Source: a virus
Reading direction: 5' to 3' (one strand)
Virus record (IMG/VR): IMGVR_UViG_3300042922_000757
Location: 1 to 38,290 of that record
Length of the DNA stretch: 38,290 nucleotides
Part shown: positions 1-38,290 of the stretch, in pieces
Numbering within the stretch: the stretch's first letter is position 1
Layout: every line of letters starts with the position of its first letter
Position numbers and translations under genes: made by a program
Notes under the pieces: generated by a model
Told to the model about the DNA's origin: nothing
What the model saw: only the letters and a program-made list of their open reading frames with translations
Database searches by the model: none

Positions 1-29
1 GTTGTGTAGTTACGAGAGTAGGCAGCAGC

Positions 30-830
30 ATGGATCTTCCTGGCATCGGCCGACGTGAGTTTCTCGCCAAGGCAACCCGCACTTTTACCGCTACCCTCGT
101 AGCCGGCTCCCTCGCAGCCTGCGGGTCAGGCGGGCGCCGGCGCAGCGCCCGGTCCCGCTCCGTAGTCAGCGGTGGGGCCGGCGACAACGACGCCGTCTCC
201 TGCTTCCTGCCTGGCACGCGCATCGCGACTGCCAAGGGCACTGTTGCGGTGGAAACCCTGCGGATCGGCGATCTCGTGCAAACCGCCTCCGGTCCCCAGA
301 CGGTCAAATGGATCGGGCGCAGCCTGCGCCACCGTCGCGCCGCCGGCTGGTCGCTCGCCATGCGCCCGGTTCGCATCCGCCGCTCGGCCATGGCCCATAA
401 TGTCCCCAGCCGCGATCTCCTGGTCTCGCGCGAACACAGCCTTTTTCTCGACGGCGTGCTGATCCCCGCCTATCAACTCATCAACGGCACCACCATCACC
501 GAAGAGCCCTGGGACCATTCCCCCACACTCGAGCTGTTCAACATCGAACTGGCCGAGCATCAGGTGATCTTTGCCAACGGCGTTGCGGTCGAAACCCTCC
601 TCGCCAACAAGGGCCGCGACCAGTTCGACAACGCCGCCGAATATGCGCTGCTCTATGGCCCGGACACTGCAATCACCGCCAAATACGCTCCCGTCATCCG
701 CTATGGCCGCCGCCGAGACCGTGCCCTCGCCGACGTCAGGCGATGGCTCACCGGCTGGGGTCTTGATCTGCGTGACGCCTCCATGCGCGCCCATGACCGC
801 TTCGCCGCCCGCGCCCAAATGGCTGGCTAA
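30..830 (+). CDS. Hint-domain TAT lipoprotein (host)
   Basis: Chromosomal gene of 266 residues. The N terminus has a twin-arginine motif (RREFLAKA, residues 8-15), a hydrophobic stretch and a lipobox-like LAAC ending at C31, so a Tat-exported lipoprotein is likely. The Hint domain starts at C58 (SCFLPGTRI) and runs to about residue 195. It includes the GDLV segment, a SREHSLFLDG block with the typical Hint histidine, and an ANGVAVETLL end. Such Hint_2 domains are common in alphaproteobacterial surface or secreted proteins, where self-processing is presumed from the fold. No C-extein follows beyond about 70 residues. The role in this cell is unknown. It stands alone before the tRNA and lies outside the prophage. 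Confidence 0.85.
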   Translation: MDLPGIGRREFLAKATRTFTATLVAGSLAACGSGGRRRSARSRSVVSGGAGDNDAVSCFLPGTRIATAKGTVAVETLRIGDLVQTASGPQTVKWIGRSLRHRRAAGWSLAMRPVRIRRSAMAHNVPSRDLLVSREHSLFLDGVLIPAYQLINGTTITEEPWDHSPTLELFNIELAEHQVIFANGVAVETLLANKGRDQFDNAAEYALLYGPDTAITAKYAPVIRYGRRRDRALADVRRWLTGWGLDLRDASMRAHDRFAARAQMAG

Positions 831-892
831 GCGGGCAGGGGCCTCGCTGCGCGCCAATCCCCGGCAAAGTGCGCAATCGCCCACCCGCGCTC

Positions 893-921
893 TTGCATTG
901 GACCGCGCCTGCCGCTAGTTC
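893..921 (+). promoter_or_regulatory. Possible tRNA-Gly promoter
   Basis: A TTGCAT (-35-like, 893-898), a 17-base spacer and TAGTTC (weak -10-like, 916-921) lie 26 bases before the tRNA. The geometry fits a sigma-70 promoter, but the -10 match is poor. Confidence 0.3.
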
Positions 922-947
922 TGTGCCTCGGGTTCGCCCCCAAGCGG

Positions 948-1021
948 GCGGGTATAGCTCAGTGGTAGAGCAGCAGCCTTCCAAGCTGAATATGCGGGTT
1001 CGATTCCCGCTACCCGCTCCA
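948..1021 (+). tRNA. tRNA-Gly (anticodon TCC)
   Basis: A full cloverleaf is visible. The acceptor 5' strand GCGGGTA (948-954) pairs with TACCCGC (1011-1017). The D arm is GCTC/GAGC, the anticodon loop is CTTCCAA with anticodon TCC at 980-982, and the T loop is TTCGATT. The CCA end is encoded (1019-1021). It reads glycine GGA/GGG codons. The phage integrase lies directly downstream, so this gene is the integration target and the prophage leaves its sequence intact. Confidence 0.97.
996..1021. other. Probable attL core in the tRNA 3' end
   Basis: The T arm and acceptor 3' strand of the tRNA immediately precede phage DNA carrying the integrase. Integrases of this kind commonly recombine in the 3' part of a tRNA gene, and the phage restores that part. 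No second copy of the segment is visible in the window, as expected because the prophage runs off the right end. The exact core length cannot be fixed without attR. Confidence 0.6.
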
Positions 1022-1095
1022 ACTCTTCCCTTTGAAATCATTGCTGCTTTACGACTGAGCCCATCGGGCCGTTTCATTGACGTTTCAAAGGCGTT

Positions 1096-2274
1096 TCATA
1101 GCCTCAGTTTGGACCGTGCCTCGGCGACTCGCCGGTTGTTCGCCAAGTCGTCGTTCCGAACGTAGACAAGCGTCGTTTTTGATGTGCTGTGACCAGCCAT
1201 TTTGCGGGCCGCATCGAGGTCGCCAGTGGCTTCTTCCGCCTCCGAGATTGCTCCTGCTCGAGCATCCATCGACCAGACGCCATCGGGCACGCCGGCAGCC
1301 TTGGCGATCTCGCGCCAATCCTGGGCGTAATAGTTCTCCCGATATGGCAGGCAAGTCGTTTCCGAAACGATCAGAGGACCGACACTGGGCAAGGGAACCT
1401 GCTTCAGCACCTCGAGAACCAGTGGGCAGGCGGTCAGGTCGTGCCGCGTGGCCCTCTTGTTCTTGGTGGTCACCGGAACGGTCAGCACCTTTTCAGCCGA
1501 AATGTCTGCCGCAGTGAGCCCCCGCCACTTCGTCTTCCCTCGGATGATCCCGCCGGTGTCGCCTTCCTCGACCGGCAACCACTCCCCGATGATGTGGATC
1601 CGGCGCAGAGCCGTGTCCCACTGAATCGCCTGTGTGACTGCGATCGAGGGGCGCCCGAGCTCAATAGCCTTGTCGCAGATGGCCTTTGCGTGGGCGTACT
1701 CCATCTTCACCGTGCGCGCGTCCGGCGTGGCGAAGCGGATGAGAGATATGATCTCTCGAGCTTGGGAGCATCCCCGCAGCTTCTGTTCGACACCATAGGA
1801 CAGCACGGAACGCAGCTTGCGGATCGCGCCGTGTGCGCGCCGGGTCAGCCCGCCCTTGCCCCATTCACGATACCAGCGGCGGAAGTCCTCGCCCTTCAAA
1901 GCAGATATCTGCCTAGCACCCACTGTGGTGGTGATAAGGCGCAGGGAAGGGTCGTAATCCCGGATGCGCGTGGAGTGTTTCAGGGCCTGATAAGGTGAGT
2001 TCTCGTCTGTCCGATAGAGCACGATCAGGGATTTGATCGAGCCGTCATAGGAAGGTGCCTGGCTCCGGCCCTCTAGATCAGCGAGCAGTTCATCAGTCCA
2101 TGTGCGGCACTGCTGTGCCCTTGCTTCGTCGGAAAGCCCGGCGTCGAGCGCCCGAAGCGGCAGACCCTTCGGGGCCTTACTAGAAGCTCGGGCGGGGTTC
2201 CAATAGTGCGCACATGTGCCGTCTGCCCGCCGCCGGCTCTGATAGCCGGGGCGGTCTTTTCGTCGTTCAGTCAA
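1096..2274 (-). CDS. int: Tyrosine-type phage integrase
   Basis: Site-specific recombinase of 392 residues that integrates and excises the prophage at the tRNA. The core-binding region covers roughly residues 70-180 and the catalytic region 190-385. Visible active-site blocks are TALRR (221-225, first Arg), MDARAGAISEA (336-346, box II, with Asp in place of the usual His of HxxR), GH (361-362) and the nucleophile Y371 in TTLVYVR. The start overlaps the end of the upstream small HTH gene by 4 bases, so the two are translationally coupled. It reads towards the tRNA, the usual arrangement. The Asp at box II is seen in a branch of integrases and need not mean inactivity. Confidence 0.9.
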   Translation of the reverse strand: MTERRKDRPGYQSRRRADGTCAHYWNPARASSKAPKGLPLRALDAGLSDEARAQQCRTWTDELLADLEGRSQAPSYDGSIKSLIVLYRTDENSPYQALKHSTRIRDYDPSLRLITTTVGARQISALKGEDFRRWYREWGKGGLTRRAHGAIRKLRSVLSYGVEQKLRGCSQAREIISLIRFATPDARTVKMEYAHAKAICDKAIELGRPSIAVTQAIQWDTALRRIHIIGEWLPVEEGDTGGIIRGKTKWRGLTAADISAEKVLTVPVTTKNKRATRHDLTACPLVLEVLKQVPLPSVGPLIVSETTCLPYRENYYAQDWREIAKAAGVPDGVWSMDARAGAISEAEEATGDLDAARKMAGHSTSKTTLVYVRNDDLANNRRVAEARSKLRL

Positions 2275-2501
2275 TTGAAGTTCTCCTCTCCGTCTGCGGT
2301 AGCCATCCCGTTGATGGCTCCTACAGGAGAGGGCAGACCGGCCCTTCGGTCAAAGAAAAGTTCGACTGCCCGCCGATCGGTCTTGTTGATGAGGCCGTCC
2401 TTGACGGGGAACCGCTCTGTCGCCCGCAAGCGCGTCAAGGCTCGCTCGCTTAGTCCAAAGCACGCCCGCAGCTCCTCATCCGTGAGGAACCTGGGTGTCA
2501 T
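2271..2501 (-). CDS. Small HTH protein, excisionase candidate
   Basis: Protein of 76 residues. Residues 5-45 (LTDEELRACFGLSERALTRL) look like a compact helix-turn-helix of the MerR/excisionase or DUF4224 kind. The C-terminal tail ends in an acidic DGEENFN. It lies directly upstream of int and overlaps it by 4 bases (ATGA), the usual place for a recombination directionality factor. A strong AGGGGGG ribosome site precedes the ATG. The excisionase role is inferred from size, fold and position; a small regulator is the alternative. Confidence 0.7.
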   Translation of the reverse strand: MTPRFLTDEELRACFGLSERALTRLRATERFPVKDGLINKTDRRAVELFFDRRAGLPSPVGAINGMATADGEENFN

Positions 2502-2548
2502 CCCGGCCCCCCTTGCTTAATCCCAGCCACAGCAGCAGGATTGGGCAC

Positions 2549-2782
2549 ATGGACGCCAAAGAAGCCCAGAGACGTATTGCCAAGGCCCGCCAGAAAATGG
2601 GTGAATGGGAAGGAGTTGGCCTGCCGCATGGGAACCCCGGCGACCTGTTGCACATGATCGTGCAGGAGATCACGGCTATGGAAGAGATCAGCCTGACCCA
2701 CCCCAGCAAGGCTGAGAAAGCCAAGCGCCTCATTGCCCGTTACCAGCACATGCGTGAGCTGGTTGAGATGCAGTTGCACTAG
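2549..2782 (+). CDS. Hypothetical helical phage protein
   Basis: Protein of 77 residues, not recognised. It starts MDAKEAQRRIAKARQKMGEW and is mostly charged, helix-forming sequence with no membrane segment. The ATG at 2549 is preceded by AGCAGGA at usable spacing; an earlier in-frame start at 2495 would run into the divergent gene's start and is less likely. The 47 bases between it and the minus-strand HTH gene must hold both promoters. Its stop is 2 bases from the end of the convergent leftward operon. Confidence 0.65.
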   Translation: MDAKEAQRRIAKARQKMGEWEGVGLPHGNPGDLLHMIVQEITAMEEISLTHPSKAEKAKRLIARYQHMRELVEMQLH

Positions 2783-2784
2783 GC

Positions 2785-3066
2785 TCACTCCACCCCTCCT
2801 TTGCCATCCCCGGCAGTGGGGAGGGAGGCGAGGGCTGCGCGGCCGGCGTCGGTGATGCGAAAGAACAAAACGCCCGGCTGTCCGCCCTCGTGCCGATAGT
2901 ATTGGACGGCGTTCGTTTTGGAGAGTGCCGTTGCTGCCTTGTTGTTTACGCCATGGCCATGCTCCACCCGCCATTGGGGGGAAGCCTCATCGAAGTTGGC
3001 AAGATCGCCGCCCTTACTCTCCATAAGCCACAGGATAGACAGTTGCGCCTTCGTCAGCTTGCTCAT
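2785..3066 (-). CDS. Hypothetical protein, winged-helix-like
   Basis: Protein of 93 residues and the last gene of the leftward operon. The pattern KLTKAQLSILWLM, then NNKAATALSKTNAVQYYR, then FFRITDAGRAALASL resembles a small winged-helix fold (helix, helix, recognition helix, beta wing, ITDAGR turn). No close family is recognised. It overlaps the gene upstream by 4 bases (ATGA). A DNA-binding or host-takeover role is possible but unproven. Confidence 0.65.
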   Translation of the reverse strand: MSKLTKAQLSILWLMESKGGDLANFDEASPQWRVEHGHGVNNKAATALSKTNAVQYYRHEGGQPGVLFFRITDAGRAALASLPTAGDGKGGVE

Positions 3067-3566
3067 CGCGCGACCTCCGAGCCATTGCCGCTATCCTTGA
3101 GGGGTCGGACAGCAACTTCGCGGATACGGTCATAGCTGGCCTGCCAAGGCTGGTCGCCCAAGTTTCCCTCCGCGATGTTCCTCAACGCCCCCTCCAGTTC
3201 CTTGATGCGCTCCTGTAGGGCGGTGATGGTGGCTTGCTGGGCCGCAACATACTTCCGCGCCGGCTCTGCGCCGTTCCAGTTACCAGGTTCGCCGGTCGCG
3301 CCGGTCAGCACCTGATAAATCTCGTAGATGGTGCTGTTCGCGCAGCGCGCCTCGCCAGCGTGCCCTTGGGCCTCCAGCTTCAAGCGGTCGCTCAGATCCC
3401 GTAGGGCGGTGATGGCGGTTTGGGCGTCGGACATGTCCTTGGCCGCTTGCTGCATGGCGTGGGTGTGCCAAGTCTCCGTGAGGTTCTTCTGGTATCCGTC
3501 CTGCATCATCTCGATGCTTTCGCCCAACCGCTCCACCACGTCTGCCTTCTGCTCATCAGTGCTCAT
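3063..3566 (-). CDS. Hypothetical coiled-coil phage protein
   Basis: Protein of 167 residues. Two helical heptad-like regions are visible, around residues 40-75 (AQTAITALRDLSDRLKLEA) and 105-132 (AAQQATITALQERIKELEGAL). This is typical of the Ea22-like small proteins of leftward phage operons. There are no catalytic motifs and no signal peptide. It is coupled to both neighbours by 4-base overlaps. Function unknown. Confidence 0.65.
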   Translation of the reverse strand: MSTDEQKADVVERLGESIEMMQDGYQKNLTETWHTHAMQQAAKDMSDAQTAITALRDLSDRLKLEAQGHAGEARCANSTIYEIYQVLTGATGEPGNWNGAEPARKYVAAQQATITALQERIKELEGALRNIAEGNLGDQPWQASYDRIREVAVRPLKDSGNGSEVAR

Positions 3567-4318
3567 TGGGAGGCTCCGGGGTTGGAGAGGGCGGCGAAGT
3601 CCCCTGCCAGAACTTCAATCGCGTCGTTCCAGCCTTGGGCATATGGTGAGGTGCCACCAAGCTTGGTCCGCATCCTGATCCGATGCACTGGGATCAGTTC
3701 CTCGCTCACCACGGCAGATTGGGTCGCTGCTGGTGAGGGTGGGGAGGCTGGTGCTAGAGAAACACCCACACGCTGGTCCCCAAGGATGTCGAGAACCTTC
3801 TTGTCGAAGTTCTGTATCACCACCTCACCACCGGCTTGCTCTGTCGCTGGGCGGAGGGGTTCGATGCAGGAGAGGATGGTATTGCGGTAGTGATCTTCGG
3901 CAGCGGCCTTGGCTTCGCCCTCGGTTTCAAACGCGCCGAGAAACTTGTGCTTCCCAGCATATACCCGATAGTGACGGGCTCCCTTTGCAATGGAGTATTC
4001 GAGCACGTCGTTCATCCGAGCGATGAAGCCGCCTTGTGCCCAGTCTCGCCATTCCAGAGCCGTCACCCTCACCCCCAATTGATCTGCGGCGCGGAGGGCG
4101 AGAGCCGCAACGGTATCTCGGTGGTGGTACGACATGGCATCACGCGGGCCATTGGGGCCGTTCGGATGCGTGATATCTTCGGCTTCCTCCAGCGTGTATA
4201 GACCTGCCTCGTGGGCATTGTTCGTGTAGCCAGCTGAGCCCGGCCGATACCATGCGCCGCCTTTGCGTATCAGGTAGGCCCGTTCCTCGCTCACGCGCCC
4301 GGCATTTTCTTCATTCAT
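3563..4318 (-). CDS. Hypothetical phage protein (leftward operon)
   Basis: Protein of 251 residues from the ATG at 4318. That start was chosen because it sits in ATGAATGA, overlapping the stop of the upstream gene by 8 bases; a longer form from 4348 would overlap by 38 bases. Residues 10-70 are rich in Tyr, Gly and Asn (AYLIRKGGAWYRP, NNAHEAGLYTLEEA). This resembles a repeated phage segment that begins 'LIRKGGxWYRPNxxGYT' and carries an HP(N)GPNGPRDG-like motif. A second half contains HYRVYAGKHKFLGAFETEGEAKAAAE. No enzyme motif is seen. Function unknown. Confidence 0.65.
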   Translation of the reverse strand: MNEENAGRVSEERAYLIRKGGAWYRPGSAGYTNNAHEAGLYTLEEAEDITHPNGPNGPRDAMSYHHRDTVAALALRAADQLGVRVTALEWRDWAQGGFIARMNDVLEYSIAKGARHYRVYAGKHKFLGAFETEGEAKAAAEDHYRNTILSCIEPLRPATEQAGGEVVIQNFDKKVLDILGDQRVGVSLAPASPPSPAATQSAVVSEELIPVHRIRMRTKLGGTSPYAQGWNDAIEVLAGDFAALSNPGASQ

Positions 4319-4754
4319 GGCTGGAGTCCTTGAGGGCTTGGCGCGCAATGATCGCGCTGAGTAGAGCTACGATGATGGAGAGAGGGATGGTCGGTGCGCC
4401 TCGTGCGTGACCGCCGCGCTTGTCGTGGATGCCTGTGCTTTGAGGATCGTTGGGCATTATGCTGAACGAGCCATACGCAGCCGCCATCGTGTAATTCCAC
4501 TTGCCTTCGCCCAGCGGGAAGCCACAGCGCTCCACAAGAGCAAGGGCGGCATCGACGGAGGCGGTGTAGGTGGGCGCCTCCCATGTGTCCCAATCGTCTG
4601 GCTCTATGAACTGATACCAGAGCCACCCGTCCTCGCGGCGAGTGAGGTGGCTGGGCGGGAGGCCGAAAGCGAGGGCAATATCGCCGTCCAACTCACGGTT
4701 CGACCCCGTCGCCGCCGTCACCCTTTCCAGCAGTGCTGCAATGTCACCCATCAC
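4311..4754 (-). CDS. Phage ABA-sandwich domain protein
   Basis: Protein of 147 residues. It has the pattern of the phage ABA-sandwich family: LLERVTAATGSNRELDGDIA near the start, YTASVDAALALVERCGF in the middle, and a conserved tail APTIPLSIIVALLSAIIARQA. The family is common in leftward accessory operons of alphaproteobacterial prophages, and its biochemical role is not established. Start and stop both overlap their neighbours (ATGA at 4751-4754; 8 bases at 4311-4318). Confidence 0.75.
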   Translation of the reverse strand: MMGDIAALLERVTAATGSNRELDGDIALAFGLPPSHLTRREDGWLWYQFIEPDDWDTWEAPTYTASVDAALALVERCGFPLGEGKWNYTMAAAYGSFSIMPNDPQSTGIHDKRGGHARGAPTIPLSIIVALLSAIIARQALKDSSHE

Positions 4755-5098
4755 TCACCTGCCTTTGGCTCGGTGCGGCCTTCGGCGCGGGAGATGGCGG
4801 CGCGGGCTTGGCTCATCGCGCTGCCTGGCTCATCCATGCTTTCGGGCAGGATGCGGGCTGTGCTCTCAAGTCGCTTGAGCGCATCCAGCAGATCAGGAGC
4901 GGCTGCGATGAGGCGGGCGTTTGCTTCATAGTCGCCGTCAGTGCAATAACGTTCGTAGATCGTGACCACTTCCTTGCCATTGGCGGAACGCACAACAGCC
5001 GGCAGATCGGCGTCGTCGCTCTCGGGGTAGGCTTGCGGCTCAATCTTCCACGACCATGGCCCCGGCGTATGCGCTGCGGTTTGTTCAGGATGGGTCAT
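4751..5098 (-). CDS. Hypothetical phage protein with ANARLIAAAPDLL motif
   Basis: Protein of 115 residues from the ATG at 5098, which begins MTHPEQTAAHTPGPW. This start overlaps the stop of the small membrane gene upstream by 4 bases, and a longer reading would bury two small genes. The C-terminal half carries YEANARLIAAAPDLLDALKRL, a sequence shared by many uncharacterised phage proteins. The N-terminal HTPGPW is also typical of this group. Function unknown. Confidence 0.7.
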   Translation of the reverse strand: MTHPEQTAAHTPGPWSWKIEPQAYPESDDADLPAVVRSANGKEVVTIYERYCTDGDYEANARLIAAAPDLLDALKRLESTARILPESMDEPGSAMSQARAAISRAEGRTEPKAGE

Positions 5099-5196
5099 GG
5101 CTGGTCGCCCAGCGTGTTCGCCACCATCCATGCCATGATCAAGACACCGAGCACGGCGCCGATCAAGACGCCGACGAAAAGGCTGAAAAGATCCAC
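5095..5196 (-). CDS. Very small membrane protein, GTG start
   Basis: A 33-residue reading frame, MDLFSLFVGVLIGAVLG followed by VLIMAWMVANTLGDQP. Nearly the whole of residues 4-26 is one membrane-spanning helix. The start is GTG (5196-5194) preceded by AGGAG at about 8 bases. Its TGA overlaps the ATG of the next gene (ATGA), as elsewhere in this operon. The hydrophobic composition, ribosome site and coupling make it a convincing gene despite its length. It may be a small inner-membrane effector, for example in exclusion, but that is inference. Confidence 0.65.
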   Translation of the reverse strand: MDLFSLFVGVLIGAVLGVLIMAWMVANTLGDQP

Positions 5197-5207
5197 TGGT
5201 ATGCTCC

Positions 5208-5339
5208 TCACGAAAGGGGAAAGGTGACGGCGGCCCAAGGCCACTCATCAAAGCGGAGGTAGAAAGCAGGGGTGAAGATCGCTGCGGCTACGGCGGCCCA
5301 GAGGAGGGTGGCGCAGGCAAGATCAAACACCCGGATCAT
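5208..5339 (-). CDS. Small membrane protein
   Basis: A 43-residue reading frame starting MIRVFDLACATLLWAAVAAA and ending VTFPLS, with one hydrophobic helix at residues 7-27. Its ATG (5339) overlaps the TGA of the upstream gene by 4 bases. Its own TGA is followed directly by the GGAG that serves the next small gene. The tight packing supports translation. Function unknown. With its neighbour it forms a pair of tiny membrane proteins. Confidence 0.6.
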   Translation of the reverse strand: MIRVFDLACATLLWAAVAAAIFTPAFYLRFDEWPWAAVTFPLS

Positions 5340-5593
5340 GCCGCTACCGCCCTGTTATCTCGAGCCATGGCCTGGTGGAGGCGGTGATCGGTGGCCAAGA
5401 TCTTTGCCACTTCATCAACCTGCTCGTCGGAGAGGCAGTCGAGACCTTGGCGTCGGAACATCGTGGCGACAGCTGCGGCGATTTCACCAGAATTGAACCG
5501 GCCGATCGTCCGCAATCGCCTAGTCCGCTTCGATGGCAGGGTTTGCAAGTGAGACATGACCGACAGCGCGGTCGCAAACGCCATCCCGCTCAT
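5336..5593 (-). CDS. Hypothetical protein (leftward operon)
   Basis: Protein of 85 residues beginning MSGMAFATALSVM. The ATG at 5593 was chosen because it overlaps the upstream stop (ATGA); an ATG at 5608 is possible. It is basic in the middle (SKRTRRLRTIGRF) and then helical, with a CLSDEQVDEVAKIL segment. No membrane helix or known domain is seen. A nucleic-acid-binding role would fit the charge but is not shown. Confidence 0.6.
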   Translation of the reverse strand: MSGMAFATALSVMSHLQTLPSKRTRRLRTIGRFNSGEIAAAVATMFRRQGLDCLSDEQVDEVAKILATDHRLHQAMARDNRAVAA

Positions 5594-5910
5594 GCCGCCT
5601 TCCTCCACTCGCCGTCCGGGTCATTGGCATTGCGGCCTGTAAACTCGACGCCCTGTTCCTGCTGAACGCGGTCCCAGAGGCGACCGGCCCGATTGAGCTC
5701 TTCTTCAGCAAGGTTCGCCACCTTGGCGGCGAGGGCTCGGGTTAGCTCGTCGCCAAGGAACAGCGATCGATTGTCGACCGTGACGTCGCTAATGCTGGTG
5801 GTGATCTGTCCACCCGAAACGATCACCTCGACCTCAACCTCACATTCGAAGTCGTAAATGACGGTGGTGTCCAGGTGTTCGTCGTGAATGTCGCAAATGA
5901 AGTAGGTCAC
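5590..5910 (-). CDS. Hypothetical protein, first gene of leftward operon
   Basis: Protein of 106 residues. The N-terminal half is beta-rich and acidic (MTYFICDIHDEHLDTTVIYD, then ECEVEVEVIVSGG). The C-terminal half is helical with LAEEELNRAGRLWDRVQQ. The family is not recognised. It is the promoter-proximal gene of a nine-gene minus-strand operon. Two CI-type operators lie upstream (5947-5958 and 5981-5992), so it should be repressed in the lysogen. Confidence 0.65.
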   Translation of the reverse strand: MTYFICDIHDEHLDTTVIYDFECEVEVEVIVSGGQITTSISDVTVDNRSLFLGDELTRALAAKVANLAEEELNRAGRLWDRVQQEQGVEFTGRNANDPDGEWRKAA

Positions 5911-5946
5911 TGCTCAACTCCGGTGTTCGGTTTGTTGAGTAGAGAA

Positions 5947-5992
5947 TGCATTAATGCACAAGCAAGTTCAAGCCGCAAAATGCATAAATGCA
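5947..5992. promoter_or_regulatory. Left operators of the CI-type repressor
   Basis: TGCATTAATGCA (5947-5958) is a perfect 12-base palindrome, and TGCATAAATGCA (5981-5992) has one mismatch. Their centres are 34 bases apart. The same sequence occurs twice between cI and cro. On the minus strand the first site overlaps a possible -10 (ATTAAT) of the leftward operon, 17 bases after TTGCGG. Repression of the left promoter by CI or Cro is inferred from this match. Confidence 0.75.
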
Positions 5993-6078
5993 CGGGAACT
6001 CGTTTTGCGAGATTGTCTCTCGACTCCGCCACGGTTCTGAGTCGTTAATGAGCAAGTTAGAACAAAGGAAGAACAAGT

Positions 6079-6387
6079 ATGCGAGAAGTAACGCATTTCG
6101 TTGTCATGTTCCCGGAGCGTCTCGCCGGCAGGCCAGCGCACCACAAAGAGGCGCTAGTTGATGCGCTCAGGCGGGAATATCCCCACTACGAGTTCACTGC
6201 AGTGCAGGGCTCGCCGTTGGGTGATGAGGATGGCTTCGGCATAGTGCCGGTTGTGGGGGTAGTCGGGGAGGTAGCCGGCACTGACGCCGACGAGGTCTAC
6301 ATGCGCAAACCGCTGGACCCGCTGGTAATCCCCAGCCTCGTGCGGTCGCTAGTCGCGTTGGAAGGGCAGGGGCTGCTGGTAAACTGA
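6079..6387 (+). CDS. Hypothetical protein between left operator and cI
   Basis: Protein of 102 residues, MREVTHFVVMFPERLAG and onwards. It alternates helix and strand, with a possible two-layer fold (HFVVMFPERL, YEFTAVQG, FGIVPVVGVVG). The family is not recognised. AAAGGAAG precedes the ATG at good spacing. It is transcribed towards the convergent repressor gene, whose stop is 3 bases away, and away from the left operators. It may therefore be expressed under the same control as the leftward operon or independently in the lysogen. Confidence 0.6.
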   Translation: MREVTHFVVMFPERLAGRPAHHKEALVDALRREYPHYEFTAVQGSPLGDEDGFGIVPVVGVVGEVAGTDADEVYMRKPLDPLVIPSLVRSLVALEGQGLLVN

Positions 6388-6389
6388 GC

Positions 6390-7169
6390 CTACCTGCGAC
6401 CCACATAGGCGGCTACCCGGCCCATGATGCGCAACTGGGCAATGTCTACTTCCTGAGCCTCATAAGCCGGGTTGTCGCTGACGATCCGGCACTTGGGCGG
6501 CACCGTGAACATGATGCGCTGCAGGCGCTTGATCTGTGGTTCCGAGTTGCCGTCGCTGATGAGATAAACGCCGTCTGCGCGTAGCTCGTGCTCGGTTAGA
6601 TCAATGATAACTCGGTCGCCAGGCGCATAGTTCGGCAGCATGCTATCGCCCTGAATCGGCAAGACGATTGCGCGGTCTGGATTCGGCACGGCCTCACGAA
6701 GATAGGACGGCGGGATGCGCCATTCGTCCACGATCTTGTGGGCGGAGATGGTGCCATTCCCCACGGGCAGAACCATGACTTCGCCAACCGCGCCTTCGCC
6801 GCCTCCGGCCCGCGCATCCAGTTCGGGGATGCCGCCTTCTATGTGAGGCTCGTAGCTCTCCCGATTGTATCCTTCGCCGTCGCCATCGGGGGTGGGAGTC
6901 CAAGTTTCGGCCTCCACCGGGACGCGCTCTAGCTCGCGCACGGCGCCCTTATTCCCAGCCATGAAGTTGGCGAACGTAATGCCCGTAGCATCCCCGATCT
7001 TCTGCACCGTGGTGTTCGAAAGAGCGAACTTGTGGTTCGGGTCGTTGAGCGGCCGCGTGAGCGTGGTGGAGGGCATTTGCGCCTTCTTTGCCAGCGCAGT
7101 CGCGGTCATGCCCGTAACTTCCATCACGTAGCGTACATAGTCTTTGGTTTGATCGCTCAGTCCGGCCAT
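6390..7169 (-). CDS. CI-like repressor with S24/LexA peptidase domain
   Basis: Protein of 259 residues. The N-terminal HTH lies within about residues 8-65 (MTATALAKKAQMPSTTLTR). The linker has a likely Ala-Gly cleavage site at A121-G122 (ELDARAGGG). The C-terminal peptidase domain shows QGDSMLPNYAPGDRVIID with Ser176 as nucleophile and QIKRLQ with Lys214 as general base. This is the phage repressor that holds lysogeny, binds the TGCATTAATGCA operators and is inactivated by RecA-stimulated self-cleavage. It is divergent from the Cro-like gene. The short spacing to the minus-strand CATATT -10 implies a leader of only about 11 bases. Confidence 0.92.
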   Translation of the reverse strand: MAGLSDQTKDYVRYVMEVTGMTATALAKKAQMPSTTLTRPLNDPNHKFALSNTTVQKIGDATGITFANFMAGNKGAVRELERVPVEAETWTPTPDGDGEGYNRESYEPHIEGGIPELDARAGGGEGAVGEVMVLPVGNGTISAHKIVDEWRIPPSYLREAVPNPDRAIVLPIQGDSMLPNYAPGDRVIIDLTEHELRADGVYLISDGNSEPQIKRLQRIMFTVPPKCRIVSDNPAYEAQEVDIAQLRIMGRVAAYVGRR

Positions 7170-7186
7170 TGCGCCAGCCTAGTCAA

Positions 7187-7245
7187 AATATGCAGCAATG
7201 CACCGTGCATTAATGCTTGTAACCAGTGCATTAATGCTGCATATT
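7187..7245. promoter_or_regulatory. Divergent cI/cro promoters and right operators
   Basis: Two copies of TGCATTAATGCT (7206-7217, 7227-7238) start 21 bases apart, and a weaker TGCAGCAATGCA lies at 7191-7202. The set is bounded by an 11-base inverted repeat, AATATGCAGCA (7187-7197) and TGCTGCATATT (7235-7245). Each arm contains a CATATT -10. The rightward promoter reads TTGTAA (7217-7222), 17 bases, CATATT (7240-7245); the leftward CATATT is 7192-7187 on the minus strand. Both promoters overlap operators, giving a mirror-symmetrical lysis-lysogeny switch. Confidence 0.8.
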
Positions 7246-7252
7246 GGTTGGC

Positions 7253-7456
7253 ATGAGCACAGCCGATGAAATCAGAGCCATCGAAGCAAAGGCGCACCGC
7301 GCCGGCATCAAGATGGCAGAGGTTCTCCGAACAGCCGAGATCGACCGCTCCATGTGGACGCGGTGGAAGAACAACACCACCGTCCCGCGCCTCGACAACT
7401 GGCGGGCCGTGGAAAAGGCGCTCGACACCCTTTCAAACCGGAAGGTGTCAGCATGA
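7253..7456 (+). CDS. Cro-like small HTH regulator
   Basis: Protein of 67 residues beginning MSTADEIRAIEAKAHRAG. An HTH is visible: MAEVLRTAEIDRSMWTRWKN, followed by NTTVPRLDNWRAVEKAL. It lies opposite the CI gene, which is the position of Cro. The start at 7253 was preferred because the promoter -10 ends at 7245 and would place transcription start at or next to this ATG. No Shine-Dalgarno sequence precedes it. The stop overlaps the next ATG by 4 bases. Confidence 0.8.
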   Translation: MSTADEIRAIEAKAHRAGIKMAEVLRTAEIDRSMWTRWKNNTTVPRLDNWRAVEKALDTLSNRKVSA

Positions 7457-7536
7457 CCCAGCTGGCCATTGTAATCACCCTTGCGCCTCTCGTTCTGCTG
7501 CTTTGGGCAGACACAAAAAAGGGCGGCCGCAAATGA
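7453..7536 (+). CDS. Tiny membrane protein after cro
   Basis: A 27-residue frame, MTQLAIVITLAPLVLLLWAD followed by TKKGGRK: one membrane helix and a basic cytoplasmic end. The ATG overlaps the cro-like stop (ATGA), and GGAAGG lies 8 bases upstream. The last codons lie inside a hairpin that works as a terminator on the opposite strand. It resembles the small membrane peptides of the leftward operon. Function unknown. Confidence 0.5.
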   Translation: MTQLAIVITLAPLVLLLWADTKKGGRK

Positions 7537-7544
7537 CCGCCCTT
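7515..7544 (-). terminator. Minus-strand intrinsic terminator
   Basis: AAGGGCGG (7519-7526) pairs with CCGCCCTT (7537-7544) over a 10-base loop. Read on the minus strand, the stem is followed by TTTTTT (7520-7515). On the plus strand no T run follows. A leftward transcript must therefore originate to the right of 7544. Confidence 0.65.
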
Positions 7545-7630
7545 CGATTCTCACATGACTATTCGTCAAGGCACGATCTGCGATGGGCAGTTCGCATGCG
7601 GTCTGACCGTGCCTTGGCCAATCGTCATGT

Positions 7631-7694
7631 CCTGGCGGGTTTTCCCGCCAGGCATTTGCGGGCTCGTCTCCCGCTCCTCCCGGAGCGGGCCCGC
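7631..7694. other. Tandem strong hairpins in gene-free stretch
   Basis: Positions 7537-7864 hold no convincing gene. Within them, CCTGGCGGG (7631-7639) and CCCGCCAGG (7644-7652) form a perfect 9-pair stem with a TTTT loop. CCCGCTCC (7670-7677) and GGAGCGGG (7682-7689) form an 8-pair stem inside an outer GCGGGC/GCCCGC pairing (7658-7663 with 7689-7694). The region may be the leader of the rightward early transcript or a minus-strand small RNA ending at the 7515-7544 terminator. A 76-residue minus-strand frame (7566-7796) exists but does not look like protein. Confidence 0.45.
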
Positions 7695-7864
7695 AACTTC
7701 CTTCACGCGCTGCATCGTCGTCCCTGCAAGTTCTCCGATGCTGCGCCACATGTCGTTCGTTCCGTCTGCTTCAGTCCACTTGATGCCCATCAACATGCAT
7801 CAGGACCGACAGCATGCCGTCCCCAAAGAAAGAGTACTTCACGCCTTCGCACCCGGAGCACCCG

Positions 7865-8206
7865 ATGAGCGCTGCCGCTGCCACCGAACTTGTTCGGAAA
7901 ATGATCCACAACGAGAGCCGAACCTCCGGCGACGCGGAGAACGCCATGCGCGTGCTGTCGCGGCGCTACGGCATCGGCTTTTGGACACTCGATCACCTGA
8001 GGAAAGGGAGGGCCAAGACCTGCGACAGCACGCTCCTGGGCCGGATCAGGTCGGCCTATGTCGACCTTTGCGAGCGCCAGCTTCGGTATCTCGAAAGCGA
8101 AATAGCGACAGAAAAGGCAGCCGGCGATGACACTTTGGCAGATCTTGAGCTGGAGGTTTCGGCTCTGGCTCAGAAAATTCAAGAGGCGAAACGATCATGC
8201 AGATGA
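7865..8206 (+). CDS. Hypothetical early phage protein
   Basis: Protein of 113 residues beginning MSAAAATELVRKMIHNESRT. The pattern of an N-terminal helix, DAENAMRVLSRRYGIGFWTLDHLRKGRAKTC and a C-terminal helix ADLELEVSALAQKI is seen in early operons of alphaproteobacterial phages. It may be an HTH-like DNA-binding protein. GGAG lies 6-7 bases before the ATG at 7865; an in-frame ATG at 7814, with AGGA upstream, would add 17 residues. It is the first gene of the rightward replication operon. Function unknown. Confidence 0.7.
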   Translation: MSAAAATELVRKMIHNESRTSGDAENAMRVLSRRYGIGFWTLDHLRKGRAKTCDSTLLGRIRSAYVDLCERQLRYLESEIATEKAAGDDTLADLELEVSALAQKIQEAKRSCR

Positions 8207-8727
8207 GCGTCGCCACAACAGCTAACGACCGCCGGGCAGGGCAGTCGGGCCAGGGCGGGGGTGAGGGGGCGTTCTCCTCACCCACCACCTTCACGCTCCC
8301 CGTTCCACCCAGCGTCAATCAGCTGTTCCGAAACGACAAGAAGCGGGGCCGGGTCAAGACCGAGGCCTATGACCAATGGCGAGCCACAGCGAAAACTGCA
8401 CTGCGGATCCAGCAGATCGCACCGATCGCTGGGCGGGTGGTGGTCATCTTTGGTGTCGAGCGCCGCTCGCTGGCTGCTGACATCGACAACCGGATCAAGG
8501 CCATGCTCGACGCGATCGTGGCGGCCAAGATCATCGAAGACGACAAGATGGTCACGGCGTTCGCCGCGGCATGGCTGCCGGCCGCTAACGGCCTAGCCCA
8601 CGTCCAGATTTATCCGGTCCAGGAGATCGGGATCCAATTCCACCCCTCAAAAGATGGCGCGACCGGGGGATGGTTCGACTTAGCGCCCCAACCAGATGGA
8701 GTGCCAGATGGCCCTATCGATTTCTGA
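8197..8727 (+). CDS. rusA: RusA-like Holliday junction resolvase
   Basis: Protein of 176 residues. After a Gly/Ser-rich lead of about 30 residues, the RusA fold starts with LPVPPSVNQLFRN (residues 34-46). The catalytic acidic pattern is DIDNRIKAMLDAI (D95, D97), with a second acidic pair in IEDDKMV (D115, D116). RusA dimers cut four-way DNA junctions with Mg2+. In phages the enzyme resolves recombination or replication intermediates before packaging. The start overlaps the previous gene by 10 bases. The C-terminal extension of about 35 residues is not part of the core family. Confidence 0.9.
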   Translation: MQMSVATTANDRRAGQSGQGGGEGAFSSPTTFTLPVPPSVNQLFRNDKKRGRVKTEAYDQWRATAKTALRIQQIAPIAGRVVVIFGVERRSLAADIDNRIKAMLDAIVAAKIIEDDKMVTAFAAAWLPAANGLAHVQIYPVQEIGIQFHPSKDGATGGWFDLAPQPDGVPDGPIDF

Positions 8728-9523
8728 CCTCAAACGAACGACGGCGCTGTCTGCGCCCCGCATCCTGATCTACGGCCCGCCAGGCATTGGCAAGACGACG
8801 TTGGCCAGCGAATTCCCCGACGCCGTGTTCCTCCAGATCGAGGACGGCACGCCCGGTGGTGTCGAGCTGACCACGTTCGGCAAGATCGACTCCTTCTCCC
8901 AGCTAATGGAGGCGCTCGGAGTGATCTATACCGAGGACCACGAGTTCAAGACCGTGGTTGTGGATAGCGTCACCGAACTCGAACGCTTGGTATTCGCCGA
9001 AACCTGCGCCCGCGGTGACGAGAAGGGCAACGCCAAGGCTAACATCGAGGACTTCGGCTATGGCAAGGGCTACGTCTATGCCAAGCGTGTCTGGCAGGAG
9101 TTCATCGACGGGATCAATGCCCTCCGGCGCGACCGCGGCATCACCGTCATCCTGATCGCCCATTCAGCTGTCGAGCGGTTCGATGATCCCGAGACCGTCT
9201 CCTATGACCGTTACGAGATCGACCTGCACAAGCACTCGGTCGGCGCCATCGAGCGGGAGATGGATTGTATCTTCCTGCTCAAGTCGCCGGTGAACGTCAC
9301 CAAAGAAGAGCAGGGCTTCAACAAGGAGCGCGCCATTGCTGGTGGCTCGTCTGTTGTCTTGATCCACACCGTTGGCCGGCCCGCATTCGTGGCGAAGAAC
9401 CGCTACGACATGCCGCCTACCGTTCGGTTCGACCGCGGCCAGGGCTATGCAGCCCTCGCCCCTTATTTCCCCAATTACACCGCGCCTGTTGAGCAGGTCG
9501 CCACAAAGCAGAAGGCAGCATAA
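8708..9523 (+). CDS. Sak4-like RecA-fold ATPase
   Basis: Protein of 271 residues. Walker A is GPPGIGKTT (23-31) and Walker B ends at D85 in KTVVVDSVTELE. Further blocks are ITVILIAHS and VGAIEREMDCIFLL. This is the phage AAA/RecA-like nucleotide-binding protein group that includes Sak4 single-strand annealing and recombination proteins. GGAG lies 9 bases before the ATG at 8708. It is followed by a DUF669 ssDNA-binding gene after 2 bases, the common Sak4-plus-SSB pairing. Together they probably handle recombination-dependent replication. Confidence 0.85.
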   Translation: MALSISDLKRTTALSAPRILIYGPPGIGKTTLASEFPDAVFLQIEDGTPGGVELTTFGKIDSFSQLMEALGVIYTEDHEFKTVVVDSVTELERLVFAETCARGDEKGNAKANIEDFGYGKGYVYAKRVWQEFIDGINALRRDRGITVILIAHSAVERFDDPETVSYDRYEIDLHKHSVGAIEREMDCIFLLKSPVNVTKEEQGFNKERAIAGGSSVVLIHTVGRPAFVAKNRYDMPPTVRFDRGQGYAALAPYFPNYTAPVEQVATKQKAA

Positions 9524-9525
9524 CC

Positions 9526-10029
9526 ATGGTCGATCTCGTTCAGCAGTATGACCCCGAAGCTGAAAGCAATGGCTTCGATACCCTCCCGGCTGGCACCTAT
9601 ACCGCCCAGATCATTGAGAACACGCGCGAGCCGATCTCGAAGAACGATGATAAGGGCGAATGCCTTTCCCTGTGCTGGAAGGTCACTGAAGGCCCAATGG
9701 AAGGCCGGCTGTTCTGGCAGCGTATTTCGTTGTGGTGGAGTGGTCCGGAAAAGACGCCGGGTCAGGTGGTGAAAATTGCCAATGGTCAGTTCGCCGACAT
9801 TCGCCGGGCGACGAACGTGCTGGTCCCCAATGACGCGGACGAGCTGATGTTCATTCCGTGCTCGGTGACCTATGGCCCGCAGAAGAACAGCCCTGAGTAC
9901 TCCGAGGTGAAGTCGGTCAAGCCGGTCGGTGGCGCACCGGTTCGCCAGGTGTCGGCCAATGTTCCAGCTCACCAAGCCGCTGCGGCGAACACCCAGGCCC
10001 GCGCACCTTGGCCCCGTAAGACGGCGTAG
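9526..10029 (+). CDS. DUF669 ssDNA-binding protein
   Basis: Protein of 167 residues. It fits DUF669: FDTLPAGTYTAQIIENTREP near the start, LSLCWKVTEGPMEGRLFWQRISLWW in the middle, and a flexible Ala/Pro/Gln tail. DUF669 proteins are OB-fold single-strand DNA-binding proteins associated with Sak4 and other annealases. It starts 2 bases after the ATPase stop, so the pair is co-expressed. Confidence 0.85.
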   Translation: MVDLVQQYDPEAESNGFDTLPAGTYTAQIIENTREPISKNDDKGECLSLCWKVTEGPMEGRLFWQRISLWWSGPEKTPGQVVKIANGQFADIRRATNVLVPNDADELMFIPCSVTYGPQKNSPEYSEVKSVKPVGGAPVRQVSANVPAHQAAAANTQARAPWPRKTA

Positions 10030-10036
10030 AGATGCG

Positions 10037-10076
10037 GGTGGGGAGGCGCAAGGCCTAGGAACCGGACCTCCCCACC
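10037..10076. repeat. Perfect 10-pair hairpin between early genes
   Basis: GGTGGGGAGG (10037-10046) and CCTCCCCACC (10067-10076) are exact inverted repeats with a 20-base loop. No T run follows, so it is not a classical terminator. It lies in the only sizeable gap (10030-10122) of the early operon and may stabilise or process the mRNA. Confidence 0.5.
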
Positions 10077-10122
10077 ACTCCCCGACAGCAACATTAATCC
10101 GTCACTCTCAGGAGCATGGACG

Positions 10123-10431
10123 ATGCCCGATACCTCTTTGCCTATCAACCGGAACCGTCACCCCGTCGATCAACTGGCTGACGTCCGGTTTCAGATCAAA
10201 ATCCTTCAGGAACACGAATCCGATCTCAAGGCGCTGATCAGCGCCGAGATGGGGTCGAGCGACAGCTTGGGCGGCGATGAGTTCATCGCGTTCCAGACAA
10301 TCCAGAACCGGAAGGGCGGGATTGACGAGGCCAAGCTGAAGGCCGCCGGCGTCGACCCGGATCTCTATCGTAAGCCTGCATCGACCGCTCACGTTTTGCG
10401 GGTCGAGCGGCGCATGGCGGAGGTGGGGTGA
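10123..10431 (+). CDS. Hypothetical early phage protein
   Basis: Protein of 102 residues. VDQLADVRFQIKILQEHESDLKALI is helical. A second part, DEFIAFQTIQNRKGGIDEAKLKAAGV, resembles the region around a small conserved phage recombination-associated protein. No catalytic motif is seen. Its stop shares a base with the next start (TGATG), which couples it to the PD-(D/E)XK nuclease and suggests a partner role. Confidence 0.65.
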   Translation: MPDTSLPINRNRHPVDQLADVRFQIKILQEHESDLKALISAEMGSSDSLGGDEFIAFQTIQNRKGGIDEAKLKAAGVDPDLYRKPASTAHVLRVERRMAEVG

Positions 10432-11381
10432 TGGTCGCCTTGACGATACCTCGGCCCACCATCGAGGCGATTGACAACGCAGTTGCGGCCAACGAGCCGC
10501 GCTCCTTCGACCTCGTTGTTCGCGGCAGCTCTATGGGTCACCCCTGCGACCGGCACCTTTGGTATCGCTTCCGCTGGGCCCACGATCCGGAGCAGTTCGA
10601 CGGCCGCAAACTGCGGCTGTTCCACACCGGGCACGTCGAGGAAGCCCGCATGGTTGCGTGGCTTCGGCTGGCCGGCGTCACGGTGCAGGATGTTGATCCC
10701 GCCACCGGTGAGCAGTGGGAAGTCGTTGCCCTCGACGGCCACTTCAAAGGCCACCTCGACGGAATTGTTCAGGGCGTCCTCGAAGCACCGGCAACACCTC
10801 ATCTGCTGGAGTGCAAGACGCACAACACGAAATCATTTGAGCAGCTGCGGCGCCACGGGGTCGCCGTTTCAAAGCCCGAGCACGTCGCCCAGATGCAGTC
10901 CTACATGCACCTGATGGGGCTGACCCGGGCCTTCTATCTAGCCAAGTGCAAGGACACTGATGAGCTTTGGTCGGAGCGGATCGAGTACGATCCGGCGCAT
11001 GCCATTGCTCTGATGGCGAGGGCTGCGAGGGTTCGCGACAGCAGCGAGCCGCTGCCTCGGATCAGCGATGATCCCGAGTATTTCCAGTGTCGGTCATTTA
11101 ACTGCCCATCCTATCAACAGTGCCATGGCGGTGCGTTCGCCCTCCGCAACTGCAGGACCTGTCTCAGATCTACCCCCGTGTTGGACGGCCAGTGGCATTG
11201 CGCCAGGCATGACCAGATTTTGTCGGTTCAAGACCAGACCCTCGGCTGCCCCAACCATCTCTATCTGCCCGGCCTCGTTCCGGGTGAGCAGGTGGATGCG
11301 GATGAACAGGCTGAAACGGTGTCGTATCGGATGCCTGATCAATCCTTGTGGGTCGATGGTGAGGGAAGGGCAGCGGCATGA
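10431..11381 (+). CDS. PD-(D/E)XK nuclease, Cas4/RecB-like, Cys-rich
   Basis: Protein of 316 residues. The nuclease core is readable: GHLDG (107-111, D110), LECK (126-129, E127 and K129) and a QMQSYMH helix (154-160). C39 in GHPCDRHLWY together with C220, C225 and C231 (CRSFNCPSYQQC) fits the split iron-sulfur ligands of Cas4/AddB-type nucleases. A second cysteine set (C241, C244, C257, C273) looks like an added zinc ribbon. It probably resects DNA ends for the Sak4/DUF669 pair. The ATG at 10431 was preferred to a GTG one codon earlier because it shares the upstream stop (TGATG). Confidence 0.82.
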   Translation: MVALTIPRPTIEAIDNAVAANEPRSFDLVVRGSSMGHPCDRHLWYRFRWAHDPEQFDGRKLRLFHTGHVEEARMVAWLRLAGVTVQDVDPATGEQWEVVALDGHFKGHLDGIVQGVLEAPATPHLLECKTHNTKSFEQLRRHGVAVSKPEHVAQMQSYMHLMGLTRAFYLAKCKDTDELWSERIEYDPAHAIALMARAARVRDSSEPLPRISDDPEYFQCRSFNCPSYQQCHGGAFALRNCRTCLRSTPVLDGQWHCARHDQILSVQDQTLGCPNHLYLPGLVPGEQVDADEQAETVSYRMPDQSLWVDGEGRAAA

Positions 11382-12064
11382 CCCGATCCTTACGCGTTCT
11401 CGTCGCCTGCGAGTTCTCTGGCACGGTACGTCGCGCCTTTGCCGCTCTAGGTCATGACGCATGGTCCTGCGACCTACTGCCGGCGGAAGATCGTTCCAAC
11501 AAGCACATCGTCGGTGATGTGCGCGATATCTTGGGCGATGGCTGGGATCTGCTCATGGTCGCTCACCCTCCTTGCACCCGGCTGTGCCGCTCCGGCCGCC
11601 GCTGGCTCTCGGGCGCCGGTGACATGACGCCGCCCAAGCAGCTGCCGAAGGGCAAGACCTGGGACGACATGAAGGCTGAGTTTGCCGACGGCCTCGATCT
11701 GTTTCTGTCCTGCTGGAACGCACCGATCGAGCGCGTGGCGATTGAAAACCCTGAAATGCACGACATCGCTCGGCGCCGCTTGCCGGCTGGCGTGCCGAAG
11801 CCACATGTCGTCCAGCCCTTCTGGTTCGGTCATCCCGAATACAAGGCCACTGGCCTCTATCTCCGCGGTCTGCAGCCCTTGGTTCAAACCGACCGTCTCC
11901 CCGAACCTCCCAAGGGCTCAGATGAATGGAAATCGTGGAACCGAGTGTGGCGCATGCCACCGGGCGCCAACCGTGGCCATGAACGCTCTCGCTTCTTCCC
12001 CGGCATAGCTAAGGCCATGGCCATGCAATGGGCCGGCCCAGCCGAAGAAAGGGCAGCAGCATGA
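11378..12064 (+). CDS. Phage DNA cytosine-methyltransferase-like protein
   Basis: Protein of 228 residues. LRVLVACEFSGTVRRAF (5-21) resembles the S-adenosylmethionine loop. HPPCTRLCRSGRRW (63-76) contains the Pro-Cys of motif IV, and AIENPEMHD (121-129) resembles motif VI. It is shorter than most C5 methyltransferases and lacks an obvious target-recognition domain. This kind of protein is frequent in alphaproteobacterial phage early operons. It may modify phage DNA against restriction; target sequence and activity are unknown. It overlaps both neighbours by 4 bases. Confidence 0.75.
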   Translation: MTRSLRVLVACEFSGTVRRAFAALGHDAWSCDLLPAEDRSNKHIVGDVRDILGDGWDLLMVAHPPCTRLCRSGRRWLSGAGDMTPPKQLPKGKTWDDMKAEFADGLDLFLSCWNAPIERVAIENPEMHDIARRRLPAGVPKPHVVQPFWFGHPEYKATGLYLRGLQPLVQTDRLPEPPKGSDEWKSWNRVWRMPPGANRGHERSRFFPGIAKAMAMQWAGPAEERAAA

Positions 12065-12504
12065 CCTCTATTAACGCGCAGATGACCGCTCCACGTCGCA
12101 AGATGCTGGACGGCCTAGCCAAGCAGCCGGCTCGCTTCAGCGAGAAGTATCCGCCTTTGAAATGGGCCAAGGTGAACGGCTTTGTAGCACCGGTCAGCGA
12201 CGGATTTTACTCCATCACCGCGGCCGGGCGGGGGGCACTGACGGACGCTGATACTGATCCGGCGCTGAAGCAGGCCCGAACGGTTCTCCGCAGGCGCAAA
12301 GCCAAGGCGCTATGCCGCCAGGCTAGCGACACCGAGGAGGCAATGCAGCGTGGTGGCGGCTACCTCTACTTTACCGAGCCAGATCATAGGCCCTTTCCGC
12401 CAGCCGGTGGTCGACTGCTGATCGACGCTGGCGACGTGACGCCGCTCGATGACGGCCTGTTTGCCGGTATGTCCCAAACGTTCGAGGTGCCATGCCATGC
12501 GTGA
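12061..12504 (+). CDS. Hypothetical early protein
   Basis: Protein of 147 residues starting MTSINAQMTAPRRKMLDGLA. The first 65 residues look like a winged-helix segment ending in YSITAAGRGAL, a turn also seen in the minus-strand 93-residue protein. The rest includes GGGYLYFTEPDHRPFPPAGGRLLI, which is unrecognised. The ATG was chosen for its 4-base overlap with the methyltransferase-like stop. Confidence 0.65.
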   Translation: MTSINAQMTAPRRKMLDGLAKQPARFSEKYPPLKWAKVNGFVAPVSDGFYSITAAGRGALTDADTDPALKQARTVLRRRKAKALCRQASDTEEAMQRGGGYLYFTEPDHRPFPPAGGRLLIDAGDVTPLDDGLFAGMSQTFEVPCHA

Positions 12505-12712
12505 GCTTACAGTGAAGGACGTCCTCTACGCGCTTGAATACCTTGGCGATGCTCTGGAGCGCATCTCAATCCGTGATGGGAAGGCTCGGTGGCAGCTTCG
12601 CTCCGGCGCAACCGTCAAGGACCGCATCGCCCAAGAGGTACGTGATCATCCCGGCGTGTCGGCCACCACTAACCTCAGCAGCCAGATCATCGTTTGGAGG
12701 CACGTCGCATGA
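12497..12712 (+). CDS. Small hypothetical early protein
   Basis: Protein of 71 residues, MRELTVKDVLYALEYLGDAL and onwards. A helix is followed by ISIRDGKARWQLRSG and a C-terminal strand SSQIIVWRHVA, a possible winged-helix outline. It overlaps the previous gene by 8 bases and the next by 4. No family recognised. Confidence 0.6.
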   Translation: MRELTVKDVLYALEYLGDALERISIRDGKARWQLRSGATVKDRIAQEVRDHPGVSATTNLSSQIIVWRHVA

Positions 12713-13011
12713 CGATGCATCTTACATCCTCCCTTTTCGACACCATCCGGATCCCGCGCCGCGAAACGGCAGCCCTGATCGGCGATCGAATGTGCCGCGA
12801 GGCCGGGTTCGATGTCGACGTAGTCCAGCAAGTGGACGTCGCCAAACGACACGTCCCACCCGGCCTGACGCAGCTTCGGTGCCGTATCGCCCTAGCGATG
12901 CGGCAGGGCGGCGTCAGCCAGTACGACATTGAGCATTGGTTCATCGGAGCCACGACCAACACAATTCGCCGCTACATCAGCGACGCCCGGGCCATGGAGG
13001 CTGCGGAATGA
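12709..13011 (+). CDS. Small HTH protein
   Basis: Protein of 100 residues from the ATG at 12709, which overlaps the previous stop (ATGA). Residues 55-95 hold LRCRIALAMRQGGVSQYDIEHWF and then TTNTIRRYISDAR, a credible helix-turn-helix with the second helix near the C terminus. It is probably a DNA-binding early regulator or replication accessory factor. No close family recognised. Confidence 0.62.
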   Translation: MTMHLTSSLFDTIRIPRRETAALIGDRMCREAGFDVDVVQQVDVAKRHVPPGLTQLRCRIALAMRQGGVSQYDIEHWFIGATTNTIRRYISDARAMEAAE

Positions 13012-13328
13012 TTGTTTGCCCTCAATGCGGCGGCAAAAGCCGCGTCACCACATCAAACCGCACTCGCAACAGCATGCGCCGGTATCGGCTCTGCCTTTCG
13101 TGCCCCCACCGGTGGGCCACCATGGAAATCAGCGCGGCGCGATTTGACCGGATGCTCGACCGGGATAAGCGGCAGCAAGCGGCAGGCAGAAGATCCGGTG
13201 ATACTCGCCGGGGGTTCAAAATACCCCCTGACAAGCGAGACGATTGGAACCGACTTCGCAGCAAACACAAGGACATGAGTGCCCGCGAGATGGGCGAAGT
13301 ACTCGGCATTCTGGAGCCACGTCCATGA
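13008..13328 (+). CDS. Zinc-ribbon protein
   Basis: Protein of 106 residues. The first 36 residues contain CPQCGG (C4, C7) and CLSCPHRW, so four cysteines form a treble-clef or zinc-ribbon like those of the Ogr/Delta or NrdR N terminus. The remainder is basic and helical (FDRMLDRDKRQQAAGRRSGD) and ends in MSAREMGEVLGI, which resembles a small HTH. DNA binding is likely. It overlaps both neighbours by 4 bases, next to the helicase gene. Confidence 0.68.
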   Translation: MIVCPQCGGKSRVTTSNRTRNSMRRYRLCLSCPHRWATMEISAARFDRMLDRDKRQQAAGRRSGDTRRGFKIPPDKRDDWNRLRSKHKDMSAREMGEVLGILEPRP

Positions 13329-14896
13329 TTTCGCTTCGGCCTTATCAACGCGAATCCCTCGACGCCCTGTACAGCTATTGGCAGTCGGGTGGCGGCAACG
13401 GGCTCCTCGTTCTACCCACTGGCGCGGGCAAGTCTTTGGTCCTCGCCTCACTGGTGAAGGAGCTGCTTGAGCAATATCCGTGGTTCAGAATCGCGGTTGT
13501 CACCCACAGCCGGGAACTGATCGTCCAGAACTTCAGCGAGATCCTGCGGATCTGGCCTAGTGCACCAGCTGGGATTTATTCAGCCGGGGTCGGCCGGCGC
13601 GACGCACGGGCAAAAGTCCTGTTCTGCGGCGTCCAGTCCGTGTTCAACAAAGCAAGCATTATTGGACCCTTCGATCTGCTGATCGTGGATGAGGCGCACC
13701 TGATCCCCAGGTCTGCCGCCACCATGTATGGGAAGTTCATCGCATCCTTGCTCGCCATGACACCCGACATGCGGATCGTTGGACTGACGGCCACGCCGTA
13801 CCGGCTCGACTCCGGCCGCCTTGATGAAGGCGACAGCTCGATGTTTGACGACATCGTCTATGAGGCGAATGTCGTTGACCTGATCGAGCAGGGGTTCTTG
13901 TCTCCGTTGATCAGTCGAGCCGGTGCCAGCCAGATTGACCTAACCGGCGTCCACACCCGGGCCGGCGATTATGTCCAGGGCGAGCTCGAAACCGCTGCGA
14001 TGAAGATCGTCAATGAGGCGGTTTCTGAGCTGGTAACGTTGGGCCAATCACGCCGCGCCTGGCTGGCGTTCTGCTCTGGTGTGGCTCACGCCGAGGCCGT
14101 CGCAGTGGCGATCCGGAGCCATGGGATCGAAGCCCAGTCGGTCGACGGCTCAATGGATAAGGCGACGAGGGATAGCCTGATCGCTCGGTTCCGTGGCGGA
14201 TCAATCCGATGCCTCACATCGGTGAACGTCCTCTCGATCGGGTTTAACGTCCCTCACGTCGACCTCGTCGCCTTAATGAGGCCGACGAAAAGCACGGGAT
14301 TATACGTCCAGCAAGTGGGGAGGGGATTCCGCACTGCGCCCGGGAAACAGGATGCACTGATCCTCGATTATGCCGGCGTTGTTCGGCGACACGGGCCCGT
14401 TGACGCTGTCGTCGGCGAGAACGGTGGTGCTGGCAAGGGCAGCAAGAAAGCGGAGGGTGAAACCGAGATCCGGGCCAAAGAATGCCCCGAGTGCCAAACG
14501 CTTGCTGCTCTTAACCAGCGTCACTGCAAGGTTTGCGACCACGAATGGAAGGTCGAGACGAAAGCGCCGCACGAGGGCAGGGCAGACGACAGCGTTGGCA
14601 TCCTCTCGACCGAGCGCGTCCCGCCCGATTCCGTCCGTGTCACCTATTACGCCGGCCTAGGCACCTACTCAGAACTGCTCGCGTTCGAATGGACGGGGAA
14701 GTGGCGCCAGAAGGCCTGCGAGTGGTGGTTGAGCCATGGGGGGTTAACCCCGTTCCCGAAGACCAGCGCAGAGGCACTGGACCGTCGCCAGGAGCTAACC
14801 CAGCCGGCCACGATTTCGGTCGCGCCGCGGCCCGGCACCAAGTACTTCGACGTGATTGGTCGAACGTTCGACAAAAGGGAGAAGGCCGTTGCCTAA
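13325..14896 (+). CDS. SF2 DEAD/DEAH-type helicase
   Basis: Protein of 523 residues. Visible motifs are RPYQRE (5-10, Q-like box), LPTGAGKS (Walker A, 30-37), VDEAH (motif II, 121-125), TATPYR (motif III, 155-160) and QQVGRGFR (motif VI, about 345). It belongs to the phage UvsW/RecQ-like SF2 group with two RecA domains. A CPECQ...CKVCDHEW four-cysteine knuckle lies near residue 395, followed by about 100 residues of unknown role. It probably unwinds replication or recombination intermediates. The ATG at 13325 overlaps the previous stop. Confidence 0.9.
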   Translation: MISLRPYQRESLDALYSYWQSGGGNGLLVLPTGAGKSLVLASLVKELLEQYPWFRIAVVTHSRELIVQNFSEILRIWPSAPAGIYSAGVGRRDARAKVLFCGVQSVFNKASIIGPFDLLIVDEAHLIPRSAATMYGKFIASLLAMTPDMRIVGLTATPYRLDSGRLDEGDSSMFDDIVYEANVVDLIEQGFLSPLISRAGASQIDLTGVHTRAGDYVQGELETAAMKIVNEAVSELVTLGQSRRAWLAFCSGVAHAEAVAVAIRSHGIEAQSVDGSMDKATRDSLIARFRGGSIRCLTSVNVLSIGFNVPHVDLVALMRPTKSTGLYVQQVGRGFRTAPGKQDALILDYAGVVRRHGPVDAVVGENGGAGKGSKKAEGETEIRAKECPECQTLAALNQRHCKVCDHEWKVETKAPHEGRADDSVGILSTERVPPDSVRVTYYAGLGTYSELLAFEWTGKWRQKACEWWLSHGGLTPFPKTSAEALDRRQELTQPATISVAPRPGTKYFDVIGRTFDKREKAVA

Positions 14897-15518
14897 CCCC
14901 TTCATCTCTCAGTCAGAACGTGACATTCGGGAAGCTACAGTCGCCCGGGCCCGGCAACTCTGGCCCGACGCCAGGATCATCCACGAACTCAATGTCGAAC
15001 ATGGTGCAGTGCGTGCCGACCTAGCCGCCGTAACTGCGACGCAATTGATCCTGTTCGAGATCAAGAGCGAGCGGGATACATTGTCCCGCCTCTCCAACCA
15101 GCTCCGCCGTTTCCAACCCGTGTGCCACGGCGTCATTGTCGCTGCCCACGAGCGGTGGTGCATCGGATCGAAGTATCCCAACTGCGACGTTCATCCGATC
15201 ATCCGGCATGCCGGTTGCGGGCACCTTTGGCAGTACCCAGAGCCGGAAGAAAAGTGGGGGCTAAGACACTGGTCCGCACCATACGCTGCTGCCCGCCCTT
15301 GGCCGCATCGCATGCTCCGCCTGCTGTGGACCGAGGAGTTGCAAGGTCTGGCAAACAAATACGGGATGAAATCCCGCCGGGTCGCCGGTCACAAGCTGGC
15401 TGATGAACTGGCGCTCCTGCTTACCGGTCAGCAGGTCGAGCAGGCCGTTTGTAGAGCATTGCGAGCCCGCCCATTTGCCGAGGCCGATCCGGCAGTGGAG
15501 GATCGCAATGCAGCATAG
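14889..15518 (+). CDS. sce7726-like PD-(D/E)XK family protein, TTG start
   Basis: Protein of about 209 residues. It matches the sce7726 pattern: an acidic helix at the start (ISQSERDIREATVARAR), ELNVEHGAVRADLAAV with the catalytic Asp, FEIKSERDTLSRLSNQL with the E-x-K, then a Gln/Tyr helix. This is a restriction-endonuclease-like fold; activity on DNA is inferred. No ATG is available. A TTG at 14889, about 4 bases after GGGAGAAGG and overlapping the helicase stop, was chosen; TTG at 14856 is the alternative. Confidence 0.72.
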   Translation: MPNPFISQSERDIREATVARARQLWPDARIIHELNVEHGAVRADLAAVTATQLILFEIKSERDTLSRLSNQLRRFQPVCHGVIVAAHERWCIGSKYPNCDVHPIIRHAGCGHLWQYPEPEEKWGLRHWSAPYAAARPWPHRMLRLLWTEELQGLANKYGMKSRRVAGHKLADELALLLTGQQVEQAVCRALRARPFAEADPAVEDRNAA

Positions 15519-15855
15519 CGACCGCATCTGCTCTGTCTGCGCCCGACCGGCCACTGGCATCGGCGTGGCGCCACGAAACACCAAGTCCGTCGCGGCCATA
15601 GCATGGCTCTGCGATGACCCCGAATGCCTTGTCATAGGACAGCGTGCCATGGGTATCAAACAACTGGAATTTAGCCGCCTCGACAGCCTGGCGACGATAG
15701 AGGCAGGGCAAGAGCTGGAGCAATATTGCCAGTCGATTGGAAAGTCGGACCTTCGCGAGCTTACCCAGCAGGAATGGGATCAAGCCCTTCGCGTTACTAT
15801 TGGCTCATACCGGGACGCTCTCCAGACCAAGCTCCGCGACGAGGCGCCATTCTGA
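15508..15855 (+). CDS. DUF6511-type Cys-rich protein
   Basis: Protein of 115 residues. ICSVCARPATGIGVAP (residues 7-22) and WLCDDPECLV supply four cysteines for a zinc site. The C-terminal IGKSDLRELTQQEWDQAL followed by IGSYRDAL fits the DUF6511 domain seen in early regions of alphaproteobacterial phages. Function is unknown. It overlaps the sce7726-like gene by 11 bases and shares a base with the primase start (TGATG). Confidence 0.75.
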   Translation: MQHSDRICSVCARPATGIGVAPRNTKSVAAIAWLCDDPECLVIGQRAMGIKQLEFSRLDSLATIEAGQELEQYCQSIGKSDLRELTQQEWDQALRVTIGSYRDALQTKLRDEAPF

Positions 15856-18161
15856 TGGCCGAGGTTGGTCAAATCGGCAACGGCCGGGTAGCGCTAGATC
15901 TCGCCGCCGCCGGATTCGCCGTGTTCCCCTGCCAAGCTGGCGGGACCAACGTCAAAAAGCCGATGCCCGGGGTGTTCTGGCGCTCCGCATCGACCAATGA
16001 TCGCGTCAAGGTCGCGGGTTGGTGGCGCAAATGGCCTGAAGCGGCGGTCGGGTTGGATCTCGCCAAGTCGGGGCTGGTCGTGATCGATGCAGATCGGCAC
16101 GACCCGGACGCTGATGGCGTGGTCGCATTTGCCGAGCTGATGAATGAGCATCAGTTCGATCCCAACACCGTGCCAGTGGTCGCGACCCCAAACCAGGGCA
16201 CGCACTTTTATTTCCGCCAGCCCGAGGGTCAATCCCTAGGCAATGGCCGCGGCGCGCTGCCCAAGGGAATCGATGTCCGGGGAGCAGGCGGGTACGTCAT
16301 CGCGCCGGGCTCCGTAATGACGGATGGGCGGCTGTACGAGGTATTTGGCCAGGTGGCAGATGCGCCGGTCATGCCAGACTGGCTCCGCGCAATTATCAGC
16401 AAGCCTGAACGGGTAGAGCGGCAACAGCCGGCGAACATGCCGCGCCACACGCCGCCGTCTGACGAGCGGATTGCGGCATATCTCGACACTGCGGTTAGCC
16501 AAGAATTAGACGCCGTCCGCTACGCGCCCCGCGGGGCGAGGAACCAACAGCTGAACATCTCGGCCATGAAGCTTGGTCAGATGGTTGGAGCAGGGTGGTT
16601 GGGCGAGGCCGAGGCAACCGCGATGCTCGAGGCAGCCGCCGCTGATCTTTCCGCCGACGACGGCATCGAGCAAACGCGCAAGACGATCCGGTCTGGGATG
16701 TCGAAGGGCAGGACCGAGCCGCGGGAGTTGCCTGAGGATCAATATGAGGTGGTCAGCCAAGAGGATTTCGAAGCTTCGGAGCGGCTGCGCAAAAGCTTTG
16801 ACAACAAGCGATCTGACACCACCCCTAAGTCCAGCATTCCCGCGGCTCTCCGCCCGGAACTAGACCTTGTCGACACCACCTCCACAGCCCCTCAGTTCGA
16901 CCTGCCCGACAATTTTCTCCACCCGCCTGGACTCGTCGGCGAGATTGCCGACTGGATCTGCTCTTGGACCGCGGAACCGATCCGGATCCACGCCATAGGG
17001 GCTGCCCTCGTCATTGTCGGCACGATCATCGGACGGAAGGTGTATTCTAAGACCAGACCATCATCGGCAGCGCTGTACATTGGTGCTATCGCGCCCAGCG
17101 GAATGGGCAAGCAACACCCCCAAGACGCCATCAGGATGGCACTGGATGAGGTGGTGGGGTCGTCATCTTTGCATTGCGGCTGGAACCTCAGCCTCCCGGC
17201 TCTAGTCATGGCGCTGCACACGAACGCCAGCAAGGTGATGGTCGCGGACGAGTTCGCCGACAAGCTGATCGGGCTCAGGAGCAAGAATGCTTCCACCTCC
17301 CAATCCGCGATCAGCGAGGGGCTCCGCTCATTATGGGGCACGAACACGGGCACCTATTCACCAGACGTGTCGCTCGCCCGCGGCGATGCCAAGATCCTGC
17401 GGCCCCACCTCAGCTTCTATGGCGCATCGACAGTGAAGGACTTTGTCCGATCGCTCGTGTCGAAGGATGTGACGAACGGGCTATTCAACCGGTTCCTCAT
17501 CTTGCCCAGGTATCAGGAAGTGGACCGTCGACCCGATCCCGATGGCATCATGTCCTTGCCGCCGGAGCTTAAGGACCGGCTGCAATGGCTCGCCGGCTGT
17601 TTGTCCCCCATGCAGCTCACCATGGCGGCCCGAGGTGATGGGTTTCCGTCGGAGCCGATATTGGTCCCGTTCGACAAGGCAGCAGACGAGCTGAATGCTG
17701 CGAACCAACGTCATCAGCGGGCCATGCTGTTGGCCAGTGAGAACGACGACGCCCTGATGCTCTGGGGTCGGTTCGCCGAGCAGTGCAAGCGGGTGGCCAT
17801 GATCGTGGCTGTTGGCCGGAGCCCGGGTGACCCGGGAAGCGTCTCAATCACTGCCCCCGACATGGTATGGGCAACCGATTTGGTTCGTTACAGCATCGAG
17901 CAGTTCATCGGCATGGTGCGCCGGGACATGGTGGAGAGTTGGGTTCAGGCGCAGCACAAGCTGGTGCTGGGGATTGTTCGCCAGGCGGGGACGATTTCGA
18001 GGAACGAGTTGGTCCGCCAGGTCCATGGCCGGATCCAGAAGCGCCCGCTCGAGGACATCATCCATCAGCTGGTCGAGGGTCAAAATATTGAAGGTCTGAA
18101 AGTCGATCCAGGTGCCAAAGGTGGCAGGCCGAAAGAGGTGTTTAGATGGGTGCAGGACTGA
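15855..18161 (+). CDS. Primase-polymerase / DUF3987 replication protein
   Basis: Protein of 768 residues. The N-terminal prim-pol domain shows VVIDADRHD (D78, D80), a TPNQGTHFYF strand (H117) and GIDVRGAGGYVIAPGS (R142), the archaeo-eukaryotic-like bifunctional primase-polymerase pattern. A PriCT-like linker lies around residues 210-290. From about residue 350 the DUF3987 region contains IAPSGMGKQHP (near 412-422), a P-loop in which the usual Ser/Thr after Lys is Gln. It is probably the main replication initiation protein, priming and perhaps unwinding phage DNA. It shares a base with the preceding stop and lies upstream of the GTTTCGTCAC array. Confidence 0.88.
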   Translation: MAEVGQIGNGRVALDLAAAGFAVFPCQAGGTNVKKPMPGVFWRSASTNDRVKVAGWWRKWPEAAVGLDLAKSGLVVIDADRHDPDADGVVAFAELMNEHQFDPNTVPVVATPNQGTHFYFRQPEGQSLGNGRGALPKGIDVRGAGGYVIAPGSVMTDGRLYEVFGQVADAPVMPDWLRAIISKPERVERQQPANMPRHTPPSDERIAAYLDTAVSQELDAVRYAPRGARNQQLNISAMKLGQMVGAGWLGEAEATAMLEAAAADLSADDGIEQTRKTIRSGMSKGRTEPRELPEDQYEVVSQEDFEASERLRKSFDNKRSDTTPKSSIPAALRPELDLVDTTSTAPQFDLPDNFLHPPGLVGEIADWICSWTAEPIRIHAIGAALVIVGTIIGRKVYSKTRPSSAALYIGAIAPSGMGKQHPQDAIRMALDEVVGSSSLHCGWNLSLPALVMALHTNASKVMVADEFADKLIGLRSKNASTSQSAISEGLRSLWGTNTGTYSPDVSLARGDAKILRPHLSFYGASTVKDFVRSLVSKDVTNGLFNRFLILPRYQEVDRRPDPDGIMSLPPELKDRLQWLAGCLSPMQLTMAARGDGFPSEPILVPFDKAADELNAANQRHQRAMLLASENDDALMLWGRFAEQCKRVAMIVAVGRSPGDPGSVSITAPDMVWATDLVRYSIEQFIGMVRRDMVESWVQAQHKLVLGIVRQAGTISRNELVRQVHGRIQKRPLEDIIHQLVEGQNIEGLKVDPGAKGGRPKEVFRWVQD

Positions 18162-18210
18162 CAAGGTAAAACTCAGAGAATCGCGTTACCACCGATGGTG
18201 GAGGTTCGTG

Positions 18211-19029
18211 ATGCTCAGAATTTCTCTCCCTTACCTGATTGAATTTGCCGCAGCACTTGACCGTATCGATCGCGTAACTGCGGGACGTACGGTAGGCGAT
18301 GCATATGGATACCTTTTTACCGCCAAGTCACAGATTGATCAGCTCTTTGGAGCTAGCCTGTATGCGCCGGCCATGCGGAGTTCGAGGCAACTAGCAATAG
18401 CTTTACACGGTTCTCTCGATGCCCTTCTACAGAAGGGCGCCAGTGCAAATGTCGAAGCGTGGGAGCAATGGTCTTTGATCTCAAATCGAGACCAGTTTCG
18501 CACCGCTTTCTTTGCTGAACTGGGAGTAATGCCTTCCTTCTTCGTCAGCCAAAAAGGCGGGTTCGACACCCAGATGCTGCTGGACAGTGGGTGGTCATTG
18601 TTCCCTGCCGATCTTACTGCCAAGGTTCCAGAAACTCTTGCCGACGTCGGGCAGGCGGGAAGAGCCTTGGCGTTCGACATGGCTACGGCGAGTGGTTTCC
18701 ACGTTTTTAGGGTCCTGGAGGCGGTTTTACGTCGCTACTATGCTGTTGTTGCAGGCGGCAAAGCAGCTCCGAAGGTTCGCTCGCTTGGTACCTATATTGC
18801 CGCTCTCAAGACGTGCGAAAACCAAAACCTAATGGTCTTGGCAGTGCTGCAACAAATCAAAGACCTGCACCGGAACCCACTTATCCACCCTGAGGTGATG
18901 TTAACAACCGATCAGGCGGTTTCATTGTTTGGTGTGGTCCGCAGTGCAATAGAGGCGATGCTGGTGTCGTTGCCGGTAGTTAGCCCTGAACAAGGCACTT
19001 CAGACATAGCAGCGATGTTCAATGTGTAG
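18211..19029 (+). CDS. HEPN-like protein with R-x4-H motif
   Basis: Protein of 272 residues from the ATG at 18211, with GGAGG 6 bases upstream. All-helical. The C-terminal part has RALAFDMATASGFHVFRVLE (151-170) and then IKDLHRNPLIHPEV (216-229). RNPLIH (R221, N222, H226) fits the HEPN motif R-polar-x3-H, which is the RNase active site in many toxins and abortive-infection proteins. Third positions are richer in A and T than in the replication genes, and a 49-base gap separates it from them, so it looks acquired separately. A defence or superinfection-exclusion role is inference; it could also be a non-catalytic HEPN. Confidence 0.65.
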   Translation: MLRISLPYLIEFAAALDRIDRVTAGRTVGDAYGYLFTAKSQIDQLFGASLYAPAMRSSRQLAIALHGSLDALLQKGASANVEAWEQWSLISNRDQFRTAFFAELGVMPSFFVSQKGGFDTQMLLDSGWSLFPADLTAKVPETLADVGQAGRALAFDMATASGFHVFRVLEAVLRRYYAVVAGGKAAPKVRSLGTYIAALKTCENQNLMVLAVLQQIKDLHRNPLIHPEVMLTTDQAVSLFGVVRSAIEAMLVSLPVVSPEQGTSDIAAMFNV

Positions 19030-19280
19030 GTTTCGTCACCAAAGCTACGTGATGAAAGGGGTTTCGTCACGGTGACGAAACCGGAAAAACATCGAAAGCA
19101 GGGGGTTTCGTCACGTTTCGTCACGTGTTTCGTCACGTCTGTTTGGTGACGAAACCTCCGCCCTGTTATATAACAAAAACAATGTCTTATCGCATATAGG
19201 TAGGTTTCATCACTTTCATCACTAGGGAGGTTCTCATCTGAGCTCTTTAGGGCTCTGATGATTGATGGCGGTGACGAAAC
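19030..19280. repeat. GTTTCGTCAC iteron-like array with AT-rich tract
   Basis: GTTTCGTCAC or its complement occurs exactly at 19030-19039, 19061-19070, 19072-19081 (inverted), 19105-19114, 19115-19124, 19127-19136, 19146-19155 (inverted) and 19271-19280 (inverted). Variants with CAT in place of CGT lie at 19049-19057 (inverted), 19204-19213 and 19214-19222. Copies 19061-19081 form a palindrome around one base. An AT-rich tract (about 19165-19199) sits inside the array. Position next to the primase gene suggests a phage replication origin; binding sites for a late regulator are the alternative. No gene is seen in 19030-19373. Confidence 0.75.
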
Positions 19281-19294
19281 TACGAAACCTCCAT

Positions 19295-19310
19295 TTGACC
19301 CCAATTCCCC
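19295..19310. repeat. TGACCCCAATTC element, copy 1
   Basis: TTGACCCCAATTCCCC, upstream of the NusG-like gene. The same 15-base core TGACCCCAATTCCCC recurs after that gene. It begins with a -35-like TTGACC, but no good -10 follows this copy. It may be a recognition or boxA-like site for the phage antiterminator, or a promoter relic. Confidence 0.5.
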
Positions 19311-19373
19311 CATTGGGCATTCCTGTCTCGCCCGACTGCTTTGGCCGGCTCCCTGCCCATAGGAGCCGAGCAC

Positions 19374-19949
19374 TTGTCGAAACTTGTACCAGCCACCCAA
19401 AGCCGGTGGTTCGTCGTCCGCACCAATCCGAATTGCGAGGTGAGGGCGTCAACGTCGTTATCCCGTGCCGGCTATGGCGTTTACGTCCCGATGCTGAAAC
19501 GGGAACGGCAGGAACGCCGGTCCAAGAAGTGGGTTGAGACCACCAGGCCATTGATGACTGGATATCTGTTCGTCCAGATGCCCTATGGCCCGCTGGATTG
19601 GTGGACGTTGCGCCGGTGTGATGGTGTTCGTGGTGTGCTGGGCACAACCGATCGCCAGGGTGAGCAGTCGCCTTTCCCGGTCCCGAGCCGATTGGTTGAA
19701 CGCATCATGGCGGCCCAACTGAACCTGCAGTTCGATGATACGCGGGAGGCGCGAAGCAGACGAGGGGAGCAAGCAGTCAACATTTACCAACCAGGTGCGG
19801 CCGTGCTGGTAACGAAGGGGCCGTTTACGTCATTTCCCGCCGAGGTCCAGGCCGTCCGCCCCAACGGCACGGTTGAGGCATTGATCAGCCTGTTCGGCCG
19901 CTTGACCGTGATGGAGCTGGCGCCGGATCAACTTGAGTTGGCGGCGTAG
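19374..19949 (+). CDS. Phage NusG/RfaH-like antitermination factor
   Basis: Protein of 191 residues. The NGN domain opens RWFVVRTNPNCEVRASTSL (11-29), continues GYGVYVPMLKRERQ and ends RPLMTGYLFVQMP. A linker leads to a KOW domain, YQPGAAVLVTKGPFTSFPAEV and onwards. NusG paralogues bind RNA polymerase and suppress pausing or termination. A TTG start at 19374 follows AGGAG by 8 bases; no better ATG exists. Placed between the replication block and the terminase genes, it is a good candidate for the late-gene activator. Confidence 0.82.
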   Translation: MSKLVPATQSRWFVVRTNPNCEVRASTSLSRAGYGVYVPMLKRERQERRSKKWVETTRPLMTGYLFVQMPYGPLDWWTLRRCDGVRGVLGTTDRQGEQSPFPVPSRLVERIMAAQLNLQFDDTREARSRRGEQAVNIYQPGAAVLVTKGPFTSFPAEVQAVRPNGTVEALISLFGRLTVMELAPDQLELAA

Positions 19950-19956
19950 AAACGTG

Positions 19957-19984
19957 TTGACCCCAATTCCCCGATTCGTATCAT
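19957..19984 (+). promoter_or_regulatory. TGACCCCAATTC element, copy 2, possible promoter
   Basis: The repeat lies 7 bases after the NusG-like stop. Here TTGACC (19957-19962) is followed by 16 bases and TATCAT (19979-19984), a reasonable sigma-70 promoter reading towards 20190. It may drive the secreted protein or the late genes, or act as a site for the antiterminator. Confidence 0.45.
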
Positions 19985-20054
19985 GCCCTCATTGGATCGT
20001 CTGGCGGGGTGCTGTGCATCTCCGGCCGGGTCCGGGGTAGCGGCTAGGCTGCGA

Positions 20055-20066
20055 TGACCCCAATTC
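20055..20066. repeat. TGACCCCAATTC element, copy 3
   Basis: TGACCCCAATTC followed by TTTTGC, 96 bases after copy 2. It shares 12 bases with the other copies and lacks the TTG start of the -35-like box. Confidence 0.45.
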
Positions 20067-20189
20067 TTTTGCACGTCTGAAATTTGGAAGCGGCCAGGAC
20101 CAGTTCTTGAGCCGCTTTTTTTGTGCGCGCCACCATGCATAGGGCGGCATTGGTTAGAACCAACTCCCTCCAACCGAAAGGACTGCCCC

Positions 20190-20501
20190 ATGCACATTCG
20201 TGCTTTAGTGGGTGCCGCTCTGCTCGCGCTGTGTACCCTGGCGATGACGCCAGTGGCCATGGCCGACCCGGCGCCTGACATCTGTGTCCTCGATCTTGCC
20301 CAGCCTGTGGATTTCGACCAAAGCATCGGCACCGGCGATGTGACCTGCTCGGCCATCGCTGTTGTTGAACTCGCCGCCGCGGTGCCAATCAGCCCAGGCG
20401 ATGAAGACGAGGCCGCCGGCCCTGGTCTGGTGAAGCGCCTCGCCGCCCTCGACCTTGCCATCCATCGCCAGCACGAAGATCCGGGCCGCGTTCTAGTCTG
20501 A
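20190..20501 (+). CDS. Small secreted or periplasmic protein
   Basis: Protein of 103 residues. The N terminus, MHIRALVGAALLALCTLAMT followed by PVAMADPAP, is a classical signal peptide with a likely cut after AMA. The mature part is acidic with two cysteines (ICVLD, VTCSAIAV) that could pair. AAAGGA precedes the ATG by about 8 bases. Third-position GC is high in this frame. Long minus-strand frames overlap it but lack starts or composition of real proteins. Function unknown; it lies between the antiterminator gene and terminase. Confidence 0.6.
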   Translation: MHIRALVGAALLALCTLAMTPVAMADPAPDICVLDLAQPVDFDQSIGTGDVTCSAIAVVELAAAVPISPGDEDEAAGPGLVKRLAALDLAIHRQHEDPGRVLV

Positions 20502-20693
20502 TAAACGTAGATCGTAATCGACCGGCTGCTTTCCGGGGCAGCCGGCCTGTTGATCCGGATCGCTTCGGCGGTCTCGATGAGCAGGTACAGTTTGGAGCGC
20601 GTAGCGCCGCGTCTCGACCGCGAACGGTGCGGGCGGCACATGCTAGTTGGACTTTCGAGGGTCTAGCCTGGGCATACCCAGAGCGCTCCACCC

Positions 20694-21344
20694 CTATTCA
20701 CTGGCCTTTTCTGCGGCCTCAATGCCTCTGTTGATTTTGGCTGTGAGCACGAAGAGGAAGGAGCCTAGTGCCTCCGCGAATTCAACCGATTGCTGTGCTT
20801 CATCAGGAGACACGTGAGGTTTGTCTTTGTCAGCATGGCGGGGGCGATTTGAGCCAAGCCGGACAGAATGCGCCCAGTCTGCCATGCCTTGAGTTAGGAC
20901 ATTATCTTTGAGCGCCAAGTCGATCCGGTCATAGAGGTTGCCCTTCTCGTAACCTTTAGCCTTGAGCATTCCATCCACCGCACTGCCCGCCATGACTGCG
21001 GAAGCATCGGGTGCGTGAAGTGTCTCATAAGCTTGCTGAAGAAAGGTGCGTGCGGGCTCTGGAATGTCTTCATGGGCAGACTTGGCCGGCGGGAATATTT
21101 CCGCAGCCTCATTTCCCATGTAGGCACCATATCCCTTCGCGGTAACAGCCGATCCGCAGGTGGCGCATAGATAGCATGCCCATGCGAGTGAAGGGCCACC
21201 ATCTGTACGCGGACTACCTCGATTACCTTCCGTTGCCCAGACGACGGTGAGGCGCGGTGATGCAACCGAGCAGTGCGGGCATCTTCGAACGTCAGTTAAT
21301 GTGTTGCCCATTGTTGGCACCGCGAATCCCCCTCCGTCCTTCAT
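20694..21344 (-). CDS. DUF4145 (HEPN-like) protein with zinc ribbon
   Basis: Protein of 216 residues. An N-terminal zinc ribbon (RCPHCSV, then CYLCATCGS) is followed by a helical domain from about residue 95: FLQQAYETLHAPDASAVMAG, GYEKGNLYDRIDLALKDNVL and VRLGSNRPRHADKD. The last block corresponds to the conserved Arg-x-x-GN-x-x-x-H region of DUF4145, a HEPN-superfamily domain found in restriction and other defence proteins. It is oriented against the late genes, so it is probably expressed in the lysogen. The start at 21344 lacks a clear ribosome site; 21311 is an alternative. Confidence 0.75.
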   Translation of the reverse strand: MKDGGGFAVPTMGNTLTDVRRCPHCSVASPRLTVVWATEGNRGSPRTDGGPSLAWACYLCATCGSAVTAKGYGAYMGNEAAEIFPPAKSAHEDIPEPARTFLQQAYETLHAPDASAVMAGSAVDGMLKAKGYEKGNLYDRIDLALKDNVLTQGMADWAHSVRLGSNRPRHADKDKPHVSPDEAQQSVEFAEALGSFLFVLTAKINRGIEAAEKASE

Positions 21345-21381
21345 CTTTAGTTTTGCTCAACACCTGAAGAGCGGCAACCCC

Positions 21382-21927
21382 ATGACCCTCACCGCCAAGC
21401 AAGAGCGCTTCGTTGCCGAATACCTGATCGACCTGAACGCGACCCAAGCAGCGATCAGGGCAGGGTACTCGGCGAAAACGGCGAACAGGATCGGGCCGGA
21501 GCTGCTGACGAAGCAGGCTGTAGCCGCGGCGGTAGCTGAGCGGCAAATCGTCATCGCCTCCAAGCTCGACGTCACCCAGGAACGCATCGTTGCCGAGTTG
21601 GCGAAGATCGGGTTTGCGAACATGCTGGACTTCATCCAGGTGCAGGATGGCGGCGACGCCTACGTCGACCTGTCTAACGTCACTCGCGACCAGGCCGCTG
21701 CCATTGCGGAGGTCACGGTGGAGGACTTCATGGATGGCCGCGGTGAGGATGCTCGCGATGTCCGAAGGGTGAAGCTCAAGCTCAGTGACAAGCAAGGAGC
21801 ACTTGAGAAACTGGCCCGCCATCTGGGCATGTTTAAGGACCGCGTCGAACACACCGGGAAGGATGGGAAGGATCTGCCACCTCCGCAGGTGACGATCTTC
21901 CAATTACCCGACAATGGCAGGAGCTGA
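21382..21927 (+). CDS. terS: Terminase small subunit
   Basis: Protein of 181 residues. MTLTAKQERFVAEYLIDLNA, then TQAAIRAGYSAKTANRIGPELL, is the diagnostic N-terminal HTH of the terminase_2 family. A central oligomerisation helix region (ERIVAELAKIGFANMLDF) follows, with a C-terminal tail. It recognises phage DNA for packaging and hands it to the large subunit, whose gene overlaps by 14 bases. It is the first gene of the late block. Confidence 0.92.
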   Translation: MTLTAKQERFVAEYLIDLNATQAAIRAGYSAKTANRIGPELLTKQAVAAAVAERQIVIASKLDVTQERIVAELAKIGFANMLDFIQVQDGGDAYVDLSNVTRDQAAAIAEVTVEDFMDGRGEDARDVRRVKLKLSDKQGALEKLARHLGMFKDRVEHTGKDGKDLPPPQVTIFQLPDNGRS

Positions 21928-23317
21928 GGCCGGGCAGGAGGCCCCAGCAATCATTCGCCCCCAGCCGGGACCTCAGACCGCATTCCTTGCCTCCCCGGCG
22001 GACATCGCGATCTATGGCGGCTCAGCTGGTGGCGGCAAGACCTGGGCGCTCCTGATGGAGCCCCTGCGCCATGTGGCAAACCCGCAGTTCGGTGCTGTGT
22101 TCTTCCGGCGCACGCTGGTGCAGGTCCGCAACGAAGGCGGGCTGTGGGACGAGAGCGAGAAGCTCTATCCTAACCTGCAGGCCAAACCCCGCAGCGCCCC
22201 TGACCTGTCCTGGACGTTCCCCTCGGGCGCTTCAGTTAGCTTCGCCCACCTCGAGCACGAAAAGAGCGCCAGCAACTGGCAGGGCTCGCAGATCCCGCTC
22301 CTCTGCTTTGATGAGCTGACGCATTTCACGGCCAAGCAGTTCTGGTATCTGCTCAGCCGCAACCGCTCGATGTCGGGAGTCCGCCCATATGTGCGGGCGA
22401 CCTGCAATCCGGATGCCGATAGCTGGGTGGCCCAGTTCATCTCCTGGTGGATTGACCAGCAGACCGGCCTTGCCATTCCCGCGCGAGCCGGCGTGCTTCG
22501 CTGGTTTGTCCGCTTAGGTGATGCGATCATTTGGGCCGACAGCCCCGCAGAACTGGCGCAATACACCGACCCGACAACCGGTAACCCGATCCCGCCCAAG
22601 TCGGTCACGTTCATTCCGGCCAAGCTCACGGACAACGCTGCCCTCATGGCGGCGGACCCCGGGTATATGGCCAACCTGATGGCGCTGCCCACTGTAGAGC
22701 GGGAACGCCTGCTTGGTGGCAACTGGAAGATCCGGCCGGCGGCCGGGCTCTACTTCCAGAGAGCTTGGTGTCAGATCGTTGATGCCGTGCCTCATGATGT
22801 TCGATGGATGCGGGGCTGGGACCTCGCTTCGACACCCAAAACCGAGGGCAACGACCCCGACTGGACGGCAGGAACGATGATCGGGAAGACGCCTGACGGC
22901 CGCTACTTCGTTGGCGACCATCGGCGCGACCGGCAGTCTCCGGCCGGTGTTGAGCGAATGATCAAGAATACGGCGGAAGGCGATGGCCGATCGGTCGCAA
23001 TATCGCTGCCTCAGGACCCTGGGCAGGCCGGAAAGAGCCAGATCGCCACGCTCACAAAAATGCTGGCCGGGTTTAGTGTCCGATCAACCCCGGAGTCTGG
23101 GGACAAAATCACTCGGTTCGGAGGGTTCTCCGCGCAAGCTGAGGCGGGCAACGTGTTCGTTTTGCGGGGTCGCTGGAACGAGGATTGGTTCACGGCCCTT
23201 GAAGGCTTTCCCGAAGTCTCTCATGACGACGACGCAGACAGCACCAGTCGCGCCTTCAACGCACTGATCTCTACTCCGGCGCAGACCACTTCAACGACCG
23301 TGACGGGTTTGTACTAG
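21914..23317 (+). CDS. terL: Terminase large subunit
   Basis: Protein of 467 residues. The ATPase domain has Walker A GGSAGGGKT (35-43) and Walker B LLCFDE (129-134). The nuclease domain starts at GWDLAST (about residue 302) and has acidic residues in HDDDADSTSRAFNAL near the C terminus. It powers DNA translocation into the procapsid and cuts the concatemer. It overlaps terS and is followed by a 42-base gap before a convergent membrane-protein gene. Confidence 0.95.
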   Translation: MAGAEAGQEAPAIIRPQPGPQTAFLASPADIAIYGGSAGGGKTWALLMEPLRHVANPQFGAVFFRRTLVQVRNEGGLWDESEKLYPNLQAKPRSAPDLSWTFPSGASVSFAHLEHEKSASNWQGSQIPLLCFDELTHFTAKQFWYLLSRNRSMSGVRPYVRATCNPDADSWVAQFISWWIDQQTGLAIPARAGVLRWFVRLGDAIIWADSPAELAQYTDPTTGNPIPPKSVTFIPAKLTDNAALMAADPGYMANLMALPTVERERLLGGNWKIRPAAGLYFQRAWCQIVDAVPHDVRWMRGWDLASTPKTEGNDPDWTAGTMIGKTPDGRYFVGDHRRDRQSPAGVERMIKNTAEGDGRSVAISLPQDPGQAGKSQIATLTKMLAGFSVRSTPESGDKITRFGGFSAQAEAGNVFVLRGRWNEDWFTALEGFPEVSHDDDADSTSRAFNALISTPAQTTSTTVTGLY

Positions 23318-23359
23318 CGATTGTTGGCCGGGCGCCTCGCGACATCCGGCCCGTTTGTT

Positions 23360-23620
23360 CTACAGCTGCCTACCCGAAACGGCTCTGCCAATGGCGATCA
23401 CAATGCAGGCGCCGATGAAACCAGCAACCAGGTAGCCAATCCACCCGCCGAACGACACGCCGAGGAACCCGAGCAGAATGCTCGCTACGATGGCACCGAC
23501 AATGCCGAGGATGATGTTCATGAGCACGCCGTTGTCGGTTTTCATGACCTTACCGGCGAGCCAACCGGCGATGCCGCCGATGATGATTGCTCCAATTATG
23601 CCTACGCCGTCAAAACCCAT
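23360..23620 (-). CDS. GlsB/YeaQ/YmgE-like membrane protein
   Basis: Protein of 86 residues with three glycine-rich membrane helices: GIIGAIIIGGIAGWLAGKVM (about 6-25), NIILGIVGAIVASILLGFLG (about 35-54) and GYLVAGFIGACIVIAIGRAV (about 61-80). This is the transglycosylase-associated or GlsB/YeaQ family of small inner-membrane proteins, often stress-linked in bacteria. AGGAGG lies 6 bases before the ATG at 23620. It sits in reverse between terL and the portal gene, so it is a host-type cargo gene in the phage. Its role for the lysogen is unknown. Confidence 0.88.
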   Translation of the reverse strand: MGFDGVGIIGAIIIGGIAGWLAGKVMKTDNGVLMNIILGIVGAIVASILLGFLGVSFGGWIGYLVAGFIGACIVIAIGRAVSGRQL

Positions 23621-23712
23621 GGTTTCCTCCTGATGGTGGGAATCGTCGCGCAATGAGCGTGGCACACAATGGTCATCCGGCCAAACAGACCGCAGCAGAG
23701 AATGGACCGAAC

Positions 23713-25098
23713 ATGTCTGACGCGGTCGACACAAAGCACCCTGAGTACATCGGCCGGGCCGATCTCTGGCAGCTAATGCGCGACACCAGTGGTGGTGAAG
23801 GCGACGTGAAAGCCGCCGGCGAGGAATATCTGCCGCAGCCGAGCGGGTTCAAGGCGCAGCCCGATGGGGGCAGGGCGCTCTATGCCGCGTACCAGAAGCG
23901 AGCTCAGTTTCCCGAGATCGTGCATCCCACGATCCACGGCATGGTGGGTGTGATCCACCGCACCGAGGCCCAGATTGAAATGCCAGCGGCAATGGAGCCG
24001 CTGTGGGAGAAGGCGACGAAGGATGGGCTGCCGCTTGAGGCGCTGCATCGCCGCATCACTGCTGAATTGCTCACCACAGGGCGTTATTCGCTGCTGGCCG
24101 ATGCCGCGACCGAAGGGTCGGACCTTCCATGGCTGGCTGGCTATAGCGCCGAGGCACTAGTCAACTGGAGCGTTGACCGCTCCATGTTCGTGCTCGATGA
24201 AAGCGGGCTCAAGCGCGAGGGCTTCCGGTGGGAGCAACAGCAGCGCTATCGCGTGCTTGAGCTCAAGGAGGGCCGGTACACGGTCCAGACTTACACTGGC
24301 GCTCAACGGACGCCGAGCGATGCTCTGGAGCCAACAGGCCGCGGCAATGTTCGGCTGCCCGCTATCCCTTTGGTGGTGATCGGCGCGCGTGATCTTTCGT
24401 TGCCACCCGAACTGCCTCCGCTGATGGGCGTGGCAAGGGCTGCAATCGCTCTGTACCAGCTCAGTGCCGATTACCGCTGGCAGCTGTTCATGACGGGGCA
24501 GGAAACACTAGTCGTGATCAATGGCGATGCTCCAACAGCGGTCGGGGCCGGGGCCGTTATCACGATCAAGCAGGGAGACCAGCAGGGTACGCCTGATGTG
24601 AAGTATGTCGGCCCAGCCGGCACCGGAATTGCGGCTCACCGGGTCGCTATGCAGGACGAGCGAGCCAATGCGGCTCAAGCCGGCGCCAGGCTGTTCAACA
24701 GCAGCGAGTACAAGACGGCCGAGAGTGGGGACGCGCTGCGCATCCGGTTTGCTGCGGAAACAGCCACGTTGACCAGCATCGCTCAGTCCAGTGCTCAGGG
24801 CCTAGAAAAGGCGCTGCGGCACATAGCGGTCATGATCGGGCACAACCCCGAAGAGGTGACGGTCAAGCCGAACCTGAGCTTTGTGGACTCGTCGTTGACA
24901 CCGCAGGAGGCGGCTCAGCTCGTATCGCTTTGGCAGAGCGGCGCGCTGTCGAAGCAGACGGTCTATGAGAACCTGCAGCGCGGCGAGATCGCTAGTGCCG
25001 AGCGGTCATTCGACGAAGAGCAGGCGCTGATCGAGGCTGAAGGCGCAGGGCTCGGCAACCCGTCCCTGACGGGCAACGACAATGCAGACCACGAATGA
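23713..25098 (+). CDS. Phage portal protein, DUF4055
   Basis: Protein of 461 residues. MSDAVDTKHPEYIGRADLWQ, then VKAAGEEYLPQPSG, is the typical opening of DUF4055 portal-like proteins. Later blocks include GLPLEALHRRITAELLTTGR and ALRIRFAAETATLTSIAQS. Twelve copies should form the portal ring at the capsid vertex. The start at 23713 fits the family; an in-frame ATG at 23653 would add 20 residues. It overlaps the next gene by 17 bases. Confidence 0.87.
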   Translation: MSDAVDTKHPEYIGRADLWQLMRDTSGGEGDVKAAGEEYLPQPSGFKAQPDGGRALYAAYQKRAQFPEIVHPTIHGMVGVIHRTEAQIEMPAAMEPLWEKATKDGLPLEALHRRITAELLTTGRYSLLADAATEGSDLPWLAGYSAEALVNWSVDRSMFVLDESGLKREGFRWEQQQRYRVLELKEGRYTVQTYTGAQRTPSDALEPTGRGNVRLPAIPLVVIGARDLSLPPELPPLMGVARAAIALYQLSADYRWQLFMTGQETLVVINGDAPTAVGAGAVITIKQGDQQGTPDVKYVGPAGTGIAAHRVAMQDERANAAQAGARLFNSSEYKTAESGDALRIRFAAETATLTSIAQSSAQGLEKALRHIAVMIGHNPEEVTVKPNLSFVDSSLTPQEAAQLVSLWQSGALSKQTVYENLQRGEIASAERSFDEEQALIEAEGAGLGNPSLTGNDNADHE

Positions 25099-26155
25099 CG
25101 CAATCCGTGACCTGGAGCTTCGGCACCAGGTGCAGGTGCAGCGGCTGGCTTCCGGTATTCTCGCCAAGCTGCTTCCGCTGCTGGACCGCGCCGATGAGGA
25201 GATCGTTTCAAAGCTCATCGTTCGGGGCGCGACGCTGGAGGGTTCGTTCACCTCGGTGCGCCTAGGGAAGCTGCTCGATGCTATCCGCAAGATCAACCAT
25301 GACGCCCATGTCTCGGTCGGTAAGGAGTTGAGAAAAGAGCTAGTTGAGATCGCGGGTTACGAGGCTGAGTTCCAGCGTCGGCTTATCAGCTCGGTGCTGC
25401 CGATCGCGTGGGACTTCGTCTCGCCAACAGTGGAGATGCTGAAGGCGGCGGTTACGGCCAGGCCGTTTCAGGGCCGGTTGCTCAAGGAGTGGGTTGCCGA
25501 ACTGGACGAAGCCAAGGCCCGGCGCCTGCGGGATGCAATTCGCCTCGGCGTGGTGCAGGGTGATACGGTGGATCAGATTGTCCGCCGTGTCCGCGGCACA
25601 AAGGCGCTGCGGTACACGGACGGTATCATGAACATCGGTCGGCGTGGCGCGGAGGCTATGGTGCGCACCGCTGTGGCGCACACCACGACGGCAGCGCGGG
25701 ACGAGCTCTATAAGGCTAACTCCGACCTCATCGCTTCTGAGCAATGGGTATCGACCTTGGACACGCGCACATGCCCTCAGTGCATGGGCTTGGACGGGCA
25801 GAAGTTCGAGCTGGGCAAGGGCACACAGACGCCGGCGCATATCGGCTGCCGGTGCGTTCGGGTGCCGGTGACCAAAAGCTGGAAAGAGCTCGGCTTTGAC
25901 ATCGATGATCTGCCGCCCGCAACACGCGCAAGCGTAAATGGACAGGTTAGCGCCACGGAGACCTATGGCTCATGGCTCAAGAAGCAGCCTTCTGGGGTGC
26001 AGGATGAGGCCCTCGGCACTACCCGAGCGGCTCTGTTCCGTAAGGGCGGCTTGCCTGTTGACCGCTTCACCAACCGGGTTGGCGATGAACTAACGCTGGA
26101 CCAGTTGCGGCGTCTGGAAGATCAAGCTTTCGCAAAAGCTGGTCTAGCAGCATAG
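25082..26155 (+). CDS. SPP1 gp7 / MuF-type head morphogenesis protein
   Basis: Protein of 357 residues. The diagnostic region is about residues 180-265: AEAMVRTAVAHTTTAARDEL, then EQWVSTLDTRTCPQCMGLDG and PAHIGCRCVRVPV. The cysteine and histidine residues there are conserved in the MuF domain. Such minor head proteins bind the portal and may enter the host with DNA. It overlaps the portal gene. The C-terminal part (FRKGGLPVDRFTNRVGDELT) resembles the end of other family members. Confidence 0.88.
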   Translation: MQTTNDAIRDLELRHQVQVQRLASGILAKLLPLLDRADEEIVSKLIVRGATLEGSFTSVRLGKLLDAIRKINHDAHVSVGKELRKELVEIAGYEAEFQRRLISSVLPIAWDFVSPTVEMLKAAVTARPFQGRLLKEWVAELDEAKARRLRDAIRLGVVQGDTVDQIVRRVRGTKALRYTDGIMNIGRRGAEAMVRTAVAHTTTAARDELYKANSDLIASEQWVSTLDTRTCPQCMGLDGQKFELGKGTQTPAHIGCRCVRVPVTKSWKELGFDIDDLPPATRASVNGQVSATETYGSWLKKQPSGVQDEALGTTRAALFRKGGLPVDRFTNRVGDELTLDQLRRLEDQAFAKAGLAA

Positions 26156-26162
26156 TGGGGGA

Positions 26163-26441
26163 ATGAAAGACGACTTCCGCGACCGCTCCCATCTCGCCGT
26201 TGTTGATGGCGCTGTGCCCGACGATGCTCCGAAAAGGAGCTATCGCCGGACGGCGCTTGATCAAGCTGAGCAGGTGGTTTGCTGGCAATGCGAGCTCGAC
26301 ACCGGAGTGGCTACCAGTGCCGTGGTCGAGGTGACGGTAGCGCCGAGGCGATCACCGTCCGGGAAGAAGGTCGGCGGGACCAAGCAGTGGGTTTGCGCTC
26401 ATTGCTTGGCCCGGGGCAGAGTTACGAGGTTGATTGGGTAG
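26163..26441 (+). CDS. Zinc-ribbon hypothetical protein
   Basis: Protein of 92 residues. CWQCE and CAHCL form a four-cysteine zinc site spanning about 40 residues, joined by a basic turn (APRRSPSGKKVGG). The N-terminal 35 residues are charged and probably disordered. It follows the MuF gene after 7 bases and is probably co-transcribed with the head genes. Function unknown. Confidence 0.65.
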   Translation: MKDDFRDRSHLAVVDGAVPDDAPKRSYRRTALDQAEQVVCWQCELDTGVATSAVVEVTVAPRRSPSGKKVGGTKQWVCAHCLARGRVTRLIG

Positions 26442-26442
26442 C

Positions 26443-27060
26443 ATGGACTTCGCTGCATTCGGCTTGCCCTGGGAAGTGCTCCTGACTTTGGCAGTGGGGT
26501 ACGCCGGGTACTTCGTAGCGAACGTCGGTGTGCGCGCTCATCACAAGTCGATCGACGTTACCTTTTCGACCATCGTCTATGGGTTTTTCGGGACAGCCGC
26601 GTATCTTGCTGTTCTAGCTGCCGGTTTACAGATGTGGGTGGCGGTGCCTGCCGGCTTCGTCGTGTCGATGGTGGCTGGCGGCTTATGGTCAGCCGTACTG
26701 AGGGATAGATTTGCTGATGCGCTTCGGCATCTGAACGTTTCTCAGAATGACGATTTGCCCTCGGCGCTAGCAAACTTGATGGCCGACAAAAAAGGTCACG
26801 CTACCCAGCTATCTGTTCGTCTGACGACAGGCGTTTGGCTGATGTGCAATGACCTTGCTCGGTTCCAAAGCGCACCTTGCGGACCCTGTGTTTTGGGCCC
26901 AAGTGGCGACGTCCTAATGTACGTTACGCATCATCGAGATGCCGATGGCGACTACGAGGAATGCGAAGTAGATGTCCCTAATTGGGGGATGGAGCTCACC
27001 TACATCCCAGCCAATCAGGTCTCTCGGATCGATCTGCGGAAGAGAGCTATTTCTTCTTAG
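26443..27060 (+). CDS. Membrane protein of unknown function
   Basis: Protein of 205 residues. Three membrane helices lie near residues 9-28, 42-62 and 66-88 (WEVLLTLAVGYAGYFVANVG; FSTIVYGFFGTAAYLAVLAA; AVPAGFVVSMVAGGLWSAVL). A soluble C-terminal domain of about 115 residues follows, with QLSVRLTTGVWLMCNDLARF and an acidic DADGDYEECEVDV. The layout recalls DUF6338-type proteins, but this is not certain. The ATG at 26443 comes 1 base after the previous stop. It opens a cluster of accessory genes inside the head operon. Confidence 0.6.
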   Translation: MDFAAFGLPWEVLLTLAVGYAGYFVANVGVRAHHKSIDVTFSTIVYGFFGTAAYLAVLAAGLQMWVAVPAGFVVSMVAGGLWSAVLRDRFADALRHLNVSQNDDLPSALANLMADKKGHATQLSVRLTTGVWLMCNDLARFQSAPCGPCVLGPSGDVLMYVTHHRDADGDYEECEVDVPNWGMELTYIPANQVSRIDLRKRAISS

Positions 27061-27214
27061 GCATTGGTGGCGTGTTATTGCCGCCCTGGCTGGTCGTCGG
27101 CGTGTGAGAACCCTGCTCCTCGCCGGTGGAAGGGCGATAGCTCTTCTCAACGGTAGGACGGTGGCTGTCCTGTATATTCACTGGCTTCGGTGCGGGCTTA
27201 TCCTTGTCGGTCAT
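27047..27214 (-). CDS. Small disordered protein
   Basis: Protein of 55 residues, MTDKDKPAPKPVNIQDSHRP and ending TTSQGGNNTPPMPKKK. It is low-complexity, rich in Pro, Lys, Thr and Asn, and probably disordered. AGGGATC precedes the ATG at 27214 by about 5 bases. A possible minus-strand promoter, TTGAAC-17-CAGTAT, lies about 40 bases upstream. Short proteins of this kind recur in rhizobial genomes without known function. It overlaps the end of the convergent membrane gene by 14 bases. Confidence 0.55.
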   Translation of the reverse strand: MTDKDKPAPKPVNIQDSHRPTVEKSYRPSTGEEQGSHTPTTSQGGNNTPPMPKKK

Positions 27215-27270
27215 TGTCTGATCCCTGATTGACCTGCGGATACTGGCGCAGATGCCATACTTGTTCAATT

Positions 27271-27300
27271 GCCCGCCCGGCATTTCCGAGGCGGGCTTTT
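27271..27300 (+). terminator. Intrinsic terminator before the Acb2-like gene
   Basis: GCCCGCC (27271-27277) pairs with GGCGGGC (27290-27296) and is followed by TTTT. It should end rightward transcripts coming from the head genes, unless antitermination occurs, just before the gene at 27314. Confidence 0.65.
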
Positions 27301-27313
27301 GATGGAGAAAGTA

Positions 27314-27541
27314 ATGGCCACTGTCGATAGCGCATCCGACGACCGCACCGCCAACAATGCCGTGCGCCACGCCTATCGCATCCTTTCCGATGCCGAGAAG
27401 GCTCAGATGGTCGCGATCAAGGATAAGGGTGCCGAGTTGCTGACCCTGATCGAAGGCCTTGGCGGCAGCCGTGAACTGAGTATCGCCAAGACTAAGACGG
27501 AAGAAGCCGTGATGTGGGCAGTTAAGGCTATTACGGCGTAG
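27314..27541 (+). CDS. Acb2/Tad1-like cyclic-nucleotide sponge candidate
   Basis: Protein of 75 residues. The helical hairpin pattern is YRILSDAEKAQMVAIKDKGA, then ELLTLIEGLGGSRELSIAKT, then KTEEAVMWAVKAITA. It resembles the Acb2/Tad1 hairpin domain (DUF7681), in which a short helix, an Ile-Lys-x-x-Gly helix and an (A/L)xTKxEEAxMWA helix are conserved. Characterised members are phage hexamers that bind cyclic oligonucleotides or gcADPR and block CBASS or Thoeris. GGAG lies 6 bases before the ATG at 27314. The assignment is by remembered pattern; binding here is inference. Confidence 0.62.
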   Translation: MATVDSASDDRTANNAVRHAYRILSDAEKAQMVAIKDKGAELLTLIEGLGGSRELSIAKTKTEEAVMWAVKAITA

Positions 27542-27543
27542 GC

Positions 27544-27780
27544 TTACCCTATCAAGCCACGCTGGTACGCCAGCTCATCGATTTCACGCAGTGCGTTCTC
27601 AGTGGAGTGCCAAAGTTTGTTGTGGCTCTCTAGCAACTTGTCACGAGCTAGAGGATCCTTGGGGAGCGGGTTGTCGGCGAACGTGTCGATGGCCTTTCTG
27701 ACCCTTTGAAGAATGCGCGAGTACGAATCCCGCGCTTCCGCGAGTTCATCGTCGGTCAGTCCAGTCAGGTCCACGGCCAT
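27544..27780 (-). CDS. Small hypothetical helical protein
   Basis: Protein of 78 residues, MAVDLTGLTDDELAEARDSY and onwards. It is acidic and helical, with ILQRVRKAIDTF and LLESHNKLWHSTENALREIDEL, possibly a two- or three-helix bundle. GGAG lies about 7 bases before the ATG. It is convergent with the Acb2-like gene, 2 bases apart. Family unknown. Confidence 0.6.
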   Translation of the reverse strand: MAVDLTGLTDDELAEARDSYSRILQRVRKAIDTFADNPLPKDPLARDKLLESHNKLWHSTENALREIDELAYQRGLIG

Positions 27781-27900
27781 CGGGCTTCTCCACTTTCACG
27801 AAGCCGATCCAATCACCAAGGGGGTCAAAATGCAATTCGCCCCGACGCTGTAAGCGCCGTCTCCGAACAGCCTTTTTACGCTTAGAGAGGCCAAAGCGGC

Positions 27901-28206
27901 TTATTGGTTGATGCGCATGATCCAATTCTGAGCGGCGCCCATCGATGCTCGTTCGTTGGGTACTTCCCGCTCGTCAGCTGGGCGGAAGCGCAACTCAGCG
28001 CTTCCGACTAAAATGCAAAGCAGGTCGCCGTCAATTTCAGCTACCCGGCCTAGCTCAGTTCGGCCGTCTACAGCGAATTCGATGTCATCACCTACTGACA
28101 GCACCACAAATTTTTCATCTGACGCTTCTCTGGGCGTGATCGTGATGCGAGCCCATGGGGATATCCCCCCATGCACTTCAGCGGTCCACTTTGGTGTTTT
28201 AGTCAT
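27901..28206 (-). CDS. Hypothetical beta-rich protein
   Basis: Protein of 101 residues. The strands WARITITPREA, FVVLSVGDDIEFAV, LLCILVGSAELRF suggest a small beta barrel. GGGAAG precedes the ATG. A good -35, TTGACA (28287-28282 on the minus strand), lies upstream, although the -10 is weak. It is probably expressed independently of the late operon. Function unknown. Confidence 0.6.
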   Translation of the reverse strand: MTKTPKWTAEVHGGISPWARITITPREASDEKFVVLSVGDDIEFAVDGRTELGRVAEIDGDLLCILVGSAELRFRPADEREVPNERASMGAAQNWIMRINQ

Positions 28207-28281
28207 GGCTACTTCCCGTCAAACGCTCAGGCAACATCGAAATCTCGAACGAGGCAGCATCGAGACGATGCCCTGCTGAAT

Positions 28282-28287
28282 TGTCAA
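28282..28287 (-). promoter_or_regulatory. -35 box of a minus-strand promoter
   Basis: TTGACA read on the minus strand, 76 bases before the ATG of the 101-residue gene. The -10 expected 17 bases on is only CTCGAT, so the promoter is uncertain. Confidence 0.3.
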
Positions 28288-28326
28288 TGCCCGGCGAGGC
28301 CGTGGCGCAACCTGAAGGGTAGGCCG

Positions 28327-28578
28327 ATGGCTACCGCTAATCCAATCTGGAAACTCACCACGGGCAACCTGCCGAACGGCTGCGCCGCTGCATGGCATGC
28401 CGAAATCGGCGGACGAACCCTTGCCGGCATCTTCCGCCTTATGGCCGGTGACGTCTTCATGCTCTGCTACCAAGTCATGGGCGACCCTAAGGCCACGGTG
28501 GAGCGCTTTTGCACCATCCAAGAGGCGCAGGACCGCGCCAACGTCGTGTTGAGCACCCGGCTCTGCATGCCGCGCTGA
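28327..28578 (+). CDS. Hypothetical small protein
   Basis: Protein of 83 residues, MATANPIWKLTTGNLPNGCA, then AWHAEIGGRTLAGIFRLMAG. It forms several predicted strands and then an EAQDRANVVLSTRL helix. The ATG at 28327 follows GAAGGGTAGG. It has its own terminator right after the stop, so it is the end of a transcript. Function unknown; part of the accessory cluster 26443-28578. Confidence 0.6.
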   Translation: MATANPIWKLTTGNLPNGCAAAWHAEIGGRTLAGIFRLMAGDVFMLCYQVMGDPKATVERFCTIQEAQDRANVVLSTRLCMPR

Positions 28579-28601
28579 CACCGCCCCAAAACCGCATCGC
28601 C

Positions 28602-28625
28602 GCCGCCCGATGAGGCGGCTTTTTT
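28602..28625 (+). terminator. Intrinsic terminator before the scaffold gene
   Basis: GCCGCC (28602-28607), a 6-base loop, GGCGGC (28614-28619), then TTTTTT (28620-28625). This is a strong rho-independent terminator standing 36 bases ahead of the scaffold start. Confidence 0.8.
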
Positions 28626-28661
28626 ATTGCCGGTGAGACCGGCCCAACCGGAGTAATGCCG

Positions 28662-29450
28662 ATGGCATTGAAGACCATTCTCGACAGCCTGGACGACGTG
28701 CCAGACGCCCTGAAGACTGAATACAAAGAGGTCGACGGCAAGTTCGTCCTCGACATCGAAGGGATCGACGCGCACCCCGCCGTCGTGAACCTCAAGACCG
28801 CGCACGAGCGGCAGAAGACCACGAACAAGACACTGCAAGCCGATTTGACCGCAGCTAAGGCGCGGCTCGAAGGCCTTCCCGACGACTTTGACGCTGACGC
28901 CTATGAGGCCCTGCAGGCGCAGGCAGAAGGCAAGGCTCCCGCCAAGACCGATGAGCAGGTTGCCCAGGTGCGCCAGCAGCTCGAGCGCAAGCATCAAGGC
29001 GAGTTGACCAAGAAGGACGAGCGCATCGCCACTCTGGAAGGCGCCGTGACCAAAGCCACGATCGATGACGGCCTGTCCAAAGCCCTCGATGAAGCTGGCG
29101 TTGACCCCGCATTCAAGCCCGGAGCCATGGCTCTGCTCAAGAGCAAGGGCGCGGTGAAGCTGGTCGAGGAAGACGGCACGTTCAAAGCCACCGTAGAAAC
29201 CGATATGGGCCCGATGCCCCTGGCTGGCTATGTCAAGGATTGGTCAGGCTCCGACGAGGGCAAGATCTACGTCAAGAAGCCCACCGGCGGCGATGCTCCG
29301 GGCGGGCAGGGCAACCGCTTCACCGACAACCCGTGGGACACCAGCAACGGCAAGCGTCCCAACCTGACAAAGCAGCAAGAACTCATTGCTTCAAACGACG
29401 CCAAGGCCCGCCAGATGGCGCAGGCCGCCGGCATCACTCCAAACTGGTAG
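28662..29450 (+). CDS. Phage scaffolding protein
   Basis: Protein of 262 residues. Long charged helices fill residues 30-130 (LKTAHERQKTTNKTLQADLT, VRQQLERKHQGELTKKDERI). They are followed by TIDDGLSKALDEAGVDPAFK and a C-terminal NPWDTSNGKRPNLTKQQEL segment, typical of scaffold proteins encoded just before the major capsid gene. It should template procapsid assembly and then leave. The ATG at 28662 was chosen because GGAG is 8 bases upstream, better than the ATG at 28656. Confidence 0.82.
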   Translation: MALKTILDSLDDVPDALKTEYKEVDGKFVLDIEGIDAHPAVVNLKTAHERQKTTNKTLQADLTAAKARLEGLPDDFDADAYEALQAQAEGKAPAKTDEQVAQVRQQLERKHQGELTKKDERIATLEGAVTKATIDDGLSKALDEAGVDPAFKPGAMALLKSKGAVKLVEEDGTFKATVETDMGPMPLAGYVKDWSGSDEGKIYVKKPTGGDAPGGQGNRFTDNPWDTSNGKRPNLTKQQELIASNDAKARQMAQAAGITPNW

Positions 29451-29557
29451 GCGCGCAGCCTCCCTGATCTACCGCGCCGATGGCGCACGCCAGCCGGGCC
29501 CGATGGGATGGCTGAACAATCCTCCCCAACTCCATCCCTCATTGAAGGATTTCCCTC

Positions 29558-30562
29558 ATGGCTACCACTCGCCTGAGCGACGTCATCTATGGCCCGCTCT
29601 TTCTCCCCACGACCATCCAGCGGATTGCGCAGTTGTCGCGCATCCGCAACTCGCCGATCGTCTCCACTGATGCCCAGCTGCAGCAGTTTGCCAATGGCCC
29701 GGGCGACCTCGTCCAGATGCCGTTCTGGAACGACCTGACCGGAAACTCCAACGTTTCGACCGACGATCCAGCCCAGACTGCGACGCCCAACAAGCTGACC
29801 CAGGGTCAGGACATGGCCCGCAAGATCCGGCGCAACAACGGCTGGCAGAGCGCGAACCTCGTTGCCTCGATGCTCGCCGAAGACCCGCTCGACGCTGTTG
29901 CCCAGCTCATTGCCGAGTACTGGGTTCGTGAAGAGCAGCGCATCATGGGTCAGCAGATGGCCGGCGTGTTCGCCTCGGCGGGCATGGCCGGCAATGTGCT
30001 CGATGTTGCATCGGCAGATGGCGCGGTCACGCCCGTCAACCTCGATGCCGAGGTCGCGGCCAACGCCTATGCCCTGCTCGGCGAGTACGGCCAGACCCTG
30101 TCTGCCGTGCTGATGCACTCCCGCGTTTTCTACAACCTGCGGGCGCAGCGGGCGATTGTCTTCGGTAAGGACCCGGTCACCGGATTGGATTTCGTTCGCT
30201 GGGACGACAAGGACGTGTTCGTGTCCGACCAGTGCCCGCGTGTCGCGGGTGCCAGTTCCGGCTTCGAGTACACCTCCTATCTGTTCGGCAATGGGGCCAT
30301 CGGCTACGCTGAAGCAACTAGCGATGGTGGGCCCAAGAAGCCGGTCGAAATCGACAGCGTGGCAGCAGCCGGCAATGGTGAAGGCGTTGAGACGGTCTGG
30401 TACCGCCGCCACTGGGTCATGCACCCGCGTGGTGTCGCTTTCACCGGCGATCCGGCGAACGCCTCGGGCGTGACGGATGCGGAACTTGCAAACGGCGCGA
30501 ACTGGACGCGCAAGTATGACCCCAAGCTGATCCGCATGGTTGCGGTCACGACCAACGGCTGA
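29558..30562 (+). CDS. Major capsid protein
   Basis: Protein of 334 residues. MATTRLSDVIYGPLFLPTTI, DAQLQQFANGPGDLVQMPFW, ARKIRRNNGWQSANLVASML, VLMHSRVFYNLRAQRAIVFG and a late HPRGVAFTG form the pattern of the major coat proteins of siphoviruses. Position after the scaffold gene supports this. AAGGA lies 8-9 bases before the ATG. A 454-residue open frame on the opposite strand is a shadow. Confidence 0.88.
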   Translation: MATTRLSDVIYGPLFLPTTIQRIAQLSRIRNSPIVSTDAQLQQFANGPGDLVQMPFWNDLTGNSNVSTDDPAQTATPNKLTQGQDMARKIRRNNGWQSANLVASMLAEDPLDAVAQLIAEYWVREEQRIMGQQMAGVFASAGMAGNVLDVASADGAVTPVNLDAEVAANAYALLGEYGQTLSAVLMHSRVFYNLRAQRAIVFGKDPVTGLDFVRWDDKDVFVSDQCPRVAGASSGFEYTSYLFGNGAIGYAEATSDGGPKKPVEIDSVAAAGNGEGVETVWYRRHWVMHPRGVAFTGDPANASGVTDAELANGANWTRKYDPKLIRMVAVTTNG

Positions 30563-30616
30563 GCGCGGGACCACGGCCCCGCTCATCATCCCATTCATTA
30601 AACACGAGGTAACAAC

Positions 30617-31192
30617 ATGGACACTCGCCATGAGGACGATCCTGCGCTGGCCGAAGCCATTGCCCGCCGGGACGAAAGCCGTGCCCAGATCCTGCGGTCC
30701 AAGGCCAATGCAGCAGGCGGCAATTCATCTGATCGGCTTGCTGCTGCTTTCGAAAAGCTGGCAGACCAAGCCGAGAAGGCCTCTCAGCAATCAGCTGCAG
30801 CGCTCGACAACATCGAGCCGGCCGAGGTCGACCCTGAAGGCACCGCTCGGCCGCTTGCGGACAGCGCGGGCAACTTCGCTCCCAATGCTGAAGTGTCTGC
30901 CACCGGCGGCATCGGCATCAAGGCCAGCAACACGGATCCAGTTACGGGCCAGGCTGCAGCCACCGCGGAACAGGCTGGCACGGCGATTGTGCCTGGCGCT
31001 CAGACCATCATCGGCGACCAGGTCGTTGGCGGTGGCAGTGCCGCGGACGGACAGGTGGCCATTCCGGCCAACTGGAAGGATCTGACTTGGCAGGAACGCC
31101 GCTCGCTGGCGTCGAAACTCTCGGACGAGCCGATCAGCAACGGCGAGGAAGCCAATGCCGCGATCGAAGCCGAGTTGAAGCGCCGCGGCTAA
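30617..31192 (+). CDS. Hypothetical capsid-region protein
   Basis: Protein of 191 residues. It is Ala/Gly-rich and low in complexity in the middle (about 75-145). The ends are helical: ALAEAIARRDESRAQILRSK, and WKDLTWQERRSLASKLSDEP near the C terminus. It may be a head decoration or accessory structural protein. GAGGT precedes the ATG. No family recognised. Confidence 0.6.
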   Translation: MDTRHEDDPALAEAIARRDESRAQILRSKANAAGGNSSDRLAAAFEKLADQAEKASQQSAAALDNIEPAEVDPEGTARPLADSAGNFAPNAEVSATGGIGIKASNTDPVTGQAAATAEQAGTAIVPGAQTIIGDQVVGGGSAADGQVAIPANWKDLTWQERRSLASKLSDEPISNGEEANAAIEAELKRRG

Positions 31193-31196
31193 TCGC

Positions 31197-31229
31197 AAAA
31201 AAACCCCGGCCTGTGTGCATGGGCCGGGG
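31197..31229 (-). terminator. Minus-strand terminator of the 74-residue gene
   Basis: CCCCGGCC (31204-31211) pairs with GGCCGGGG (31222-31229) over a 10-base loop. On the minus strand the stem is followed by TTTTTTT (31203-31197). It ends the transcript of the gene at 31299-31523. Confidence 0.75.
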
Positions 31230-31298
31230 CTATCTATGGGCGTGATTTTGGAGGTCGCAGGGGCAAGCCTGCTGGTCTATTAACGGCCGTTAACGAAC

Positions 31299-31523
31299 TC
31301 AGTTCCGATCGTCGTTCTTGTGGACGCGGCCGAACTGCTTCGCCGCCTCGACGGACTTAACGGCGGCCTTTGCCATTGCCGTTGCTTCTGAAATATCCGC
31401 GACCGGCTCACTGTCACCAGCGGCCTTGCTTGCGTGCACGTCGTAGGGCACCTCCGCTCCTGTGGCGATGGTTTGATCCTCAGGTCTGACCTTGGGTCCA
31501 TTGATCGGCTTTGAACTGCTCAT
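31299..31523 (-). CDS. Small accessory protein with its own terminator
   Basis: Protein of 74 residues, MSSSKPINGPKVRPEDQTIA and onwards. The first half is polar and probably disordered. The second half is an alanine-rich helix (EATAMAKAAVKSVEAAKQFG). GAGGAGGA lies 7 bases before the ATG at 31523. An intrinsic terminator lies downstream, so this is a separate transcription unit placed against the late genes. Function unknown. Confidence 0.65.
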   Translation of the reverse strand: MSSSKPINGPKVRPEDQTIATGAEVPYDVHASKAAGDSEPVADISEATAMAKAAVKSVEAAKQFGRVHKNDDRN

Positions 31524-31577
31524 GGCCGGATCCTCCTCAAACAATCGAAACGCCTCAGGGCGAGGAAAGGTGCGCAG

Positions 31578-32081
31578 ATGGCCGACCATTACGGCACACT
31601 AGAAGACGCGCTGGTCTATCATCAGGCGCGCGCGAACTCAGCGTGGGCCGGATCAACAGACGATCTGCGCCTCGCTGCCCTGATCCGCGGTTCGGGCGCT
31701 CTGGACGCGCTATATGGCGCCCGATACCCGGGCCGGATCGTCAGTGCTGACCAAGACCTTCTGTGGCCTCGTGCTGACGCCACATACCGAGGCGCTGCCT
31801 ATCCAGATAATCAGGTGCCGCTTCCAATCATACGCGCCGCATACGAGCTGGCGGTGCGCGAACTCGTAAGTCCCAACTCCATCATCCCAGATTACGACCC
31901 GTCTGCAGCGATCAAGCGCGAGCGCAAGAAGCTGGGTCCACTGGAAAAGGAGCTCGAGTATTCGGCGCCTGCATCGGCCGCTGCGGCTCGGCCCGCATTT
32001 GCATTGATCGACGGCATTCTTGCCGAGCTGCTGGTTCCGGCGCGCGGCGGCACTTCCGTGACAACGCTGGTGAGGTTCTGA
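31578..32081 (+). CDS. DnaT-like / head-tail connector protein
   Basis: Protein of 167 residues. It starts MADHYGTLEDALVYHQARAN, then LRLAALIRGSGALDALYGAR and PLPIIRAAYELAVRELV. This fits the small helical connector proteins often labelled DnaT-like in phage late operons. They join the portal to the tail. Position after the capsid gene supports the structural reading. It shares a base with the next gene (TGATG). Confidence 0.75.
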   Translation: MADHYGTLEDALVYHQARANSAWAGSTDDLRLAALIRGSGALDALYGARYPGRIVSADQDLLWPRADATYRGAAYPDNQVPLPIIRAAYELAVRELVSPNSIIPDYDPSAAIKRERKKLGPLEKELEYSAPASAAAARPAFALIDGILAELLVPARGGTSVTTLVRF

Positions 32082-32491
32082 TGGCTGAGAGGTTCAACTA
32101 CATCGAAAGCCAAGCCGACGCTGAGGAGCTCATTGCCGAGTTCGGGCAGATCGGTGCTATTCCCCGCACCACATTCGAGCCGGGGCCAAACCCATGGACG
32201 CCAGGCGGTGAGGTGACAGTCTACCACGCTATCAACGTGGCGGTGCTTCCTATCGAACTGCAAGACGCCGGGCGGGACGTCGGTGGCACGCTGATCAAGT
32301 CGAGCGATGCCCAGATCCTCGGGTCGGTGGTGGGCCTGACCATCACGCCGGCTACCACTGACACGATCCTGATTGATGGCGTCTTCAATGGCGACGTTTA
32401 CGAAGGGGGCAGGGCGCTCACAATCGTGCGCAACAATACGCTAGCTCCGGCCGGTGTGCCGGTCATGCACGATATAATTGCCTCCGCGTAG
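32081..32491 (+). CDS. Putative head-closure protein
   Basis: Protein of 136 residues. A short N-terminal part (ADAEELIAEFGQIGAIPRTT) is followed by strands (VTVYHAINVAVLPIELQDAG, LTITPATTDTILIDGVFNGD), as in small beta-barrel head-closure or stopper proteins. It is coupled to the connector gene by TGATG. Assignment rests mainly on position and fold outline. Confidence 0.6.
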   Translation: MAERFNYIESQADAEELIAEFGQIGAIPRTTFEPGPNPWTPGGEVTVYHAINVAVLPIELQDAGRDVGGTLIKSSDAQILGSVVGLTITPATTDTILIDGVFNGDVYEGGRALTIVRNNTLAPAGVPVMHDIIASA

Positions 32492-32505
32492 CTAGCGACC
32501 CGCTA

Positions 32506-32643
32506 TCAAATCTCTGCTGAGACCGCAGATACCAGTGCCCAGACAATTACGGCGAGGCCGGCCATCAGCCCGTTGCTTTGCCGCTTCTTCAGGGGCGTAG
32601 CCGGATCCTTGCTCGCTTATGGAGCGCGCACAGTGTCTTGCAT
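32506..32643 (-). pseudogene. Interrupted small membrane protein gene
   Basis: A GAGGAGG ribosome site 4 bases before an ATG (32643) leads into MQDTVRAP, then an in-frame TAA (32619-32617). The same frame then continues for 36 codons, ASKDPATPLKKRQSNGLMAG and LAVIVWALVSAVSAEI, to TGA. Without the TAA it would be a 45-residue protein with a basic stretch and one membrane helix. Either it was inactivated by one base change, or a shorter form starts inside (ATG of MAGLAV, 32565). Gene-free stretch 32492-32751 otherwise shows nothing. Confidence 0.5.
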
Positions 32644-32751
32644 CGCAACCTCCTCAATCATGCTCGGTCGAGCGGAATGATGATGCGCCTGCGAGCGCGG
32701 CAACTCAACACAATGCTGTTCACAGTAGGTAGAGCAGAGAGGCTGATGGAC

Positions 32752-33153
32752 ATGGCGTTTGCAGATGACGTGGCCAAGTTCAGCGCCAAGACGCAGGCGA
32801 AGATCGACACAGCGTTCCGCAAGATCGCGCTCGACGTGTTCTCCGAGGTGATCCTGATGAGCCCGGTTGACACCGGCAGGTTCCGAGGCAACTGGCAGGT
32901 GTCCATTGGATCGATACCCGCCGGCACCGTGGAGATTGACGACAAGGCAGGTACCGCCACTATCGGCAAGGTGCAGGCTGAGACACTCGGCCTAACGGCG
33001 GGGCAGACGATCTACCTGATCAACAATCTGCCCTATGCCATTCCGCTTGAATACGGATCTTCCTGGCAGGCGAGCGGGGGCATGGTTCGGCTCACCGCTC
33101 AAAGGTGGAAGCCCATCGTTGATGCTGTCGGCCGGGAGCTAAGCAAGGAGTAG
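32752..33153 (+). CDS. HK97 gp10-like tail completion protein
   Basis: Protein of 133 residues. MSPVDTGRFRGNWQVSIG (about 36-53) is the conserved core of HK97-gp10/neck proteins. It is followed by ETLGLTAGQTIYLINNLPYA and IPLEYGSS, then GGMVRLTAQRWK. It should join head to tail. The ATG at 32752 is 9 bases after AGAGAGG; an ATG at 32746 is too close to the ribosome site. Confidence 0.85.
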   Translation: MAFADDVAKFSAKTQAKIDTAFRKIALDVFSEVILMSPVDTGRFRGNWQVSIGSIPAGTVEIDDKAGTATIGKVQAETLGLTAGQTIYLINNLPYAIPLEYGSSWQASGGMVRLTAQRWKPIVDAVGRELSKE

Positions 33154-33159
33154 GACGAC

Positions 33160-33483
33160 CTACCCACACCACGGCCTGACCAGATTACGGGCGGCGTCAA
33201 CATCGAGGTTCAGGCGCGCCTCGCTGTAATTCTGAATCATAGCATCATTCGGACCGATCACCCTCACGTCGCCATGAGACTGGACCAGCGCACCGCCCAC
33301 CCGAACGTTCGACGCGGTGTCACCAGCAACAGGCTGCCCGACCTTGCTCTTAAGGACTGATGCGCCGCAGTCTTCTAGCGGAGGTGAAGGGGTTGCTGAT
33401 GGCGGTACTGCGGACGCCGTGCACCCGACGAGAATGATGGCTGCAGCAACGCCAGCAACACAGGTAAGCGAACGAGATGTCAT
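33160..33483 (-). CDS. I78-family peptidase inhibitor lipoprotein
   Basis: Protein of 107 residues. Lipoprotein signal with lipobox LVGC (C21), a Pro/Ser-rich linker, then the I78 domain: C39, KVGQPV, a basic RVIGP strand, NYSEARLNLDVD and the terminal CG (C106). C39 and C106 probably form the conserved disulfide. I78 members inhibit serine proteases from the envelope. GGGAT lies 8 bases before the ATG at 33483. It is reversed against the tail genes, so it is probably a lysogenic-conversion gene. Confidence 0.8.
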   Translation of the reverse strand: MTSRSLTCVAGVAAAIILVGCTASAVPPSATPSPPLEDCGASVLKSKVGQPVAGDTASNVRVGGALVQSHGDVRVIGPNDAMIQNYSEARLNLDVDAARNLVRPWCG

Positions 33484-33564
33484 CTTTGCAATCCCTATCA
33501 GTTTACGCACGGTTGACCCACCATCTGGCCATTTTGAGGCCGCAGGAGTTGAGCCATCACCGGC

Positions 33565-34173
33565 TTAGCAGAGCGACTCGCAAGCTATCCCGTCATTGTC
33601 ACGATCTAGCCTGCCGCCCCAAGAACAGTTCTGCCGATACCATTGGGCAGCGGAGCAGCTCGAGATCTGTCCGCATGTTCTGCGCGGCGAACACGACTGC
33701 CCGGAGGCGGCAGCAGGAACAGATTGCGCCAAAGGGGCAGGGGGGCGGTATATTGATTGCGGCCGATTCCTAGAGGTGAATTGCTCGCTGACCCACCCTC
33801 GGCCCGCTGAAGCGGATTGCACGAACAGCCAGCCATCTCGGGCTTCAAGTACGGCGATCTGATCGCCACTGGGAATCTTGCCGACCACTTTGCCCGCGGA
33901 ACTTGGATCGGATCGAACGTTCAGCGATGTCGCCGTGACGTATCGAGTTTCGGTCTGTTTCGCCGGCGAGGTCGAGACTTGGGCTGCTGGAGCTCTATGA
34001 GAAGGCTCGGTTGCCGTGCTCGCCTGAGTTGAACTCGTGACCGGCGAGGTAACCGCGGAGCTTGTCGACGAGGACGGCGCGTCCTCCGACTTGAAGATTT
34101 GGCCGAAGATCAGGACAACCACCCCAACGATCAGCCATCCACCGAACGACGACTTCTTCTTCTTTCTCGCCAA
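33565..34173 (-). CDS. Membrane SH3-domain protein with excalibur motif
   Basis: Protein of 202 residues. A basic N terminus (LARKKKKSSFGG) and one membrane helix (WLIVGVVVLIFGQIF) are followed by a Ser/Thr linker. A bacterial SH3 domain comes next (YVTATSLNVRSDPSSAGKVV; DGWLFVQSASAGRGWVSE), and a C-terminal excalibur calcium-binding motif (GGRLDRDNDGIACESLC). It is probably anchored in the inner membrane with wall-facing domains. The TTG at 34173 was chosen because GGAGG is 6 bases upstream; the ATG at 34179 abuts it. Confidence 0.78.
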   Translation of the reverse strand: MARKKKKSSFGGWLIVGVVVLIFGQIFKSEDAPSSSTSSAVTSPVTSSTQASTATEPSHRAPAAQVSTSPAKQTETRYVTATSLNVRSDPSSAGKVVGKIPSGDQIAVLEARDGWLFVQSASAGRGWVSEQFTSRNRPQSIYRPPAPLAQSVPAAASGQSCSPRRTCGQISSCSAAQWYRQNCSWGGRLDRDNDGIACESLC

Positions 34174-34257
34174 TTCCATCCTCCGTTACGAAGATTGGCG
34201 CGCCAAAGCAGAAGAGTCGAGTCCCTGTCTAGAAGTACGGCATTTCGGGAACTTCAC

Positions 34258-34659
34258 ATGGCAACCATTGAAGCCAATATTCAAGCAGCGCTGTTCGCGC
34301 GCATTGCGTCGCTGGGCCCTGCACATCCCATCAGCTGGCCCAACGTGAGCTTCACGCCACCGGCCAACAAGCGCTACCTTCGTGTTTGGCATCTGCCGAA
34401 CGCAACAGACCGTCTGTCTATCAGCAGCGATAGCAAGCACCGTCACCAAGGCATCCTCCAGGTGATGATCTGTGCCCCTCTGAACACTGGTGAGACGCAG
34501 GCCCGAGAGATCGCGGGGCTCGTTGCCGACCACTTCCCGCCTGACCTGGCGCTAGGCAGCGGCGTTCGGATCACCAAGCGTCCGAACATCGCCTCGGCGC
34601 TCATCACCGACACAGAAATCCAGATCCCGGTGAGCATCGCCTACCGGGCGTTCATCTAG
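34258..34659 (+). CDS. Tail terminator protein, DUF4128
   Basis: Protein of 133 residues. MATIEANIQAALFARIASLG, then RYLRVWHLPNATDRLSI, HRHQGILQVMICAPLNTGET and AREIAGLVADHFP form the tail-terminator pattern of phage DUF4128 proteins. It caps the growing tail tube. The upstream 80 bases are shared with the promoter region of the divergent SH3 gene. Confidence 0.82.
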   Translation: MATIEANIQAALFARIASLGPAHPISWPNVSFTPPANKRYLRVWHLPNATDRLSISSDSKHRHQGILQVMICAPLNTGETQAREIAGLVADHFPPDLALGSGVRITKRPNIASALITDTEIQIPVSIAYRAFI

Positions 34660-34668
34660 GAGCATCCC

Positions 34669-34920
34669 ATGAGCAAGCAGATCGTCTACGCCACCGGCCG
34701 CGTGCCAAACCTCGACGGGCGCATGTTCCAGAACCCGCGCCATTTCACCGGCCCGGTCGAGGGGGCCACAAAGGTCTATATCGATGGTGATTGGCCTGTT
34801 GTGCGCAAGGCCTACGAGGCTGCCGGCGTGTCCGTCTCGCCCCAGTCCGACATGAGGGCTGCACCAAAGCCCAAACAGCCGTCGGGGGCCGCGCAGACGG
34901 GCGCTGAGCCCAACTCCTAA
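34669..34920 (+). CDS. Hypothetical small tail-region protein
   Basis: Protein of 83 residues. MSKQIVYATGRVPNLDGRMF, then EGATKVYIDGDWPVVRKAYE, then a Pro/Ala-rich tail. It looks like a small two-strand, one-helix domain. AGGAG lies 5 bases before the ATG. Position between tail terminator and tail tube suggests a structural or assembly role. Family unknown. Confidence 0.62.
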   Translation: MSKQIVYATGRVPNLDGRMFQNPRHFTGPVEGATKVYIDGDWPVVRKAYEAAGVSVSPQSDMRAAPKPKQPSGAAQTGAEPNS

Positions 34921-34945
34921 CCATTCGGCCCCGGCCGTTTAACCC

Positions 34946-34970
34946 GCCCCCTCTTTGGGGGCTTTTCTTT
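34946..34970 (+). terminator. Intrinsic terminator before the tail tube gene
   Basis: GCCCCC (34946-34951), a TCTTT loop, GGGGGC (34957-34962), then TTTTCTTT. It stands inside the tail operon, 19 bases before the tail tube start. Confidence 0.7.
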
Positions 34971-34988
34971 GCCCCATGGAGACTTCCC

Positions 34989-35465
34989 ATGATCACCAGC
35001 ACCGCTGGCTCCAAGCTCTATATCGGCGGTATCCGCACCGCCGCCACCACCGACATTGACGACTATGAAGCCCTGACCTGGGTGGAAGTTGGCGAGGTCG
35101 AGAACCTTGGTGAATTTGGCGACGAGTCGAGCGCCATCAACTTCCTGTCGGTTGGCGATGCTCGCACCCGCAAGCTCAAGGGTGCCCGCGACGCGGGTAC
35201 GCTCACGATCACCTGCGGCCGCGACCCCTTCGACCCGGGCCAGATCGCGCTCCGCGCCGCGGAAAAGACCAAGTTCGAATACGCCTTCAAGATCACCGCG
35301 ACGGACGCGCCCGACGCCAACGACACTGACACGAGCTACTATTTCGGCGCTCTCGTCATGTCTGCACGCGATAGCTACGGCACCGCTGACACGGTGGTGA
35401 CCACGGCTTTCGCCCTGGGCATCAACACCCCCATCCTCGAAGACACGGCGGCAGTCGTCGCCTGA
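34989..35465 (+). CDS. Tail tube protein
   Basis: Protein of 158 residues. MITSTAGSKLYIGGIRTAAT, then ALTWVEVGEVENLGEFGDES, GTLTITCGRDPFDPGQIALR and YYFGALVMSARDSYGTADTV form the typical beta-rich tail tube pattern of siphoviruses. It polymerises into the tail shaft. Its gene precedes the chaperone pair and the tape measure, as usual. Confidence 0.87.
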   Translation: MITSTAGSKLYIGGIRTAATTDIDDYEALTWVEVGEVENLGEFGDESSAINFLSVGDARTRKLKGARDAGTLTITCGRDPFDPGQIALRAAEKTKFEYAFKITATDAPDANDTDTSYYFGALVMSARDSYGTADTVVTTAFALGINTPILEDTAAVVA

Positions 35466-35560
35466 TCCATCCGGCCCGGCAGCCGGACTGAACGTCACGT
35501 GACCGATGGGGCGCATGTCGGTGCGCTCCATCACCCCATCCTCCGACAAGGAACCGATAC

Positions 35561-35965
35561 ATGGACCTTTCCACCCTTACGCCCGCTGACGCTGTTGAGA
35601 TCACCCTTCGCCATCCCGGGACCGGCGTGGACCTCGTGACCGACAAGGGCGAGCCCGTTACCATCTCTATTCACGGCATGGACTCGGCTGTCTTCCAAGC
35701 GCACCAAAAGGCGCTGATCAACAAGCGGCTGCAGCGCCAGACCCGGAAGGCAACGTTCACCGCCGAGCAGATCGAGGAAGAGAGCATCGGCACTCTCGCA
35801 GCCTGCATCAGCGGTTGGCAGAACATCGACTTCGACGGCAAGCCCCTCGAGTTCAGCCGCGCCAACGCCAAGGCACTGCTGAACAAGCTTCGCTGGGTCC
35901 GGGAACAGCTCGATGAGGCCGTGGCGGATCGCGCCAATTTTTTGCCGACCTCCAAGGCGAGCTAA
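35561..35965 (+). CDS. Tail assembly chaperone, short form
   Basis: Protein of 134 residues, the zero-frame product. MDLSTLTPADAVEITLRHPG, then DSAVFQAHQKALINKRLQRQ and GWQNIDFDGKPLEFSRANAK are typical of chaperones that coat the tape measure protein. A slippery TTTTTTG (35938-35944) occurs seven codons before the TAA, so part of the ribosomes should shift into the next frame. Confidence 0.85.
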   Translation: MDLSTLTPADAVEITLRHPGTGVDLVTDKGEPVTISIHGMDSAVFQAHQKALINKRLQRQTRKATFTAEQIEEESIGTLAACISGWQNIDFDGKPLEFSRANAKALLNKLRWVREQLDEAVADRANFLPTSKAS

Positions 35966-36318
35966 CCAGCTACGCCGAGGCGATCGTTCGGGCAGGGAGG
36001 AAGCCAAACCCATCCCTGCCGGAACTGCCGAGCGAGGTGGAGCACCTCTGGCGGATATTCACCGAACTGGACGCGACCCGAAGCGTGGGCATGTCGTCCA
36101 ATCCCATCAGCTACGTCGAGATTGACGCTTACTGCCGGCTGATCTGGGGCACTCTGACGCCCTGGGAAGTGCAGTGCGTGCTGGCCCTGGATCGAACGGT
36201 TCGCAGTCTGTCAGCAGCCAAGACAAAGCAGCCAGAGGCCAAGAACGAAGCCGACGCCAGTGATGGCGCCGGGGTCAAGGCCCTGATGGCGGGGCTAGGG
36301 GCGAAGAGGAGCAGATGA
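35944..36318 (+). CDS. Tail chaperone frameshift extension (-1)
   Basis: An open -1 frame of 124 codons joined to the short chaperone by slipping at T-TTT-TTG (35938-35944). It reads ADLQGELTSYAEAIVRAGRK and then PNPSLPELPSEVEHLWRIFT. The later SYVEIDAYCRLIWGTLTPWE is the usual form of the second (gpT-like) domain. Before the shift point there is no convincing independent start; an internal ATG at 36037 lacks the first 31 residues. This reproduces the G/GT arrangement of lambda. A stem-loop stimulator was not identified. Confidence 0.82.
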   Translation, partial: ADLQGELTSYAEAIVRAGRKPNPSLPELPSEVEHLWRIFTELDATRSVGMSSNPISYVEIDAYCRLIWGTLTPWEVQCVLALDRTVRSLSAAKTKQPEAKNEADASDGAGVKALMAGLGAKRSR

Positions 36319-36321
36319 GGC

Positions 36322-37113
36322 CTATCGCTTGTATTCCGGGTTTGTCATGCACTCGGTCATTGCGGAGCTGCCGGTAGGCAGCCCCCAAGCCGCGCAAACC
36401 TGTTGGCGGGGCAGATCGTCGGCGCCGGTACTAGGAACGGTTCCTCCGCTGGGATCCCAGCCGCAAGCTTGGGCTACGCTGCGGCGGGCCTCCGAGACAT
36501 CAGAAAGATTAAACGTCATGTCCACCCGCTCTCTGTCTTCGACACGAACAAAGAGTGTCTCACCATCCTCAAGCGACCTTATAAAAGGGATAGCCTGACT
36601 TCCGCTCCATAACCCGACCGCGCGCATGTTTGACGATCGCTCCCATGCAGAGCTTGACGGCGCAGCGGCGCCAATCCTTGTTGTCACGCGAACAGTGTCA
36701 CTGGCCATGAATAGTGATGTGCTGAGAACCACAGAAGTGGTGTTCTCATGACAACGAAGCGCCAAAGCGTTGCTGCCCATCATGAAGCCGTTCCCTGCAG
36801 ACGTACTATCCGGCAAAAGTATCGCTGTGACTTTAGGGCTGTCATCAAGCGGCGACTTCTCGAGGTCAATCCTCCATGCTGAGGGCAAACTCGCGGTGGG
36901 CTGGTCTGCACGGATAGTAGACCCTAGCTCACCTCCCTCCGCCCGCCCGTTGGGGAACACGCCGTCAAAACAGTTCAGGCGCTTGAGAGTATCTAGCTCG
37001 GCGGAACACCTCTGAGCTTGTTCGATAGCAACCGACGATGGTTGCTGCGCAATGGCGATGCTGGACGAGGCAATTATGGCCGCAAGTGCCAAGACACAAT
37101 TCTTCATTCTCAC
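36322..37113 (-). CDS. VasI-like periplasmic protein
   Basis: Protein of 263 residues with a signal peptide (MRMKNCVLALAAIIASSSIA, cut near AIAQQ). RCSAELDTLKRLNCFD, ALALRCHENTTSVVLSTSLF, VRVTTRIGAAAPSSSAWERS and VEDRERVDMTFNLSDVSEAR fit the VasI family of type VI secretion accessory proteins, which is also found alone in phages. Its role outside the secretion cluster is unknown. GGGAG precedes the ATG by 7 bases. It is reversed between the chaperone and tape measure genes, so it is a probable conversion gene. Confidence 0.72.
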   Translation of the reverse strand: MRMKNCVLALAAIIASSSIAIAQQPSSVAIEQAQRCSAELDTLKRLNCFDGVFPNGRAEGGELGSTIRADQPTASLPSAWRIDLEKSPLDDSPKVTAILLPDSTSAGNGFMMGSNALALRCHENTTSVVLSTSLFMASDTVRVTTRIGAAAPSSSAWERSSNMRAVGLWSGSQAIPFIRSLEDGETLFVRVEDRERVDMTFNLSDVSEARRSVAQACGWDPSGGTVPSTGADDLPRQQVCAAWGLPTGSSAMTECMTNPEYKR

Positions 37114-37164
37114 TCTCCCGAAGTTGGTGAGAGCTAAACGTAAAACCGTAATCGGAGCAATCCA

Positions 37165-38290
37165 TTGGACCTCGCCACTCTGGGCTTGCGCATCGATAGT
37201 TCCGACGTTCCCCGCGCCGCCAATGATCTCGATAAACTATCAACCGCCGCTCGCAAGACTGAGACCGCGACGGGGAAGATGGCGCGGGAGATCGATCACG
37301 CAGAGAAGTCTGTTGGCGGGATGAGCCGCGCGCTGCGCGTGATGGCCCCTATCATGGCAGCTGTTACCGCCGCACTCAGCGTCAGGGGCCTCCAGCAGTA
37401 TGCCGACGCGTGGTCTGACATGCAGTCGCGGGTAGGGGCTGCTGTCAAGGATATGAGCGCCGCGCCTGCTCTGATGCAGCGCATGGTGCAGCTGGCCAAC
37501 TCGTCATATTCGCCACTGCAGCAGACCGTTGAGGTGTACACACGCAATGTAGGCGTCCTGCGAGAGCTTGGGCTTTCCGCAGCGAGCGCAGCGGATTTCA
37601 CCGAGTCCCTCAACCACATGCTCGTCATCACCGCCACGCGCGGCGAGCGCGCCGCCTCAGTGCAGGACGCTCTGTCGAAAGCTATGGCCGTGGGCAGGCT
37701 GCAGGCGGATGGTCTGGAAACCGTCATGGCCAACAGCACCCGCGTGGGCGAGGCACTGGCAGCTGAGCTGGGCACAACGACAAGCAGCCTGCGGTCTATG
37801 GCATCCGAGGGTAAGATCACCGCCGAAGTGATTGCGAACGCGCTCCTGAACTCCCTTGAGGACGTGCGCGGTGAAGCCGCTGAAATGCCGGCCACGATTG
37901 GCGATGCATTCACGCGCATCAACAACAATGTGCTGCAGTTCGTCGGCACGCTCGACAAGACCTACGGTATTTCCAGCAAAGTTGCCGACGCCATGCTGAA
38001 CATGGCCGATGGGATTACCGCCGCCATCGGACCGTCTATTGGGCTCATTGATAGCTTGGCAGAGAACTTCGAGCGCGGCTTAGCCTACGCCATGACCTTC
38101 GGTGCCTATATGGGCGGTGCTTGGGTCGTCGCATGGGTAAAAGCCGGCGGTGCGGTTGCGGCTCTCACTGCTGGGCTGGGCTTCCTGCGTGCTTCGCTGA
38201 TCCGCACGGGTATTGGTGCCCTTATCGTCATCGCAGGCGAGCTTGCCTATCAGATGTACAACATCACCGAAGGTTCGAACTCAGTTTCTG
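37165..38290 (+). CDS. Tape measure protein, cut by window end
   Basis: An open frame from TTG at 37165, with GGAG 7 bases upstream, runs to the window edge (375 codons seen). MDLATLGLRIDSSDVPRAAN, ALRVMAPIMAAVTAALSVRG, LQQYADAWSDMQSRVGAAVK and DALSKAMAVGRLQADGLETV are characteristic of the N-terminal tape measure domain. Hydrophobic helices follow near residues 330-360. It sets tail length and is probably injected with DNA. The first 50 bases overlap the promoter region of the VasI-like gene. Confidence 0.88.
   Translation, partial: MDLATLGLRIDSSDVPRAANDLDKLSTAARKTETATGKMAREIDHAEKSVGGMSRALRVMAPIMAAVTAALSVRGLQQYADAWSDMQSRVGAAVKDMSAAPALMQRMVQLANSSYSPLQQTVEVYTRNVGVLRELGLSAASAADFTESLNHMLVITATRGERAASVQDALSKAMAVGRLQADGLETVMANSTRVGEALAAELGTTTSSLRSMASEGKITAEVIANALLNSLEDVRGEAAEMPATIGDAFTRINNNVLQFVGTLDKTYGISSKVADAMLNMADGITAAIGPSIGLIDSLAENFERGLAYAMTFGAYMGGAWVVAWVKAGGAVAALTAGLGFLRASLIRTGIGALIVIAGELAYQMYNITEGSNSVS

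Follow-up and report, generated by a model that had tools for sequence, protein, structure and literature searches.

What is the function of the dense cluster of short repeats at positions 19030-19280 of the viral record IMGVR_UViG_3300042922_000757? We analyzed this record over its full length of 38,290 bases, hereafter the window. It represents a tailed prophage encoding an integrase, an S24 repressor, RusA, a Sak4-like protein, a Cas4-domain exonuclease, a helicase, a PrimPol-DUF3987 protein and a NusG-like protein, and it carries structural genes for terminase, portal, major head, connector and tail. The left edge (30-830), outside the integrase, encodes a Hint-domain protein identified by inspection (CFLPGTRIAT...), and is probably host flank. 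The gene directly upstream of the replication module (14856-15518) matches the PADLOC model cll (E 2e-12, residues 21-101) and phrog_984.

A scan of the whole record detected eight exact copies of the word GTTTCGTCAC and three variants of the CATCAC type, all of them clustered at 19030-19280. Five exact copies lie on the plus strand (19030, 19061, 19105, 19115 and 19127) and three on the minus strand (19072, 19146 and 19271); the variants are CTTTCATCAC at 19049 (-) and 19213 (+), and GTTTCATCAC at 19204 (+). These counts and the presence of both orientations agree with an earlier note on this DNA, and the 21-base palindrome reported there, GTTTCGTCACgGTGACGAAAC, is located at 19061-19081. The note had seen no copies elsewhere, and indeed the rest of the 38,290-base record contains no exact copy, the chance expectation in 38 kb being ∼0.07. 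The reversed word, used as a control, has no match in the record. A literature search of openly licensed papers returned no phage-origin paper among the matches listed for the word; earlier descriptions may exist. Elsewhere in public DNA, several matches to the word pattern are tandem repeats within coding sequence, which raises the question of whether the array is a product of chance or simple tandem repetition. We give this practically no credence: it is refuted by the two orientations, the irregular spacing, the intergenic location and the conservation of slots in relatives.

The array begins at the base immediately after the stop codon of the open reading frame at 18205-19029. Its left iteron set (19030-19155) comprises seven copies of GTTTCGTCAC and the CTTTCATCAC variant at 19049 (-). 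Next comes an AT-rich tract at about 19163-19203, a candidate unwinding element. The earlier note had described such a tract as enclosed by the array; in windows of 30, 40, 50 and 60 bp alike, its GC content of 0.23-0.30 is the minimum for the record. On its other side are an overlapping tandem iteron pair, GTTTCATCACTTTCATCAC (19204-19222, +; slots B and C), a conserved box, tAGGGAGGTTCTCAT (19222-19237), and a distal inverted iteron pair (19271-19288, -), in which GTGACGAAAC is followed by a degenerate copy, TACGAAAC. This tail-end copy, at 19281-19288, pairs with the one at 19271 and had been overlooked in the earlier note. A possible hairpin between the right-hand slots, TCATCTGAGCTC-TTTAGGGCTCTGATGA (19234-19261), reaches a z of -4.2 in the window (range -3.0 to -4.2) but is not significant in four relatives, and was dropped.

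Comparison with related phages shows which features of the array are conserved. Six aligned origins have a common slot order: the left set, the AT tract, whose position is kept in all six, the overlapping tandem pair, the AGGGAGGTTCTCAT box, with 79% mean pairwise identity, and the distal inverted pair. The counterparts of slots B and C are GTTATTCCGGTTATTCAGG in relative L204 and GTTTTTCAGGTTTTTCAGG in L207, and the distal slot in the relatives is a clear tandem pair corresponding to the 19271 copy and TACGAAAC. Between origins the word is exchanged in all slots at once, while the slots remain unchanged. In the four core slots, the mean mismatch is 0.72 of 7 variable bases within an origin versus 3.47 of 7 for the same slot between origins, and none of 20,000 within-slot label permutations of the six origins was as coherent as the observed words. 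Replacement of the word in concert within fixed slots is the pattern expected from selection by a cognate DNA-binding protein.

The gene encoding the PrimPol-DUF3987 protein, which we propose as initiator, primase and helicase, is located at 15852-18161 on the plus strand (Pfam PF09250, E 8e-34, and PF13148, E 1.5e-10). The earlier note placed the array after this gene. The array does lie 3' of it, but not directly, as the reading frame at 18205-19029 (+) intervenes. This frame belongs to phrog_32483, a family without function, and contains an RNPLIH HEPN-like motif; it has no PADLOC match, and no homologue was found in L203, L206 or L207. Its absence from close relatives suggests that it is probably inserted cargo. 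In L204, L283 and L205 the array is positioned directly 3' of the primase gene, with no intervening frame. Another likely cargo gene lies between the NusG-like and terminase genes in the reverse orientation (20694-21344, -), and encodes a DUF4145 (HEPN-type) protein.

Downstream of the array is the NusG-like antitermination gene (19341-19949, +; PF02357, E 2e-18), which also follows the array in six relatives (L204, L206, L207, L283, L205 and L284). This neighborhood favors the alternative raised in the earlier note, an operator array for the late switch, which would regulate the NusG-like gene together with the downstream late operon. The association holds for the clade of the window, L205 and L284, but in other lineages the array, still 3' of PrimPol, is followed by other genes, identified by inspection: methyltransferase-like in L217, RuvC-like in L316 and the terminase small subunit in L208. 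A search for sigma-70-like promoters at 18000-19600 found none, and the two-sided layout about the AT tract is of the origin type. We consider the operator explanation quite improbable; origin and operator roles together are possible.

The position of arrays relative to PrimPol genes was surveyed in 47 viral loci, an array being defined as at least five copies of a repeated word. Such an array occupied the first 400 bp 3' of the gene at 23 of 45 loci. Further out, at +400 to +1600, one was present in 8 of 44; the 1,600 bp preceding the gene had one in 2 of 45, and the gene itself in none of the 47. Shuffled regions contained 2-4 copies at most. Close PrimPol relatives carry arrays in the same place with other words: GTTACGTCGG in L203, GTTATTCAGG in L204, GTTTCGTCGG in L206 and L283, and GTTTTTCAGG in L207. 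Iteron-like arrays in both orientations are also found at centromeres, so a plasmid-like prophage might use such an array for partition or incompatibility. That the array accompanies the primase gene across lineages argues against this, as do the presence of an integrase and the lack of a ParA/ParB-type gene among the window proteins scanned, and we regard a partition site as very improbable.

In a paired-copy scan of viral contigs for GTTTCGTCAC, arrays adjoin PrimPol genes in L021 (the same contig as L205), L074/L212 and L029/L217, whose products are 44%, 27% and 23% identical to the PrimPol of the window, respectively. When the word was instead paired with the reversed word as a mock control, the scan yielded no matches. 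An array of GTTTCGTCAC is also found in L080 (4077-4375), just 3' of a gene for an unrelated primase-helicase of the D5 type (D5_N/Pox_D5). Arrays of the same or related words in L054, L052 and L062 have no recognized initiator nearby. The matches in L041, L058, L063, L064 and L082 were rejected as coding or simple tandem repeats.

The structural models and profile searches point to the PrimPol-DUF3987 protein as a possible reader of the array. Modeled at full length (pLDDT 78.9), the protein matches MCM helicases with an E-value of 1e-6, and the primase-polymerases NrS-1 and pRN1 with 1e-4. The model of the C-terminal 170 residues (pLDDT 90.6) ends in a canonical winged helix, residues 702-769 (17955-18158, +), in which R717 and N718 open helix 2; we propose this domain as the iteron binder. 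A profile search matched it to the Mlc winged helix (E 0.0024), and its fold is similar to those of ROK and PadR regulators, TFE and origin-bound Cdc6/Orc1, in each case with a weak E-value because the domain is short. The enzyme thus models as a PrimPol joined to an MCM-like AAA+ helicase and a C-terminal winged helix, and on these domain matches it looks like a primase, a helicase and a predicted origin reader in one chain.

The word varies together with the winged helix. Among 26 non-redundant protein-array pairs, the more alike the winged helices, the more alike the words once the remainder of the enzyme is accounted for (partial r 0.34, reached in 0 of 5,000 permutations, in Mantel tests that shared descent can inflate), and word similarity shows no correlation with that remainder once the winged helix is accounted for (r -0.02, p 0.64). 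Among 60-residue segments sliding over residues 358-769 (n=19), the last two, which cover the winged helix, rank highest at 0.25 and 0.33, and all others stay at or below 0.20. Of the ten single columns that score best, seven belong to this domain: helix 2 contributes R717 and N718, helix 3 V741, and the wing G757, G758, R759 and P760. Helix-2 'KS[DE]' pairs with TTCA words and 'RN' with CGTC words. Across 40 proteins, KS at 717-718 occurs with TTCA words in 19 of 20, and the 20 proteins without KS all lack TTCA. An apparent exception, L361, was a false array call: the repeat lies 1.3 kb away, and ATTCA/TGAAT copies are present right after the gene. In the core tree, KS changed three times independently on supported branches, the word changing along each time, which is too small a number for significance (sign test p 0.25). 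The window and its closest relative, L204, are 87% identical in the core, yet differ in both the word and helix 2. The relation between residues and word is not one to one, because GTTTCGTCAC is found as well next to PrimPols that carry other residues in helix 2 (L212 and L217) and next to the D5-type primase of L080.

This recurrence of identical words beside distantly related or unrelated primases, together with the lack of an array at some PrimPol relatives, would fit an origin in which a separate protein, of phage or host, binds the iterons and simply recruits PrimPol or lets it be recruited. We find this unlikely. No other gene constantly adjoins the arrays, the word follows the winged helix of PrimPol more closely than it follows the remainder of the protein, and in the closest pair the word and helix 2 differ together. 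The recurrence itself partly reflects the fact that these loci were sought by that word. The small HTH proteins suggested in the earlier note as binders are not needed.

The position of the array, its AT tract, the conserved slots and the co-variation with the PrimPol winged helix all support the earlier proposal of a replication origin bound by a phage initiator. We conclude from these sequence comparisons that the array is probably the replication origin of a temperate tailed phage, read by the winged helix of its own PrimPol-DUF3987. The C-terminal winged helix would bind the iterons on both sides of the AT tract, and the protein bound in the two sets would melt the tract, load itself there as a helicase ring and prime DNA synthesis.

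Origins of the lambda type likewise combine iterons, an AT tract and a phage initiator, the iterons lying inside the initiator gene O; lambda O has no primase or helicase domain. The candidate origin of the window shares the iterons, the AT tract and a proposed phage initiator, but arrays lie inside the PrimPol gene in none of the 47 loci. It also differs from DnaA-dependent iteron plasmid origins, in that no DnaA box (TTWTNCACA) is found beside the iterons or anywhere else in the record. The closest layout is that of PICI/SaPI satellites, in which the initiator gene precedes AT-rich DNA bordered by two iteron sets, and the C-terminal domain of Rep is reported to recognize the iterons (PMC6092414, PMC7581432). 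The window too has two iteron sets flanking an AT-rich region 3' of the initiator gene, differing by the one intervening frame, and its co-variation data suggest that iteron specificity may reside in the C-terminal domain of the initiator. The initiator of the window differs in being a PrimPol-DUF3987 (MCM-like) fusion, and the element is not a PICI, because it carries its own terminase, portal, head, connector and tail genes. A layout known from satellite rep-ori regions is thus found in a full tailed prophage, and is widespread. In SCCmec, the D5-type helicase Cch2 binds DNA with repeats that lies immediately 3' of the gene encoding it (PMC7581432). The window has the same succession of helicase gene and repeats, and may share the binding; Cch2 belongs to another helicase family, its sequence has only three iterons, and the primase is a separate protein pair. 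PrimPols with a C-terminal winged helix, as in the enzyme of the window, are known among the PolpTN2-type primases of archaeal plasmids, where the winged helix was proposed to recognize the origin; the same paper, in which DUF3987 is a predicted helicase, does not mention iterons and does not trace origin recognition to a DNA array (PMC5862659).

Tentatively, and with somewhat less than even confidence, we extend this reading to a large group of tailed phages, in which a one-protein replicator (PrimPol, MCM-like helicase and winged helix) would read an iteron origin beside its own gene, with a specificity that turns over fast. If so, all iterons and a few winged-helix residues change in concert (helix-2 RN to KS, CGTC to TTCA), close relatives become independent replicons through this turnover, and origin specificity could be deduced from sequence. 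Inspecting the DNA 3' of PrimPol-DUF3987 would be a simple origin-finding rule for many uncharacterized phages, and an origin layout thought peculiar to phage satellites would extend to full phages. The natural matched pairs of initiator and origin word would provide a testbed for DNA-recognition rules and origin incompatibility.

At the sensitivity used, roughly half of the distant PrimPol loci lack an array. None was found downstream of PrimPol in Vibrio phages H188 and 1.005.O, Pseudoalteromonas phages H40/1 and C7 and Serratia phage BUCT805, or in a near-identical Rhizobiales group (helix 2 'SQETL', e.g. L351-L359). In Pseudoalteromonas phage C7 (L379), CTTTTTGCAC is present six times in the stretch about 176-470 bases upstream of the PrimPol gene, so the origin there may be on the other side of PrimPol. 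In a genome-collection scan for GTTTCGTCAC, the clusters inspected among the matches listed were mostly short tandem repeats; two look non-coding, at 2002-2072 of L119, in front of an unclassified gene of a Ghiorsea MAG, and at 1408-1735 of L124, from a Selenomonadaceae MAG. Six distant PrimPol loci (L229, L234, L238, L247, L249 and L258) have common words of the CTCCC/CCTC type, e.g. CGAGTCTCCC and CAACCTCCCA, which suggests further word families.

Follow-up and report, generated by a model that had tools for sequence, protein, structure and literature searches.

Bacteria use nucleotide alarm signals that lead to suicide on infection, and the Acb2 family of phage sponges soaks these signals up. 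Acb2 has been described as relatively rare and restricted (PMC11722364). In phage T4, the Acb2 protein Vs.4 holds cGAMP by residues Y8, H11, K23, R79, and F82; the Y8A substitution reduces cGAMP binding more than 5-fold, and mutants at L29, A66, A73, and A77 lose both the hexamer and binding (PMC10097602). T4 Y8A serves as a binding-deficient mutant, and T68M has been described as lowering affinity (PMC12657230).

We analyzed a 38,290-nt stretch of viral DNA, here called the window, which is a prophage. It carries a tRNA-Gly gene at 948 to 1021 and then an integrase-like ORF at 1096 to 2274 (identified by eye from the sequence), followed by an S24-type repressor gene at 6390 to 7169 and, beyond the repressor, by genes for the small and large terminase, portal, MuF, scaffold, capsid, connectors, and tail. 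The whole record (G000) has one match to the Acb2/Tad1 hairpin family. It lies in a 75-amino-acid protein encoded among the late head genes, where the sequence-only reading had placed it, with terminase, portal, and MuF upstream and scaffold and major capsid downstream. The coordinates given by that reading proved exact, and the SRELSIAKT and EEAVMWAVK motifs that it had pointed out are both present. The gene and its leader comprise the following features.

27271 to 27300 (stem 27271 to 27296), plus strand: GC-rich leader hairpin followed by UUUU, resembling a terminator or attenuator (−24.7 kcal/mol, z −4.0)
27304 to 27307, plus strand: Shine-Dalgarno sequence GGAG, 6 nt upstream of the ATG, recognized from sequence
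27314 to 27541, plus strand: coding sequence of the predicted 75-amino-acid Acb2-type sponge, with the PF24729 hairpin at residues 21 to 74

The ORF begins with an ATG at 27314, ends with a stop codon at 27539 to 27541, and has the translation MATVDSASDDRTANNAVRHAYRILSDAEKAQMVAIKDKGAELLTLIEGLGGSRELSIAKTKTEEAVMWAVKAITA; the alternative in-frame start, the ATG at 27302, is less suitable. Compared with its two closest relatives, the gene has a dN/dS of about 0.045 to 0.07, indicating strong purifying selection, and most of the changes fall at third codon positions. Since it also has relatives elsewhere, 27314 to 27541 is a real, selected gene rather than a chance ORF.

Searching Pfam-A with the protein gave a match to PF24729, Acb2_Tad1_hairpin, across residues 21 to 74 (E 2.1e-20). 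The score of 73.1 bits, against a curated cutoff of 27 bits, bears out the hairpin family named in the sequence-only reading. PHROGs returned solely families of unknown function, and searches of PADLOC and NCBIfam returned no significant match. When a profile of 67 relatives was searched against the whole PDB, the first nine matches were Acb2 and Tad1 structures only, including the Acb2 entries 8h2j and 8ixz (PaMx33/PaP2), 7uq2 (T4 Vs.4), and 9ptq (homolog 43) and the Tad1 entries 8kbh, 7uav, and 8kbe; the E values are modest (0.002 to 0.12), in line with what proteins this short should give. An AlphaFold2 model built with 65 relatives (mean pLDDT 84.7) is all-helical, with a short N-terminal helix, two long antiparallel helices, and no other domain. 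The long helices, residues 26 to 47 and 53 to 74, are modeled at a pLDDT of about 98, so that the expected helical hairpin was obtained with confidence, and the N-terminal helix at 10 to 17 is of low confidence (pLDDT about 52). The top eight Foldseek matches in the PDB were all Vs.4/Acb2, at probabilities of 0.99 to 1.0 yet with E values of 0.17 to 0.42, and VIA-align ranked 7uq2 first (Z 6.6, which is low for a helical hairpin) and gave 8h2j a Z of 6.0. For a two-helix hairpin these structural scores alone are not decisive; they agree with the sequence profile.

The residues that matter in the described proteins could be mapped onto the 75-amino-acid protein. Y8 of Vs.4 and Y11 of PaMx33 Acb2 correspond to Y21, K23 and K26 to K36, R79 and R85 to K71, and T68 and T74 to T60. 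At the interface, L29, A66, A73, and A77 of Vs.4 correspond to L42, A58, A65, and A69, all four identical. The spacing of 15 between Y21 and K36 is the same as that between Y8 and K23 in T4 and between Y11 and K26 in PaMx33. Besides R79, now K71, two of the Vs.4 contacts with cGAMP are changed, H11 to L24 and F82 to T74; PaMx33 Acb2, which was solved with 3′,3′-cGAMP, likewise lacks these two and has L14 and A88. Across 73 distinct sequences, a sample that favors likeness because it was collected using patterns of the 75-amino-acid protein itself, Y21, R22, K36, R53, E54, A58, and K71 are invariant. So are R11, N14, N15, and R18 in the N-terminal segment, which are absent from Vs.4 and PaMx33 Acb2.

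By family, modeled monomer fold, and conserved key residues, the 75-amino-acid protein is a genuine Acb2-type sponge. We consider it highly probable, by analogy with the described proteins, that it acts as a hexameric nucleotide sponge against host CBASS signals, and the most likely mechanism would be sequestration of CBASS cyclic dinucleotides, trinucleotides, or both by that hexamer. In the modeled protomer, a short N-terminal helix, itself of low confidence, would precede the two antiparallel helices. If the protein assembles as T4 Vs.4 and PaMx33 Acb2 do, six protomers would pack through the Leu and Ala faces formed by L42, A58, A65, and A69. The hexamer would then have three pockets for cyclic dinucleotides, with Y21, R22, K36, and K71 as their lining, and two sites for cyclic trinucleotides, which would lie at the ends of the trimers close to R53, E54, and T60. 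During lytic growth or induction, the sponge would take up the signal molecules that the host's CBASS enzymes produce and leave them uncleaved; because the signals would be held in this way, the effector would stay off and the phage would complete its cycle. The late-gene position is unusual for a protein that needs to act early and counts against the sponge reading, as do the two altered Vs.4 cGAMP contacts and the lack of CD-NTase enrichment in hairpin-carrying genomes (below).

Relatives of the protein were found on at least 80 IMG/VR contigs (59 to 91% identical) and, in species genomes, at 67 loci, mostly in Alphaproteobacteria; identities overall ranged from 49 to 91%. A plasmid search for relatives and a DNA-level search of phage records with the gene both gave no match. 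The 130 distinct proteins encoded immediately upstream of the relatives fell into 104 unrelated clusters. The commonest upstream neighbor was a portal gene of one family (10 of 40 sampled), and others included glycosyltransferase, endolysin, and methyltransferase genes. Because the neighbors are mostly unrelated while identity remains at 49 to 91%, the gene travels as a cassette among unrelated phages. Several further observations concern the family at large. The genome of L085 (G001) contains two hairpin copies, located on separate contigs (C1:11733-11894 and C28:12903-13085), plus a CD-NTase. A sub-branch has an insertion of 4 to 24 residues in the hairpin loop before the conserved RE motif, seen by alignment in L040, L047, L054, L057, L066, and L080 and inferred from longer matches in L096, L107, and L118. 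Distant hairpin homologs in Paenibacillus phages (H29 to H33 and H36 to H39) lie under features labeled "phosphomannomutase," which looks like a misannotation.

Within the window, the gene belongs to an accessory block whose contents vary between related phages.

26441 to 28657, no strand assigned: accessory cargo block, from the zinc-ribbon gene after MuF to the scaffold gene; unrelated DNA in sibling phage L152
27547 to 27780, minus strand: 78-amino-acid ORF in the cargo block, function unassigned
27904 to 28206, minus strand: 101-amino-acid ORF in the cargo block, function unassigned

No relatives of the 78- and 101-amino-acid cargo ORFs were found. Relatives of the capsid protein identified 40 sibling loci in IMG/VR, most of them 84 to 99% identical, and none of the 40 had an Acb2 protein match. 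In the closest, L152, the capsid is 99% identical and the flanks are 86 to 91% identical at the DNA level, with other DNA replacing 26441 to 28657. The slot is variable in L152, L154, L160, L163, L164, L165, L168, L171, L176, L178, and L180, and its contents in siblings, several of them with domains that resemble those of defense proteins, include DUF4238, HEPN_RiboL-PSP, AbiJ_NTD4, DUF4145, and the PADLOC candidate system PDC-S32. In Pseudomonas Mu-like phages, anti-CRISPR genes are known to occur at a position in the head operon where gene content varies, and the cargo slot described here resembles that arrangement. The head-module slot of this phage lineage is a place to seek both counter-defense and defense genes. 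Elsewhere in the window, in the late tail region, two minus-strand genes at 33160 to 33510 and 33565 to 34179, encoding a peptidase inhibitor I78 protein and an SH3/Excalibur protein, look like further cargo.

The sequence-only reading had the gene behind a terminator and therefore possibly expressed on its own. The hairpin was indeed found before the gene, but independent expression did not hold up, since the hairpin is part of the gene's own leader and a search of 26000 to 28700 for sigma-70-like promoters gave no match. The hairpin and its UUUU stop 13 nt upstream of the ATG at 27314, a gap too short to hold a promoter, and we therefore rejected a dedicated promoter behind the terminator. 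If the hairpin terminates transcription, expression would depend on read-through, on antitermination, or on transcription passing through it from a promoter located no more than about 100 bp upstream. A hairpin followed by T residues lay upstream of 11 of 131 relatives compared with 1.8% of random segments, a loose comparison in that the random segments are mostly coding; an upstream terminator is no general feature of the relatives.

We looked for the presumed target in two sets of 199 genomes, the families of a Sphingomonas host and of a Microvirga host. The hairpin family was present in 6/199 and 13/199 genomes and CBASS-type CD-NTases (PF18144) in 21/199 and 28/199, respectively, which places the presumed target within likely hosts. 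CD-NTases were not enriched in the hairpin genomes of these sets, with 3 of 19 co-occurring against about 2.5 expected. An apparent excess of CD-NTases, in 5 of 30 hosts versus 8 of 289 genomes of the class, was set aside because the search loses sensitivity as the set grows (G002 was matched in the 30-host search but not in a 199-genome search) and because genome sizes differ.

A rival reading concerns the N-terminal segment. The Acb2 fold might have been kept and retuned, via the clade's invariant D-R-T-x-N-N-x-x-R-H-x-Y-R, to a Thoeris ADPR-type signal, to a cyclic oligoadenylate of type III CRISPR, or to cyclic trinucleotides alone. R11, N14, N15, and R18, invariant in the 73 sequences with no counterpart in Vs.4 or PaMx33, speak for such a change, as does the loss of the Vs.4 contacts F82 and H11; we nevertheless think it unlikely, given that the core Y, K, and R/K of the dinucleotide pocket are invariant too, that PaMx33 Acb2 binds cGAMP without the same two contacts, and that the Tad1 β-domain is absent. 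We allow a small but real chance that the clade from alphaproteobacterial phages is a functionally distinct Acb2-fold branch, carried as a mobile cassette, in which R11, T12, N14, N15, R18, and H19 read a signal or linkage other than that of T4 and PaMx33.

Given its place among head genes and the portals of one family upstream of 10 of 40 sampled relatives, the gene might instead encode a head morphogenesis accessory protein whose helical hairpin is coincidental. This is very unlikely, since nonhomologous neighbors recur (104 clusters among 130 upstream proteins), the sponge gene is missing from close siblings that share these head genes, and the conserved residues fit a nucleotide pocket. 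The strong terminator-like hairpin before the ATG and the lack of a promoter match could also mark a decayed or nonexpressed relic, which is highly improbable for an intact ORF with a good ribosome-binding site, a dN/dS of about 0.05, and all key residues kept.

As an Acb2-type sponge, the protein can be set beside the named systems. The sequence-only reading had called it Acb2/Tad1-type; the Acb2 part stands, with an end-to-end alignment, and the Tad1, anti-Thoeris part does not. Tad1 (7uav, 8kbe, 8kbh) shares the C-terminal hairpin motif SREnxcAxThvEEAxMW but has an additional N-terminal β-sheet domain that forms the gcADPR pocket. The 75-residue, all-helical model lacks this domain, and we rejected a Tad1 identity; an anti-Thoeris role is for the same reason not supported. 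T4 Vs.4 (7uq2) has the same Pfam hairpin, and its Y8, K23, L29, A66, T68, A73, and A77 are identical in the 75-amino-acid protein, whereas R79, H11, F82, and S74 are replaced by Lys, Leu, Thr, and Val. Compared with Vs.4, the hairpin loop is about 20 residues shorter, the N terminus is longer and clade specific, and the protein ends one residue past the F82 position. Acb2 of the Pseudomonas phages PaMx33 and PaP2 (p26; 8h2j, 8ixz) shares the YRxLSxxE...K motif and the lack of a β-domain, and its Y11, R12, L14, K26, R67, T74, and R85 have counterparts here; it differs in a hairpin loop about 25 residues longer, a C-terminal QPDSF tail, and two interface positions with Gly rather than Ala. Acb2 homolog 43 (9ptq, 76 amino acids), assigned its function by PDB name alone, resembles the protein in its short loop, near-equal length, and GREkSvfKTKlEEA motif, with confident alignment restricted to the C-terminal helix (E 0.013). 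Direct orthologs are Dunaliella viridis virus SI2 gp15 (68% identical) and Sinorhizobium phage Aussie gp37 (62% identical), both annotated as hypothetical and in other genome contexts. The comparison adds a short-loop, strongly conserved Acb2 clade from phages of Rhizobiales, Sphingomonadales, Rhodobacterales, and relatives, whose members are carried in records as "hypothetical protein," whereas Acb2 has been called relatively rare (PMC11722364).
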